DNA from: Oscillochloris sp. ZM17-4
Lineage (GTDB): Bacteria > Chloroflexota > Chloroflexia > Chloroflexales > Chloroflexaceae
NCBI RefSeq assembly: GCF_019599295.1
Contig: NZ_JAIEWN010000013.1
Coordinates: forward strand, 48,566 to 101,604
Direction: 5' to 3'
Length of the DNA: 53,039 nt
The position numbers and the translations under genes are program-made. The number at the start of each line of letters is the position of its first letter. Within the stretch, counting starts at the first letter, position 1. Below the pieces are notes generated by a model. That model ran no database searches. It saw only the letters and a list, made by a program, of their open reading frames with translations, and was not told the DNA's origin. Positions 1 through 53,039 of the stretch are shown here, in pieces.

Positions 1-333
1 GATCAGGTCGGGCGCAAGCTGCCCGATCAGCCGCTCCAGATCGCCCAGGAAGGGCCGATAGGCCCGCCCGCTGCGCAGGTTCGCCCGCATGGCCGCGTCG
101 AGGTGATGCAGATCGGTCGCCTCGTAGAAGAGCTGGTAGAGGTGCGGCGCGTGCTCGCTGATCTGCCGGTAGAGCTCCTGCGCGGCGCGCTGAAGCACCG
201 GGCCGAGGTAGGCGAGCGTGTCTTCCACGACCACCTCCACGCCGGGGTGGGTCTCCAGCGCCGCTCGGAGCGCCTCGGCGGCGTGCCGGTGGCCGGAGCC
301 GAACGAGGCGTGCAAGATGAGGATTCGCGCCAT
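1..333 (-). CDS. Diacylglycerol glycosyltransferase / MGDG synthase-like (GT28), N-terminal part
   Basis: The minus strand reads MARILILHASFGSGHRHAAE and continues open off the window edge (111 codons seen). The N-terminal Gly/His-rich loop and the following region, with its repeated tyrosines, match monogalactosyl-/processive diacylglycerol glycosyltransferases, which transfer a hexose from a UDP-sugar to diacylglycerol at the membrane face. The start is ATG at 333-331, preceded by GGAGG six bases away. It overlaps the stop of the upstream hydrolase gene as TGATG, so the two are translationally coupled and it is the last visible gene of a three-gene operon. The catalytic C-terminal domain lies outside the window. 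The family call is from known family features; substrate is inferred. Confidence 0.8.
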   Translation of the reverse strand, partial: MARILILHASFGSGHRHAAEALRAALETHPGVEVVVEDTLAYLGPVLQRAAQELYRQISEHAPHLYQLFYEATDLHHLDAAMRANLRSGRAYRPFLGDLERLIGQLAPDLI

Positions 334-1340
334 CAGCGTACCTCCGGTAAGACAACCGCCCAGTGGCGGTCGATCATCGCGACGACCAGCCTGCGCGTCG
401 CATCGACGCTGCGGTCGCGCAGGCTTGGCCCATCGGTGCGCGCGGCGGGGTCGAAGTAGCCGCCGAGGCCACGGTGGTGGCCGGGGCCGACCGCAACGGT
501 GGTGATCTTGCCGGCGGCGCAGGCGCGGTTCCAGGGCGAGCCGCAGACGATCGGCCAGCGGCCGGGGAAGCAGCGCGCACCGTAGCGCGGCATCGGGTCG
601 TGGGCACCGCAGAGCTGGTGGACAGCCTCAACGGTGTCGAGCCCTGGGTCGGCGCTCATCACGCCGCCGATAGTGATCAGCTGGAGCGGCGCGCCCAGGG
701 CCGGCCCCAGGTAGCGGGCAGCGCCGAGGGCGATCTGCGCGCCGCCGCTGTAGCCGATCAGCGTCACCGGCGCGCCGCTGCCGCTGCGGTAGCCGTGGGC
801 TACGAGGGTGCGGGCGATCACCCCGGCGGTGCCCCAGCTGTAGAGCGGCCCATAGCGCTGGTCGGCCGAGACCAGCATCTGGAGCAGGTTGCGCAGGTTG
901 ATCAGGTTGCCGAGGACCGCGATCCGGCTGCGGGCCACCTGGCTGTGGCGCACCCAGCGCCAGAAGCCGCCCAGCCAATGCTCCGCGCTCAGCCCGACGT
1001 TGTCCACCGCGTAGATAAACACGTCGTGGATGATCACGCAGCCGGGAAGCCGCGCGGCGAGCTGGCGCAGATAGCCCAGCTCCAGATCGCCGAGGTCGGC
1101 CGCGTCGACCACGCCGATCCCCGAGAGGTAGACAAGATAGTGCGTGGGGTCAGCGGGTGGTCGGGGCGCGTCCGGCGGTGCGGCGATCATGCTGGCCGGG
1201 CGGTGCATCCAGCCAGACCACCAGAACAATGGGCCAAGAGGCGAGAGGAGGGCGGCGACCAGCGCCGCCACCAGGCCGGCGCCGACCAGCACCAGCAGGT
1301 CACGGCTCAGCGCGTGCAGCACGGCGTCGAGGATCGTCAT
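333..1340 (-). CDS. Membrane-anchored alpha/beta-hydrolase-like protein
   Basis: 335 residues. Residues about 14-40 form one or two hydrophobic segments, then a soluble domain with the nucleophile-elbow sequence GYSGG (in LIGYSGGAQIALGAARYLG), which is the alpha/beta-hydrolase signature with the serine as likely nucleophile. A late Asp and a His near GPGHHRGLGGYFDP could complete the triad. The start ATG at 1340 overlaps the upstream membrane gene by four bases (ATGA), and the stop overlaps the downstream glycosyltransferase start. This tight coupling suggests a role in lipid or glycolipid handling at the membrane, which is inference. No specific family or substrate was recognised; esterase or lipase activity is possible. 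Confidence 0.6.
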   Translation of the reverse strand: MTILDAVLHALSRDLLVLVGAGLVAALVAALLSPLGPLFWWSGWMHRPASMIAAPPDAPRPPADPTHYLVYLSGIGVVDAADLGDLELGYLRQLAARLPGCVIIHDVFIYAVDNVGLSAEHWLGGFWRWVRHSQVARSRIAVLGNLINLRNLLQMLVSADQRYGPLYSWGTAGVIARTLVAHGYRSGSGAPVTLIGYSGGAQIALGAARYLGPALGAPLQLITIGGVMSADPGLDTVEAVHQLCGAHDPMPRYGARCFPGRWPIVCGSPWNRACAAGKITTVAVGPGHHRGLGGYFDPAARTDGPSLRDRSVDATRRLVVAMIDRHWAVVLPEVR

Positions 1341-1903
1341 GGCACCCGTCGCTCGGGCGGCTCGGGGTCAAGCAGGGTTAGTTGGTCCAGGATCTCCTCC
1401 AGATTGCGCCGCTCGGCCTGATGCGTCGTGAGCGTCCAGATCTCGCGGTCGGCCAGGGCGAGCGGCCGGCTGAGCAACCGGCGCGCCGCCTGGAGCAGCA
1501 GCCAGCCGCCGACCGCGCACGCGAGGGCCTGCCAGGGCGCGATGGCGAGCGTATCGGCGAGCTGGGCGGCCACAATGACGAAGCTCGCGCCGTGCAGGAT
1601 GGCGGCGATGCCGGGGCCGCCGTAGGGGATGAGTGCCAGGAAGCTGAAGAGGAGCGGCACATAGCCCATGCTGACCAGCACCATCAGCGCAGACGGGGCG
1701 ATGGCGAGCCCCAGGGTGGCGCGGACGACCAGCCCGATCGAAAGCGCCCAGCAGAGGGCGCCGAGCAGGGAGAACAGCCCGGAGACGAGCAGGTTGTCCA
1801 CGAAGCTGCGGCGGCCCACCTTGTTGGCGAACAGCACCACACTCTGCGTGCCCAGACCCTCGGCGATCCCGGCCAGGAAGATCAAGAGCAGCGCGACATC
1901 CAT
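1337..1903 (-). CDS. Conserved integral membrane protein, unknown function
   Basis: 188 residues with about four hydrophobic segments (residues 3-20, 40-65, 72-95 and 105-140), followed by a charged cytosolic tail rich in Glu and Arg (about 145-188). It is the first gene of the minus-strand operon leading into the hydrolase and glycosyltransferase, overlapping the hydrolase by four bases. The start ATG at 1903 has no good Shine-Dalgarno. It sits only three bases after the stop of a decayed universal-stress-protein fragment, so the operon may have lost its original promoter. I do not recognise the family. The neighbours suggest a membrane-lipid context. Confidence 0.55.
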   Translation of the reverse strand: MDVALLLIFLAGIAEGLGTQSVVLFANKVGRRSFVDNLLVSGLFSLLGALCWALSIGLVVRATLGLAIAPSALMVLVSMGYVPLLFSFLALIPYGGPGIAAILHGASFVIVAAQLADTLAIAPWQALACAVGGWLLLQAARRLLSRPLALADREIWTLTTHQAERRNLEEILDQLTLLDPEPPERRVP

Positions 1904-1906
1904 AGG

Positions 1907-2017
1907 TTACACGGGGCGCGGCGCCGCATGGCTGCGGCGCGGGGCGCGCAGGGCCAGCGGCAGCGCATGCGCGCCGAACGGCGAGCCGTCAAGCGGGGCC
2001 AAAATGGCACGATACAT
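1907..2017 (-). pseudogene. Universal stress protein (UspA) N-terminal remnant
   Basis: The minus strand from 2017 reads MYRAILAPLDGSPFGAHALP and then a short Ala/Arg-rich tail before TAA at 1907. The first 25 residues are the canonical beta1-alpha1 start of UspA-family proteins, which are normally about 140 residues. Everything after that is missing, so only 36 codons remain. An in-frame ATG at 2035 would add six residues. The remnant ends immediately before the start of the downstream membrane-protein gene, which suggests a deletion joined the old USP promoter and start region to the present operon. Confidence 0.6.
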
Positions 2018-2094
2018 CGTTTCATTCGCTTCCATAAGATCGGTCATCGGGTGCGCGCGTGAGCGCAATAGCCGCAGATGAAGGCAGCACTCAC

Positions 2095-2835
2095 TCAGAC
2101 AGCGAAGGGGTCTGGGCTACCCGCAAAGATCTGATCCAAGATCCGCCGTTCGCGCTGTGTGATCGTTTCGACGAAGGTCGGCACATCACGCAGCTGCCGG
2201 AACGCGGCGTAGCCCCGCGAGAGCACATCATAGAGCTCGCCCCACCCGGCCCGCTGTGCGGGGATGCGCGCGAGGAACAGGGCGAGGCGGATGACCGGCA
2301 GGTGCGCCCCGGCGCCCACCCGCGCCAGCACCATGGCGATGCGATCAATCTGATCGGCCCGCACATCCGCATTGGCGCAGATCCGGTAACCCTCGGCATA
2401 GCATGCCGGCGTGATCGTATCGGTCACCCCCAGTTGCTCCACCAGCACACGGCACAGGTCGTGATCTAATGTTGCCGTCAGGCGATTCAGCGCGATGATC
2501 GCCGTGAGCACCTGCAGTGTCTGCGCGGGCAGCACCTGCGCTACGAACGCATAGATCCGCTCGACGTCATGATCGCGCTGGCTAAAGTCGCGCGGGGCAT
2601 AGAGGTCGCTGAGGAAAAAGCGCAGCGCCGGGCCCGTCTGCGGGTCGGCCAGCAGATCGGCGTAGGTCTGCGCCAAGCGTTGGGATTGCCACATCCGCAG
2701 GAGGGCGAGCGGGGGATCGAGCCCGACCTCAGCGATGGGCTGCTGGTGTATGACCGCGCGATCCCGGAGATCGCTGAGCAGGCGGGCCGGGTTTGTGGCT
2801 TTGATCGGATCAGCCATTGCGATCACGCTGGGCAT
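2095..2835 (-). CDS. Conserved hypothetical alpha-helical protein
   Basis: 246 residues (228 if the internal ATG at 2817 is used; neither start has a strong Shine-Dalgarno). It is predicted mainly helical and soluble, with no signal peptide or membrane segment. The block FFLSDLYAPRDFSQRDHDVE at about residues 77-96 is characteristic of a widespread uncharacterised protein family in proteobacteria and Chloroflexota. The length fits that family, so the gene looks intact. It stands alone between the stress-protein remnant and the divergent acyl-CoA ligase gene. No catalytic motif is visible and no function is proposed. Confidence 0.65.
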   Translation of the reverse strand: MPSVIAMADPIKATNPARLLSDLRDRAVIHQQPIAEVGLDPPLALLRMWQSQRLAQTYADLLADPQTGPALRFFLSDLYAPRDFSQRDHDVERIYAFVAQVLPAQTLQVLTAIIALNRLTATLDHDLCRVLVEQLGVTDTITPACYAEGYRICANADVRADQIDRIAMVLARVGAGAHLPVIRLALFLARIPAQRAGWGELYDVLSRGYAAFRQLRDVPTFVETITQRERRILDQIFAGSPDPFAV

Positions 2836-3224
2836 GCGCCAGATTACATCGTTGCGCGTGCATCATCACCCCACCTCCACGAAGATACCGGCTACCCTAT
2901 GCCCCCTGCAGCGCTGTACCGGGGCGGGATCGCGGGCGGGGGAAGCCTCCCGTGAACACGCTCCCGTCCGTTTTCCGCGCGGCAAGATGCGCACCCGACG
3001 CATCGAAGGGTCTATGATCATCATAGTGGCCTGGCATGAGAATCGGTAGCGGAATTACTTGGCCAAGGGTATCCGTACATTCCCTGACACGGTAGGGGTC
3101 GATCCCTCCTGGGTGGGCGGAACCCGCGAACGATGGCAGCGCATCGCCGCAGCCAGCGCTGAGGGCGGTATACTGAGCGTACGCGGCGCCTGATAGCCAG
3201 ACCGCCCGTTTACGGAGGCCCGCC

Positions 3225-4928
3225 ATGGAGAAGCCCTGGCTTTCCGCGTATGAGTCGGGCGTCCCAGCGACTCTCAGCTACCCTGAGCAGACCCTGGGTG
3301 ACCTGCTGGGCGACACGGCCAGCCGCTACCCTGACAAGATCGCCACCAACTTCATCCTCTCGTACATACTCGGCGGGCGCTTCACCGTCGGCGGCGCGCT
3401 CAGCTACCGACAGCTGAACGATCTGGTCGACCGCGTGGCTGCGGCCCTCGCCGACCTGGGCGTGGGTCAAGGCAAGCGTATCGGCTTGATGCTCCCCAAC
3501 TCGCCCCACTACATCATTAGCTTCTTCGCCGCCATGCGCCTCGGCGCCGTGGTGGTCAACATCAACCCCACCTACACCAGCCGTGAGCTCCAGCACCAGC
3601 TGGTCGACTCGGGCGCCGAGACGATCATCCTGCTCAACCTGTTCTGGCCGCGCCTGCGCGAGGTGCGCGCCGAGACACCGGTCACGCGCGTGATCGTGGC
3701 CCACGTCTTCGACACGCTGGGCTTCCCCTCCCGCCTGCTGGTGCAGCGCAACCAGCGCCGCGCCCCCGAGTGGGTGGATGTTCCTGCCGCGCCGGATACG
3801 TTCTTCTTCCGCGACCTGCTGCGTCACGCGCAGAGCCCGCCGCCGGTACACGTCCAGCCGGGCGACGTGGCGCTGTTTCAGTACACCGGCGGCACTACCG
3901 GCCTGCCCAAGGCCGCCATGCTCTCCCACAAGAACCTGATCGCCAACGTCACCCAGGTGGACGCGTGGGTGGTGGATGGACAGCCAGGCCGCGAGAAGAT
4001 TCTGGCGGCCATCCCCTTCTTCCACGTCTACGGCATGACCACCGCGATGCTCTACGGTGTGCGGCTGGGGGCCGAGCTGGTGACGGTGGCGAACCCCCGG
4101 CCGATCGACCACGTCATGCGGATCATCGCCCATGAGCGCTGCACGATCTTCCCCGGCGTGCCGGCGATGTACATCGGCATCATCAACCATAAGGACGTGG
4201 CCGCCTACGACATGCGCTCGGTGCGGGTCTGCGTGAGCGGGTCGGCGCCGCTGCCGGCACCGGTACAGGCGCGCTTCGAGGCGCTGACCGGCGGGCGGCT
4301 GATCGAGGGCTATGGGCTCTCGGAGGCATCGCCGCTGACCCACGGCAACCCCGTATACGGCACACGCAAGGTGGGCAGTATCGGCGTCCCCTTCCCCGAC
4401 ACGGAAGCCAAGATCGTCGACCTGGAGACGGGCGCGGAGCTGCCCTTCGACGGCGTGAGCCAGGGCGAGCTCTGCGTGCGTGGCCCCCAGGTGATGCAGG
4501 GCTACTGGAACCGCCCCCAAGAGACGGCCGAGGTGATCGGCGCCGCGGGCTGGCTCCACACCGGTGACATCTGCACGGTCGACCCGGAGGGCTACTTCTT
4601 CATCGTTGACCGCAAGAAGGACATGATCATCGCCTCGGGCTTCAAGGTGCTCCCCCGCGAGGTCGAAGAGGTGCTGTTCATGCACCCGAAGGTGATGGAG
4701 GCCGTGGTCGTAGGCATCCCCCACCCCGCGCGCGGCGACGATACGGTCAAGGCATTTATTGTGCCCAAGCCGGGCGAGCCGCCCACCGCCGAGGAGATCC
4801 GTGCGTTCTGCGCGCTCCACCTGGCGCCCTACAAGGTGCCCCGCGAGATTGAGTTCCGCGATGAGCTGCCGAAGACCATGGTCGGCAAGGTTCTGCGCCG
4901 CATGCTCATCGCGGAGGCGCAGGGCTAA
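3225..4928 (+). CDS. fadD: Long-chain acyl-CoA ligase (AMP-binding)
   Basis: 567 residues, full length for FadD-type ligases, which activate fatty acids with ATP and CoA through an acyl-adenylate. The P-loop-like motif YTGGTTGLPKAAMLSHKN is at about residues 220-237. YGLSEASP (A5), TGD (in WLHTGDI, A7), DRKKDMIIASGFKV (A8) and the catalytic lysine near the C-terminus (PKTMVGKVLRR) are all present. The start ATG has GGAGG six bases upstream, and a TATACT hexamer at 3169-3174 may be the -10 element. It is a single gene, divergent from the hypothetical at 2835. Chain-length preference cannot be read from the sequence. Confidence 0.9.
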   Translation: MEKPWLSAYESGVPATLSYPEQTLGDLLGDTASRYPDKIATNFILSYILGGRFTVGGALSYRQLNDLVDRVAAALADLGVGQGKRIGLMLPNSPHYIISFFAAMRLGAVVVNINPTYTSRELQHQLVDSGAETIILLNLFWPRLREVRAETPVTRVIVAHVFDTLGFPSRLLVQRNQRRAPEWVDVPAAPDTFFFRDLLRHAQSPPPVHVQPGDVALFQYTGGTTGLPKAAMLSHKNLIANVTQVDAWVVDGQPGREKILAAIPFFHVYGMTTAMLYGVRLGAELVTVANPRPIDHVMRIIAHERCTIFPGVPAMYIGIINHKDVAAYDMRSVRVCVSGSAPLPAPVQARFEALTGGRLIEGYGLSEASPLTHGNPVYGTRKVGSIGVPFPDTEAKIVDLETGAELPFDGVSQGELCVRGPQVMQGYWNRPQETAEVIGAAGWLHTGDICTVDPEGYFFIVDRKKDMIIASGFKVLPREVEEVLFMHPKVMEAVVVGIPHPARGDDTVKAFIVPKPGEPPTAEEIRAFCALHLAPYKVPREIEFRDELPKTMVGKVLRRMLIAEAQG

Positions 4929-5550
4929 CCGGGTCTGCCCAAACGTTGCTGGCACCAGCGGCCATGCGGTGTGGCTCACCCCGCGCGTCATCGTCAGGCC
5001 TATCACCCGCCCGGCTGAATGTCACGTGCAGGATTATTCTGCGCATGTGTGGCTCTTGATCACTTTCGCTGAAGCCGACAGGGGCATGGCTCTGTAGAGC
5101 GATATCGCAAGAGCAATCGCGCCGCCGCTCCGCATTGATCAGCGAAAGTGAGCAAGAGCCCATGTGTGGCAGAGATACATGGCGCATTCCCGACCGTGAT
5201 GTACGAGCGCATGGACTCAGGTGACAATAGTAGGATCGACCCCGCGTTTCTTTCGTGAAGTGAATCAGATGGGATATGGGCGGTGTTGAGGCGCGCCAAA
5301 GGGCATGTTCAGGTAGGTTCACTCCAGAGAAGGGACGTTCTGTGTAGTCAATTACAGCGTCCCCATGACCAGGGCGACCAGCCCGGCGCCGGCCAGCAGG
5401 GGGCGCGCGATACGACTCAGGATGCACATACGACCTTCGGTGCGGCTTGGGGAGCCGGCGGCTCCCACTGTCTCTGGGGTGTGGGCCATCGGTAGGAGCC
5501 CCCTGCACCCGCCTGGCGCCTGGCATGATGAGACTCGGGTGCCAGCATGG
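4929..5550. other. Intergenic region without a convincing gene
   Basis: About 620 bp between the acyl-CoA ligase and the racemase gene. It contains a MITE-like element (5051-5160, listed separately). Open frames here have no ribosome-binding site or recognisable product. On the minus strand, 5352-5429 could encode a 25-residue hydrophobic peptide that may be a degraded gene end. I see no promoter pair strong enough to list. Confidence 0.5.
5051..5160. mobile_element. MITE-like element, 22-bp terminal inverted repeats
   Basis: Left arm 5051-5072 starts GGCTCTTGATCACTTTCGCT. The right arm 5139-5160 is its reverse complement with one mismatch (A to C at position 9). The element is 110 bp with no ORF. 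It is flanked by the direct repeat CATGTGT at 5044-5050 and 5161-5167, which looks like a 7-bp target-site duplication; the match extends to 10 bp because the element also begins GGC. The structure fits a miniature inverted-repeat transposable element mobilised in trans. The parent IS family was not identified. Confidence 0.7.
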
Positions 5551-6258
5551 TCAGCGCAGCGGCGCCTCGGCGAGGGCGAAGTCCACGGCCGCCAGGGCGT
5601 GGAGGCGGGTGGTGTCGAAGAGGGGCACGGCGCTATCGGCCTGCGTCACCAGCAGGGTGATCTCGGTGCAGCCGAGGATGATGCCTTCGGCGCCCTGATC
5701 GACCAGCCGGCCCATAATCGCTCGGTACTGCGCCCGCGACTCCGCCTGGATGGTGCCCAGGCACAGCTCTTCGTAGATGACCTGATTGACCACGGCCCGG
5801 TCATCGGCCTCCGGCACCAGCACCTCCAGCCCGTGCTGCTCGGTCAGCCGCCCGCGATAGAACGCCTCCTCCATCGTGAAGCGCGTGCCCAGCAGGCCGA
5901 TCCGCCGCAGCCCCTGGGCACGGATCGCCGTCGCAGTGGCGTCGGCGATGTGGATAAGGGGGATCGTCACCGCAGCCGTGATCGCGCCGGCAACCTTGTG
6001 CATGGTGTTGGTGCAGAGGACAACGCAGTCAGCGTCGGCCCGCTCCAGGCTCCGTGCGGCGTCAGCCAGGATGCTCCCGGCCTCGTCCCAGCGCCCCGCC
6101 ACCTGCATGGCCTCGATCTCGGCGAAGTCCACCGTCAGCATAATGCTGCGGGCCGAGTGTAGCCCGCCCAGCCGCGCCTTCACCGTCTCGTTGATCAGGC
6201 GGTAGTACTCCGCCGACGACTCCCAGCTCATCCCGCCAATCAGGCCGATCGTGCGCAT
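5551..6258 (-). CDS. Aspartate/glutamate racemase family protein
   Basis: 235 residues, the full length of the family, starting MRTIGLIGGMSWESSAEYY. The two catalytic cysteines are visible in CTNTMHK (about residues 82-88) and GCTEI (about residues 190-194), the pair that deprotonates and reprotonates the alpha carbon in PLP-independent amino-acid racemases. It is cytosolic with no signal peptide. It is most like the YgeA/aspartate racemase branch, so L-Asp, L-Glu or another amino acid could be the substrate. The start ATG is three bases from the divergent start at 6261, so the two transcripts share a very short promoter region. Confidence 0.88.
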   Translation of the reverse strand: MRTIGLIGGMSWESSAEYYRLINETVKARLGGLHSARSIMLTVDFAEIEAMQVAGRWDEAGSILADAARSLERADADCVVLCTNTMHKVAGAITAAVTIPLIHIADATATAIRAQGLRRIGLLGTRFTMEEAFYRGRLTEQHGLEVLVPEADDRAVVNQVIYEELCLGTIQAESRAQYRAIMGRLVDQGAEGIILGCTEITLLVTQADSAVPLFDTTRLHALAAVDFALAEAPLR

Positions 6259-6260
6259 CG

Positions 6261-6508
6261 ATGGCTCGCTTTCTCCCTGATCCCGGCAGCTCGCGCCAGG
6301 CCGTGCTGGTAGTATACGACACCGAGGGCTGCCGCATCGCGACGGAGGCGCTGGCGCGGGTTAGCGCCGGGGCGCCGACCCGCAGGTGCTGCGCCCGGCG
6401 CTGCTGCGTGAGGTATTCTTGGTCGAGAGCATCGTCGGCCGCCACCCGGTCACCGGCGCGCTCCAGCTCGCGTTTCTACCACGACCGCATCAGCATACGG
6501 AGGAGTAA
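6261..6508 (+). pseudogene. Small frameshifted ORF coupled to the DJ-1 gene
   Basis: Frame one encodes about 35 residues (…AVLVVYDTEGCRIATEALAR…). A second frame from about 6365 encodes DPQVLRPALLREVFLVESIV and continues to TAA at 6506-6508, overlapping the ATG of the next gene as TAATG. A stop at 6362 in the second frame shows that the two parts need one frame change inside the G/C-rich run at 6364-6374. Joined, they give a protein of about 80 residues with a start, a coupled stop and protein-like composition. This is either a sequencing error or a recent frameshift. The family was not recognised. Confidence 0.45.
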
Positions 6509-7182
6509 TGCAGATCGCTATCCTGGCCTACCATCGCATGACCGCCCTCGACGCCGTCGGCCCGTACGAGGTGCTGAGCCGCCTCCCCAACACAATGGTC
6601 CACTTCGTGGCGGAGGAGCCCGGGCCGATCCTGACTGACACGCACGGCTTCCACTCACGATTCGCGCTGGTCGCCGACGCGCGCCTGGAAGATGTACCCA
6701 GCCCGGATATCATCGTCATCCCGGGCGGCTCGACCGGCACCATGGAGGCGATGCAGAGCGCGCGCACCATCGGCTGGCTGCGCGCGGCCCACCCGACGGC
6801 GCAGTGGACCACCTCGGTCTGCACGGGGGCGTTCATCCTAGGGGCGGCTGGGCTGCTCCAGGGCCTCCAGGCCACCACCCACTGGGCCTCGAAGGACTAC
6901 CTGGCCCAGGTGGGCGCCACCTACGTGGCCGAGCGCTTCGTGCGCCAGGGGACGATCATCACCGCCGCCGGGGTCTCGGCCGGGATCGACATGGCGCTGT
7001 ACATCGCCGAGCAGGTCGGCGGCGCGGAGCTGGCCCAGGCGCTCCAGCTGGCGATCGAGTACGACCCGCAGCCGCCCTACGCGACCGGCGCGCTGGCCCA
7101 GTGCGCGCCCACGGTCATCGCCCGCGCCCTCCAGGCGATCCGCAGCGCCGGCGGGATGGATGGTGCGGGCGAGCCAGCGTAG
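6508..7182 (+). CDS. DJ-1/PfpI family protein (isonitrile hydratase-like)
   Basis: 224 residues, class I glutamine-amidotransferase-like fold. The nucleophile elbow is SVCTGAFILGAAGLL at about residues 108-122, with the catalytic Cys in VCTGA. IIVIPGGSTGTM precedes it, and THWASKDYLAQ after it supplies the usual His/Asp region. This arrangement resembles cyclohexyl-isocyanide hydratase (InhA) and ThiJ-type proteins rather than AraC-fused members, since no HTH domain follows. GGAGGAG lies just upstream of ATG 6508. An 8-bp GC-rich stem (7182-7189 with 7211-7218) directly after the stop may act in termination. Substrate is unknown. Confidence 0.85.
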   Translation: MQIAILAYHRMTALDAVGPYEVLSRLPNTMVHFVAEEPGPILTDTHGFHSRFALVADARLEDVPSPDIIVIPGGSTGTMEAMQSARTIGWLRAAHPTAQWTTSVCTGAFILGAAGLLQGLQATTHWASKDYLAQVGATYVAERFVRQGTIITAAGVSAGIDMALYIAEQVGGAELAQALQLAIEYDPQPPYATGALAQCAPTVIARALQAIRSAGGMDGAGEPA

Positions 7183-7299
7183 CGGGCGCGCATCACGGCG
7201 ACGCTACGCGGCGCCCGCGTTGTTGAAGTGGACAATCTCCGCTTGGGAGGCGTGATCGGAATTGCTCGCTGATCGGGAGGCTCCTGCCCGAGCCTGATC

Positions 7300-7361
7300 T
7301 ATCGAGAATGCGCGCTACAACGCCTCAGCATGCTGAGGCGTTGTAGCGCGCATTCTTGATA
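7300..7361. repeat. 62-bp near-perfect palindrome between convergent genes
   Basis: Left arm 7300-7330 and right arm 7331-7361 are reverse complements over 31 bp with one mismatch and no loop; the centre is CAGCATGCTG. It lies between the DJ-1 gene (+) and the multicopper oxidase gene (-), so it may be a bidirectional terminator. There is no strong T-tract, and an arm length of 31 bp is more than a terminator needs, so a small mobile palindrome is an alternative. Confidence 0.7.
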
Positions 7362-7504
7362 CTTTACAAAGTTACTCGGGAAGCTGAAATTGCCATACGA
7401 CAACGCAACGCTTGACACCTGGGTATGATCATCTGTGATGACATGCGCGGCTGCGCACACAGGCCAGTTCTACGTCCTCCGCCGCTGGTGCGCGCAGCCG
7501 CGAC

Positions 7505-9154
7505 CTACGCCTCGACGCGGTAGTTGCGCATCATCCCGGCGTCCTCGTGCTCCAGGTTGTGGCAGTGGTAGACGAAGGCCCCCGCGTGGTCGCGGAAAGC
7601 CATCAGCAGCCGCACGCGCTCGCCGGGCATCACCAGCACCGTATCCTTCCAGCCCTCATCCAGGTAGCCGTCCTTCACGCCCGCCCAGCCGGCCTGGAGC
7701 TCGGGCAGCACCGCGCGGCCGATCACCTGGAACTGCCCGCCGTGGATGTGGATCGGGTGGGCCATGCCCATCGCGTCCATCATCGCGCCCGGGTTCTGCT
7801 CGTTGATAATCTCCCAGACCTCCAGGGTGTCGAGCCTGACGATCTCCTCTGGCGCGACGGCGTTCATCTCGTAGCTGCGACCGTTGAGCTGCCACTGCAT
7901 GCCGTTCATGGTGAGGGCCACCGGGCGCGGGTTGTCTTTGTTCACCGCGTCCTCTCGCCGGTGGCGCGGGATGGTCGCGAGCCTGGCGGGCAGAGTCAGC
8001 GGCTCCGCCTCTTGGCGGGCGATGCGCACCCGCAGGATATCGAGGGCCGCGCCCAGCGCCGGCGCGCTGGCAGTGCCCGCCGTGCCGCCCATCCCGCCCA
8101 TGTTCCCGTGCTGCATGCCGCCCATCCCGCCCATCCCGCCAGCCTCGCCCGGCGCGCCCACCCCCTCCGCGCCTGCGAAGGGCTGGCTCACCAGGCGGAG
8201 CTCTGCGCCCAGCGGGCGGTCGCGGAAGTCGGCCCAGAGCTCGACCCGCTCGCCCGGCGCGAGCATCACGAAGGGCCGGCTGACGGGCGCCTCCAGCAGG
8301 CCGCCGTCGCTGGCGATCACGGTGAGCGGGGTGGCGTCATCCCAGGCCAGCTTGTAGATCCGGCTGTTCGAGCCGTTCAGCAGGCGCAGCCGGTAAGCGC
8401 GGGTGGCCAGATCGAGCGTGACATCCGGCGTGCCATTCACCAGCACCCGCTCGCCGAGGAAGCCCATCATCTGGCTCATCATGTCCAACCCGTAGACGAT
8501 CTGGTTCTGCGCGTCGAAGGCGCGGTCCTGGATGACCAGCGGGATGTCCTGGGCGCCGCTCGGCAGGCCGGCGGCCTGCTCCTCGGCGTCGCTGACCAGG
8601 AAGAGCCCGGCCATGCCCATCATGACCTGCCGGCCGGTCTTGCCGTGGGGGTGCGGGTGAAACCAGTAGGTGCCGGCCCGGTTGGCGACGGTGAACTCAT
8701 AGACGTAGCGCTCACCCGGCTTCACCGCATCGCTCGGGTGGCCGTCGACGGCGGCGGGCAGGTGCAGGCCGTGCCAGTGGATGATCGACTCCTGGTCGGG
8801 TTCGGGCAGGGCGTTCTCGAAGGTGATACGCACCTTCTGGCCGCTGCGGGCGCGGATGATCGGCCCCAGGTAGCTGCCGGGGATGGCCTGGGCCGCCGCC
8901 GGGTCGCCGGCGTGCACGGTGGCCTGGTAGCTCCAGACCGTGGTCTTCGGGCCGGGCAGGATCTGTACCTCGGTCGAGGCGGCGCGCATGGTCAGGTCGA
9001 GGTCGGGGGTGAAGGCCGGGCTTGCGGCGGGCTGGGCGGGCTCCAGCGTCGCCGGGAGCGCGCAGGCGCCCAGGGCACCCGCGCCACCCAGCGCCAGGGC
9101 CCCGGAGCCGGCCAGGCGCAGCAGGTCGCGGCGGGACATCGTTCGTCGCAGCAT
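7505..9154 (-). CDS. Multicopper oxidase, Tat-exported lipoprotein (CueO-like)
   Basis: 549 residues. The N-terminus has a twin-arginine signal (MSRRDLLRLAGSGALAL) ending in a lipobox LGAC at residues 28-31, so it is probably exported folded and lipid-anchored. All four copper-ligand motifs are present: HWHGLHLP (126-133), HPHPHG (about 168), HPIHIHGGQFQVI (about 455) and HCHNLEHEDAGMM near the C-terminus; the Met after the last motif is a plausible T1 axial ligand. A Met/Gly/His-rich insert (about residues 345-365, repeated GGM) resembles the Cu(I)-binding insert of CueO. This supports cuprous oxidase activity and copper tolerance. Upstream lies the CTTGA-type promoter at 9198-9253. Confidence 0.92.
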   Translation of the reverse strand: MLRRTMSRRDLLRLAGSGALALGGAGALGACALPATLEPAQPAASPAFTPDLDLTMRAASTEVQILPGPKTTVWSYQATVHAGDPAAAQAIPGSYLGPIIRARSGQKVRITFENALPEPDQESIIHWHGLHLPAAVDGHPSDAVKPGERYVYEFTVANRAGTYWFHPHPHGKTGRQVMMGMAGLFLVSDAEEQAAGLPSGAQDIPLVIQDRAFDAQNQIVYGLDMMSQMMGFLGERVLVNGTPDVTLDLATRAYRLRLLNGSNSRIYKLAWDDATPLTVIASDGGLLEAPVSRPFVMLAPGERVELWADFRDRPLGAELRLVSQPFAGAEGVGAPGEAGGMGGMGGMQHGNMGGMGGTAGTASAPALGAALDILRVRIARQEAEPLTLPARLATIPRHRREDAVNKDNPRPVALTMNGMQWQLNGRSYEMNAVAPEEIVRLDTLEVWEIINEQNPGAMMDAMGMAHPIHIHGGQFQVIGRAVLPELQAGWAGVKDGYLDEGWKDTVLVMPGERVRLLMAFRDHAGAFVYHCHNLEHEDAGMMRNYRVEA

Positions 9155-9197
9155 ATGGGCAGACTCCTCCTGGTGTCGATTCGATGGGTCACGCGAT

Positions 9198-9253
9198 AGT
9201 GTAGCGAGGGCAGATCAAGACCAGATGCGGCTCATGGTCAAGATCTGGTCAAG
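9198..9253 (-). promoter_or_regulatory. Response-regulator-type promoter of the multicopper oxidase
   Basis: Read on the minus strand: CTTGA (9253-9249), 6 bp, CTTGA (9242-9238), 18 bp, CTTGA (9219-9215), 11 bp, then the -10 hexamer TACACT (9203-9198). Start-to-start spacings are 11 and 23 bp, whole helical turns, and the -35 is replaced by the last repeat. That is typical of OmpR/PhoB-family activation. The same layout occurs at 13312-13367 and 15341-15396. It lies 44-99 bp upstream of the oxidase start. Confidence 0.75.
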
Positions 9254-9368
9254 CCGGGTGGGGCGCGTGGAGCGCGGCGGGCGCGACCTGCTCGCTGGCG
9301 CGGATGGCGACCCGCAGCTGGTTCTCGGGCGGGGTGAGCGGGCATGACGAGCCGTTGTTGGAGGCGTA

Positions 9369-9517
9369 CTAGTACTACAGTTGTAGTTCCTGCGACGTTA
9401 CTGCTGGCGACGGTCTGGAGGCGAAAATCCTAGCGCTGACGGGCGCTTTCCCTTGGTGTTGATCGGGCTTTTCGCTCTCCGGGCTGCTCATTTTTCGAAC
9501 TACAACTGTAGTACTAG
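9369..9517. repeat. 21-bp perfect inverted repeats, each a CopY/BlaI-like operator
   Basis: Positions 9369-9389 and 9497-9517 are exact reverse complements, separated by 107 bp. Each copy contains a near-palindrome ACTACA-NN-TGTAGT, whose core TACA-NN-TGTA (9376-9385 and 9501-9510) equals the cop box/BlaI-family operator consensus. It may be a pair of operators controlling this copper region or the ends of a MITE; no clear target-site duplication is seen. No BlaI/CopY repressor gene is in the window. Confidence 0.6.
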
Positions 9518-9586
9518 GGGCGGAAGGGCGGACGTGTACGCATGCGCATGCTCCAGGCGTCGTGTCGCGAGGTGAGGTACGACCAG

Positions 9587-11362
<1,776 letters not shown>

Positions 11363-11447
11363 ATTGAGCACGCGCCGGCGCAGCGAGGAGGAGGCGCAGG
11401 CGTCAGAGTGGATCTCCGACAGGCACGCGCTCCATGCTCTCCAGCGG

Positions 11448-11480
11448 TTGACACCGGCCACACTCGTTGTATGATACAAC
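11448..11480 (+). promoter_or_regulatory. Sigma70-type promoter with palindromic operator for marR
   Basis: TTGACA (11448-11453), a 16-bp spacer and TATGAT (11470-11475). The -10 lies inside a perfect 15-bp inverted repeat GTTGTAT-G-ATACAAC (11466-11480), a typical MarR-type operator position for autorepression. The predicted transcription start (about 11482) is only a few bases before the likely GTG start codon at 11485, so the mRNA would be leaderless or nearly so. Confidence 0.7.
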
Positions 11481-11484
11481 TATT

Positions 11485-11952
11485 GTGAGCGCCGCAGCAT
11501 ACAGCCAGCCACCACCGACGGCCGACCCCACCGACGATCTCCAAGAGCAGATGATCGCGCTGGTGCGCGCCTTCGGGCTGCACCAGGGCGACCAGACACC
11601 CTGCGGCACGCCGGTGAGTGTGGCCGAGGCCCACGCGCTTCTCGAGCTCTCGCGCCATGAACCGATGGCCCAGCGCGACCTGGCCGCCTGGCTGCGGCTG
11701 GAGAAGAGCACGGTCAGCCGGCTGGTGGCTCAGCTGGAGCAGCGCGGCTGGCTGGGGCGGGCGCGGGACAATAGCGACAGGCGGGTGCTGCTCCTGTCGC
11801 TGACCGCCGATGGGCGGCGGATCGCCGGCGAGCTCGCCGCCGCGCGCCGCGCGCGCTTCGCGCGGCTGCTCGCCGCCATTCCTGCTGCGCAGCGTGACGC
11901 CGTCACGCTGGCACTAACAACCCTTGTGGAGGCCATTGATGCAAGCGTCTAA
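11485..11952 (+). CDS. MarR-family transcriptional regulator
   Basis: About 155 residues from GTG 11485; an in-frame TTG at 11467 lies inside the promoter, and an ATG at 11550 would give 134 residues. The winged helix-turn-helix is clear: AEAHALLELSRHEPMAQRDL, then the recognition region KSTVSRLVAQLEQRGWLGR, then the wing DNSDRRVLLLSLTADG. It is divergent from the copper ATPase and ends 14 bp inside the next gene. The palindrome over its own -10 suggests autoregulation, and possibly control of the ATPase. The inducer is unknown; copper or redox signals would fit the neighbourhood. Confidence 0.87.
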   Translation: MSAAAYSQPPPTADPTDDLQEQMIALVRAFGLHQGDQTPCGTPVSVAEAHALLELSRHEPMAQRDLAAWLRLEKSTVSRLVAQLEQRGWLGRARDNSDRRVLLLSLTADGRRIAGELAAARRARFARLLAAIPAAQRDAVTLALTTLVEAIDASV

Positions 11953-12469
11953 TCTCGCGCGCCGCACGCCTGTCGCCCTCATGCTTGCCGCCGTGGCGGC
12001 GTTGGTCGCGCTCGCGCTGGGCGGCTGGTACTGGTTCACGGTTCACGCCTCCACGGCGCGCCAGGCCGAGGTCGCCGCGCGCGGGGCGCAGGTGATGCCC
12101 TTCGACCTCGCGCGGACGACCCACGTCTTCACCGATCAGCCCGACGGCGGGATTCAGCAGGTGGTGGCCGACGACCCTGCGGACAGCGCACAGATCGCGC
12201 TCATCCGCAGCCACCTGCAGGCGGAGGCGGTGAAATTTCAGCAGGGCGACTTCAACGACCCCATGGCCATTCATGGGATGACGATGCCTGGGCTGGCGGA
12301 GCTGCGGCAGGGCTACGCACAGATTGTAGTCGCCTATGCCGAGCTGCCGGACGGCGCCCAGATCCGCTACACGACGAGCGAGCCGACGATGATCACCGCG
12401 CTGCACACATGGTTCGCGGCCCAGCGCAGCGACCATGGCGTCCACATGATGGATCACAGTGGGAACTGA
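11939..12469 (+). CDS. Membrane-anchored protein of unknown function
   Basis: 176 residues from ATG 11939, chosen because GGAGG lies six bases upstream; it overlaps the marR stop and is coupled to it. One N-terminal membrane anchor (about residues 12-36) is followed by an exterior domain. The stretches VMPFDLARTTHVF, ADDPADSAQIALIRSHL and GDFNDPMAIHGMTMPGLAEL belong to a conserved family often mislabelled aspartate carbamoyltransferase; no such activity is supported. The C-terminus is His/Met-rich (SDHGVHMMDHSGN), as in metal-responsive periplasmic proteins. Context suggests a role with copper, which is inference. Confidence 0.7.
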   Translation: MQASNLARRTPVALMLAAVAALVALALGGWYWFTVHASTARQAEVAARGAQVMPFDLARTTHVFTDQPDGGIQQVVADDPADSAQIALIRSHLQAEAVKFQQGDFNDPMAIHGMTMPGLAELRQGYAQIVVAYAELPDGAQIRYTTSEPTMITALHTWFAAQRSDHGVHMMDHSGN

Positions 12470-12488
12470 GCCAGGATAAGCGCGATGA

Positions 12489-13211
12489 TCACGCCAGGTC
12501 GTCTGTGGTCGTCGTCGGAATCGCCGGCTGACGTGCCACCCGCATCCGGCGGCGCCATACCACCAGTCCCGCGATCTGCCCACCGACGATGACGGCGATG
12601 ATGCCGACAACCAGGAACAGATAGGTCTGCGCTCGCTCATCAGTCGGGATAAAGACGATTGCGTGGAGCGTGATCAGTCCGAGCAGCACATAGTTCAGCC
12701 GCTGGAGCAATTTCCAGCGCCTGCGGCCGAGGTTTCGCAGCGCGCGGTCATTGGAGATCGTCAGGAGCAATGCGACGATCAGGATGCTGCCGAGCCCAAG
12801 GTAACTGGCCTGGCCGAAGCTGTCGAGCCGCAGCGGGATAGTGCCGCTACCATCCCAGAAGAACTTCCAGGGCTCCCAGGGATAGTGCCACTGGAGCCCG
12901 AAGAGCATATGGGCTACGCTTACCAGGCCAGCCCAGATCCCGACGTCGCGGCGCAGATCGTTCGAGAGCGGGTTGGGTCGCCGGCGCAGCAGGTTGAGCG
13001 GCCCGATCAGCAATGTGACTCCGATCAGGATCAGGCCGAGGTAGGCGCTCGCCACCACCAGCCGCTCCAGCTTGCCGCCATCAGGGTGGAGCACGAGGTC
13101 GATAGCGATCATCGCCATCCCGCTCAGCAGGCCAAGTGGCACATAGTGACGGATAAGCCGGCGCTGTAGACGAAGGGCTTTGGCAGATCGGATAGCTGCA
13201 GATCGGGGCAT
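12489..13211 (-). CDS. Ferric-reductase-like / MsrQ-like heme membrane protein
   Basis: 240 residues from ATG 13211, chosen because AGGAG lies seven to eight bases upstream. It has about six transmembrane segments. Conserved histidines suited to bind heme b occur in VSVAHMLFGLQWHY (about residue 100) and LGLITLHAIVF (about residue 180), the pattern of the ferric-reductase-like transmembrane domain. Such proteins pass electrons across the membrane, for example to a periplasmic methionine-sulfoxide reductase. No FAD/NAD domain and no MsrP partner gene is present nearby. Its promoter carries the CTTGA array at 13312-13367, shared with the oxidase and cytochrome operons. Confidence 0.72.
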   Translation of the reverse strand: MPRSAAIRSAKALRLQRRLIRHYVPLGLLSGMAMIAIDLVLHPDGGKLERLVVASAYLGLILIGVTLLIGPLNLLRRRPNPLSNDLRRDVGIWAGLVSVAHMLFGLQWHYPWEPWKFFWDGSGTIPLRLDSFGQASYLGLGSILIVALLLTISNDRALRNLGRRRWKLLQRLNYVLLGLITLHAIVFIPTDERAQTYLFLVVGIIAVIVGGQIAGLVVWRRRMRVARQPAIPTTTTDDLA

Positions 13212-13311
13212 GCGTTCGATCTCCTCTGTGGTTCGCTGTAGCGATTCCTTACCTATCATATGCGGAGTGCGCAACCAAGCGCCTCACGAGCAGAGCGCTT
13301 CTTCCACAGGC

Positions 13312-13367
13312 AGTGTATCGCGACACGCTCAAGATCTGATGCGCGCAATCATCAAGATCTGATCAAG
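13312..13367 (-). promoter_or_regulatory. Response-regulator-type promoter of the ferric-reductase-like gene
   Basis: On the minus strand: CTTGA (13367-13363), N6, CTTGA (13356-13352), N18, CTTGA (13333-13329), N11, TACACT (13317-13312). The geometry is base-for-base that of 9198-9253. It points away from the response-regulator gene at 13468, so it serves the gene starting at 13211, although binding could also affect the divergent regulator operon. Confidence 0.75.
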
Positions 13368-13467
13368 CTGCATGCGAGTTGACGGAGGGCCGGTTCGCAA
13401 CCATCATGCATCGATGCGAACGGTTTCAGATCGCCAACCAGGATTGGCGCGCAGTGAGGAAGACACG

Positions 13468-14172
13468 ATGAGCGCTGCCCCGACCGTGCTCGTGGTTGAT
13501 GATGAGGCCCGGCTGCGCGAGCTGGTGCGCGGCTACCTGGAGCAGGCCGGATTCCAGGTGACGCTCGCCGACAATGGGCTGCGCGCCCTGGAGCTCGCGC
13601 GTCGCCAGCCGCCCGACCTGGTGGTGCTCGACCTGATGCTGCCCGGCATCGATGGGCTGGAGGTCTGCCGCCAGCTGCGCAGCTTCTCCGACGCCTATGT
13701 GCTCATGCTCACCGCCAGGGCGGAGGAGATCGACCGGGTGATCGGCCTGGAGGTGGGCGCCGACGACTATCTGACCAAGCCCTTCTCGCCGCGCGAGCTG
13801 GTGGCCCGCGTGCGGGCGATACTGCGCCGGCCGCGCACGAGCCCGACGGGCGAACCAGCCGCGCCCCCGACACTCCGCTTTGGCCCGCTGACCATCGACC
13901 ACGCCCGCCACGAGGCGCGCCTCGCCGGCGCGCCGCTGGCGCTGACCAGCCTGGAGTACGACCTGCTGGCCGCGCTGGCCGCCCACCCTGGCCGGGCCTT
14001 CACCCGCGCCCAGCTGCTCGACCGGGTCTGGGGCGACGACTACTTTGGCGACGACCACGTGGTCGATGTCCATATCGCTAACCTGCGCAAGAAGCTCGGC
14101 GACGACCCGGCCCAGCCGCAGTTCATCGCCACGGTGCGCGGGGTCGGCTACCGCTTCGTGGAGCCGCAGTGA
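13468..14172 (+). CDS. OmpR/PhoB-family response regulator
   Basis: 234 residues from ATG 13468, with GAGGA 10 bases upstream. Receiver domain 1-120: acidic pair DD at 11-12, phospho-acceptor Asp55 in VVLDLMLPG, Thr82 and Lys104 (YLTKPF). The C-terminal winged-helix domain (about 140-230) ends with the canonical VRGVGYRF. It overlaps the histidine kinase by four bases (GTGA). It is the best candidate to bind the CTTGA direct repeats found upstream of the oxidase, the ferric-reductase-like gene and the SHOCT/cytochrome genes, since OmpR-family dimers bind direct repeats one helical turn apart. That link is inference. Confidence 0.93.
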   Translation: MSAAPTVLVVDDEARLRELVRGYLEQAGFQVTLADNGLRALELARRQPPDLVVLDLMLPGIDGLEVCRQLRSFSDAYVLMLTARAEEIDRVIGLEVGADDYLTKPFSPRELVARVRAILRRPRTSPTGEPAAPPTLRFGPLTIDHARHEARLAGAPLALTSLEYDLLAALAAHPGRAFTRAQLLDRVWGDDYFGDDHVVDVHIANLRKKLGDDPAQPQFIATVRGVGYRFVEPQ

Positions 14173-15356
14173 GCCCGCGCCGCCGCGCGGGCCTGCGCGC
14201 CCGGCTGTTCCTGGCCCACCTGCTGGTGATCGTCGCCGGGATGGCGACCCTGCTGCTGGTGACGCTGCTGATCGCGCCCTCGCTCCACGACCGGCTGATG
14301 GTCGCGCTGCTCGGTGCCGATGCGCCGACGGCGGCCGACCCGGGCATGGCCGCGATGGCCCAGGCCACCAACGCGGTCTTCCAGACGGCAATGATCGAGG
14401 CCCTGCTGCTCAGCGGCGGCGCGGCCTGCCTGGTGGCCGCCGCGGTGAGCCTGCTGGTCTCCAGCCGGATCGTCACGCCGATCGAGCGGCTGCTGATGGC
14501 GAGCCGGCGCATCGCCGGCGGCCACTACGCCGAGCGCGTCCCTGCCGAGGGCCGCGACGAGCTGGCCGCCCTGGCGCTCCAGTTCAACACCATGGCCGGC
14601 GCCCTGGAGGACGCCGAGCGCCGGAGGGTTACCCTGATCGGCGACGTGGCCCACGAGCTGCGCACGCCGCTGGCCACGATCGCGGCCCAGGCCGAGGGCG
14701 CCCTCGACGGGGTGGTGGTGCCGGACGACGCTGCCTGGGCGCTCATCCTCGACGAGGCCGGCCGGCTCCAGCGGCTGGTGGCCGACCTGCAGGCGCTCTC
14801 GCGGGCCGAGGCCAGGCAGCTGCCCCTGCACCTGGCGCCGATCGCGCCGGGGGCGCTGGCCGAGCGCGCGGTCGCCCGGCTGGCCACGCAGTTCGCCGAG
14901 AAGGGCGTGGCGCTGACTACCGTGGTCGCCCCGGGACTGCCCGCCGTCACAGCCGACGCCGACCGCATGGCCCAGGTGCTGATCAACCTGCTCGGCAACG
15001 CGCTCCAGCACACCCCAGCCGATGGCGCGGTCGCGCTGCGCGTGATGAAGGAAGTGACTCCGGACGGCGCGCACTCCATTCTTTATCCTGCATCCTGCAT
15101 CCTGTTCGAGGTAGCCGACAGCGGAGCGGGGATCGCGCCGGAGCACATCCCGCACCTCTTCGAGCGCTTCTACCGGGTAGACAAAGCCCGCGCGCGGGCC
15201 ACCGGCGGCAGCGGGATCGGCCTGACAATCAGCAAGGCGCTGGTCGCGGCCCACGGCGGCCAGATCTGGGCCGCGAGCGCCGGCCCCGGCAAGGGATCGA
15301 CCTTCACCTTCACCCTGCCGGTGGCCGAGCGGGCCGAACGCTTGACCAAATCTTGA
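14169..15356 (+). CDS. Two-component sensor histidine kinase
   Basis: 395 residues from GTG 14169, overlapping the regulator stop. TM1 is about residues 14-36 and TM2 about 76-98, with a short 38-residue exterior loop that contains several Met residues. HAMP domain 98-150. H-box DVAHELRTPL with His162. N box (NLLGNALQH), G1 (VADSGAGIAPEH), F (FERFYRVD) and G2 (GGSGIGLTIS) are all present. An unusual insert of about 15 residues before G1 (DGAHSILYPASCIL) is encoded by heptamer repeats (TCCTGCA) and looks like a repeat element that entered the ATPase domain in frame. The small sensor domain suggests metal or envelope sensing. Confidence 0.92.
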   Translation: MSPRRRAGLRARLFLAHLLVIVAGMATLLLVTLLIAPSLHDRLMVALLGADAPTAADPGMAAMAQATNAVFQTAMIEALLLSGGAACLVAAAVSLLVSSRIVTPIERLLMASRRIAGGHYAERVPAEGRDELAALALQFNTMAGALEDAERRRVTLIGDVAHELRTPLATIAAQAEGALDGVVVPDDAAWALILDEAGRLQRLVADLQALSRAEARQLPLHLAPIAPGALAERAVARLATQFAEKGVALTTVVAPGLPAVTADADRMAQVLINLLGNALQHTPADGAVALRVMKEVTPDGAHSILYPASCILFEVADSGAGIAPEHIPHLFERFYRVDKARARATGGSGIGLTISKALVAAHGGQIWAASAGPGKGSTFTFTLPVAERAERLTKS

Positions 15357-15396
15357 TGCGTGCGCGCACGTTCCCTTGACCCACGACGGCTATACT
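15341..15396 (+). promoter_or_regulatory. Response-regulator-type promoter of the SHOCT/cytochrome operon
   Basis: CTTGA (15341-15345), N6, CTTGA (15352-15356), N18, CTTGA (15375-15379), N11, TATACT (15391-15396). It is identical in spacing to the two sites at 9198-9253 and 13312-13367, and ends 52 bp before the ATG at 15449. The first two repeats overlap the last codons of the kinase gene. Confidence 0.75.
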
Positions 15397-15448
15397 GCGC
15401 ATCAGCCGGACGCATCGCACGCCCGGATGCACGGAAAGAGGGATCGCC

Positions 15449-15691
15449 ATGATGTACGGATACGATATGTTTGGCGGGATGGGCTGGCTTGGGATGATCA
15501 TGATGCTGTTGATCTGGGTCGGCGTGATCGCCCTGGTGGTCTGGGGGCTGTCGGGCCTGTTCCCGCGCAGCCGCACAGCCGAGCCCGACGCGCTGGCCAT
15601 CCTGCGCCGACGCTACGCCAGCGGCGAGATCAGCCGCGAGGAGTACCTCCAGGCGGCCGAGACCCTCCAGGCGCCGGGCGTCGTGCGCTAG
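15449..15691 (+). CDS. SHOCT-domain small membrane protein
   Basis: 80 residues. Met-rich N-terminus ([13 protein letters not shown]), one transmembrane helix (about 13-38), then a cytosolic SHOCT motif: [20 protein letters not shown]. The length and layout match the common one-TM SHOCT proteins, whose role is thought to be oligomerisation or membrane tethering. Upstream is GGAAAGAGGGATCGCC, with AGAGGG as ribosome-binding site. It is the first gene behind the CTTGA promoter and is followed by the cytochrome gene 97 bp later. Function unknown; metal-stress context is inferred from the shared promoter. Confidence 0.85.
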
Positions 15692-15788
15692 CGCGGCAGC
15701 GGGCGCACCCGCGATGGCCCTGAGGTTTGACGGTCCACGCACCAGCGGGGCGGTATCACCCGCACCCAAGCGAGAAATGAAGGAGCCC

Positions 15789-16274
15789 ATGGGACGAACC
15801 ACCGCACGCGGCGGCCGCCGGCTGTCGCAGCGCATGATCGGCTTCGCCGCCGTTGGCCTGCTGCTGGCCGGGGCGCTCATCGGCAATGTGCTGGCGAACC
15901 GCCCGGCCGGCGGCCCCAGCGGGGTGGCGGCGTCTGGCGACGGACGGGCGCTGTATGTGACCTACTGCGCGAGCTGCCACGGCATCAACCTGGAGGGTCA
16001 GCCGAACTGGAAGCAGCCGCTGGCCAGCGGGACCATGCCCGCGCCGCCCCATGACGCGAGCGGTCACACTTGGCACCACGCCGACGACATGCTCTTCCAG
16101 ATCACGAAGGCCGGCGGACAGAGCGTCGCCTCGCCGGGCTATGTCAGCGGCATGCCGGCCTTCGGCAATCAGCTCAGCGACGCGCAGATCGGGGCGGTGC
16201 TCACCTACATCAAGAGCACATGGCCTCCCGAGATCCAGTCCGCGCAGCGGCAGGTGACGCAGCAGAGCCGTTAG
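15789..16274 (+). CDS. Membrane-anchored c-type cytochrome (monoheme)
   Basis: 161 residues from ATG 15789, preferred over ATG 15777 because AAGGAG lies four bases upstream of it. An uncleaved or cleavable N-terminal helix (about 17-37) is followed by a cytochrome c domain with the heme motif CASCH (about residues 59-63). The axial Met is probably in [22 protein letters not shown]. It is extracytoplasmic and would transfer electrons in the envelope. It probably shares a transcript with the SHOCT gene. It could be the electron acceptor for the nearby multicopper oxidase or ferric-reductase-like protein; that pairing is inference. Confidence 0.87.
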
Positions 16275-16433
16275 CCGCCGCCATCATTTGGTACGACGCC
16301 GTACGCATGATCGAGGGCTGCACCGCGTGCTACGCCACCCACGCCGCGCCAAAATCATCAGCTTCAACGACCTGCCGGCCTCTTGTGGGGTGAGACAGCG
16401 TGCATCTCCCAGCGACGCCGGGATCATCCCTGG

Positions 16434-16477
16434 CTTCAGCTTCGCTTCATGCTGGCTTCATAGCGCCCCGCTATCCT
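16434..16477 (+). promoter_or_regulatory. CTTCA direct-repeat promoter of the PepSY gene
   Basis: CTTCA at 16434-16438, 16445-16449 and 16456-16460 (11-bp period), then 11 bp to TATCCT (16472-16477). The distance to the -10 equals that in the three CTTGA promoters, but the repeat is CTTCA and the second gap is 11 rather than 23 bp. This fits an OmpR-family activator of related or different specificity. The ATG at 16530 lies 53 bp downstream. Confidence 0.65.
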
Positions 16478-16529
16478 GAGGGCACATCGCTCGTTGTGAG
16501 CAATGGGAACTACGGATAAGGAGTACGCT

Positions 16530-17084
16530 ATGCAGCGATGGATCCGCATCTTCGCACCAGCCCTGGCACTGGCCGTGGTGCTCACGGTTGGCCTGGCCGC
16601 ACTCGGCAGCAACCGGGCGAGCGCCCACCAGGCCACATTAGCCGCCGCCCCGGCTCAGGCTCAAGCTCAGCCACAGCCGCCGGCCGCCACCGTGGAGCCG
16701 TCCGGCGGCCCCGACACCGATACGGTCGAGCAGCAGGACGGCCCGCAGGACACAGCCGACGGCCCCGAGGCCGCTGAGGCAGGCGGCGCCGACAACGAGG
16801 CCGCCGACGCTGCGGCCCTGGCTGGCAAGGCCGCGATCAGTGAGCAGCAGGCCCGCGATGCTGCGCTCGCCGCCAACCCCGGCGCGACGGTGACCACGGT
16901 GTCGCTCGATGACGAGAACGGCACCGTCGTCTACAGCGTCGAGCTGAGCAGCGGCGCGGACGTCAAGTGGCTCAGGCCTGGCCGGCGCAGGCCGGGCAGC
17001 GCAGCCCGCCACGGCGGTCGAGGGCCAGGGTGTAGGTTGGCTGTCCACAGCTGGGGCAGTCCAGCGCGTCGGTCTTCTCGGTGA
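16530..17084 (+). CDS. PepSY-domain secreted protein, 3' end disrupted
   Basis: ATG 16530 has GGAG eight bases upstream. A signal peptide ends near ASAHQA (residue 33). Then follow a low-complexity Ala/Pro/Gln/Asp linker (about 34-105) and a PepSY domain (AAISEQQARDAALAANPGAT … TVVYSVELSSGADVK). PepSY proteins usually finish with a short strand such as VDAGNG after this point. Here homology stops at about 16968 and the frame runs on into sequence antisense to the next gene, ending 113 bp inside it. The protein has thus lost its last strand or gained a spurious tail. Upstream CTTCA repeats suggest control by a two-component system. Confidence 0.72.
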   Translation: MQRWIRIFAPALALAVVLTVGLAALGSNRASAHQATLAAAPAQAQAQPQPPAATVEPSGGPDTDTVEQQDGPQDTADGPEAAEAGGADNEAADAAALAGKAAISEQQARDAALAANPGATVTTVSLDDENGTVVYSVELSSGADVKWLRPGRRRPGSAARHGGRGPGCRLAVHSWGSPARRSSR

Positions 17085-18009
17085 GGGGGTCCCAACTGAT
17101 GCTCGGGAGCTGGATCGGCGGCAGCTTCGGCCTGCGCAGCCGGGCGCGCAGAAACAGGCGCGGGGCGCTCAGGTGGAGCAGGTTGCGCAGGCGCAGCTCG
17201 GCGCGCACCCCCGCCTTGCGGCGCAGCTCGTCGATGCGGGTCGCCGCCTCGCGCTCCAGCGCCGCCTTGCGCTGGAGGAGCGGCGCGGTGTCCTCAGCTT
17301 TCGCCCGCGCCTTTGTCATCCGCGTCTCAAGCTCCTCGGCCATGTCGGCGAAGTAGCGCTCCATGCGCGCGATCTCTTTGCCGGCCTGCGCCCGCCGGGC
17401 CCGCTGCTGGCTGTTCGCCTCGGCGGTCACCGTGCGCACGACCCGCTCGCGCGCCAGCAGGTAGGCCCGCTCCAGCGGGAGGGCGGGGGCGTCGGGGAAG
17501 GGCCAGCGGCGCTCCTCGCCGATCTCCTCGCCGGCCAGCAGTGGCTCCAGGTGGCGCACCAGCCGGCCGTAGCGCCGGTCCACCGCCGCCGACACCACCG
17601 CCTGGGTCTTCTCATCGCCGAGGAAGCTGGCCTCGAACCAGAAGACGGTGTGGGCCACATAGGCGGGGCGCGGCGCCGACAGCTCCAGTTCCGCCCCGGC
17701 TGGCACGCTCAGATCGCGCCGCACCTGCTGCTCCAGCCGGTACGGCTGCATGTTCAGCCCATCGTAGTAGACCTGGGCTACCTGCCCGCGGGCCTGGGCC
17801 GTGCGCAGCAGCTCGTCCAGCAGCGGCAGGCCGAAGGTCAGCAGCTGGGCGGCGGGGTGCTCCGGCAGCGCCTCGGGGTCGAAGGTCAGGCGCAGCGGCT
17901 GGGCCTGGTCGGGCCAGAGCACATCGTAGACCTGGGGCTCAATCTCGTCCCAGACGCCGTCGACCGCCTCGGTATAGTCGCGCAGGAACTGCTCCAGGAG
18001 TGTGGTCAT
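16972..18009 (-). CDS. Coiled-coil protein with C-terminal zinc ribbon, helicase partner
   Basis: 345 residues from ATG 18009 (TTG 18015 is possible). An N-terminal soluble region is followed by an Arg/Glu-rich predicted coiled coil (about 195-275: ANSQQRARRAQAGKEIARME …) and a C-terminal zinc ribbon (CPSCGQ … CPAC) at about 322-343. It lies 106 bp downstream of the SNF2-type helicase and in the same direction, separated by heptamer repeats, so co-transcription is likely. A nucleic-acid-binding partner of the helicase is the natural reading, but no family name is known to me. The 3' end abuts the disrupted PepSY gene. Confidence 0.6.
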   Translation of the reverse strand: MTTLLEQFLRDYTEAVDGVWDEIEPQVYDVLWPDQAQPLRLTFDPEALPEHPAAQLLTFGLPLLDELLRTAQARGQVAQVYYDGLNMQPYRLEQQVRRDLSVPAGAELELSAPRPAYVAHTVFWFEASFLGDEKTQAVVSAAVDRRYGRLVRHLEPLLAGEEIGEERRWPFPDAPALPLERAYLLARERVVRTVTAEANSQQRARRAQAGKEIARMERYFADMAEELETRMTKARAKAEDTAPLLQRKAALEREAATRIDELRRKAGVRAELRLRNLLHLSAPRLFLRARLRRPKLPPIQLPSISWDPLTEKTDALDCPSCGQPTYTLALDRRGGLRCPACAGQA

Positions 18010-18080
18010 CCTCAATGCTTCCCAGCTAGAGATTGCGTCAGGGAGGGCCGCAGGGAGGGCTGAAAGCTGAAATACCCGGC

Positions 18081-18115
18081 CTTTCCGCTTTCCGCTTTCC
18101 GCTTTCCGCTTTCCC
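18081..18115. repeat. Heptamer tandem repeat (CTTTCCG)x5
   Basis: Five consecutive 7-bp pyrimidine-rich units (CTTTCCG, the last CTTTCCC) ending at the stop codon of the helicase gene, preceded by related AGGGAGGGC and CTGAAAG pairs. Similar heptamer runs occur at 15081-15110 (inside the kinase gene) and at about 25560-25605. Confidence 0.8.
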
Positions 18116-20193
18116 TAGCCCTCCGGGGCGAAGCGCTCGCCGAACAGCTTGTCGTCGTGGGCGCGCTGGCGCAGGTAGGCGCCGCGGGCCGCGACGAGCC
18201 GCTCGCCGAGCTGGTCGAGCGCGCTGTGGAAGGCCCGCTCATCGGAGGCCTTGGCCCAGGTGTCGGCGATCAGGTCCTCGAACTCCTGCTCGTCGTCGAG
18301 GTTACCCAGGATCATATCCACCTCGCCGACCACCAGTTCGAACATGGCGATCTTGGCGTCGAGCAGGTGCAAGATCGCCGCCTCCAGGGTGTCGGCGGCC
18401 ACCAGGTTGAAGACGTAGACGTCGCGGGCCTGGCCGATGCGGCTGAGCCGACCGATGCGCTGCTCGATGCGCATCGGGTTCCAGGGCAGGTCGAAGTTGA
18501 CGATGCCGTTGCAGAACTGGAGGTTGCGGCCCTCGCTGCCGGCATCGGTGGTGAGCAGCAGGCGGGCCGGGCCGCGGAAGGCGGTGACCGCCTCTTCCTT
18601 CTGCACGCGGGTCAGCCCGCCGTGAAACAGGACGACCTGCTCGCCGGCCTCGCTGAGGCTGCGCTCAAGCAGCGCCTGGGTCTCGCGGAACTGGGTGAAG
18701 ATCACCAGCTTGTCGGGGAAGGCGTGAACCAGCTCGATCAGCCGGCGGATCTTCGCCTGGTCGCCGAGGTTGCGGGCCGTGGCGGCGAGATCGCCCAGGG
18801 CGGTGCGCTCAGCAGCCGAGAGGCGATCGTCCTGAGACAGCCGCTCCAGGGCGGGCGCGGCCGCGGGGCCGGCGCTGCCGAGGGCCCGCTGGAGCGCGAG
18901 CAGGGTCATGCGGTTGAGCGGGCCGCGGCCCCCGCCGGCCTGGAGGTGCCGGCGCACGAAGGCCGAGACGCCGTCGTAGAGGGTGCGCTCGCCGGGGCTG
19001 AGCGGCACGCTCTCGCTGCGGGCGATGCGGCGGGTCAGGGCGAGGCCCACCGTCGAGCGCCGGTTGCGCACCATCACCTCGGCCAGCAGGTCGTGAAGCT
19101 GGCCGAGGTTGCGCGGCGTGAGCTTGTCGCGCTTATCGACGAACTGCTGCTGGAAGACGCGGGCGGTGCGGAGCAGGCCGGGCTGGAGCAGCGTGACCAG
19201 GTTGAAGAGCTCCTCTAGATTGTTCTGGACGGGGGTCGCGGTGAGCAGCAGGATGTACTTCTTGCGCAGCTCAGCGGCAAACTTCCAGAGCACGGTGGTG
19301 CGGTTGCGCAGGTGGTGGGCCTCATCGACGACCACCAGGTCCCACTCGTGGGCGAGGATCGCCGCGCGGTGGGGCTCGCGCTTGGCGGTGTGGTACGAGG
19401 CGACGATGCGCTCGTGCTGGCCCCAGGCGGCGGCCCCCTGCTCACGGAAGGCCGGGTCGTCGTAGGCGATGCTGTCGAGGCCGAACTTACGGCGCAGCTC
19501 GCCCTGCCACTGCTCCACCAGGGACGGCGGGGTGAGGATGAGCGTGCGGCGGGCCAGGCCGCGGGCGGCCAGCTCCAGGGTGATCATGCCGGCCTCGACC
19601 GTCTTGCCCAGGCCGACCTCGTCGCAGAGGAGGGCGCGGCCGCGCATGCGGCGCAGCACGACCCGGGCGGTGCGCAGTTGGTGCTCCAGCAGCTCGACGT
19701 CGCGCAGCAGCGGCGTGGAGAGCAGCTCATCGAAGCCGGCGACGATGGCGAGCTGGGCGGCCTGGAGGCTGAGGCGAAAGTCGCGCCAGCCGGCCCGCCC
19801 CAGGGGCAAGGCGAGACGCTGCGCGTCCTGCGGGTCGAAGGCGAGCGGCACGCCATCCTCGGTGATGATCGGCGCGCTCGGGAGGGGCTGCGGGGCGTTG
19901 TCCGGTCGGAGCACATAGAGCGTGGGCGGGTCGGTGGCGCGACACTCCAGGCACAGGCGGCCGTCAGGGACGTCCAGGCTCTTCAGGGCAGGCCCGACCA
20001 GGGCGCTCTCGGCAGCGTCGAGCGACAGCGGCTGCGGGCCAGCGGGAGTGTCGGCGATGAGGTGGACAGCCGCAGTGGTGAGGAACCCCAGCAGCGCCGG
20101 CGGGATGGGCAGACGCCCGGCCTGCACGTCGCCGGATGAAGTCGCCAACTCCCAGCGATCACCGATCTCAATGGTCGTGAGTACATAGGTCAC
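18115..20193 (-). CDS. SNF2/RapA-type DEAD/DEAH-box helicase
   Basis: 692 residues, starting GTG 20193 with GGAG 12 bases upstream. Motifs in order: I DEVGLGKTVEAGM (about 190-202), Ia LILTPPSLVEQW, II VVDEAHHLRN (DEAH), III LLLTATPVQNN, IV/V region LLTTDAGSEGRNLQFCN, VI RIEQRIGRLSRIGQ. These define an SF2 SWI2/SNF2-family translocase of the RapA/HepA kind, which moves along dsDNA or remodels protein-DNA complexes without strand separation. The roughly 150-residue N-terminal domain is not recognised. Together with the downstream zinc-ribbon coiled-coil gene it makes a likely two-gene unit. Its place in a gene-dense defence region suggests an antiviral role, which is inference. Confidence 0.85.
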   Translation of the reverse strand: MTYVLTTIEIGDRWELATSSGDVQAGRLPIPPALLGFLTTAAVHLIADTPAGPQPLSLDAAESALVGPALKSLDVPDGRLCLECRATDPPTLYVLRPDNAPQPLPSAPIITEDGVPLAFDPQDAQRLALPLGRAGWRDFRLSLQAAQLAIVAGFDELLSTPLLRDVELLEHQLRTARVVLRRMRGRALLCDEVGLGKTVEAGMITLELAARGLARRTLILTPPSLVEQWQGELRRKFGLDSIAYDDPAFREQGAAAWGQHERIVASYHTAKREPHRAAILAHEWDLVVVDEAHHLRNRTTVLWKFAAELRKKYILLLTATPVQNNLEELFNLVTLLQPGLLRTARVFQQQFVDKRDKLTPRNLGQLHDLLAEVMVRNRRSTVGLALTRRIARSESVPLSPGERTLYDGVSAFVRRHLQAGGGRGPLNRMTLLALQRALGSAGPAAAPALERLSQDDRLSAAERTALGDLAATARNLGDQAKIRRLIELVHAFPDKLVIFTQFRETQALLERSLSEAGEQVVLFHGGLTRVQKEEAVTAFRGPARLLLTTDAGSEGRNLQFCNGIVNFDLPWNPMRIEQRIGRLSRIGQARDVYVFNLVAADTLEAAILHLLDAKIAMFELVVGEVDMILGNLDDEQEFEDLIADTWAKASDERAFHSALDQLGERLVAARGAYLRQRAHDDKLFGERFAPEG

Positions 20194-20319
20194 TGCGAGT
20201 AAACGCTCCTTCAGGGGCTCAGCGCGATGGCGCCATCACAACGGGTGCTCGTAGTAGTGTACCATGCCACGGTGCCGCGCTCTGCTCGCGGCTCAGCGCC
20301 AGCCCCATTCTGGCGACTG

Positions 20320-21663
<1,344 letters not shown>

Positions 21664-21689
21664 AAGCTCCTCGAAGATGATGGCAAGCG

Positions 21690-23095
21690 CTACACCTCGC
21701 GCCCTTCATCGAGCAGCGCAGCGGCCTGCCGTGGCGAAAGCTCATCCATCCGGCGCACCTCGATCCTCGGATCGATCCCAAGCGTATCTAGGGCGGTGTG
21801 CAGTTCATAGCTATCGTTGGCCAGATCAGAGACGACCAGAGTCAACTCGGACCAAAAGTGGAGCGGCTCCGGGCGAACCAGATCGCCGAGTATGACGACG
21901 CGTTTCGCACTGAAGCGCTCGCGGAGCAGCGCGGCGGCCTCGCGGGCCCGGCCCCACCACGCATCGCGCCGGGTGGCGTCGCGGCGGCGTGCTTCCTCTT
22001 CCTCCAGGAGGGCGCGACCCACTCGCGAGGATGGAGGAACTGTACAGCCTTCTCCAGGCCGAAGGTCATCAGCAGCAGGCCGAGTGTCTTGCGGGTGCCG
22101 TCCCAGCCGCCGATGTGCGGCAGGCCCTCGATCAGCTCGAACTTCGCCTCGGGGCACCAGCCGATGCATTGCTCGAAGCTGATTGGTACGTGTTTGAGTG
22201 CAACCGGAGGGGTGTATGGTCGCCATTCCCATGCCCAGCGCTCGCGTTCATCACGCCTTGTACTTGGGCCGATTGCTATGCCAGTTGGCTCAACAAAGAC
22301 GATCTGGTCTTCGATCCCCCGTCGTTCGTGCCAGTCGTCGAGGCAGGCCCAGAGCTGCACGGGATCCAGTGTGAGGCCCGGCAACACAGTTGAGCGGTAG
22401 CGGCCATCGGAATCAGGCGCCTGAACGACGTAGCTCCCGCCACGCAGCGTGAGCACATCAGTGCGGCGCGCAGCCGGGTCGATCACCCAGTACTCCGGCA
22501 CACCGCCTGCGGCGTACAGCCGGGCCTTCATCTCGCGATCCTGCGCCTCGTGACCAGGAAGGGCTACCTCGATCACCAGATCGGCGGGGCCGTCGAAGTA
22601 GTTCTCGCGCAGGCGATGCAGCCGATCACGCCGGAAAACCTGGAGGTCTGGCAGAAACCCATCCTCACCCAGGCGCAGCACGAAGCGCCGGATCGAGAGA
22701 CCAAGGGGCTGCTGCTTATCCTCACGGAGCGCCTGGTAGAGTCCTATCATCAGCAGGCCGAAGGTGTCTTGATGTCGCCGGCTGAAACGGGTCCCTGCGG
22801 GATGCAGCAGGGGTGTATGGTCGATCTGCGCGGCCCAGTGCTGCCATCCGCCAGGCCAGGCGAGCGATGTGGGTGCGGAAAACGCCTTGGTGAGCGCCTG
22901 GCGCCATAGGGCGACCGGGGCGAAAGGCAGCGCGGCTCGCGGCCCGCACGACTGGAGGATTGTCCAGAGCAGGCAGCGGCTGCCGGCAAGGCTGTTGCCG
23001 GCGACCAGCTTGCCGCCGATCAGCTCCAGCTTCGACTCGGGCAACTTATCCCAGTGCTCAACCGTGAGGCGTGAGCGGATGTCCGTACGTTCCAT
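21690..23095 (-). pseudogene. Uma2-type nuclease fused to nucleotidyltransferase-like domain, frameshifted
   Basis: From ATG 23095 (GGGGAG upstream) a Uma2/DUF820 PD-(D/E)XK domain spans about 235 residues; LPDLQVF and DLVIEVALPGHEAQD carry the Asp and Glu of the nuclease core. A second block follows (ISFEQCIGWCPEAKFELIEG …), like the beginning of another Uma2 unit. At about 22014 the reading frame shifts: one extra base in the run near GGTCGCGCCCTCC restores ALLEEEEARRRDATRRDAWW and a C-terminal domain with RVVILGDLVRPEPLHFWSEL, reminiscent of a MNT nucleotidyltransferase strand-loop. The joined product would be about 468 residues. This is either a sequencing error or a recent mutation. Confidence 0.6.
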
Positions 23096-23128
23096 TGGTC
23101 GTCTCCCCACCTACACGAATCGGTGCGG

Positions 23129-23362
23129 TTATCGGCTCTCCAGGCGAAAGCTCGGCAAAGAGATGATACCGCAAAGCGCAAGTCGGAGAGGGGTGTCATT
23201 GCCCATCCAGGGCATATCTGCCGCTGGCCCACCGTGAGCGGCAGATGCCCGCAACGCCCGTCCACGGCACACGTTGAAATGACGAAGGGGCCGGCGTCGG
23301 GCAGATGCCAGCCCCTTCATCCATTGCCCACAAGCCTCGTACGCCGTCTCGCCCTTCGCCAT
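23129..23362 (-). CDS. Small hypothetical protein with strong Shine-Dalgarno
   Basis: 77 codons from ATG 23362, which is preceded at seven bases by AAGGAGGT, the best ribosome-binding site in the neighbourhood. The N-terminus reads MAKGETAYEACGQWMKGLAS; the rest is Arg-rich, with low-quality composition near the end. The frame is also open upstream to 23551, where the codons look less natural. It lies just upstream of the Uma2 gene in the same direction. No family was recognised. It may be a real leader-type peptide or the truncated start of a lost gene. Confidence 0.35.
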   Translation of the reverse strand: MAKGETAYEACGQWMKGLASARRRPLRHFNVCRGRALRASAAHGGPAADMPWMGNDTPLRLALCGIISLPSFRLESR

Positions 23363-23588
23363 GGCTATTACCTCCTTGATGAATTGCTGCCGCCCAATCA
23401 GCTTGTCGCCCTCGCTACCGGGGCTGCGGCGCGGCTGCGTGGGGCCGATCCGAGCGGCAGTGATCGGCAGCAACTGGTTCGGGCTCCCACCAGCGTCAAC
23501 TCCAAGCAGAAGGCAAACAACTATCGTGTTTGCCTCATCGACTACAAACATACCTACCAGACATCAGACCTACGTGCGCTCTTTCTGA

Positions 23589-23887
23589 TCGACTGACGCC
23601 CCTCTCTCTGTCGCGACGCCTCACCTCGCCGCGTACCCTGCACCCGAGATTGCTGATGAGGATGCAGAAAAATCACTGCCACCTGCCGCTGATGCTATGG
23701 CATCTGGGGGTGCAATCACAATGGGTTTTACAGCAGCAGAACAAGCAGAAACGCCGCCGTCCGCCTGGAGGAGCTGCTCCAGCTCGCTAATAGCTTCTGC
23801 CTAGAGCGCGTAGTGGCGATCGCCCCGGCAAACAAGGCGGCCGCTGCCGCCCTGGATCGCCTGGGGAAGGCGCTGCCAAACGGGTAG
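23589..23887 (+). pseudogene. Degraded coding remnant
   Basis: One frame from 23589 reads protein-like sequence (HLAAYPAPEIADEDAEKSLP … ITMGFTAAEQAE). After a frame change near 23750, another frame reads VRLEELLQLANSFCLERVVA and continues to a stop at 23885-23887. No start codon remains. The joined fragment of about 98 residues has natural composition but matches no family I know. The flanking 23363-23588 contains nothing recognisable. Confidence 0.3.
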
Positions 23888-23947
23888 CTACGGACCATCG
23901 TCGGAGAGCCTGCCGCAAGGTGCATGGCAAGTGCCTCTGTAGCTGCC

Positions 23948-25420
23948 TTACGCCCCGTCCCCCGTCACCGTGCTCTGGTAGACCAGCTCGCGCAGCGCGT
24001 CGTCGCCCAGATCACCGAAGAAGGGCGAGAGGTAGAGCAACTCCTTGAGGCGCGGGTCGCTTTTGCCCACCTCGTCGCGTAAATCCTGGCTGACTGCGCC
24101 CGCGCCGGGGGTGCCGCGCACGATCTGCTCGACCTGGCGCAGCAACGTCGGGTCGCGGGCGATGCGCTCGTAGAGGTCGGCGAAGCTGCTCTGGATGACC
24201 GTGAGCTTGGCGATCAGCCCCGCCGGGGTCTGCCGCCCGTGGGCGCGGTCGAGGGTCAGGTGCAGCCGGAAGATGTTGAAGCTGCGCTTGACCTTGCGCG
24301 GGTTGCGCAGCAGGCCGGCGGTCATCAGCCTCGCGACGCTCTCGGCGTCCTCGGAGCTCAGCCCGTCGACGCCGGGCAGCCGGCTTTTCAGGAAGGTCGT
24401 GATCGCGGCCGGGGCCAGCGGCGGCAGGGTGAAGGGCACCTGGACGATCTTCTCCAGGTAGTCGCGCTCGGCCACCGGGAAGGGGCCGGCCGTCGGGCTG
24501 GCGCTCAGGGCGAACTCCTTGTAGCGCACGCGGATGCCGCGCTCGATGATCTCGCGGTCCACGCCGAGCACGAAGACGCAGCCCGGCATATCGAGGAAGA
24601 CCTTGATCGCCTCCAGCACGCCGATCGCCTGCTCGGGCAGGCAGCGGTCGAGGTCGTCGATGAAGACCACCAGCCGCCGGCCGAAGTCCGTTACCAGCTC
24701 CTTGACCAGATCGCGCAGGCCGTCGTGGAACTGCTCCAGCGACTGCACCTGCTCGCGGTAGATGCGGGTGCGCTCGCGCTGGAAGAGGTCGAAGATCTGG
24801 CTGGCGTAGTCCTCCTCGCCGGCCTTCTCGCCGGCCTTCGCCACCGCGTCGGCGATCCCACCGAGCACCGGGATATAGCTGAAGCCGGCGCGGATGATCG
24901 TGCCGGCGGCCAGCTTGCCGGCCTTATCCCACTGGAACTCAATCGCCCCCGGCTCCTCGCGGTCCACGCTGCGGTAGAGGCTGGCCGCCAGGTCGTCGAG
25001 CCGCCTGGTCAGAGTCGTGCGGGTCTGCTCCAGCCCCTTCGCGTCGAGGGCCGTCTGCGACTTGCGCGGGTCGAGCCGGTTCTGGCGGGTGATGTATGCG
25101 CTGAGCCAGCCATCGTCGCGGGTGACCAGGATGCGCAGCGACTCAACGACGCTGAGCAGCAGCGCCCGCCAGAGCGCCTCCTGCTGCGCGTAGCGCCAGG
25201 CGGCGAACCAGACCGGCGTGCAGCGCGTGTCGTCGAGCCGGTCGAGGATCATGTGCATCAGGCTGGTCTTACCGCTGCCCCACGGCCCGTAGACCCCCAC
25301 CGTCAGCGGGGTGTCGGCCAGATCCGCGCCCTGCACAATCGCCGCCAGCGCCGCCGCCGAGGGCGTGAAGCCCAGTTCGTCCGTGGTCGCGGGCAGGTCG
25401 CCGTAGCCAGGGTTGGTCAT
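23948..25420 (-). CDS. KAP-family P-loop NTPase
   Basis: 490 residues. Walker A GPWGSGKTS at residues 45-53 near the N-terminus, and Walker B VVFIDDLDRCLPEQAI at about 250-265, the exact KAP NTPase signature. The long insertion between them (about 90-230) holds a hydrophobic Gly/Ala stretch (AAGTIIRAGFSYIPVLGGIA) that could be the membrane hairpin typical of KAP proteins. KAP NTPases assemble membrane-associated complexes and recur in phage-exclusion loci (the PifA type). It stands between a Uma2 fusion and an AAA-FGE protein, so a defence role is plausible but not shown. The start has GAGGCG seven bases before the ATG. Confidence 0.85.
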   Translation of the reverse strand: MTNPGYGDLPATTDELGFTPSAAALAAIVQGADLADTPLTVGVYGPWGSGKTSLMHMILDRLDDTRCTPVWFAAWRYAQQEALWRALLLSVVESLRILVTRDDGWLSAYITRQNRLDPRKSQTALDAKGLEQTRTTLTRRLDDLAASLYRSVDREEPGAIEFQWDKAGKLAAGTIIRAGFSYIPVLGGIADAVAKAGEKAGEEDYASQIFDLFQRERTRIYREQVQSLEQFHDGLRDLVKELVTDFGRRLVVFIDDLDRCLPEQAIGVLEAIKVFLDMPGCVFVLGVDREIIERGIRVRYKEFALSASPTAGPFPVAERDYLEKIVQVPFTLPPLAPAAITTFLKSRLPGVDGLSSEDAESVARLMTAGLLRNPRKVKRSFNIFRLHLTLDRAHGRQTPAGLIAKLTVIQSSFADLYERIARDPTLLRQVEQIVRGTPGAGAVSQDLRDEVGKSDPRLKELLYLSPFFGDLGDDALRELVYQSTVTGDGA

Positions 25421-25462
25421 AACGCCTCCTCATACGGTGAATCATAACGTCACGCAACGTAG

Positions 25463-25526
25463 GGGCGAAGCATCGGCCCCTGCGGCATACCGTAAACCCC
25501 AGACAAACCCTGTCGATGCTTCGCCC
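25463..25526. repeat. Dispersed-type inverted repeat GGGCGAAGCATCG
   Basis: GGGCGAAGCATCG at 25463-25475 and its exact reverse complement at 25514-25526, separated by 38 bp. The flanks GTAGG and AGGAATGCGCCCC extend the similarity loosely. It lies upstream of the KAP gene and downstream of the AAA-FGE gene, followed at 25560-25605 by decayed heptamers (CAGGATT, CAGGACT, CAGAACC). It appears to be a short interspersed hairpin element. Confidence 0.6.
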
Positions 25527-25579
25527 AGGAATGCGCCCCACCAGAAAAAATTCGCGATTCCGAACACAGAAGACAGGAT

Positions 25580-27700
25580 TCAGGACTCAGAACCGGGCAG
25601 GGGAGAATGACTGGCGACCCGCACGCCTTGATCGTTGCTGCGGTAGCGCGGGTAGAAGTAGCGGCGGTACGCCCCGCGCACGCCTTTTTGCTCACTGTAG
25701 TACGCTCCGCCGCGAAACATACGACCACTATCTCCCTCCTCCAGATAGACTTCGAGCCACTCATCCTCAAGCTGGTAGGGATATGACTTCCGCCATTTCG
25801 TCGCCACCCACTCCCAGACATTCCCAGCCATATCCAGCACACCATAGGGGCTGGCGCCAGAGGGGTACTGGCCTACCGGCGTGGTCTTGCCGATGCCTGC
25901 CTCTTCGCTATTGCAGCGCCCGGTCTCCCAGGTATTGCCCCAAGGCCAGATCAGACCATCCGGCCCGCGGGCGGCCTTCTCCCACTCAGCCTCGCTGGGC
26001 AGGCGGAATGCGTGACCGGTTTGGACCGTCAGCCAGCGGCAGTAGGCCACCGCCTCGAACCAGCTCACGCCTACAACTGGATGCTCGCTTTCGTTCCACT
26101 TCGCATCCTCCCACCATTGAGGCTTAATGATCTGTTCCTTCTCCCGCCACGCCCAGCCGGCCTTCGTCCAGTACTGCTGGTTGCGATAGCCATCGCCCTC
26201 AACGAAGGGTCGGAACTGAGCGTTAGTGACCGGAGTCTTGCCGATCCAGTAGTCGGGTAGGGTCAGACTGTGCTGGGGTTTCTCATGACCACCGGCTTGC
26301 TTGTCGCTATCACTGCTGCCCATCAGGAAGGGGCCGGCGGGGATGTGGATGAGGGTCGGAACCCAGTCCGGGAGCGGCCTGGGTGTATGCCCGGTGTTTC
26401 GGCGTTTGGGAGTCGGGGGACGCTCATCAGCGGCGGATGCCCCGGTTGCTTGTGCTGGTGGCGCTGCTTCTGGTGCGGTGGGAACGGCAGTTGCCTGCTT
26501 GAAGTGCGCAATCTCCCGACGCAGATCCTCAATCTCGATCACGATATGGGCCGGGCAGTCGATCCCATAGCGCGCCTGCTGAAGCTCCAGCGCGGCGAGG
26601 CGGCGTCTCTTGGCCGTCAGAACATCTTGTGCGCCAGATACAGTGGTGTCGATCGCGGGCGGGGCGGCAGGCTCAGGCGCGGCCACGCCCAGCCGCTCGC
26701 GAAAGACCTCGGCGAGCAGCGGGTTGCGCGGCGCCCAGTGGGTATCGTCGGGCTTCGCGATACCAATCAGCTCCAGCCGCACCATGTCGTCGTCTAGGCG
26801 GGTGAAGCGCGGCGGGCTGCCGAGCAGACGTCGCGCAGCATCCTGCATGTGGTGCTCGCGCAGGTCGTTCTGGATCTGGCGCAGCAGCGGGTTGCCGCCC
26901 TGGCTGATCTGGCGCACCGCACGCTCTATCTGCACCGGGCCTATCGCCTCGCCGCGTTGGACAGCGCCCGCGAGCAGCCCGCCGATGCGCTGGGTCAGGT
27001 AGGGGTGGCCGCTCACCTGAGCGTAAACCTGCTGGCCGATTGTGTGGGCGTCTGCCGGTTTGACGCCAAGTGATCGCAGGCCGTCGGCGATCAGCTCGAC
27101 CGCCTCGGACTCGGCTAGATCCGCCAGATAGATCTCCTCGCAGATGTTGTGCAGCGAGGAGGCCTCGGTCACCACCAGGTCGTACAGCTCGATCCCGCCG
27201 CTGAAGATGATCTGCAGCTTGGCCAGGGCCGGCCGAACCAGCCGGGTGTGGAAGAAGGAGCGCAGGGCGTTGGCCAAGGCCTGCCGCGTCTCGGCCGGCA
27301 GCGCGCCCAGCTCGTCGAGCAGCAGCACCAGCCGGGTGATCGTGCTCTGGCCCAGGGCCTGGCCGAGAAAATCCAGCAGCGCCGGCGCGTCGGCAACCGC
27401 ACGATGATCCGGCGCTAGCGGAAGCACATGGGCGATCTGGGCGGCCAAAAAGGCGAAGGCCCGCTCGGGAAGCGCGCCCTTGATCAGCTGGAAGTCGACC
27501 CGGCAGACGCTGACGCTTCCCTGAAGCGCGGCCTCAAGCTGGAGCAGCAGGCTGGTCTTGCCGTTCTGATGCCCGCCGTAGATCACCGTATAGGCGATCA
27601 CTTCATCCTGGCAGATCTGCTTGAGGCGGGCGAGCTCGGCCTGGCGGCCGCGAAAGAGCGGGCTGGCCGGCGGCAGGGCGGTTGCAGAGAACGGAGCCAT
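25580..27700 (-). CDS. AAA ATPase fused to formylglycine-generating-enzyme-like domain
   Basis: 706 residues from ATG 27700 (GGTGGGG upstream). The N-terminal P-loop ATPase has Walker A GGHQNGKTS (about 43-51) and Walker B LVLLLDELGA (about 150); the segment to about 330 includes QVYAQVSGHPYLTQRIGGLL, as in STAND/ORC-like ATPases. A short coiled coil and Pro-rich linker (about 385-440) lead to an FGE-sulfatase/C-type-lectin-like domain (IPAGPFLMGSS … LPSEAEWEKAARGPDG … VLDMAGNVWEW … FRGGAYYSEQ). The catalytic cysteines of true FGE are not evident, so it probably binds a ligand. Such fusions occur in bacterial conflict systems and as targets of diversity-generating retroelements. Confidence 0.83.
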   Translation of the reverse strand: MAPFSATALPPASPLFRGRQAELARLKQICQDEVIAYTVIYGGHQNGKTSLLLQLEAALQGSVSVCRVDFQLIKGALPERAFAFLAAQIAHVLPLAPDHRAVADAPALLDFLGQALGQSTITRLVLLLDELGALPAETRQALANALRSFFHTRLVRPALAKLQIIFSGGIELYDLVVTEASSLHNICEEIYLADLAESEAVELIADGLRSLGVKPADAHTIGQQVYAQVSGHPYLTQRIGGLLAGAVQRGEAIGPVQIERAVRQISQGGNPLLRQIQNDLREHHMQDAARRLLGSPPRFTRLDDDMVRLELIGIAKPDDTHWAPRNPLLAEVFRERLGVAAPEPAAPPAIDTTVSGAQDVLTAKRRRLAALELQQARYGIDCPAHIVIEIEDLRREIAHFKQATAVPTAPEAAPPAQATGASAADERPPTPKRRNTGHTPRPLPDWVPTLIHIPAGPFLMGSSDSDKQAGGHEKPQHSLTLPDYWIGKTPVTNAQFRPFVEGDGYRNQQYWTKAGWAWREKEQIIKPQWWEDAKWNESEHPVVGVSWFEAVAYCRWLTVQTGHAFRLPSEAEWEKAARGPDGLIWPWGNTWETGRCNSEEAGIGKTTPVGQYPSGASPYGVLDMAGNVWEWVATKWRKSYPYQLEDEWLEVYLEEGDSGRMFRGGAYYSEQKGVRGAYRRYFYPRYRSNDQGVRVASHSPLPGSES

Positions 27701-28104
27701 AATGTCCCCACCGGCGAGCCTGCCTGCTGTACGAATACGGCAGTCGCCGGGCACAGAAAGACGAGCGCGCTGCGCCTGTGGGGTGACACCTTGCCGGGGC
27801 CGGGCGGGGGTGGTACACTGAGGGTGTCACAATCAGACGACTCACACGGAACCCACTCTTGAGCTGCCAGGCCGGGTGGGTTTTGTGCTGTGTTCAGTAT
27901 AGCATGTGGACGCGGGTTTGCTCTCCTCTATGCTGCTGACAATAGGTTTACCACCACTCCTCGGCTGCAGCATCCGTGATTCCGGCCGTGCCGGTACACA
28001 CAAGTCTGGCAGCGCATCCACCGCCGACCTTTCCTTCGCTGCGCTCAGGAGTTCTATCATGCCAAAGAGGTTCTCGATCGCGTGCTGGGCGTTGGTGCCG
28101 GCCT
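27701..28104. other. Intergenic region with possible small RNA and small ORF
   Basis: A promoter-like pair TTGCCG (27791-27796), 17 bp, TACACT (27814-27819) on the plus strand is followed 30 bp later by a stem-loop with a T-tract (27850-27884). On the minus strand, an ORF at 27842-28117 overlaps the end of the peptidase gene (listed separately). Nothing else is recognised. Confidence 0.4.
27826..27884 (+). ncRNA. Candidate short RNA with terminator hairpin
   Basis: The start is predicted from the -10 TACACT at 27814-27819. The 3' end is set by the stem AACCCAC (27850-27856)/GTGGGTT (27876-27882) followed by TT. No ORF fits between. It could equally be a premature terminator or an unused promoter; only expression data would decide. 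Confidence 0.25.
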
Positions 28105-28117
28105 TCAATACCCCCAC
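27842..28117 (-). CDS. Possible small protein downstream of the YgjP-like peptidase
   Basis: 91 codons from GTG 28117, overlapping the stop of the peptidase gene by 13 bp, as in a coupled operon end. The first 40 residues (LKAGTNAQHAIENLFGMIEL …) have host-like GC-rich third positions and look like a real helical protein. The last third is low-quality and runs through the hairpin at 27850-27882, so the natural stop may have been lost. No family was recognised. Confidence 0.3.
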   Translation of the reverse strand: MGVLKAGTNAQHAIENLFGMIELLSAAKERSAVDALPDLCVPARPESRMLQPRSGGKPIVSSIEESKPASTCYTEHSTKPTRPGSSRVGSV

Positions 28118-28821
28118 TCCTCGTGGCGCACCGGTAGCGCGTTCAGTTGGTCGCGGTAGAACTGCCAGCGCGGCATAAAGCGGTCCATCAGGCCGATGAA
28201 GCGGCTGTTGTGGGTCGGCTCCAGGAGATGGGCCATCTCGTGGACGACCACGTACTCAAGGCACATTGGCGGCTTCTTGGCCAGCTCGGTGTTCAGGCGG
28301 ATGCTGCCCGTGCCGGGGCTGCAGCTGCCCCACTTGGTCTTCATGCGCTGGACGAAGAAGCGGGCCACCCGCACGCCCATCACCGGCTCCCATTTGGCGA
28401 TCAGCGGCGGCGCGGCGGCCTTGAGCAGCCGGCGGTACCACTCCTCGACGATGGCCTGCCGCCGCTGATCGTCGCTGCCTGGGCGCACGGTCAAGATCAT
28501 CTGGTTGTGCGCAAGCTCGACCGCCGGCGGCCGCTCGGCCTCGGCGACACTGAACAGGTAGCGCCGGCCCCAGACGTAGTGGCTCTCGCGCTCGATGTAC
28601 TCGCGGGGCGTCTCGCGGGCCTGGGCGCGCAGCTTCTGCTGCTGCTCCTTGATCCAGCCGAGCTTGGCGATCGCGAACACGCGGATGGTGTCGATGCTCA
28701 TGCGCTCCGGGGCGGCGATGCGCACCCGGCCGGCCGGGGGGTAGACGCTCAGATGGACGTTCTTGATATCTTTTAGCACGACATCGACGGTGATGTCGCC
28801 GAGCTGAAGCTGCTCGCCCAT
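28105..28821 (-). CDS. YgjP/M48-type metallopeptidase (DUF45) linked to type I RM
   Basis: 238 residues, full length for the YgjP family. The zinc motif HEMAH (in VVHEMAHLLEPTHNSRF, about 190-206) provides two His ligands and the catalytic Glu; the downstream His in THN is the likely third ligand. KTKWGSCS (about 165-172) is the other family signature. The start ATG overlaps the hsdR stop (TGATG), so it is translated from the hsdR mRNA. YgjP-like peptidases are very often attached to type I restriction operons, where their role is unknown; proteolytic control of the restriction subunit is one possibility. Confidence 0.88.
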   Translation of the reverse strand: MGEQLQLGDITVDVVLKDIKNVHLSVYPPAGRVRIAAPERMSIDTIRVFAIAKLGWIKEQQQKLRAQARETPREYIERESHYVWGRRYLFSVAEAERPPAVELAHNQMILTVRPGSDDQRRQAIVEEWYRRLLKAAAPPLIAKWEPVMGVRVARFFVQRMKTKWGSCSPGTGSIRLNTELAKKPPMCLEYVVVHEMAHLLEPTHNSRFIGLMDRFMPRWQFYRDQLNALPVRHEEWGY

Positions 28822-31800
28822 CAGTACTCTCCCGTCTGGGCCTTGATGATCAGGAAGATCTGCTCGACCGTTGCTACGTCCTGCAAGATACCATACAACG
28901 CCGCCTTGATCACCTGCTCGCGGGCCTGAATATCGCGCCAGCCGTCAGGCCGCACCAGCTTGACGGTCTCGTCGATTTTGACCGCCAGCTGGAGCGCGGT
29001 GTGATCGACGACGCTGAAGCCGGCCCGCCCCTCGGCCACGACTCGCTCCGGCCCAGGTGACTTCCCCGGCGTCTGGCGCAGGTTATTGTAGAGCGCGCGG
29101 ACGCCCGGGCTGCGCTTGAGCTCCTCGGGGGTGTCGTCGGCATGGCCAGCCGCCACCTGTCTGGCCAGCTCGGCGACTTTCTTCAGGTACTCCTCGTACT
29201 CGATGGCCTTGGCCTTGCGGTCGGCGATGATCTCGTCGAGCAGGGCCGACATCTTCTCGTAGTAGGCCGGGTCGTTGAGCTGCGCCTTGAGGATGGTGCT
29301 GCGCACGTTGTTCTCGATCGTCTCGGCGACGGCGTTCTTGTTGCGTTTGAGCCCATCCGGCAGTGTGTTGACCGCCTCGGCGATGCCGCTCTTCACGATC
29401 AGGTCCAGCAGGCCGATGCTCTCGAAGGCCGAGATGCGCCGGGCCTCGTCGGCCTGGATGTAGGTGTCGATCAGGTGGCGCATGTCAGCCTCGTAGGCCT
29501 TGAGGTCGAGGCTCTCGCTGCTGGCTTTGCGGATGATCTCGCGGATGTCCAGGTAGTGTTTCAGCAGCTGCTTGATGCGGTCGATATCCTGGCTGCTATA
29601 GCCAGCCAGCTCCAGCTCGTCGGCGATGTTGGCGTAGGCCCGCACCAGAGCTACGACCGCCTTGTAAAGCGCGGCCCGCCGCGGCTCGCGCTCCTTCAGG
29701 TCGCTGGCGATCTCGGTGTTGCCGCAGAAGTAGTGGATGTGCGCCAGCTCGTCCTTCGGTGGCTCAACTGGCTCGCAGAGCAGGGCCAGGGCCTCAATCG
29801 CAGTGTCGAGGCGCTCGCAGCCTTTCTTCAGCCGGTCCTGGAGCATCACCTCGGGGTCGGCCCCGCCCGCGCTGTGATCGAGCTCGGCAGTGTAGACCGC
29901 GATCGCGTTCTCGACCTTCTTGAACAGGTCTTTGTAGTCCACGATGTAGCCGAAGTCTTTGTCCTCGCCGTCGAGCCGGTTGGTGCGGCAGATCGCCTGG
30001 AACAGACCGTGGTCCTGCATCGACTTGTCGATGTAGAGGTAGGTGCAGGGCGGCGCGTCGAAGCCGGTGAGCAGCTTGTCCACCACGATCAGCAGCTTCA
30101 TGGTCGCCGGCTCTCTGGTGAAGAGGGACTTGGCCCGCTCCTCGTAGGTCTCGGTCTTGGTCATACCAGGCTGGGCCTCGACATCCTTCAGCAGCTCGGT
30201 GTAGGTGGTGTAGATGAACTGCTTGTCGGTCTCGGTGTTCGCGCCGGTCTCCTCTTTGGTCACATCCTGGGCCTGGGGGTTGTAGGAGGTGACGACCGCG
30301 CAGTGAGCCCTGAACGGTGTCTTCTGGAAGAGCTCATAATACTTGCAGGCATCGTAGATGCTCGCCGCCACAAGCATGGCATTCCCACGCCCATCGTTAA
30401 GGCGACGGCGGCGTTTAAAATCGTAGGTGATGTCGCTTACAACCCGCTCCATACGCGAGCGCGAGCTGAGCACGTTCTGCATGGTGCCCCAGCGCTTCTT
30501 CAGCTCATCTTTCTGCCAGTCGTTAAGTTCTTGGGTTGATGCGTCGAACCATTCATCAACTCTTTCTACAGATCCGAGCCGCTGGTCGATGTCGCGGGCC
30601 TCGTAGACCAGGTCGAGCACCACGCCGTCCTCGACGCCCTCGCTGAACTTGTAGGTGTGGATGTAGCTGCCGAAGACCTCCAGGCTGCTGGCTTTGTCCT
30701 GCTTGAGCAGCGGGGTGCCGGTGAAGCCGATGAAGATGGCGTCGGGCAGCATAGCCTTCATGACCCGGTGCAGCTTGCCGCTCTGGGTGCGGTGGCACTC
30801 GTCGACGAAGATGAACAGCTCGCCGACGGCCGGGCTGGGCTGGGCCTCCAGCTCCTTGATAAACTGGTCGAAGTTGTCGACGCCCTTGCGACCGAACTTA
30901 TGCACCAGCGAGCAGAGCAGGCGCGGCGTGGCCTGGCCGAGCTGGGCCATCAGGTCGCTGCCGCTGCCGCTGCGCGTGATCGTCTCGCCGGCCTCGCTGA
31001 AGACGCGCTCGATCTGCTTGTCCAGCTCGTCGCGGTCGGTGATGATCACGACGCGGGCGTGTGGATTGTGCTCCAAGATCCACTTGGCCAACAGCACCAT
31101 CACGATGCTCTTGCCGCTACCCTGAGTGTGCCAGATGATGCCGCCCTTACGAGCGCGGACGTGCTCCTGGGCGGCCTTGATCGCGACGTACTGGTGGACG
31201 CGCGGCAGCTTCTTGGTCCCGCCGTCGAAGAGGACGAAGTCGTGCATCAGCTCGATCAGCCGCTCTTTGGCGCAGATTTTGAGCAGGTACTTGTCGAGCT
31301 TGAAGCGGCTGTTGTCCTGCTCGTCTTCCTTCCATTGCAGGAAGTACTTCTCCTCGGTTTTGATCGTGCCGTAGCGCAGGCCCTCGCTGTCATTGCCGGC
31401 GAAGATGAGCTGGACGGTGCTGAAGAACCAGGCGTGGAAGGCGGGCTGCTGGTTGGAGAGGCTCTGGCGGATGCCGTCGCCGATGCTGACCCGGCTGTTC
31501 TTCAGCTCGATCACGCCGACCGCGATGCCGTTGACGTAGAGCACCAGGTCGGGCCGCCGCTCGTGCTCGCCCGTGAGCGTGACCTCCTCGGCGATCGCGA
31601 AGTCGTTCTGCTCCGGCGCCTGCCAGTTGATCAGGTGGACGGTCTCGGTGGGCTGTCCGACCTCGGTCTTGACCGGCACGCCGTAGCGCAGCAGCTTGTA
31701 GACGGCCTGGTTGTTGCCGTAGAGATTGCGGCTGTGGTTGTTGGCCTCGCTGCGCAGCCGGTAGAGCGCGGCGCTGATCTGGGCTGGGCTGTAGCCGCCC

Positions 31801-31949
31801 CTTGCCAGGTAGGCCTCAAGCAGCCCCTCCTCGATGTTGCTGTTGCCCGCGCGGTCGCTCCAGTCGCCCAGGTAGCGGTAGCCCAGCTCGTCGTGGAACA
31901 GGGCGATCACGCGCCTCTGGGTGGCGCGCTCGGGCTGGCCGATAGACAT
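28821..31949 (-). CDS. hsdR: Type I restriction enzyme, HsdR subunit
   Basis: 1042 residues, the normal HsdR length. The N-terminal nuclease domain has ERRPDLVLYVNGIAVGVIELKNS (PD-(D/E)XK: Asp … Glu-x-Lys, about 128-152). Motor domains: Walker A HTQGSGKS (about 285), DEAH-like FVDECHRTQ, motif III FTGTPLL, and GFDAPPCTYLYIDKSMQDHGLFQAICRTNR (motifs V-VI). A helical C-terminal domain of about 250 residues would contact HsdM. In the R2M2S complex it translocates DNA with ATP and cuts at a distance from unmethylated sites. It heads a transcript with the YgjP-like gene; hsdS and hsdM lie upstream in the same direction, separated by the XisHI insert. Confidence 0.95.
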   Translation of the reverse strand: MSIGQPERATQRRVIALFHDELGYRYLGDWSDRAGNSNIEEGLLEAYLARGGYSPAQISAALYRLRSEANNHSRNLYGNNQAVYKLLRYGVPVKTEVGQPTETVHLINWQAPEQNDFAIAEEVTLTGEHERRPDLVLYVNGIAVGVIELKNSRVSIGDGIRQSLSNQQPAFHAWFFSTVQLIFAGNDSEGLRYGTIKTEEKYFLQWKEDEQDNSRFKLDKYLLKICAKERLIELMHDFVLFDGGTKKLPRVHQYVAIKAAQEHVRARKGGIIWHTQGSGKSIVMVLLAKWILEHNPHARVVIITDRDELDKQIERVFSEAGETITRSGSGSDLMAQLGQATPRLLCSLVHKFGRKGVDNFDQFIKELEAQPSPAVGELFIFVDECHRTQSGKLHRVMKAMLPDAIFIGFTGTPLLKQDKASSLEVFGSYIHTYKFSEGVEDGVVLDLVYEARDIDQRLGSVERVDEWFDASTQELNDWQKDELKKRWGTMQNVLSSRSRMERVVSDITYDFKRRRRLNDGRGNAMLVAASIYDACKYYELFQKTPFRAHCAVVTSYNPQAQDVTKEETGANTETDKQFIYTTYTELLKDVEAQPGMTKTETYEERAKSLFTREPATMKLLIVVDKLLTGFDAPPCTYLYIDKSMQDHGLFQAICRTNRLDGEDKDFGYIVDYKDLFKKVENAIAVYTAELDHSAGGADPEVMLQDRLKKGCERLDTAIEALALLCEPVEPPKDELAHIHYFCGNTEIASDLKEREPRRAALYKAVVALVRAYANIADELELAGYSSQDIDRIKQLLKHYLDIREIIRKASSESLDLKAYEADMRHLIDTYIQADEARRISAFESIGLLDLIVKSGIAEAVNTLPDGLKRNKNAVAETIENNVRSTILKAQLNDPAYYEKMSALLDEIIADRKAKAIEYEEYLKKVAELARQVAAGHADDTPEELKRSPGVRALYNNLRQTPGKSPGPERVVAEGRAGFSVVDHTALQLAVKIDETVKLVRPDGWRDIQAREQVIKAALYGILQDVATVEQIFLIIKAQTGEY

Positions 31950-32046
31950 GCTGGGCCTCGCTTTATAGTGGCAACCCGTCCCTCTGAGCGTGTGGGAAGT
32001 GTATAATTCAACCAGTTACACCACGTCGATGCCAGGAGAGAGACCG

Positions 32047-32464
32047 ATGCCTGCCCGCGATATTTACCACCGGACGGTCAAACAAGCGCTGATCAAGGCG
32101 GGCTGGGAGATCACGCACGACCCGCTGCGGCTCCAGTGGGGCTCAAAAGACATGTATATTGATCTCGGCGCGGAGACCCTGGTCGCCGCAGAGCAACAGG
32201 GCAGGAAAATAGCTGTTGAGATCAAGAGCTTTCTCGGCCCTTCGGAGATAGAAGATTTACGCAACGCTCTTGGTCAGTTTATCCTGTACCGAACCATTAT
32301 GCAAACCACTGATCCCGGATCGCGAGCTGTACCTGGCGGTGCGTGAGGCGACCTACTACGCGCTGTTCGAGGAGCCGGTGGGCCAGCTGCTTATCCAGCA
32401 GCAGCAGCTGCGGGTTGTGGTCTTTCAGCCGGAGCAGGAGGAGATTGTGCGATGGATACCCTGA
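32047..32464 (+). pseudogene. xisH: XisH-family protein, frameshifted
   Basis: ATG 32047 (GGAGAGAG upstream; TATAAT at 32002-32007 is a likely -10). The first frame gives MPARDIYHRTVKQALIKAGW … KDMYIDLGAET … GRKIAVEIKSFLGPSEIEDL, the XisH fold, a PD-(D/E)XK-like domain with a conserved Glu-x-Lys. Near 32316 one extra C/G in CCCGG shifts the frame. The remaining part (DRELYLAVREATYYALFEEP … VVVFQPEQEEIVRWIP) is in another frame and finishes the normal length of about 138 residues. It overlaps xisI by 13 bp. XisH was named for fdxN-element excision in cyanobacteria, but its real role is unknown. Confidence 0.8.
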
Positions 32465-32787
32465 CATCCTACCGGACGATTATCCAGAACACGCTGCTGG
32501 CCTACGCGGCGATCCCCTACGCGCAGGGCGGCATCGCGTGCCGGCCGGCCTTCGACACGGAGCGCGACAGCTACCTGCTGATTACCGAGGGCTGGAATGG
32601 CCCCCGGCGCATCCACGGCTGCCTGGCCCATATCGAGATTATGAACAACAAGGTCTGGGTGCAGCGCGACGATACGGAGAGCGGGATAGCCTATGACCTT
32701 GTCGCGGCCGGCATCCCCCGCGACCAGATTGTGCTCGGCTTCCAGGAGCCCGGCGTGCGCCAGTACACCGACTATGCGGCGGCGTAG
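32452..32787 (+). CDS. xisI: XisI-family protein
   Basis: 111 residues, complete (family 110-120). Family signature blocks: YRTIIQNTLLAYA, DSYLLITEGWNG, RRIHGCLAHIEIMNNKVWVQ, GIAYDLVAAGIPRDQIVLGF and a terminal YTDYAAA. GGAGGAG lies 10 bases before the ATG, within the end of xisH, so the pair is translationally coupled. XisI normally forms a unit with XisH; a toxin-antitoxin or accessory recombination role has been proposed. It is intact although its partner is frameshifted. The pair lies on the opposite strand between hsdR and hsdS and so looks like an insertion in the RM operon. Confidence 0.9.
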   Translation: MDTLTSYRTIIQNTLLAYAAIPYAQGGIACRPAFDTERDSYLLITEGWNGPRRIHGCLAHIEIMNNKVWVQRDDTESGIAYDLVAAGIPRDQIVLGFQEPGVRQYTDYAAA

Positions 32788-32863
32788 GTCGCCTCGCGAA
32801 CCCCGGTCAAGATGGTACAATAGCGCTACCTCTCACGCGTCGCTCACTATCGAGGAGTGCTGC

Positions 32864-33094
32864 ATGCCTACACCATATCAATCAATTATCAGCCTTGAGC
32901 CGGGCATCCGCAGCGGGAAGCCGATTATCCGCGGGAAGCGGATCACGGTGTACGATGTGCTTTCCTACCTGGCGGCCGGCATGACGCCCCAGGAGATTCT
33001 GGATGACTTCCCCTATCTCACCGCCGAGGACATCCGGGCCTGCCTGAGCTATGCCGCTGACCGCGAGCGCCATCTGCTTGTGGCCCACGCATGA
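32864..33094 (+). CDS. DUF433 antitoxin-like protein
   Basis: 76 residues from ATG 32864 with GAGGAG eight bases upstream; TACAAT at 32816-32821 is a possible -10. The sequence ISLEPGIRSGKPIIRGKRITVYDVLSYLAAGMTPQEIL … YLTAEDIRACLSYA is a full DUF433 domain (a small helix-turn-helix-like fold). DUF433 genes usually sit just before a DUF5615 PIN-like nuclease gene as a VapBC45-type toxin-antitoxin pair. Here the next start overlaps as ATGA, but the toxin is only a stub (33091-33159). Confidence 0.85.
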   Translation: MPTPYQSIISLEPGIRSGKPIIRGKRITVYDVLSYLAAGMTPQEILDDFPYLTAEDIRACLSYAADRERHLLVAHA

Positions 33095-33159
33095 AGCTGC
33101 TCCTCGATCATAACCTCTCACCGCGCCTGGTCGAGTACCCCGAGAGTAGTCACGTTTGA
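33091..33159 (+). pseudogene. Truncated DUF5615 PIN-like toxin
   Basis: MKLLLDHNLSPRLVEYPESS is followed by two residues and TGA. The first 14 residues are the diagnostic start of DUF5615 PIN-like proteins, with the first catalytic Asp in LLLDHNLS. The family is about 110 residues long; here an internal deletion joins residue 15 to what looks like the later YPESSHV segment, and the rest is missing. The antitoxin gene upstream remains intact. Confidence 0.75.
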
Positions 33160-33232
33160 TCCAACCCTCGGCGTCCTGGAGCTCCTGTAGCGCTCGCTCA
33201 GTGCCTCACCCGCTCACTCCCCTCAGTGATGC

Positions 33233-34486
33233 TCACACCAGCCGCACCCGCCCCGTCAGTAGCTCCTGCATCATGCCCTGCTTGACCTGGCGGGCCTTGA
33301 CCAGCTTCGCCTCCAGCTCGGCGATCTCGGCGTCCATGTCGCTGAGGACGGCGGCGATGGCGGTTTGCTCGTCAACGGAGGGAGGCAACGTCAAGTCAAT
33401 ATTCGCTAGAGCAGCAGACCCAATATGAACAACAGCATCGCCTTGCCCTCTGCTTGCCTTCTGGCGATTGATAGTTGCTGTGTTCAAGTAATAGCCAAGG
33501 AATAGAGCACACGCCTTTTCAGGCCTCAGAATTACAATGTCACCGCCTGCATATGCGATCACATCATCCACGAAGGCGACGCACTTGCCGATTTCCTCCT
33601 TGGTTTCGCCAGAGCCTGCGAACAGTACATCGCCAACTTTTAGACGCCTTGCTGTGGCCGCGACTGCCGGGGAAATCCAAGAGTAAAATGTCTTAATGTA
33701 ATCGCTATGCTTTGTGTAAATCTCTCCGTAGCGGATGCACGGAATGTCCCCGCTCTGGGTGTCGTCTTTTTTGACACCGCTGCCTTTTAGAAATGCACCC
33801 AAGCTTCCGAGCTTTGCTGCCACCCATCCAGCCTTCGGGCGCAGCAACTCCTGCATCGCGCCCTGCTTAACGGCGCGCTTCTTGGCGATGAGCTGCTCCA
33901 GGGACTCGATGAGGGCGTCGGCGTCGCCCAGCGCCTCGGCGATGGCGCGCTGCTCGGCGAGGGTGGGGGGGAGGGGAATTTGCAGGTAACGGATGTCATC
34001 GACCTTCGCATGGCCTACCGTTGACCCACCAAGCTTCCTCAAAAGATTACTTTGGACTCCTACCGACATAAGAGAGTAGAGAAGGTAACGACTTGCTACC
34101 TTTGTGCGATCCGGACGGTAGAGCATCATCCGTTGCCCCAAACACACCCGAAATTCAGACGGAACTAGGCACACCTCTCCCAAGGGCGCCTCTCTAGTAA
34201 TCAACACATCGCCAATTTGAGGAACAGCTCTTGCTGTCCATTCTCGAAAAGACGGCTCATCAGTAAACCGAAGATCATCCCGGATAAATTTACCGTTACG
34301 AACATTCGGCGTTCTTACCACCGCATAATCACCCTCATCAACTACAGGTGGCGTACGATTTTTGCAGTCTACGACAAGCTCACAAACCTGTGTTGCAGCG
34401 AAGACATCCCAATCCTCCGGGATCACCCCCACCTCGGTCTGCTTGTAGCCGCTCGCACTATGATTACGTTGATGGAATGATTGCAT
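33233..34486 (-). CDS. hsdS: Type I restriction specificity subunit, HsdS
   Basis: 417 residues with the usual duplicated layout. Target-recognition domain 1 is about 15-170; a first conserved coiled coil follows (PPTLAEQRAIAEALGDADAL … KKRAVKQGAMQELLRP, about 172-215). Target-recognition domain 2 is about 220-370, and a second coiled coil follows (PPSVDEQTAIAAVLSDMDAE … QVKQGMMQELLTG, about 372-412). The first domain has lower GC than its neighbours, which fits domain swapping. It sets the two halves of the DNA target for HsdM and HsdR. The start ATG 34486 lies within a 46-bp sequence that is repeated 116 bp upstream. Confidence 0.93.
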   Translation of the reverse strand: MQSFHQRNHSASGYKQTEVGVIPEDWDVFAATQVCELVVDCKNRTPPVVDEGDYAVVRTPNVRNGKFIRDDLRFTDEPSFREWTARAVPQIGDVLITREAPLGEVCLVPSEFRVCLGQRMMLYRPDRTKVASRYLLYSLMSVGVQSNLLRKLGGSTVGHAKVDDIRYLQIPLPPTLAEQRAIAEALGDADALIESLEQLIAKKRAVKQGAMQELLRPKAGWVAAKLGSLGAFLKGSGVKKDDTQSGDIPCIRYGEIYTKHSDYIKTFYSWISPAVAATARRLKVGDVLFAGSGETKEEIGKCVAFVDDVIAYAGGDIVILRPEKACALFLGYYLNTATINRQKASRGQGDAVVHIGSAALANIDLTLPPSVDEQTAIAAVLSDMDAEIAELEAKLVKARQVKQGMMQELLTGRVRLV

Positions 34487-34617
34487 GATTTTCCTGCCCG
34501 TTAATTCTTGCGCCCAGCGTTGGTCATTTCAAAACCGCACGCATCGTCATCATCTCATCCATCATAGTCCACACTATGATTAGCTTGATCATTTGATTGC
34601 ATGATTTTCCTGCCCGT
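34456..34617. repeat. 46-bp direct repeat spanning the hsdS start
   Basis: 34456-34501 and 34572-34617 share CACTATGATTA, TTGAT and the contiguous block GATTGCATGATTTTCCTGCC (continuing to CCGT), with differences only in the middle. The first copy carries the hsdS start codon and its upstream sequence; the second carries the same signals with no gene behind it. This points to a tandem duplication of the hsdS 5' end or a scar of hsdS replacement. Confidence 0.7.
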
Positions 34618-34681
34618 CACTCACATCGGCAAGGTCATTCATCACTTCACCATAATCACAGCCCATCAATCAATCATGTAA

Positions 34682-35077
34682 TCATAGTTTAGGCCGGAGG
34701 GATTTCATCACCCGCTTGAACTGTAGGCTTTTGGAGCCGAAGTTAATCAGCAGGCCCACCCCGATGCCGTATGCCTCCAGGTAGTTGATCGCCTGGGCCA
34801 GATGGACATCCTCAAGCTGGATGACCGCCTTCAGCTCAAGCATAACCTTCCCCTCCACAAAGAAGTCGACGCGGCGGGTGCCGATCTGCGTGCCCTTGTA
34901 GAAGATCGCCATCTCCTGCTCGCGCACGAAGCCGAGCCCCTGGGAGGCCATCTCGATCGCCAGGGCCCGCTGGTAGATCACCTCCTGGAAGCCGTTGCCG
35001 ATCACCCGATGAACTTCCATCGCGCAGCCAATGATCTTGCCGGTCAGCTCGCTCTCTGGGTAGGCGGGGTTGATCAT
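34682..35077 (-). CDS. GxxExxY protein
   Basis: 131 residues, complete. The signature GNGFQEVIYQRAL (G-x-x-E-x-x-Y) is at about 27-39. FFVEGKVMLELKAV at about 72-85 supplies the acidic and Lys residues of a PD-(D/E)XK-like core, and LLINFGSKSLQFKRV ends the protein. GGAG lies 10 bases before the ATG. The family is common beside restriction systems and within rRNA intervening sequences in many phyla; biochemical function is not established. Its position between hsdM and hsdS in the same direction suggests a cargo or accessory gene of the RM locus. Confidence 0.9.
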   Translation of the reverse strand: MINPAYPESELTGKIIGCAMEVHRVIGNGFQEVIYQRALAIEMASQGLGFVREQEMAIFYKGTQIGTRRVDFFVEGKVMLELKAVIQLEDVHLAQAINYLEAYGIGVGLLINFGSKSLQFKRVMKSLRPKL

Positions 35078-35123
35078 GCGGCGTCACTCCATCACAAAAT
35101 CAAGAAATCATGCAATCACATAA

Positions 35124-37535
35124 TCATAGTCCGTGGCCCATCTTCTCCAGGTGGCGGTTCACCCGCGCCTCTAGCTCGGCCACGCGGCTGCCCACCTGCG
35201 GCAGCGGGGTCTCGTAGCGCTCGGCCAGCTCCCTCACGCGGCGGGTGAGCGTCTGGCTGATGCGATCCATCTCGCCGTGGATGGCGGCGTCGAGGGCCGC
35301 GAGCCACTTGGCATCGACCACCAGCGCCTTGATCTCGGCCTCCGTCAGCTTCGGGTAGTGCCTGTAGGCTCTGGCGTCCAGGGTGGCATCGGCCTCTTTC
35401 AGCTTTCTCTTCAGCTCGGCCTCCTGGCTGCTCAGCCCCAGCCAAGCCTCCAGCGCGGCGACCTCCTGGGCCGAGTCCGCGTCGGCGCTGGCGAACATGC
35501 CCCTGATTTCCTTCAGGCGGGCGGCGATATTGGCCTTGTTGACCTTGTCCAGCGTCGCGTAGGCGCCCTCCTCGCCGCCGTGCTCCTCCTCCAGCTCGGC
35601 CAGCTCGGCGGCGACGCGCTCCAGCTCGGCGGCCAGGGCGTCGAGCGCGGCCTGCTCCTGAGCGAAGTGGCGGGCGACGATCAGCTCCTTGGGCACCAGG
35701 TCACAGGCCCAGCCCTTATCCTTCTGCTTGCCCTTCTTGTCGGTCTCGACGATGCGGGAGGTCTCAGCCCGCCAGCCATCGGCGGCGATCAGGTAGAGAT
35801 CGTCCTGCATCGTCGTGGCCCAGTAGTCCATCAGGTGCTGGTAGACCGCGTAGGGGTCGATCAGCGGCCGGCCGACGTAGTGGGCCAGCAGGCCCTCGGC
35901 CAGCGTGGCGATCACCTGCTTGGGCTGGCAGCCGGCCGCCAGCTGGCGCAGCTCCTCGGCGCTCTGCGCGCGCCAGGCCGCGAAGTGGGCGTTCATCGTG
36001 GCGATGAAGGCGGCGAACTCGGGGTGCTCGTAGATCGCCGGCTTGATCGCGGCCTTGTCCACGGCGAGGGCCAGGTAGCCGGGGCGCTCCTCCTGAAAGA
36101 GCGCCTGGCGCAGCTGCGGGCAGACATCCCAGTAGGGCTGAAGGGCGGCGACATCGGCGGCGGGGATGCCGCCGCGCAGGTGGCCCGCGATGTCCTGGAG
36201 ATCCTCGGCCTGCTGGCTGTCGATATAGCGCGGCAGGTTCAGGTTGTACTCATTCTTCTCGATCTCGGCGAAGGGCACCATGCGCGCGTAGCGCGGCAGC
36301 TCCAGCTCGCGGGTGAAGACATCGACGATCTTGTGGATATCCTGGGCGCGCAGGCGGTTCTTCGGGCCGTCCTTCATGAAGCCGGCGCTGGCGTCGATCA
36401 TAAAGATGCCCTGGCGGGCGTGGGCCTCGCGCTTGTCGATCACGATGATGCAGGCCGGGATGCCGGTGCCGTAGAACAGGTTGGCCGGCAGGCCGATGAT
36501 GCCCTTGATGTAGCCCTTGCGCACCAGGGCCCGGCGAATATCGCCCTCGGCGTTGCCGCGAAACAGCACGCCGTGAGGCAGGATGCAGACACCGCGACCG
36601 GTGCTCTTGAGCGAGCGCACAATATGCAGCAGGTAGGCATAGTCGCCCTGCTTATCGGGCGGCACGCCGAAGGGCTTGAAGCGATCGTGGGGGTCGTTCA
36701 GCGGGTCGAGGCCGGTGCTCCAGCGCTTATCGGAGAAGGGCGGGTTGGCCACCACATAGTCAAAGGTCTTGAGCGCGCCATGCTCCTCATACTTGGGGTC
36801 GGTCAGCGTATTGCCCTGCACAATCAGCGCGGTCGGGTGGTTGTGCAGGATCATATTCATGCGGGCCAGGCTGCTCGTGGCGGCGTCCTTCTCCTGGCCG
36901 TAGAGCGTGACCGTGGTGCTGGCCTCATCGCCCACCTTCAGCAGCAGCGAGCCCGATCCGCAGGTCGGGTCATAGACCGTGGTGGCGCTGGTCGTCTTGG
37001 CCTCGCGGATGCCGATGATCTGGGCGATCACCCGGCTGACCTCGGCCGGGGTGTAGAACTGGCCCTTGCTCTTGCCACTCTCGGTGGCGAAGTGGCGCAT
37101 CAGGTACTCGTAGGCGTCGCCCAGGATATCGTCGCCATCGGCGCGGTTCTTCGAGAAGTCGAGCGCCTTGTTCTCAAAGATCGCGATCAGGTTGGTCAGC
37201 CGCTCGACCATCTCCTTATCGCTGCCGAGCTTGGTGGCGTCATTGAAGTCCGGCATATCGGACAGCTTATTGGCCGCGGCGAGCGGGGCGATGATCTTCT
37301 TGTTGATCTGGTCGCCGATATCGCTCTTGCCCTTGAGGGCCACCATATCCTTGAAGCTGGCGCCGGGCGGGATGGTGATCGGCGCGAAGGGCAGCCCGGC
37401 GTACTTGTCGCTGATGTACTTGATAAACAGCAGCACCAGGACATAGTCCTTGTACTGGCTGGCGTCCATGCCGCCGCGCAGCTCGTCGCAGCCCGACCAG
37501 AGCGAGGAGTAGAGCTCAGATTTCTTCAGTGCCAT
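35124..37535 (-). CDS. hsdM: Type I DNA methyltransferase, HsdM, with long C-terminal extension
   Basis: 803 residues, against about 500-550 for a typical HsdM. N-terminal helical domain 1-130. SAM-binding motif I DPTCGSGSLLLKV at about 187-199, and catalytic motif IV NPPFSDKRWS at about 266-275 (N6-adenine type, NPPF). After about 470 there is an extra region containing a coiled coil (about 600-690: LDALAAELERVAAELAELEE) and a C-terminal helix RRVRELAERYETPLPQVGSRV. The extension resembles the long HsdM variants whose tail interacts with HsdS. It methylates adenine in the HsdS target and protects host DNA. Confidence 0.94.
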   Translation of the reverse strand: MALKKSELYSSLWSGCDELRGGMDASQYKDYVLVLLFIKYISDKYAGLPFAPITIPPGASFKDMVALKGKSDIGDQINKKIIAPLAAANKLSDMPDFNDATKLGSDKEMVERLTNLIAIFENKALDFSKNRADGDDILGDAYEYLMRHFATESGKSKGQFYTPAEVSRVIAQIIGIREAKTTSATTVYDPTCGSGSLLLKVGDEASTTVTLYGQEKDAATSSLARMNMILHNHPTALIVQGNTLTDPKYEEHGALKTFDYVVANPPFSDKRWSTGLDPLNDPHDRFKPFGVPPDKQGDYAYLLHIVRSLKSTGRGVCILPHGVLFRGNAEGDIRRALVRKGYIKGIIGLPANLFYGTGIPACIIVIDKREAHARQGIFMIDASAGFMKDGPKNRLRAQDIHKIVDVFTRELELPRYARMVPFAEIEKNEYNLNLPRYIDSQQAEDLQDIAGHLRGGIPAADVAALQPYWDVCPQLRQALFQEERPGYLALAVDKAAIKPAIYEHPEFAAFIATMNAHFAAWRAQSAEELRQLAAGCQPKQVIATLAEGLLAHYVGRPLIDPYAVYQHLMDYWATTMQDDLYLIAADGWRAETSRIVETDKKGKQKDKGWACDLVPKELIVARHFAQEQAALDALAAELERVAAELAELEEEHGGEEGAYATLDKVNKANIAARLKEIRGMFASADADSAQEVAALEAWLGLSSQEAELKRKLKEADATLDARAYRHYPKLTEAEIKALVVDAKWLAALDAAIHGEMDRISQTLTRRVRELAERYETPLPQVGSRVAELEARVNRHLEKMGHGL

Positions 37536-37577
37536 GGGGTCTTCTTTGCGTCAGTGAGGGGCGGGAACGGGTGCGGT

Positions 37578-38585
37578 CTAGGGAGTCGCCTGCTCCATCG
37601 TGGCGCGCAGGTCGTCGTCGCTCGGCGTCAGATACATCCCGGTGGTGGCGATACTGCTATGGCCGAGGGTGCGCTGAACCATCGCCAGGTCGGCACCGGC
37701 GGCGAGCATGCGCCGGGCCAGGCTGTGGCGCAGCGTGTGCGGCGTCGCATCATCCAGCTGGCGGGCCAGGTCGTGCAGCTCGGCGGCGCGCTCCAGCGAG
37801 CTGAGGCCGGCGGCGTCGGCGCGCAGGCGCTCGGCGGCCTCGTGGGCGCGCTGGGCGACCACCCGCTGGACCAGGCGCTGGTTCATGCCGGGGCGCATCG
37901 GCTGGCCAGGGCTGTTCTGGTCGAATCCAACCAGCAGCGCCTCACGCTCAGCCTCGCCACCGATAGCCGGCAGCCCATGCGGGCAGCGCAGCTGCTTCAG
38001 GTAGCGCCGCAGGACAGCTACCGTCTCAGCGTTCAACATCACCCGGCGGGTGCGGCCGCCCTTGCCACGGCGCACCGTCAGCGTCATCCCGTCCAGGTCG
38101 AGGTCGCGCAGCTGGAGGTCGCAGGTCTCCTGGGCGCGCAGGCCGGCGTGGGCCAGCAGCGTGAGCAGAGCCTCATCGCGCAGGCGCACCCGCTCGCTGC
38201 GCTCGGACTGGACGGTGCGCAGGAGGGCGTCGACGGCTGCGGCCGGGATCGACTTCGGGGCGGGGTCGCTTGCGGGCAGCGGCTTGATCTCGTCAGCGGG
38301 GTTCGTCATGATCAGGCCGGTCTTCTGGGCCCAGGCCAGGTAGGCCCGCAGGCTGATCAAGGCGCGGTTGAGGGTCGAGGTGGCCGCGCCCGCATCGCGC
38401 TGGCGGTGCAGGCGCCATGCGTGGATATCCGGCTCACGCAGCAGATCGGGGGCGAAGGGCCGGCGGCGCTCCTGCTCCCACCATGCCGCGAAGCCGGCGA
38501 GGTCGCCGCGCACCGCCTTGCGGGTGAGCGGCGAGCGGCCCTTTTCTACGAGATATGCGAGGTACGTATCGATCGAAGGGTGCAT
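37578..38585 (-). CDS. Tyrosine recombinase (XerC/D-like integrase)
   Basis: 335 residues. N-terminal SAM-like core-binding domain 1-110 and catalytic domain from about 125. Catalytic residues visible: Arg in AHAGLRAQE, Lys in RRGKGGRTRR, His-x-x-Arg in PHTLRHSLARRM, His in LGHSSIATTGMYL, and nucleophile Tyr in the same block. Compared with Xer proteins it has an insert of about 55 residues before the HxxR motif (QPMRPGMNQRLVQRVVAQRA …). It lacks the IntI-specific patch. It lies 42 bp upstream of hsdM in the same direction, so it could mobilise the RM island or act as an Xer-type resolvase. Repeats at 38635-38758 are candidate binding sites. Confidence 0.9.
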   Translation of the reverse strand: MHPSIDTYLAYLVEKGRSPLTRKAVRGDLAGFAAWWEQERRRPFAPDLLREPDIHAWRLHRQRDAGAATSTLNRALISLRAYLAWAQKTGLIMTNPADEIKPLPASDPAPKSIPAAAVDALLRTVQSERSERVRLRDEALLTLLAHAGLRAQETCDLQLRDLDLDGMTLTVRRGKGGRTRRVMLNAETVAVLRRYLKQLRCPHGLPAIGGEAEREALLVGFDQNSPGQPMRPGMNQRLVQRVVAQRAHEAAERLRADAAGLSSLERAAELHDLARQLDDATPHTLRHSLARRMLAAGADLAMVQRTLGHSSIATTGMYLTPSDDDLRATMEQATP

Positions 38586-38945
38586 GTGTGCGCCATAGGA
38601 GAAACCGGCAAGCGCCGCATGTACTCTACCACGTGGTTATCCGACGCGTCAAGAACTGCCCGGTGATACGCTCGCAATTGAGGTTATCCGATGTGTGGAG
38701 GGGGATGGAGCGGGCTTACGTGTCGGATATTCGGACATCTCCGACGCGTCTTATCCACAATCGCTTTGCACAGCCTGCGCTGTGTAGAGAAGTCGCCAAG
38801 TGTATCTGCTCATTGACTCATGGCGGTCGCTAGCCTACCATACTGCCAACGCAGTCGACAACACAGGACATACATGGCATGGCATGCCTGAGCATCGCGT
38901 GAGTCGGCAGAGGGAACGAGATGCACCGCGCGCCGTTGCTGCACC
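38586..38945. other. 360-bp region upstream of the recombinase with short repeats
   Basis: No gene was seen. GGTTATCCGAcGcGT occurs at 38635-38649 and, with C-to-T changes, at 38682-38696. TCCGACGCGTC recurs at 38740-38750, followed by TTATCCACA (38751-38759). TGTCGGATATTCGGACAT (38721-38738 region) is a partial palindrome containing the same TCGGA core. These are plausible recombinase or regulator sites. Confidence 0.5.
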
Positions 38946-39185
38946 GGATCCGCCTATCTCCTCGCCCACGGGCTGGTGAAGCTCGGCGTGGTCGCCGGCG
39001 TCCTGCGCGGGCAGCGCTGGGCCTACCCGCTGGCGATTGGCGTGCTCGGGGCCTTCATCGCCTACCAGGTCTACCGCCTGAGCTACGCCTTCTCGCTCGG
39101 CCTGCTGCTCCTCACCCTCTTCGACGCCGTGATCATTGGGCTGACCTGGCGGGAGTACACGCAGCCGGCAGGCGAGGATGGGTAA
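38946..39185 (+). pseudogene. DUF2127-type membrane protein, 5' truncated
   Basis: The frame GSAYLLAHGLVKLGVVAGVL … RGQRWAYPLAIGVLGAFIAY … LLLLTLFDAVIIGLTWREY runs to a stop at 39183-39185. It matches the C-terminal two-thirds of DUF2127 membrane proteins (three TM helices here, normally four). The family N-terminus and a proper start are missing; a GTG at 38976 could start only a 69-residue piece. An overlapping frame from ATG 38921 is not related. It appears broken near 38945, next to the recombinase upstream region. Confidence 0.6.
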
Positions 39186-39240
39186 GGCTCAGTTGCTGGA
39201 GCCGTTCCTGAGGTGCCGCCCGCGGTTGTGCTGATTGGGA

Positions 39241-39597
39241 TCACCCCACGTCCTCGCTGCTGCCGCTGGCCGGTGCGTCGGGTAGATCCATCGCCACCGT
39301 GGCCTCCAGACGCGTGATGAGGGCATCGTCCATATAGGTGTAGTCATCAGGAATCTGTAGGCAGATGACTTGCTTCCCGGCGATCTCCTGGCCGAACTTC
39401 GCGCGCAAGCGATCGCGGTGCCGGCGCTCCATCACAAAGATGAGATCGGCCCAGCCGAGGTGGCCAGGGGTCACGCGAATCCGGGCACCATCTTCGGTTC
39501 CCGCCGAGCGGGCCTGGTGACCGGCGACCCCATCGAAGATCCGCTCGGCCGTCAGGCTCCGCCGCCGATTCTGGCTACAGATGAACAAGAGCTTCAT
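39241..39597 (-). CDS. Low-molecular-weight protein tyrosine phosphatase-like protein
   Basis: 118 residues. The N-terminal P-loop FICSQNRRRS (C-x5-R, residues 6-15) carries the catalytic Cys and Arg of the LMW-PTP fold. The short sequence and the variant loop SQNRRR place it in the small branch annotated as phosphotyrosine protein phosphatase or arsenate-reductase-like, which often acts on unknown substrates. IPDDYTYMDDALITRLE near the C-terminus provides the general-acid Asp region. It is divergent from the lycopene cyclase gene with about 180 bp between. Cytosolic; substrate unknown. Confidence 0.85.
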   Translation of the reverse strand: MKLLFICSQNRRRSLTAERIFDGVAGHQARSAGTEDGARIRVTPGHLGWADLIFVMERRHRDRLRAKFGQEIAGKQVICLQIPDDYTYMDDALITRLEATVAMDLPDAPASGSSEDVG

Positions 39598-39766
39598 TGG
39601 GCTTCATCCCAGAGTGAGATGATGTGTCCTATTCTTGTCCGTTGACGGACAGCGGGCAGCACGATCACCGATACCCTGCCCGTCATTACCGGCAGTGATT
39701 GTCGCATGCGGCACCAGTGCGGCCCCTCCTGCGCACACGCTCTGCTCATTCCCATCCTCCATCGGG

Positions 39767-39779
39767 TATGATAGGGCCA
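39767..39779 (+). promoter_or_regulatory. -10 element for leaderless lycopene cyclase mRNA
   Basis: TATGAT at 39767-39772 lies six bases before the ATG at 39779, so transcription would start at or next to the start codon. There is no Shine-Dalgarno. A clear -35 is lacking (GCTCAT at 17 bp). The same arrangement is seen for marR at 11470-11485. Confidence 0.5.
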
Positions 39780-40948
39780 TGCATGACTTCGACTCCATTA
39801 TCGCTGGTGGGGGAGCCGCTGGCCTCAGCCTCGCGTATCACCTTGGGCAGGCCGGCCTGCGCAATCACCGCGTGCTCCTTATCGACCAGGTGCGGAAGGA
39901 GCAGAATGATCGCACCTGGTGTTTCTGGGAGGTCGGCGACGGCCCCTTTGAGGCCGCCGTGTCGCACCGCTGGGAGCAGCTGTCGGTTCACAGCGACCGC
40001 CGATCCCAGCACCTCGCCATCGCACCGTACCGCTACAAGCTGATCCAGGGCCGCGACTTCTACCGCTTTATGGATCGCTGGCTGGACGCGCAGCCTACCA
40101 TCACACGCCTGCTCGGGCGGGTCGAGGCGATCGACGACCGTGCTGATGGGGTCGCGATGCGCGTCGACGGGCAGGTCATCACCGGCGACTGGGCCTTTAC
40201 CAGCATCCCCCCGCCGCCATCGGCCCAGCCAGGCACTATCACCTTGCTCCAGCATTTTAAGGGCTGGGTGATCACCACGCCTGACCCCGTGTTCGACCCG
40301 CAGGTGGCCACATTGATGGACTTCCGGGTCGAACACGACCGCGCGGTGCGCTTCGTTTATGTGCTGCCCTATGACGCGCACACCGCAATGATCGAGGATA
40401 CCTCCTTCTCGCCCGCCGTGCGCCCGCAAGCGGACTATGACGCGGGCCTCCGGCGCTACATCCGTGAGCAGCTGGGGGTGACGCGCTACGCGATTCAGCA
40501 CGTCGAGTACGGGGTCATCCCGATGACGGACGCACCCTTCCGGCTGCGCCCGAGCCCGCACGTGATGACCATCGGCACCGCCGGCGGGATGACGAAGGCA
40601 TCGACGGGCTACACCTTCCAGCGCATCCAGCGGCAGTCGCGCCGTATCGCCGCGCAGCTGCGGGCAACGGGACAGCCCTTCTTCGTGGAGCGCGGCGGGC
40701 GGCGGCACGCACTGATGGATAGCGTGCTACTGGATGTGCTGAACACCGGCCACGCGCGCACGAACGACGTCTTTCCGCAGCTGTTCCGCCGGAACAGCCC
40801 GCAGCGCGTGCTGCGCTTTCTCGACGAGGAGAGCACGCTGAGGGAGGATCTCGCCCTGATGGCCACCGTCGATATCCCGGCCTTTCTGGCCGGAACCCTG
40901 CGCACGGTGATTCGCCGGGCCAAGGCCCGCGTGACGCGGAGGGGCTAA
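39779..40948 (+). CDS. crtY: Lycopene cyclase family protein (CrtY-type)
   Basis: 389 residues. N-terminal Rossmann dinucleotide motif AGGGAAGLSLAYHL (about 9-22), then the cyclase block QNDRTWCFWE (about 42-51). The central region has SVHSDRRSQHLAIAPYRYKLI, and FKGWVITTPDPVFDPQVATLMDF is the conserved GWxV/DxxxxxMDFR signature. GTAGGMTKASTGYTF is at about 270-284. These define the FAD-dependent CrtY/CrtL group, which cyclises the ends of lycopene to beta-ionone rings in the membrane. The start codon was chosen for homology; the -10 at 39767 suggests a leaderless transcript. No other carotenoid gene is nearby. Confidence 0.88.
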   Translation: MHDFDSIIAGGGAAGLSLAYHLGQAGLRNHRVLLIDQVRKEQNDRTWCFWEVGDGPFEAAVSHRWEQLSVHSDRRSQHLAIAPYRYKLIQGRDFYRFMDRWLDAQPTITRLLGRVEAIDDRADGVAMRVDGQVITGDWAFTSIPPPPSAQPGTITLLQHFKGWVITTPDPVFDPQVATLMDFRVEHDRAVRFVYVLPYDAHTAMIEDTSFSPAVRPQADYDAGLRRYIREQLGVTRYAIQHVEYGVIPMTDAPFRLRPSPHVMTIGTAGGMTKASTGYTFQRIQRQSRRIAAQLRATGQPFFVERGGRRHALMDSVLLDVLNTGHARTNDVFPQLFRRNSPQRVLRFLDEESTLREDLALMATVDIPAFLAGTLRTVIRRAKARVTRRG

Positions 40949-40983
40949 CCGCTACCTCGCCGTGGAGGAGTGAGGAACCGCAT

Positions 40984-41493
40984 ATGACGGAACATCCTAC
41001 CCCCGCTGATCTGTTGTCGATCACGTTGCACACCGAGCGGCTGACTCTGCGACCGATCAGCAGGGCTGATACCTCGTTCGCCGTGCGGCACTTCACCAAC
41101 CCAGACGTCTACCGCTTTATGCTTGACGATGAGCCGATCACCACCGCCGCGCAGGCCGAGGCGATCATTGACTTCTACGTCGCCACGCCCGGCGACACGT
41201 ATACCCGCTGGGTGCTGGTGCGCCGGGCCGATGGTGCGCCGCTGGGCACCTGCGGCTACCACCGCTGGAGCCGACCGCACCGCATGGCCGAGATCGGCTA
41301 CGACCTCAGCCCGCAATCGTTCAGGGCTTCTGGCTCGCCGATGGTCGTCCAGCGGAGCCCGGTGCCCACGCGCGCGGGTGGCGGGAGCGACTCATCGCGC
41401 CAGAGCCATGTGGCCGCAAACAGGACGCGAGACCCCAGCGGCACCAGATCCAGGCGCGCGAAGCTGTCCTTGACGGCGAAGGAACCCAGATGA
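40984..41493 (+). pseudogene. GNAT acetyltransferase, 3' truncated
   Basis: ATG 40984 (GGAGGAGTGAGGAACC upstream). The protein TERLTLRPISRADTSFAVRHF … GTCGYHRWSRPHRMAEIGYDL is the N-terminal half of a RimJ/RimL-type GNAT. The acetyl-CoA-binding motif that should follow (xxGxGxA) is absent: homology stops at about 41318, and the frame continues 58 codons through sequence antisense to another gene fragment. It can no longer bind acetyl-CoA, so it is probably inactive. The junction at about 41320 is a deletion or rearrangement breakpoint. Confidence 0.75.
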
Positions 41494-41695
41494 CCAGCGT
41501 CCACAAGCTCGCGCACGGCGGCCAGCTGTGCGGCGGCGCCGGCCTCGGCGGAGCGTGTCACCACATTCGGGTAGAAGCGCGGCATCGGGTGGCGGCTGAG
41601 CCAGAGGTGCTCGTGGAGCTCGCCGGGGGCACCGTGGGCGCGGCAGATGGCGTCGCACCAGCGGGCGTTGTTGGCGGCCGGGTGCTTATACGTTG
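41321..41695 (-). pseudogene. Fragment of a conserved hypothetical gene, both ends lost
   Basis: On the minus strand: NNARWCDAICRAHGAPGELH … WLSRHPMPRFYPNVVT … AVRELVDAGHLGSFAVKDSF … RVLFAATWLWRD. This is the N-terminal half of an uncharacterised family (about 250 residues, with a GNAT-like second half in some members). It lacks its first about 10 residues at 41695 and its C-terminal half at 41320, where it meets the truncated acetyltransferase head to head. No start or ribosome-binding site is present. Confidence 0.55.
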
Positions 41696-42042
41696 TTGAC
41701 GACCTTAACGCCATTGATAGGGATTTCATTTCGAGCGAGTTGTTGCGTGAACGGAGGAATGAGCCGTTGCATATTCTGCGCATAGGCATGAACCCAGAGC
41801 TCTTGCAAGCGCATACGTGCGTGCTCATTGATAAACACGGTGTTTGGTGGCTCGATTAAGACCATCGCAACGTCATTATTGTTCTCAGTTACGGCAAAAA
41901 GAAATGCATCATGATCATGAACCATCGACGCGGTTAACTCTTCGACGAGCTCTTCGAGTTCATAGACATACAGCGCGTGCGCCATTGCACCATGATGGAG
42001 TAATGTCCGTTCAAGCGCACGCCGAATACGGGTTTTGCTCAT
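41686..42042 (-). CDS. Hypothetical protein, low-GC
   Basis: 118 residues from ATG 42042 with AAGGAGGT seven bases upstream, a very strong site. Soluble and mixed alpha/beta: YVYELEELVEELTASMVHDH … FLFAVTENNNDVAMVLIEPP … LQELWVHAYAQNMQRLIPPF. Base composition is clearly lower in GC than its neighbours, suggesting recent transfer. The last few residues (KVVNNV) end at the breakpoint with the adjacent gene fragment, so the original C-terminus may differ. The family was not recognised. Confidence 0.6.
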   Translation of the reverse strand: MSKTRIRRALERTLLHHGAMAHALYVYELEELVEELTASMVHDHDAFLFAVTENNNDVAMVLIEPPNTVFINEHARMRLQELWVHAYAQNMQRLIPPFTQQLARNEIPINGVKVVNNV

Positions 42043-42115
42043 TGCGACCTCCTTTCTTCGTCAATGCTCTACAGCCACATGACCATACGCAGCACACAGC
42101 GCGCCGCAAGCCATC

Positions 42116-42730
42116 CTATGTGCCGCGAGTGATCGGCTGGCGGATCACCGTCTGGAGCCTCTCCGGCGCCGTCTTGCGCGGATCCTTGAGGTAGATCTCG
42201 TGGTGCTTGCCGGCGCGCAGGTAGCCCTGTGCGGCGATGAAGGCGTGCAGGGCGTCAATCGTGGGGGCCTCGGCCGCATAGGGGCCGAAGTGCAGCACCT
42301 GCGCGCTTAGGCCCTCGTGGTAGATCTCCCGGCGCACTCGGGCGATCGTGGCCGGGGCACGCTTCTTCGAGGCGGCCGCGCAGGCGGTCGTGAAGTGCGA
42401 CTCCGTGATCGCATCGGGCTGGGCGATCATCATCGTCCAGCGCCAGTTGGTGCGCTCGTCCATGCGGAACTGGGTCATGTCCTCGGCCCACCACAGGCCC
42501 TCCAGCGGCATCACCGCGTAGTCCAGGCCCTCGCGCTTGAGGGCGAACTTCAGCGTGTAGGAGAGCGTGTAGAGCGCCTCGATGGCAAGGGCGTAGTCGG
42601 GGGCGGTGTTCGGGTCGCCGGCCCCATCGACCATCAGGAAGGTCATTGGCGGCACATCCACGACGGCGCTGGCCTTCGCTGAGGGCGCGTAGAGGTGTTT
42701 GAAGGTCTTCTTCAGGTCGAGCGCGGCCAT
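42116..42730 (-). CDS. GyrI-like small-molecule-binding protein
   Basis: 204 residues. The core TFLMVDGAGDPNTAPDYALA (about 30-49) followed by LYTLSYTLKF and LEGLWW is the signature of stand-alone GyrI-like domains (SOUL/BacR-ligand fold), which bind small hydrophobic molecules; some are hydrolases. C-terminal block LHFGPYAAEAPTIDALHAFI. Intact length, no DNA-binding domain. Start ATG 42730 with GAGGATG upstream. It is separated from the next minus-strand gene by 28 bp, so the two may form an operon. Ligand unknown. Confidence 0.82.
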   Translation of the reverse strand: MAALDLKKTFKHLYAPSAKASAVVDVPPMTFLMVDGAGDPNTAPDYALAIEALYTLSYTLKFALKREGLDYAVMPLEGLWWAEDMTQFRMDERTNWRWTMMIAQPDAITESHFTTACAAASKKRAPATIARVRREIYHEGLSAQVLHFGPYAAEAPTIDALHAFIAAQGYLRAGKHHEIYLKDPRKTAPERLQTVIRQPITRGT

Positions 42731-42758
42731 GACATCCTCACTGTATCAGCAGGCGGAG

Positions 42759-43424
42759 TCAGCGGTTGGCAAACCAGACGACATACATCTTCACGGGAGC
42801 GTGATTCGGGGAGCGGTGATCCAACACCTCCAGGTCACAGAGCGGGAAATGGATGCGGTGCCGCTGATGGGTACACGTGACGATCAGCCCGCGCAGATCA
42901 TCAATGTCAGTGATCGCCTGCACCGTCAGCCGGTCGCCCTGATGCGGTGGCCCGCGATCCGGCGCTTCGGCGACGAACGCCTCGAAGGGGAAGCGCAGCA
43001 CCTGGCGCAGGTGCGCCGCCCAGGCTTCATAGATCGCCCACTCGTCGCCTGGATCGACCGCCCCGATCACCGCCTGGATCTGGGAGCCCTCCGCACCCAG
43101 GTGGCTCCACTGGTGTTCCGCGTGGAGCCGGGCCAGCGTCTGCGCCCGCTGGGCCGGCGTATCGCGGCGCGGCGCGGCCTGGACATCGCCGATCCCCAGA
43201 TACATCTGATCCCAGGCCAGCCCTTGCTCCTCACACTGGTCAATCAGTGACCCAGGCATGGCCGCGAGCGTCTGGCTATCCCAATCGACACAGACGGTCT
43301 CAGCATCGCTGATATCGGAGACGGTTCCTTGCCACCCGCCAATGCCGGTGCCCAGGTCGGGGTCGCGGACGTCGGGTTTGACGATCACCGAGTCGCCCGT
43401 GCGAAAGGGGCTTTTGGTCTTCAT
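42759..43424 (-). CDS. CcbP-like calcium-binding protein
   Basis: 221 residues. The N-terminal SH3-like repeat is FRTGDSVIVKPDVRDPDLG … GGWQGTVSDI (about 7-40). The C-terminal part FPFEAFVAEAPDRGPPHQGD … DDLRGLIVTCTHQRHRIHFP (about 145-200) matches the CcbP calcium-binding domain known from cyanobacteria, rich in Asp/Glu that would hold Ca2+. The central segment (about 80-140) is a charged helical linker. Cytosolic, no signal peptide. GAGGTT lies five bases before the ATG. It probably shares a transcript with the GyrI-like gene. A calcium-buffering or signalling role is by analogy only. Confidence 0.72.
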   Translation of the reverse strand: MKTKSPFRTGDSVIVKPDVRDPDLGTGIGGWQGTVSDISDAETVCVDWDSQTLAAMPGSLIDQCEEQGLAWDQMYLGIGDVQAAPRRDTPAQRAQTLARLHAEHQWSHLGAEGSQIQAVIGAVDPGDEWAIYEAWAAHLRQVLRFPFEAFVAEAPDRGPPHQGDRLTVQAITDIDDLRGLIVTCTHQRHRIHFPLCDLEVLDHRSPNHAPVKMYVVWFANR

Positions 43425-43664
43425 GAGAACCTCGCGTTATCGCGGGCCGGATCGGCACGCTCAAGGCGCTCACGACCGGCAAAATCGGTGCTACCTCAGC
43501 CCAGACTGGTTCAACGGCAGCCGGCGTATGGTACCACACGCGAGGCAGGGATCGGCCGTAGGGTAGTGGTCGTGGTCGAGGTCGAGCACAGCGCTATCCT
43601 ACGCGTCAGCGTAGCCAATGGCGTCCTCAGATGTGCGATGTCGCCGCTGAGAGAGCGCTCGGCC

Positions 43665-44330
43665 TCACGCCTGTTTGGCAGTCAGGTCCTTATCTTCCAT
43701 TTCCCAGGCGTGATCGAGCATATGAAATGCGGTGTGGCGAATCAGATAGCGGAGCGGCCAGGTGCGGGCCAGGTTGCTCTGGGAATGCAGCACCCGAATT
43801 GCATTGCAATAGGCGTCGCGATGCGCGTTCAACCCCTCGTCGGTCAGCATTGCGTCCTGAGGCGTGAGCACGCCGAGCTTCTTCGCCCAGTCCTGCTCTG
43901 CGGCAAGCGTATGACGGACGATGCGGTCCCGATCACGCCCGCCGCCGCGCGGGCCACGCTGCATCTCAGCCGACACGCGCGAGCGCACCTCGTCGAAAAA
44001 CGCCCAGCACGCCCGCATCAGCGTCAGTTCACGCTCCAATGCTTCGCCCGACATCGCTTGCTGGTCGATGCTCGAAAACGCGAACGAGATACCCCAGAAG
44101 TCGGTTGAGCCTGTGCCTGGGTAGCGCTCGACCACCTCGGCGTCGGCGATGGCCGCAAACGCGGCCTCCATCCCGGCCAGCTTCGCCACCGCTGCATACC
44201 GTGGAACGTAGGAGCATACGCGTTCGATCGCAGCCTCCTCGGTCGTTGCCCCGCGCGCGAGGCCGGGCCAGTCTGCTGCCACCGCCACAACCTTCTTGCC
44301 CTTCGGTCCAATCTCCAGCGTCACCCGCAT
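43665..44330 (-). CDS. Conserved hypothetical with DinB-like C-terminal domain
   Basis: 221 residues from ATG 44330. GGGAGGAG lies 14 bases upstream and a GTG at 44342 is another candidate start. N-terminus MRVTLEIGPKGKKVVAVAAD … WPGLARGATTEEAA is a HicB-like small beta domain. The C-terminal half (LTLMRACWAFFDEVRSRVSA … RHTLAAEQDWAKKLG … IRHTAFHMLDHAWEMEDKDL) is a four-helix DinB-like region with histidines placed for a metal site. The architecture is found in uncharacterised proteins of Actinobacteria and Chloroflexota. Complete by length. Function unknown. Confidence 0.65.
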   Translation of the reverse strand: MRVTLEIGPKGKKVVAVAADWPGLARGATTEEAAIERVCSYVPRYAAVAKLAGMEAAFAAIADAEVVERYPGTGSTDFWGISFAFSSIDQQAMSGEALERELTLMRACWAFFDEVRSRVSAEMQRGPRGGGRDRDRIVRHTLAAEQDWAKKLGVLTPQDAMLTDEGLNAHRDAYCNAIRVLHSQSNLARTWPLRYLIRHTAFHMLDHAWEMEDKDLTAKQA

Positions 44331-44353
44331 GTGGTTCGCCACGGCTCCTCCCA

Positions 44354-44608
44354 TCACCGTCGTTCCTGCCCTCGCACACGCGAGCGGGAGCGCGGTGGGT
44401 ACCATTCTATCCCATAAGCGTAGCATACCGAACCAATGGACCAGATGGTTGTTCCAGCAACCGGCTTATCGTCACCATCGGTCCAGGTGAACACCGTGCC
44501 GCCCCATTCCTGGACATCGATTCCGAGGTGCCGCTTGTACCAGGCCTGGAGTGCCGGAGCGTCTTTGGCTTTGAAGAAGATACCGCCAATGCCAGTGACT
44601 CGCTTCAT
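44354..44608 (-). pseudogene. VOC/glyoxalase-family protein, 3' truncated
   Basis: ATG 44608 with GGAGG five bases upstream. MKRVTGIGGIFFKAKDAPAL … WYKRHLGIDVQEWGGTVFTW … GTTIWSIG is the first half of a vicinal-oxygen-chelate protein (normally about 125 residues). After residue 58 the sequence becomes unrelated (SVCYAYGIEWYPPRSRSR …), so one beta-alpha-beta module and its metal ligand are lost. Probably non-functional. Confidence 0.75.
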
Positions 44609-44630
44609 AGAACCTCCAAAGATGATACGT

Positions 44631-45149
44631 TCATTGCGTCTCTCTCTCTCCGTCACCGGTGTGGTGTGATGACTCCGGATCAAAGATCACGGTCTCCTGG
44701 CCCACCTCTACTTCGCCGTACGTGAGGCCACCCGCGCGCTCGTACACGCGCAAAACCGCACCAGTCGTGTTCAGCTGCGTGTCAACAAGGCGAAAACTGC
44801 GCGGGATCGTGCCTTCCCCGAACAGACGCTTCCCGATACCGAGAACGACAGGAAACTGCCAAATACGCAGAGTATCGACCAGATCGTGCTGAAGGAGGGT
44901 TTGGATGAGATTGCCGCTGCCATGGACCTGAATCTCGCCGCCTTCCTGGGCCTTGAGCTTCGCAACCTCCTGGGCGACGTCGCCCTTGAGCAGGATGGAG
45001 TTGTTCCAAGTGACCGTATCGAGCGTCCTGGATGCGACGAACTTCGGCCGGATGTTGAGCGCTTCCGCCGGATCGCTGGAGTCGGGCCAGGAGGCTGCAA
45101 ACATCTCATAGGTTTTGCGGCCGAGAAGAAAGGCGTCGGCGCGCTTCAT
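44631..45149 (-). pseudogene. Dihydrofolate-reductase-family (RibD C-terminal-like) protein, 5' truncated
   Basis: 172 residues starting at MKRADAFLLGRKTYEMFAAS. In intact family members this sequence begins at about residue 50-55, so the first strand and helix with the NADPH-binding start are missing; upstream the frame hits a stop and becomes unrelated. The remainder (FVASRTLDTVTWNNSILLKG … IQVHGSGNLIQTLLQHDLVD … FPVVLGIGKRLFGEG) is well preserved. The fortuitous ATG 45149 has no good ribosome-binding site. It lies 22 bp upstream of the truncated VOC gene in the same direction; such pairs are common in intact genomes. Confidence 0.75.
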
Positions 45150-45189
45150 CCACTCAGTGGTAGCGCTACCGGATCGCTTGTCTGGCTAG

Positions 45190-45500
45190 GGCAAGCGCAG
45201 TCTTTGAGGGGCAGGAAACCAGCACTCCATACACCCTGGTTTCCCCGGTAGCACGCGTGGCAACGAGCCACGCCAGGCGTATAGGCAGAACCTACGGCAA
45301 CGTGATGACGCTATCGACGTGAACTTGGGAACCATCCACGGTTCGCTCACCCGAGCGTGGGCCAACCTGCGGCTATCGCCGTGGATGGGGCGGAGCCCCC
45401 GTAGTAGTCGGAGGTCGGGAAAGCCGACCAAATGGCGAGGGGGGCAGTCAGGTTGAATGGCACGAGCAAACTAAGCCAGAGCGAGGACGTATGCGCCGAG
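45190..45500 (+). mobile_element. Group II intron remnant (RNA part, no reverse transcriptase)
   Basis: The stretch CGTAGTAGTC (45400-45409) followed by the hairpin GGTCGGGAAAGCCGACC (45413-45429), then ATGGCGAGGGGGGCAG, has the conserved layout found between domain I and domain IV of bacterial group II introns, just before the intron-encoded protein. Paired segments upstream (for example CGTGGCAACGAGCCACG at 45256-45272) fit domain I. An ATG at 45457 could be the old reverse-transcriptase start but stops after five codons. No RT and no domains V-VI were found, so it is inactive. The borders are approximate. Confidence 0.6.
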
Positions 45501-45506
45501 CGATGA

Positions 45507-46142
45507 AGGCCCAAACGCACCGACCACCCCGTCGATGAGAGCCCGCTCCAGGCCCTCATCGCCGAGCAGACGGCAACCCGGATGGAGATCCAAGAACTGC
45601 TGAAGCATCTGGTAGGCCAGCGCGATCCGACCGCCCAGATCGTCCAAGCGCTCGCAGCGATTATGAAGGGAACCAAAGCGCTCAGTGGTGCGGAGATCGT
45701 CCGCGCCTTGGAGGCGCGCCTTGAAGAGCCGCTGAACACGGTCCTTGCGCGTGCGGTGAAAGCGAAGGCGGCGTCACGGCATCCAGCACCCAATCGGGCC
45801 GTGGATCTCGATAAACTCCCGCGGCTGTTTCTGGGCGATCTGCTGGCCGCCCTGACCCATGACGCACAGCACCCGAACAGCCTGCTCTCCCTGGAGCATG
45901 GCGCATACCAGTGGTATGAGAAGCGCTCGTTCCTGCCAGACCCGTATGCCCACGATCCGCCACCGGTGGTGATCGTCCTGGATGGTAGCGCAGATCCCAT
46001 CGTGAGTGCGGCGCTCTACCAGCCGTGGCCCGTTGAGGTCGTGTCAATCGATATAATCTGTGCTACGGCGGAGGTGCCCGGTAGCGTTGGGCCGACGTCG
46101 GCGCATGTCCCTGCAATCCTGAAGCGATCCGAAGACATCTGA
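45507..46142 (+). pseudogene. Internal fragment of a primase/helicase-like protein
   Basis: Open from 45507 (no true start) to 46142; homologous-looking sequence ends near 46056. It includes a helical region LQALIAEQTATRMEIQELLK … ALSGAEIVRALEARL, then PRLFLGDLLAALTHDAQHPN and DPPPVVIVLDGSADPIVSAA … PWPVEVVSIDI. The VIVLDGSAD strand-loop resembles the core of plasmid- or phage-type DNA primase/helicase proteins, in which an aspartate follows a hydrophobic strand. The family is uncertain. The group II intron remnant directly upstream may have inserted into this gene, and the 3' part is missing. Confidence 0.4.
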
Positions 46143-46819
46143 GTAGTTCAGACACCCAAGCCGGAAAAGATACCGCAGCCTGATACTGGCAGTCGCGTTC
46201 TCCGCCATGCCGGTATGCTCGGTATCGCTCGCCTCCGCGCGGAGCCAAGCTGACAGCTCCAGGATTACGCCGCCCCCCGTGACCGAGCATCGGGGTCAGC
46301 TTTGCGGTAGAGGTGTGGCCAAGGGCCTCAGCCGCCTCATCGCCCTCGGTGAGGCCATCAGCGATCTGAGCGTACAGCCCGGTGAGCATCCGCGCCTCGC
46401 GCCCCGCTTCGACAAGAACGGCGTGACGCTGATTTCGCCCCTGAAGGTGCTGGAGGCGCTGCTGACCGCCGAGTCGCTGCACCGGCGCGGGGGGGGCCGC
46501 TGTAGTCGGCTATGCTGGTGCAACCTTTTCAGTTTTCTTCCATGGCCGCCGTGCCCCACGTGATCCGCGTGAGGGGGGCTAGCGCAGCGCACGCTCAGGG
46601 CAATACCGCAAACCCTGTGAGACGTGTCACGCTGAGCGAGATACGGTATCGTTTGTCAAGGGCCAATTGAAGCGAGCGAGGTGGGGCGCCTTCGGCGACC
46701 GGATGCGACCTGCCCACACCAAGCCCGTCACGATGCATGTACGACCACAACCGATTACGGCTGTACCACGGAGGTGTGGACAGCTCGCATCCGGTGTTGA
46801 TTTCGGGCAGGTCGCGCCG
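46143..46819. other. Region of unassigned fragments before the IS110 element
   Basis: No complete gene. On the plus strand 46315-46498 reads a natural-looking peptide (AKGLSRLIALGEAISDLSVQ … FDKNGVTLISPLKVLEALLT) without start or recognisable family. 46560-46819 is probably the right-hand non-coding end of the IS110-type element whose transposase ends at 46820. Confidence 0.4.
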
Positions 46820-47785
46820 CTACGCGTTCCCAGCGACCATTGGGAGGCCCGCCCTATGGCCGGTCGGGTCAACGTCATGCTCCTTGGTCACCACGGCCCA
46901 GGCGATCCGTATCAGCTTGCGGGCAACCGCACAACGGGCCACCTTCATCGGCTTGCCCGCCGCCCGCAACCGCGCATACATCGGGCTGAGGATGGGATTA
47001 TGTTGGGTACCACTCAAGGTTGCCAGATAGAGCGCGGTGCGCAAGCGGCGGTTCCCCGTATGCCCAATACACGCCCGTTTCTGCACGCTCGTCCCCGACC
47101 GATAGGCATTGGGGGGCAGGCCGGCGTAGGCTGCCGCCGCATCGGCGCTGGGACAGAGCGTGAAATTCAGCGTCAGCGCGATCAGCCAGCTGGCCGTCAG
47201 CAGCCCAACGCCGGGGATGCTTTGCAGGCGCTCCGCCGCCGCCGCCCAGGTCGCTTCCTGCGCCAGGGCTGGGGCGATCTCCGCCTCCAGGGTGGCAATT
47301 TCATCGGTCAGCGTCGTGATCAGATTCTCCAGCCGCGTACGGACGCTGGCGACCACCACGGGCTGCTGCACCAGCGCGTGCAGCTGGTTCTTGAACTGCT
47401 GGCGCACGTGCATCAAATCATCGCGCTGCCCGAGGCGCTGCACCAACTCGTGGTAGACGGCGGGGGGCGGTTCCCACGCGGCCGGTTGCAACAGGGCGGC
47501 CAGGCGCGTGAGCGTGTGGGCATCAATGGGGTCGGTCTTGACCCGCTTCAGCAAGGCCTTGGCAAAGGCATGGGCCTGGGCCGGATTGATCACCGCGATC
47601 GCGTAGCCGGCGGCATGCAGGGTGGTCGCCAAGGTCATCCAATAACTGCCGGTCGCTTCCATGACCACCAGGGTCTGCGCGGGCGGCACCCCGGTGGCCG
47701 CGAGCTGTGTCTGGAACCGGCGCATCCCGGTCGGGGTCTGGTCGAAGGTCATGGGGCGGGATGGGATATCGTCAGGCAGCTGCAT
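46820..47785 (-). pseudogene. IS110-family transposase, 5' truncated
   Basis: 321 codons. The remaining part has the IS110 DEDD RuvC-like segments: TLVVMEATGSYWMTLATTLH (Glu), VKTDPIDAHTLTRLA (Asp-x-x-Asp), and the C-terminal IS116/IS110 domain with SIPGVGLLTASWLIA and the conserved Ser region YRSGTSVQKRACIGHTGNRR. The usual first 20-25 residues holding the first catalytic Asp (GLDV-type) are missing: at about 47780 the sequence switches to another transposase on the opposite strand. Without that Asp it should be inactive. The 5' non-coding end that encodes the bridge RNA in IS110-group elements is also lost. Confidence 0.85.
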
Positions 47786-48159
47786 ACGAGAAGGCGCTGC
47801 TGCGGACGGTCTATCGTCACCTCTGGCGCGGCGAGGTGGATGCCGCCATCGCCTGCCTGGAGGCCTACCGCCCCGAGGCCCGCACGACCGAGTGGCTGGA
47901 CAAGCTGATCGGCTATCTGGATGCGCGCCGCCCCTTCATCCCCGACTATGGCGAACGGCGCCGCAGGAGCCAGTACATTGGCAGTGGGCAAGCCGAAAAG
48001 GGCAACGACCAGATCGTGGCCCAGCGGCAGAAGGGAGCCGGGATGCGCTGGAGTCGGGAAACCAGCGATGCACTGGCCGCCCTGCGCACCCTCGTCCTGA
48101 ATGGGGACTGGGACGACTACTGGTGTCATCGACAGATGCCCTCCCTGCGGGCGACTTAA
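47761..48159 (+). pseudogene. Transposase C-terminal fragment (ISKra4/ISLre2-like)
   Basis: About 132 codons: AYEKALLRTVYRHLWRGEVD … LDARRPFIPDYGERRRRSQY … IGSGQAEKGNDQIVAQRQKG … GMRWSRETSDALAALRTLVL. This is the C-terminal part of DDE-type transposases in which a GSG-x-x-E motif carries the last acidic catalytic residue before a GMRW block. The N-terminal two-thirds are absent; the fragment begins at the junction with the IS110 piece. The stop at 48157-48159 is followed 20 bp later by the first attC-like sequence. The family name is approximate. Confidence 0.65.
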
Positions 48160-48179
48160 CCCAGGACTTATTCGCGCTA

Positions 48180-48268
48180 ACGCGGTTTTTTATGCGTGCT
48201 GTCGCGTGCCGTCGCGCGTTGCCCTCTAGCGAAGCTGCCAGCGGCGCCGCTGAAGCTCAGCGTTGGGC
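48180..48268 (+). other. attC-like recombination site 1 (right half)
   Basis: It ends in the core site GTTGGGC (48262-48268), preceded by GCTGCCAGCGGCGCCGCTGA. The central loop part (GTTTTTTATGCGTGCTGTCG …) resembles the complete attC at 49111-49241 position by position. The left arm with the inverse core is missing, apparently cut by the transposon fragment ending at 48159. Confidence 0.6.
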
Positions 48269-48501
48269 CGCCCTCAGGTATAAAGGCCCATGCCGGACAG
48301 AAATTTAGATCACCTTCCTTGTGTGTTTTCTTACTCAACTTGCATTTCAGGACACGATACGGTACACTGCGATCCGGCATATCAGACCGGTAACAGGGGG
48401 TATCATACGATATTATGACGACGATACCTGTTCATATTGGTCATGTGGTTCGGAATGCGCGTGTATTTAACGCACAGCGGTGGCAAGGAGCGCCATATAC
48501 G

Positions 48502-49074
48502 ATGGACGAATTACTTAAAACCGTCGGTGATCTTTTCACGCTCCTTGATCAGCGTAAAATGAAATATACTCTTGTTGGCGGTGTCGCCATTCTTCAGTAT
48601 ATCCAAGGGCGTAATACAGAAGATATCGATTTTATCATTAATACGACCGCATTAAAGAAGTTGCCGGAAATCACCATTACGAGCCAAGATACTTTTTTTG
48701 CGCGTGGCCGCTACCAGGATTTACAGATAGACTTTTTGCTTACGAAGAATCCCTTATTCGCACACGTCCAAAAAAGATATACCACAAAACAACCATTCTT
48801 TGAGCGTATGATTGCCTCTGCAACCGTTGACGGGCTTCTTTTATTAAAGCTGTATGCGCTTCCGTCGTTATATCGACAAGGCGATTTTACGCGTGTTGGG
48901 TTGTATGAAAATGATGTTGCGACCCTCATGTTTTATCATCGTCCTACGGTCGCTGACCTTGTCGATGAATTACGTGCCTATATGAGTGGACAAGATATAA
49001 CGGCCATTCAAGACATTGTCGCAGATATTGAGCAGCGTATTCAACGGTTTCAGCGCAAGCCAAAAGCAGAATAA
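48502..49074 (+). CDS. Nucleotidyltransferase-like cassette protein (MNT/AbiEii-like)
   Basis: 190 residues from ATG 48502, chosen for AAGGAG ten bases upstream; the frame is also open from ATG 48415 (219 residues). The N-terminal TLVGGVAILQYIQGRNTEDI … DFII (about 25-50) has the Gly-Gly and Asp-x-Asp of a polymerase-beta-type nucleotidyltransferase. The rest (QIDFLLTKNPLF … DGLLLLKLYALPSLYRQGD … DVATLMFYH) matches AbiEii-like or DUF6036-type proteins, often antitoxin- or defence-linked. Codons are strongly AT-rich, unlike the surrounding genome. It ends 36 bp before attC-like site 2, the normal place for a gene in an integron cassette. Confidence 0.75.
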   Translation: MDELLKTVGDLFTLLDQRKMKYTLVGGVAILQYIQGRNTEDIDFIINTTALKKLPEITITSQDTFFARGRYQDLQIDFLLTKNPLFAHVQKRYTTKQPFFERMIASATVDGLLLLKLYALPSLYRQGDFTRVGLYENDVATLMFYHRPTVADLVDELRAYMSGQDITAIQDIVADIEQRIQRFQRKPKAE

Positions 49075-49110
49075 GCCGGACGCCGGACATAGCGCATAGT
49101 CAAGCCCACG

Positions 49111-49241
49111 GCCCAACACGCCCTGCACCTGACGCCGCTGGCGCGGCCTGGAATTTGGTGCGTTTTTCATGCGCGTTCCGTGTCATTACATGTTGCCATT
49201 TATCAAAGCCGCCAGCGGCGTAGGTGAGGCGCACGTTGGGC
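49111..49241 (+). other. attC-like recombination site 2 (complete)
   Basis: Inverse core GCCCAAC (49111-49117, RYYYAAC) and core GTTGGGC (49235-49241, GTTRRRY) bound a 131-bp imperfect palindrome. Arms: CTGCACCTGACGCCGCTGGCG on the left pairs with CGCCAGCGGCGTAGGTGAGG on the right, leaving an extrahelical G and an unpaired spacer, as in folded attC sites. It follows the nucleotidyltransferase gene. Confidence 0.75.
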
Positions 49242-49300
49242 GGCCCTGCGACCTGATCGCACGCAGTGCGCCAGGGTGTGGCGAAACGAGAGACACCCTA

Positions 49301-49418
49301 CTCCCGTAGAGCGCACCGCGGTGAGCAATGATGGAAGAAGACGTAGAAAATACACGCTGCTCCCGCAGAGCGCACCGCAATGAGAAATGATGGAGTAAAG
49401 CGTAAAAGGTATATACTG
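49301..49418. repeat. 59-bp tandem repeat, two copies, in cassette 2
   Basis: CTCCCGTAGAGCGCACCGC… at 49301 and CTCCCGCAGAGCGCACCGC… at 49360, both followed by AATGATGGA. The second copy runs into TATACT-like -10 hexamers (49412-49417 and 49431-49436) that may drive the toxin-antitoxin pair. Confidence 0.65.
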
Positions 49419-49458
49419 CCCTATGTGTGGTATACTTAGCATATTTGTTCTTTCATGT

Positions 49459-49650
49459 ATGCGAGTTCATGCTATGCTGGCGAACCCGATCGCGACATGG
49501 GAGTTGCGAATCGGGATATATCGCGTATTCTACGAAGTAGAAACAGCGGACGATGTCGCACCTGACGACGCGGTCGCCGTCATCATCGTGTCGATTGGGC
49601 ACAAAGAGCATAACGTGCTCTATGTGCGCGGAAAGGTCGTGAAGCTATGA
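49459..49650 (+). CDS. RelE/ParE-type toxin, N-terminally shortened
   Basis: 63 residues from ATG 49459 (ATG 49474 also possible; a TATACT -10 at 49431 rules out the longest start). IATWELRIGIYRVFYEVETA … VIIVSIGHKEHNVLYVRGKV is the C-terminal half of RelE-fold toxins, including the core strands and the terminal GHK motif. The usual first two helices (about 35-40 residues) are absent, so it may be inactive or a minimal form. The stop overlaps the next gene as ATGA, the reversed toxin-first order known from HigBA. Part of cassette 2. Confidence 0.7.
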   Translation: MRVHAMLANPIATWELRIGIYRVFYEVETADDVAPDDAVAVIIVSIGHKEHNVLYVRGKVVKL

Positions 49651-49934
49651 AGCGCATCAACCTGCTGGAACAGCCGGTCGATATGACCGAACTCTTGACA
49701 CTGATACAAGAAGGCCCAGTGGTGCTCCTCGCGCCTAATGGCAAAGAATATCTTGTGGCAGAAGCGGATGATTTTGACCAGGAAGTGGAGCAACTGCGGG
49801 CAAGTACCGCGTTTCAGGCATTTCTGGACGAGCGGCGTGCCCACCGGCGGCCCCGGCGCGCCATCACCGACGTTGCCCGTGACGTGGAAGCCGAGCTTGC
49901 CGCCCAATCCTCACTGCCTCCCACAGCTCCATAA
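49647..49934 (+). CDS. Antitoxin of a RelE-like pair (Phd/YefM-like)
   Basis: 95 residues. N-terminal MKRINLLEQPVDMTELLTLI … QEGPVVLLAPNGKEYLVAEA resembles the DNA-binding beta-alpha start of Phd/YefM-type antitoxins in Chloroflexota. The charged C-terminus (QLRASTAFQAFLDERRAHRR …) would wrap the toxin. The ATG overlaps the toxin stop by four bases, so the pair is coupled. The stop lies 22 bp before the inverse core of attC-like site 3, again the cassette layout. Toxin-antitoxin pairs are common in sedentary cassette arrays, where they stabilise the array. Confidence 0.75.
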   Translation: MKRINLLEQPVDMTELLTLIQEGPVVLLAPNGKEYLVAEADDFDQEVEQLRASTAFQAFLDERRAHRRPRRAITDVARDVEAELAAQSSLPPTAP

Positions 49935-49956
49935 CGCACTGCTGCCACACCTCGCC

Positions 49957-50046
49957 GCCCAACATGCGCCGTAGACGAGCGGTGGTATCTCCCGCTAGAT
50001 CCTGGTGTATACCTATAGCGACCGTCTACTGACTAGCATGTTGGGC
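49957..50046 (+). other. attC-like recombination site 3
   Basis: GCCCAACATGC (49957-49967) pairs perfectly with GCATGTTGGGC (50036-50046). Inner segments GTAGACG and CGTCTAC pair after a bulge. Core GTTGGGC is at 50040-50046; total length 90 bp. It follows the toxin-antitoxin pair. Confidence 0.72.
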
Positions 50047-50081
50047 AGCCGAAGAACCGTTGCCACGGAACAAACGTGCAG

Positions 50082-50253
50082 CCGGACAGCCGGACAGCCG
50101 GACATACCGGACAGCCGGGAAGGGCCACGAAACATGACCGTCGCGTGCGTACAAGCCGCAGCCGGGAAGGGCCACGAACCATGACCGTCGCGTGCGTAAA
50201 CGCCGTAGCCGGGCAGGGCCACGAACCATGACCGTCGCGTGTGGAAGCACCTA
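50082..50253. repeat. Tandem repeats filling the ORF-less cassette 3
   Basis: First, about five 8-9-bp units of CCGGACAG type (50082-50116). Then three 47-bp units starting AGCCGGG at 50113, 50160 and 50207, each containing GGGCCACGAAcCATGACCGT. Units differ at few positions. No ORF of note. The last unit runs into attC-like site 4. Confidence 0.8.
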
Positions 50254-50373
50254 TGCCGGGGCGATGCCGCTGGCGCGGCGCGGAACCTGGCGCGTTTTTC
50301 GTGCGTGGCGCGTGCCGTCAGCCGTGGCGTTCACGGAAGCGGCCAGCGGCACGCCTGACGCCCAGCGTTAGGC
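50249..50373 (+). other. attC-like recombination site 4 (degenerate left end)
   Basis: Core GTTAGGC at 50367-50373. The inner arms GATGCCGCTGGCGCGGC (50263-50279) and GCGGCCAGCGGCACGCC (50339-50355) pair with one extrahelical base, and the loop resembles site 2 (GCGCGTTTTTCGTGCG). The expected GCCTAAC is replaced by ACCTATG at 50249-50255, so the inverse core is weak. Confidence 0.6.
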
Positions 50374-50432
50374 GGCCAAGCATGCACGGCAGCATTTGCA
50401 TGCTCCGCTCGCGCATATGCCGCAATCGAATC

Positions 50433-50665
50433 AGGCGTCAAGTTTTTACATACACAACCGAAAGAACCCGTTTCAAAAGGGAGAAATGCAGATAGGCGTT
50501 AAATATGTACATACACAACCGAAAGAACCCGTTCTAAAAGGGAGAAATGCAGATAGGCGTTAAATATGTACATACACAACCGAAAGAACCCGTTCTAAAA
50601 GGGAGAAATGCAGATAGGCGTCAAGTTTTTACGTACGCAACCGAAAGAACCTTTTTAAAACCGTC
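50433..50665. repeat. 61-bp tandem repeat array, 3.8 copies
   Basis: Units start AGGCGT at 50433, 50494, 50555 and 50616, exactly 61 bp apart. Each holds ACATACACAACCGAAAGAAC, CCCGTT-tnAAAAGGG and GAGAAATGCAGAT. The outer units have CAAGTTTTTAC and the inner units TAAATATGTAC. There are no spacers, so it is not CRISPR. It lies between the last attC-like site and a transposase. Confidence 0.88.
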
Positions 50666-50675
50666 GGGGCAATAG

Positions 50676-51320
50676 TCACGTCCCAGTTTCCAGGGCTGCC
50701 CAGCGGGCCTCCAGATCAGCGAGAAACGCATCCCGCCGGCGGCGCACCCGATGGTGCTTGAGTTGCTCCTGCTGACGCGCGGTCTGCGCAGCCCGAGCTC
50801 GCCGCCAGCGATAGGCCGGCACCTGACGGAGCGTCTCGGCCATCGCGCCAAGCTCACCGGTGCGCGCCCGTGCTTCGTAAAAGGCCACGCGGGCACCGTA
50901 GCGGATCAGGTAGCGGTTCCAGTTCTTGCGCCCGCTGATGCGCCGATAGCGCGTCTTGACGCTGCGGATGAAGCCTTCCATATCATGGTTCGTGCGCGGC
51001 AGGCCGGCCACGTCATAGCAGTGAAACAGGCGTGGCTCTATGTTCGTCGTGACGTGGAGGAAGTGCTTCAGACAGCGCTGTTCGGTCTCCGAGGCGGTCT
51101 CGTTCGTCAGTCGCGCCCGCACGTGTGCACACCAGGCAGCATAGCGCTCCCGCACGGTCGCGTTTGTCACCGACTGCCCTTCTTTTTCCAAGGTCGCACC
51201 GGACAGGATGTCTTCGGCGGCGACCACATCGCGATGCAGCCGCCGCACGAGGGCCAGGTCGTCCTGCCACTGCTCCCGGCGGGCAATGATCGTCAGCAAG
51301 CGGTCGCGTTTGGCGGTCAC
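50676..51320 (-). CDS. Transposase, second reading frame (C-terminal part)
   Basis: 214 codons, beginning at GTG 51320, which overlaps the first-frame stop as GTGA. The Arg/Lys-rich protein includes LKHFLHVTTNIEPRLFHCYD … GLPRTNHDMEGFIRSVKTRY … RRISGRKNWNRYLIRYGARV, the C-terminal DDE region with the final acidic residue (NHDMEGF). It is probably expressed as a fusion with the upstream frame by -1 frameshifting at the A-AAG-GGG heptamer near 51338-51344, after which the -1 frame stays open into this ORF. The element family is not certain (ISNCY-like). Confidence 0.65.
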   Translation of the reverse strand: MTAKRDRLLTIIARREQWQDDLALVRRLHRDVVAAEDILSGATLEKEGQSVTNATVRERYAAWCAHVRARLTNETASETEQRCLKHFLHVTTNIEPRLFHCYDVAGLPRTNHDMEGFIRSVKTRYRRISGRKNWNRYLIRYGARVAFYEARARTGELGAMAETLRQVPAYRWRRARAAQTARQQEQLKHHRVRRRRDAFLADLEARWAALETGT

Positions 51321-52009
51321 GAGCGCGCTTTGTGCGCCCCCTTTTTGAGCGCACCCAGGCTCGTGGCAATCGCGCCAAGTGCGTCATCGACGGCGGGACT
51401 GGCGTACTGGAAGGGCTGCAGCGCGTCGAGATTGAGCGCCGTCTGCGCCGCCAAGGCGTAGTCGTCGAGGATCGCAATCTGGGTCGCGGTGCGCTGGTCA
51501 TCGGTATCGGTCGGGTCAAGTGTCGTCGTGTGTGCCCCCAACTGCCGACGCACCATCCGGATATCTTGTTGCAGCGCTTTGCGGATCTGCTTGCGCACCT
51601 TCCGGTCGACATCGAACATCAGCCGGCTCGCCTCGCGCAGATAGTGGAACTGACCGACTTGGTGCGGAATATCCGGCCAGAGCGCCGCAATGGCCTGCAG
51701 CAGCGACTCTTGCGCGTCGCTCACCGCACCGACCACCGGCACCCCGAGGTCGCGGATCGGCTGCAGGAGCGCCGTGATCGTTGGGGTATCGCTGATGCGG
51801 ACGCTCTCAGCCGCGAGGAGGCGTCCCGTCACCACATCCCGCACGAGGTAGATGGTTTCACTGCCCTTATCGGGCTGAATGCCATGGCTCACGGCGGCCC
51901 GGCAGCTCCCACAGACCTTGTCCGCTGCCGAACAGCAGACCATTCGTGACATCCTCAATGATGTATCGCATCCTGGCCCAGGATGCCGCCACCCGTGAGC
52001 GTCGGGCAC
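51317..52009 (-). pseudogene. Transposase, first reading frame, 5' truncated
   Basis: Homologous sequence begins at about 51890 (GIQPDKGSETIYLVRDVVTG) and continues RLLAAESVRI … VPVVGAVSDAQESLLQAIAA … WPDIPHQVGQFHYLREASRL, the central DDE segment with Asp in SDAQ and the Q-x-HQ-x-GQFH block. The preceding 40 codons are antisense to another transposase, so the N-terminal HTH and the first catalytic Asp are gone. The frame ends TGA at 51317, just after the slippery run AAAAAGGGGG (51337-51346). Confidence 0.7.
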
Positions 52010-52830
52010 AGCGCCGGCGGCCGACCTACACGCCGCCCGAGCTGCTGGCCACCGGCCCGCGCCAGGTCTGGAGTTGGGATATCACCAAGCTGCGTGGGCC
52101 GACGCCGGGCATCTGGTACAACCTGTATGTGGTGCTCGACATTTTCAGCCGCAAGATCGTCGGCTGGCTGATCGCCGAACGTGAGGATGCCGCGTTGGCC
52201 GAAGTGATGATCGCCCAAAGCTACACCCGCGAAGGCGTGCAGCCCGACCAGTTGACGTTGCACGCTGACCGGGGGGCACCGATGACGTCCAAAACCATCG
52301 CCGAGTTGCTGATCGACCTCGGTGTCGCCCAATCGCATAGCCGACCGACCATCTCGGACGATAATCCCTACTCGGAGGCACAGTTCAAGACCATGAAGTA
52401 TGGCCCGAGCTATCCCGAACGCTTTGTGGATATCGACGGCTCACGCGTCTGGATGCGCGGGTTTGCCGGCTGGTATAACACCGAACACATGCATAGCGGG
52501 ATCGCCTTCCTGCCCCCCGAGGTCGTGCATAGCGGTCGAGGGCCGGAGGTAATTGCCGCGCGGCAGGCGGTGCTCGATGGTGCCTACGTGGCGCATCCTG
52601 AGCGGTTCCCGCGTGGCCGACCGCGTGCGCCACAGCTCCCCACCCAGGTGGGCATCAATCTGCCGAAGCCGTCCCCTGCGGACTCCACGCCAACCATAAC
52701 GGGATCCCTGCCGATCGTATCCCCGGCGTCAAGGGTCTCAGCCGCGCAGCGGCCCCTTGACGCCGGGGATACGATCGGCAAGCCTGACCCGGAGGTGGTG
52801 GCGGTGGAGGTCCGACTCACACCACATTAG
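51946..52830 (+). pseudogene. IS3-family transposase (integrase core), 5' truncated
   Basis: Begins abruptly at about 51946 with RILAQDAATRERRAQRRR. The rve/DDE core is present: first Asp in VWSWDITKLRGP, second in LTLHADRGAPM, and Glu in DDNPYSEAQFKTMKY. The N-terminal HTH_21 region and OrfA are missing. After about 52660 the frame carries an unrelated tail that includes a long hairpin (52709-52780) before the stop at 52830. Head-to-head contact with the other truncated transposase at about 51900-51946 marks a recombination joint. Confidence 0.8.
52709..52780. repeat. Perfect 27-bp-arm hairpin in the tail of the IS3 ORF
   Basis: 52709-52735 (TGCCGATCGTATCCCCGGCG continuing to CAAGGG, then T) and 52754-52780 are reverse complements apart from the innermost base. 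The loop contains a second small hairpin, GCCGC-GCA-GCGGC. Such a long stem inside a reading-frame tail suggests a terminator-like or mobile palindrome inserted after the transposase domain. Confidence 0.75.
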
Positions 52831-53039
52831 GCCCATGTTCCTGTCCAAAAGTGCTTGACACATTCCGAAGCCGCCCTCGGCAACCTGTGCATGGATGCTG
52901 TAGCTATCGAGAGCGATGGGGGGCGCTGGTGCATGCGCGTCGTTGATGCGGGCTGGCGACTTTGGTCGCCAGTATAGCACACGTCAGGGCGCTGGCGGGG
53001 TGGCGGGGCAGGGCTGTTGCAACATCGCACGTCACGGGT
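52831..53039. other. Window end, no gene recognised
   Basis: Contains a short hairpin CTGGCGAC-TTTG-GTCGCCAG (52953-52972) followed by TATAGCAC, and a promoter-like TTGACA at 52855-52860. No ORF with a start signal or known product. Confidence 0.4.

Follow-up and report, generated by a model that had tools for sequence, protein, structure and literature searches.

The inverted repeat between the copper ATPase and multicopper oxidase genes of Oscillochloris sp. ZM17-4 is, we conclude with high confidence, a non-autonomous IS701-type MITE of 141 bp that went into a CTAG target. It has terminal repeats flanked by a target-site duplication, related copies of it occur in other genomes, empty sites for some of these copies are found in relatives, and IS701 elements exist that carry the same ends. 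Throughout, the window denotes the whole stretch of DNA that was analysed (53,039 bp).

The first-pass annotation had described perfect 21-bp inverted repeats 107 bp apart, each with TACA-NN-TGTA inside ACTACA-NN-TGTAGT, and both descriptions are accurate: the left arm (9369-9389) reads CTAGTACTACAGTTGTAGTTC, its reverse complement recurs without a change in the right arm (9497-9517), 107 bp lie between them, and each arm holds the longer motif. The placement between two copper genes holds as well, since domain models identify a copper-translocating P-type ATPase gene at 9587-11479 (minus strand; TIGR01511, 584.7 bits against a cut-off of 397, with TIGR01525 also over its cut-off) and a multicopper oxidase gene at 7505-9154 (minus strand; PF07731, PF07732). 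The exact pattern ACTACANNTGTAGT has two matches in the whole window; allowing up to two mismatches gives three, against 0.26 expected, a number reached by none of 100 shuffles. The pattern TACANNTGTA is matched twice, both times in the arms (0.07 expected; one of 100 shuffles reaches two), and across the whole window the core TACAnnTGTA is confined to the two arms.

Read from the outside in, each arm consists of CTAG followed by TACTACAGTTGTAGTTC. In related copies the outer four bases vary from locus to locus yet match across any one copy (CTAT/CTAT, ATAG/ATAG, TTAG/TTAG, CTAA/CTAA), which makes them a target-site duplication and the element itself the 141 bp at 9373-9513. The duplicated CTAG thus stands at 9369-9372 and 9514-9517, the left terminal inverted repeat at 9373-9389 (plus strand), and the right one, its exact reverse complement over the full 17 bp, at 9497-9513 (minus strand). 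The interior (9390-9496) is non-coding and partly self-complementary. No ORF of at least 60 aa lies wholly within 9373-9513, and there is no transposase gene inside; one ORF, at 9375-9713 on the minus strand, overlaps the element. The first 13 bases of TACTACAGTTGTAGTTC are common to the related MITEs and to IS701 elements.

As a mechanism, the 17-bp terminal repeats contain the ends that a transposase of the IS701 family, provided in trans, would recognise, and insertion at the 4-bp target CTAG left one copy of it on each side. As CTAG is a palindrome, these copies lengthen the inverted repeat, so that 17 bp appear as 21. The near-palindrome TACTACA-GT-TGTAGT is part of transposon ends found in several phyla.

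Copies, target duplications and empty sites

The whole element occurs once in the window's genome (6.69 Mb, 98.6% complete), so that a search for further copies, as the first-pass annotation proposed, comes out negative at home and positive among relatives, where copies are many and at unrelated loci. Among 61 genomes, made up of the window's and those of 60 relatives, 14 contain matches to CTAGTACTACANNTGTAGT with up to one mismatch. Counted on both strands, there are 28 in G004 and 25 in G003, both of the same genus, against none in either for the backwards control; the window's genome has two, G005 has one (control two), and G001 and G002 have none. The exact end-to-end pattern is matched in 4 of the 41 genomes of the family. 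The closest copies to the window element are 70% identical (in G005, cut by a contig end) and 68% identical (in G003). The element had no blastn match among plasmids, and the end-to-end pattern had none in viral contigs.

To these we added the genome_contigs collection, in which the end-to-end pattern picked out 35 stretches, by record title 10 from uncultured Oscillochloris MAGs, 10 from Rickettsia endosymbionts, 8 from Acidobacteria, 2 from cyanobacteria and 5 from other bacteria, presumably Firmicutes, whose matches may be due to chance. Exact 4-bp duplications flank 20 of the 35 (7 in Oscillochloris, 9 in Rickettsia, 4 in Acidobacteria, none in the cyanobacteria or the other bacteria), compared with a mean of 3.8 and a maximum of 11 when flanks are re-paired. 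The set from relatives comprises 35 pairs of ends, taken from collected loci with up to three mismatches in all. Here the flanking 4-mers are identical in 22, against a mean of 5.5 and a maximum of 14 over 2000 random re-pairings. The two sets are not separate, the Oscillochloris elements being common to both, and in each of them one pair had a flank too short to use. The duplications match YTAR in 15 of the 20 cases in the genome_contigs set and in 11 of the 22 in the relatives set, the others being CTAT, ATAG, GTAG and one TTTA. An exact 4-bp duplication is lacking in 13 of the 35 pairs from relatives and in 15 of the 35 from genome_contigs; among these are pairs due to chance, nested elements and cases at the end of a contig, and L059 (listed as L161 in the genome_contigs set) is flanked by a 5-bp duplication. 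The first-pass annotation was therefore right to offer a MITE as one of its readings. The relatives supplied the very result that it had named as rejecting the operator reading, namely further copies that sit at unrelated loci and are flanked by target-site duplications.

Several copies (L015, L023, L045, L122, L129) are flanked by CTATCGG repeats, which offer a CTAT/ATAG target and of which short matches occur in many genomes of the family. Two copies from different genera, L015 (G003:C550) and L023 (G015:C112), are identical over 149 bases and share the same 8-bp flanks, which reflects either recent transfer or a binning error. The Rickettsia MITEs (L141, L144, L147, L151, L154, L157, L163, L164, L166 and L171) come from four endosymbiont genomes, measure 140-143 bp and have the same ends, with an exact 4-bp duplication in 9 of 10; the stretches read contained no autonomous partner for them.

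Another way to view the insertions is from the sites without them. The flanks of 19 copies were joined without the element, keeping a single copy of the target, and six of these probes were searched against the 41 genomes of the family, with no more than nine candidates scored in each genome. Among the matches listed, four of the six probes were matched across the joint in some relative: L120 in G005 (78%) and G002 (72%), L057 in G003 (78%), L026 in G036, G031 and G009 (70-73%) and L016 in G002 (74%). For L120 and L026 the alignments run continuously through both flanks without the element, no gap exceeding 11 bases, and at the L120 site G002 retains a single GTAG. The L056 probe gave no joint-crossing match among the matches listed, and the joint of L122 was crossed only by short CTATCGG-repeat matches. 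No relative yielded an empty site for the insertion in the window itself, and few of them carry the gene beside it (the oxidase is found at E 1e-60 in only 5 of the 61 genomes, the window's included). One of the relatives, G017 (L136), has the same gene order of ATPase, 160-aa ORF and oxidase with no element. As an empty site for the window insertion this is only suggestive; the intergenic DNA was compared by eye.

IS701 elements with the same ends

Transposases of the IS701 family score above the cut-off in 12 of the 61 genomes. We examined 31 loci (L192 and L196-L225) for paired ends, and in five distinct elements of 1,474-1,831 bp the IS701 transposase is enclosed by ends of the TACTACAGTTGTA type; the majority of the IS701 loci examined are without these ends. 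One of the five, in a cyanobacterial MAG (L192), has the ends TACTACAGTTGTAGAT and CACTACAGTTGTAGAT around 1,474 bp with a transposase that scores 385.2 bits with NF033540 (cut-off 150). Against the same cut-off, the transposases of the others score 428.1 bits (L196, in G033), 395.4 bits (L197, in G005 of the same genus) and 242.2 bits (L203, in G012); in the last element (G042, covered by L206 and L223) the transposase is in two pieces of 187.1 and 171.8 bits, one with a stop. The only exact 4-bp duplication among them is that of L203 (CTAA).

From these shared ends we infer that an IS701 transposase probably moved the window MITE. Since no IS701 transposase in the window's genome exceeds the cut-off (the best scores 43.1 bits), the window copy appears stranded, or else a gap in the assembly conceals its helper. 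In PMC2266710, IS701 elements are given 4-bp duplications in almost all cases, as in these MITEs, and lengths of 1,400-1,550 bp. The window element differs from them in being 141 bp long and coding for nothing, and the Chloroflexota partners, at 1,789-1,831 bp, are longer than the lengths listed there. The end consensus in the table of that paper, ---YACT-Y--YR, has YACT at positions 4-7, compared with positions 1-4 here.

Beside the transposase, two of the Chloroflexota IS701 elements hold a DUF4096 ORF (PF13340; L196 2481-3140 and L203 169-807), a family described as a putative transposase of the IS4/5 family. A further locus, L046 (G015:C450), was at first taken for an autonomous partner, because 1,469 bp with a DDE transposase lie between its MITE ends. 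It was ruled out as such, its transposase belonging to another family (NF033591, IS4_2, at 98.5 bits, below the cut-off of 152). The outer parts of L046 match the L018 MITE and its inner sequences, judged by eye, resemble the ends of a Nostoc relative, so that the best reading of this locus (L046/L061) is an IS4-type element sitting inside a copy of the MITE. A Y-2-R-3-E-6-K motif can be read by eye in the L046 transposase, and the L046 flanks show no 4-bp duplication.

Correia elements, with terminal repeats other than those of the window MITE, differ from it also in that the window MITE is present as a single copy in its genome. In other respects Correia-type MITEs (PMC10969869) are similar: short, with terminal repeats, a target duplication, a stable fold and no transposase gene.

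Operator likeness and transcript folding as alternatives

The arms hold the core TACAnnTGTA of the cop box bound by BlaI/MecI/CopY repressors, and the first-pass annotation proposed that they form a looped operator pair. A distant repressor would then bind both arms and repress the oxidase gene by looping. The genome does encode candidate repressors: the annotation's statement that no BlaI/CopY gene is present holds for the window's contig (C35), on which PF03965 has no match, and elsewhere the genome has four clear PF03965 genes and one marginal case (22.8 bits against a cut-off of 22.6, with a stop). However, autoregulation would predict a core site at such genes, and the four host blaI-type loci (L005-L008, 3.3 kb each) contain no exact TACAnnTGTA. 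With one mismatch there are two sites in L005 and one in L007. One of these, TACATATGTC (L005 1997-2012), is located some 95 bp upstream of where the BlaI-family gene probably starts and agrees with 14 of the 16 positions of the refined CopY operator; no other result gives the operator idea any room. This operator, RNYKACANNTGTMRNY in PMC7253601, contains a 10-base core described there as necessary and not sufficient, and both arms of the window element miss it by one base (15 of 16 positions), so that the core is there without flanks of the refined kind. The window has three near-matches of this sort, where 2.36 would be expected. No exact ACTACANNTGTAGT is present in the genome beyond the element; allowing one mismatch, the pattern has four matches and the backwards control seven per strand. 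Given in addition that the arms form the termini of a mobile element whose copies sit at unrelated loci, with no repressor gene on the contig, we regard a looped operator pair as extremely improbable.

The annotation's other proposal, a MITE that carries operators as its ends and so spreads regulation, stands in its first half and finds little support in its second. Precedents for regulatory cargo exist, as MITEs with promoters or IHF sites are described in the review PMC10969869, and the core TACAnnTGTA is kept at the MITE ends (in the genome_contigs set by design of the search, and at many ends from relatives too). All that speaks against the looped pair applies here as well, including the absence of the exact core at the host blaI loci, and the pattern of conservation adds to it. 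Over the 40 ends of the 20 duplication-flanked genome_contigs elements, which are related so that the counts are not independent, positions 8-9 are G in 40 and T in 38, although the search pattern left them free, as does the operator at its centre. By contrast, the GT at positions 14-15 that would complete the 14-bp palindrome ACTACAnnTGTAGT is present in 12 of the 40. Conservation therefore follows the asymmetric tip TACTACAGTTGTA and runs from the tip inward as in a transposase site, rather than with dyad symmetry. It is thus very unlikely that, in hosts with such a repressor, the termini of this widespread family of IS701-type MITEs also work as operators of the BlaI/CopY class; if it were true, MITE insertion would recruit genes such as this copper oxidase into repressor control. 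Most likely the arms' likeness to the BlaI/CopY core is a coincidence, and we take the resemblance to be without regulatory use.

A different proposal, compatible with the MITE reading and not in competition with it, is that the inserted element has a hairpin side effect between the ATPase and oxidase genes, acting through RNA processing, partial termination or insulation. The 149 nt at 9369-9517 have a predicted fold of -59.3 kcal/mol on the minus strand, the sense strand of both copper genes (z -7.0), the element begins 73 bp after the ATPase stop with its other end 218 bp from the oxidase start, and RNase III cuts Correia transcripts at their terminal inverted repeats (PMC10969869). Yet any long terminal inverted repeat would give such a fold, no terminator-like site was found in 9100-9620, and Rfam has no match in 9100-9700 up to E 1. 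A passive effect of the MITE on the transcript is possible, and we consider it unlikely. A strand-specific conserved RNA was also considered and set aside: the plus strand of the window element folds well too (z -8.3), the more stable strand varies over the 33 extracted elements (compared without bringing them into a common orientation), and L013 and L015 do not fold alike.

What does weigh against the MITE reading is that the element is a single copy in its own genome, with no IS701 transposase over the cut-off there, that its own insertion has no empty site in the relatives examined, that its closest copies are only 68-70% identical, that a share of the related pairs lacks an exact duplication, and that one of the five partner elements alone has one. 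Set against the matched flanks, the empty sites and the shared ends, these leave a MITE as our strongly preferred reading.

A candidate copper control site and the reach of the MITE ends

Between the MITE and the oxidase gene, outside the element, lies a CopR-like direct-repeat box, TCAAGATCTGGTCAAG (9238-9253, minus strand), which is a likelier copper control site than the MITE arms. With up to three mismatches it has five matches in the window against 0.20 expected. Copies with one mismatch are found at 13352-13367, just before a response-regulator gene, and at 15341-15356, at the end of a kinase gene and upstream of SHOCT and cytochrome c ORFs. In relatives, the exact 16-mer stands upstream of the oxidase orthologue in G017 (L136 1151-1166) and occurs also in L138 (709-724); in L134 and L137 there are sites with two mismatches at a distance of about 700-780 bp upstream of the oxidase, and none is present in L135. 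With its 11-bp period the box recalls the site TGAAGATTTnnTGAAGATTT bound by CopR in Corynebacterium glutamicum, a site that controls a copRS region in which genes for a multicopper oxidase and a copper ATPase are also present (PMC3140484). The box is likely a response-regulator site. It may be bound by the neighbouring response regulator, and that regulator may sense copper; the family models for this regulator singled out no copper type.

In a search of open literature, no title or abstract opening among the papers found names this MITE family; a description may exist in other sources such as ISfinder. One shared end sequence links MITEs of Chloroflexota, Rickettsia and Acidobacteria with an insertion sequence of a cyanobacterium, and an IS701 transposase can be named as their likely mobiliser. 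For motif scans the finding is a caution, in that the termini of widespread IS701-type MITEs can mimic BlaI/CopY operators, also beside copper genes.
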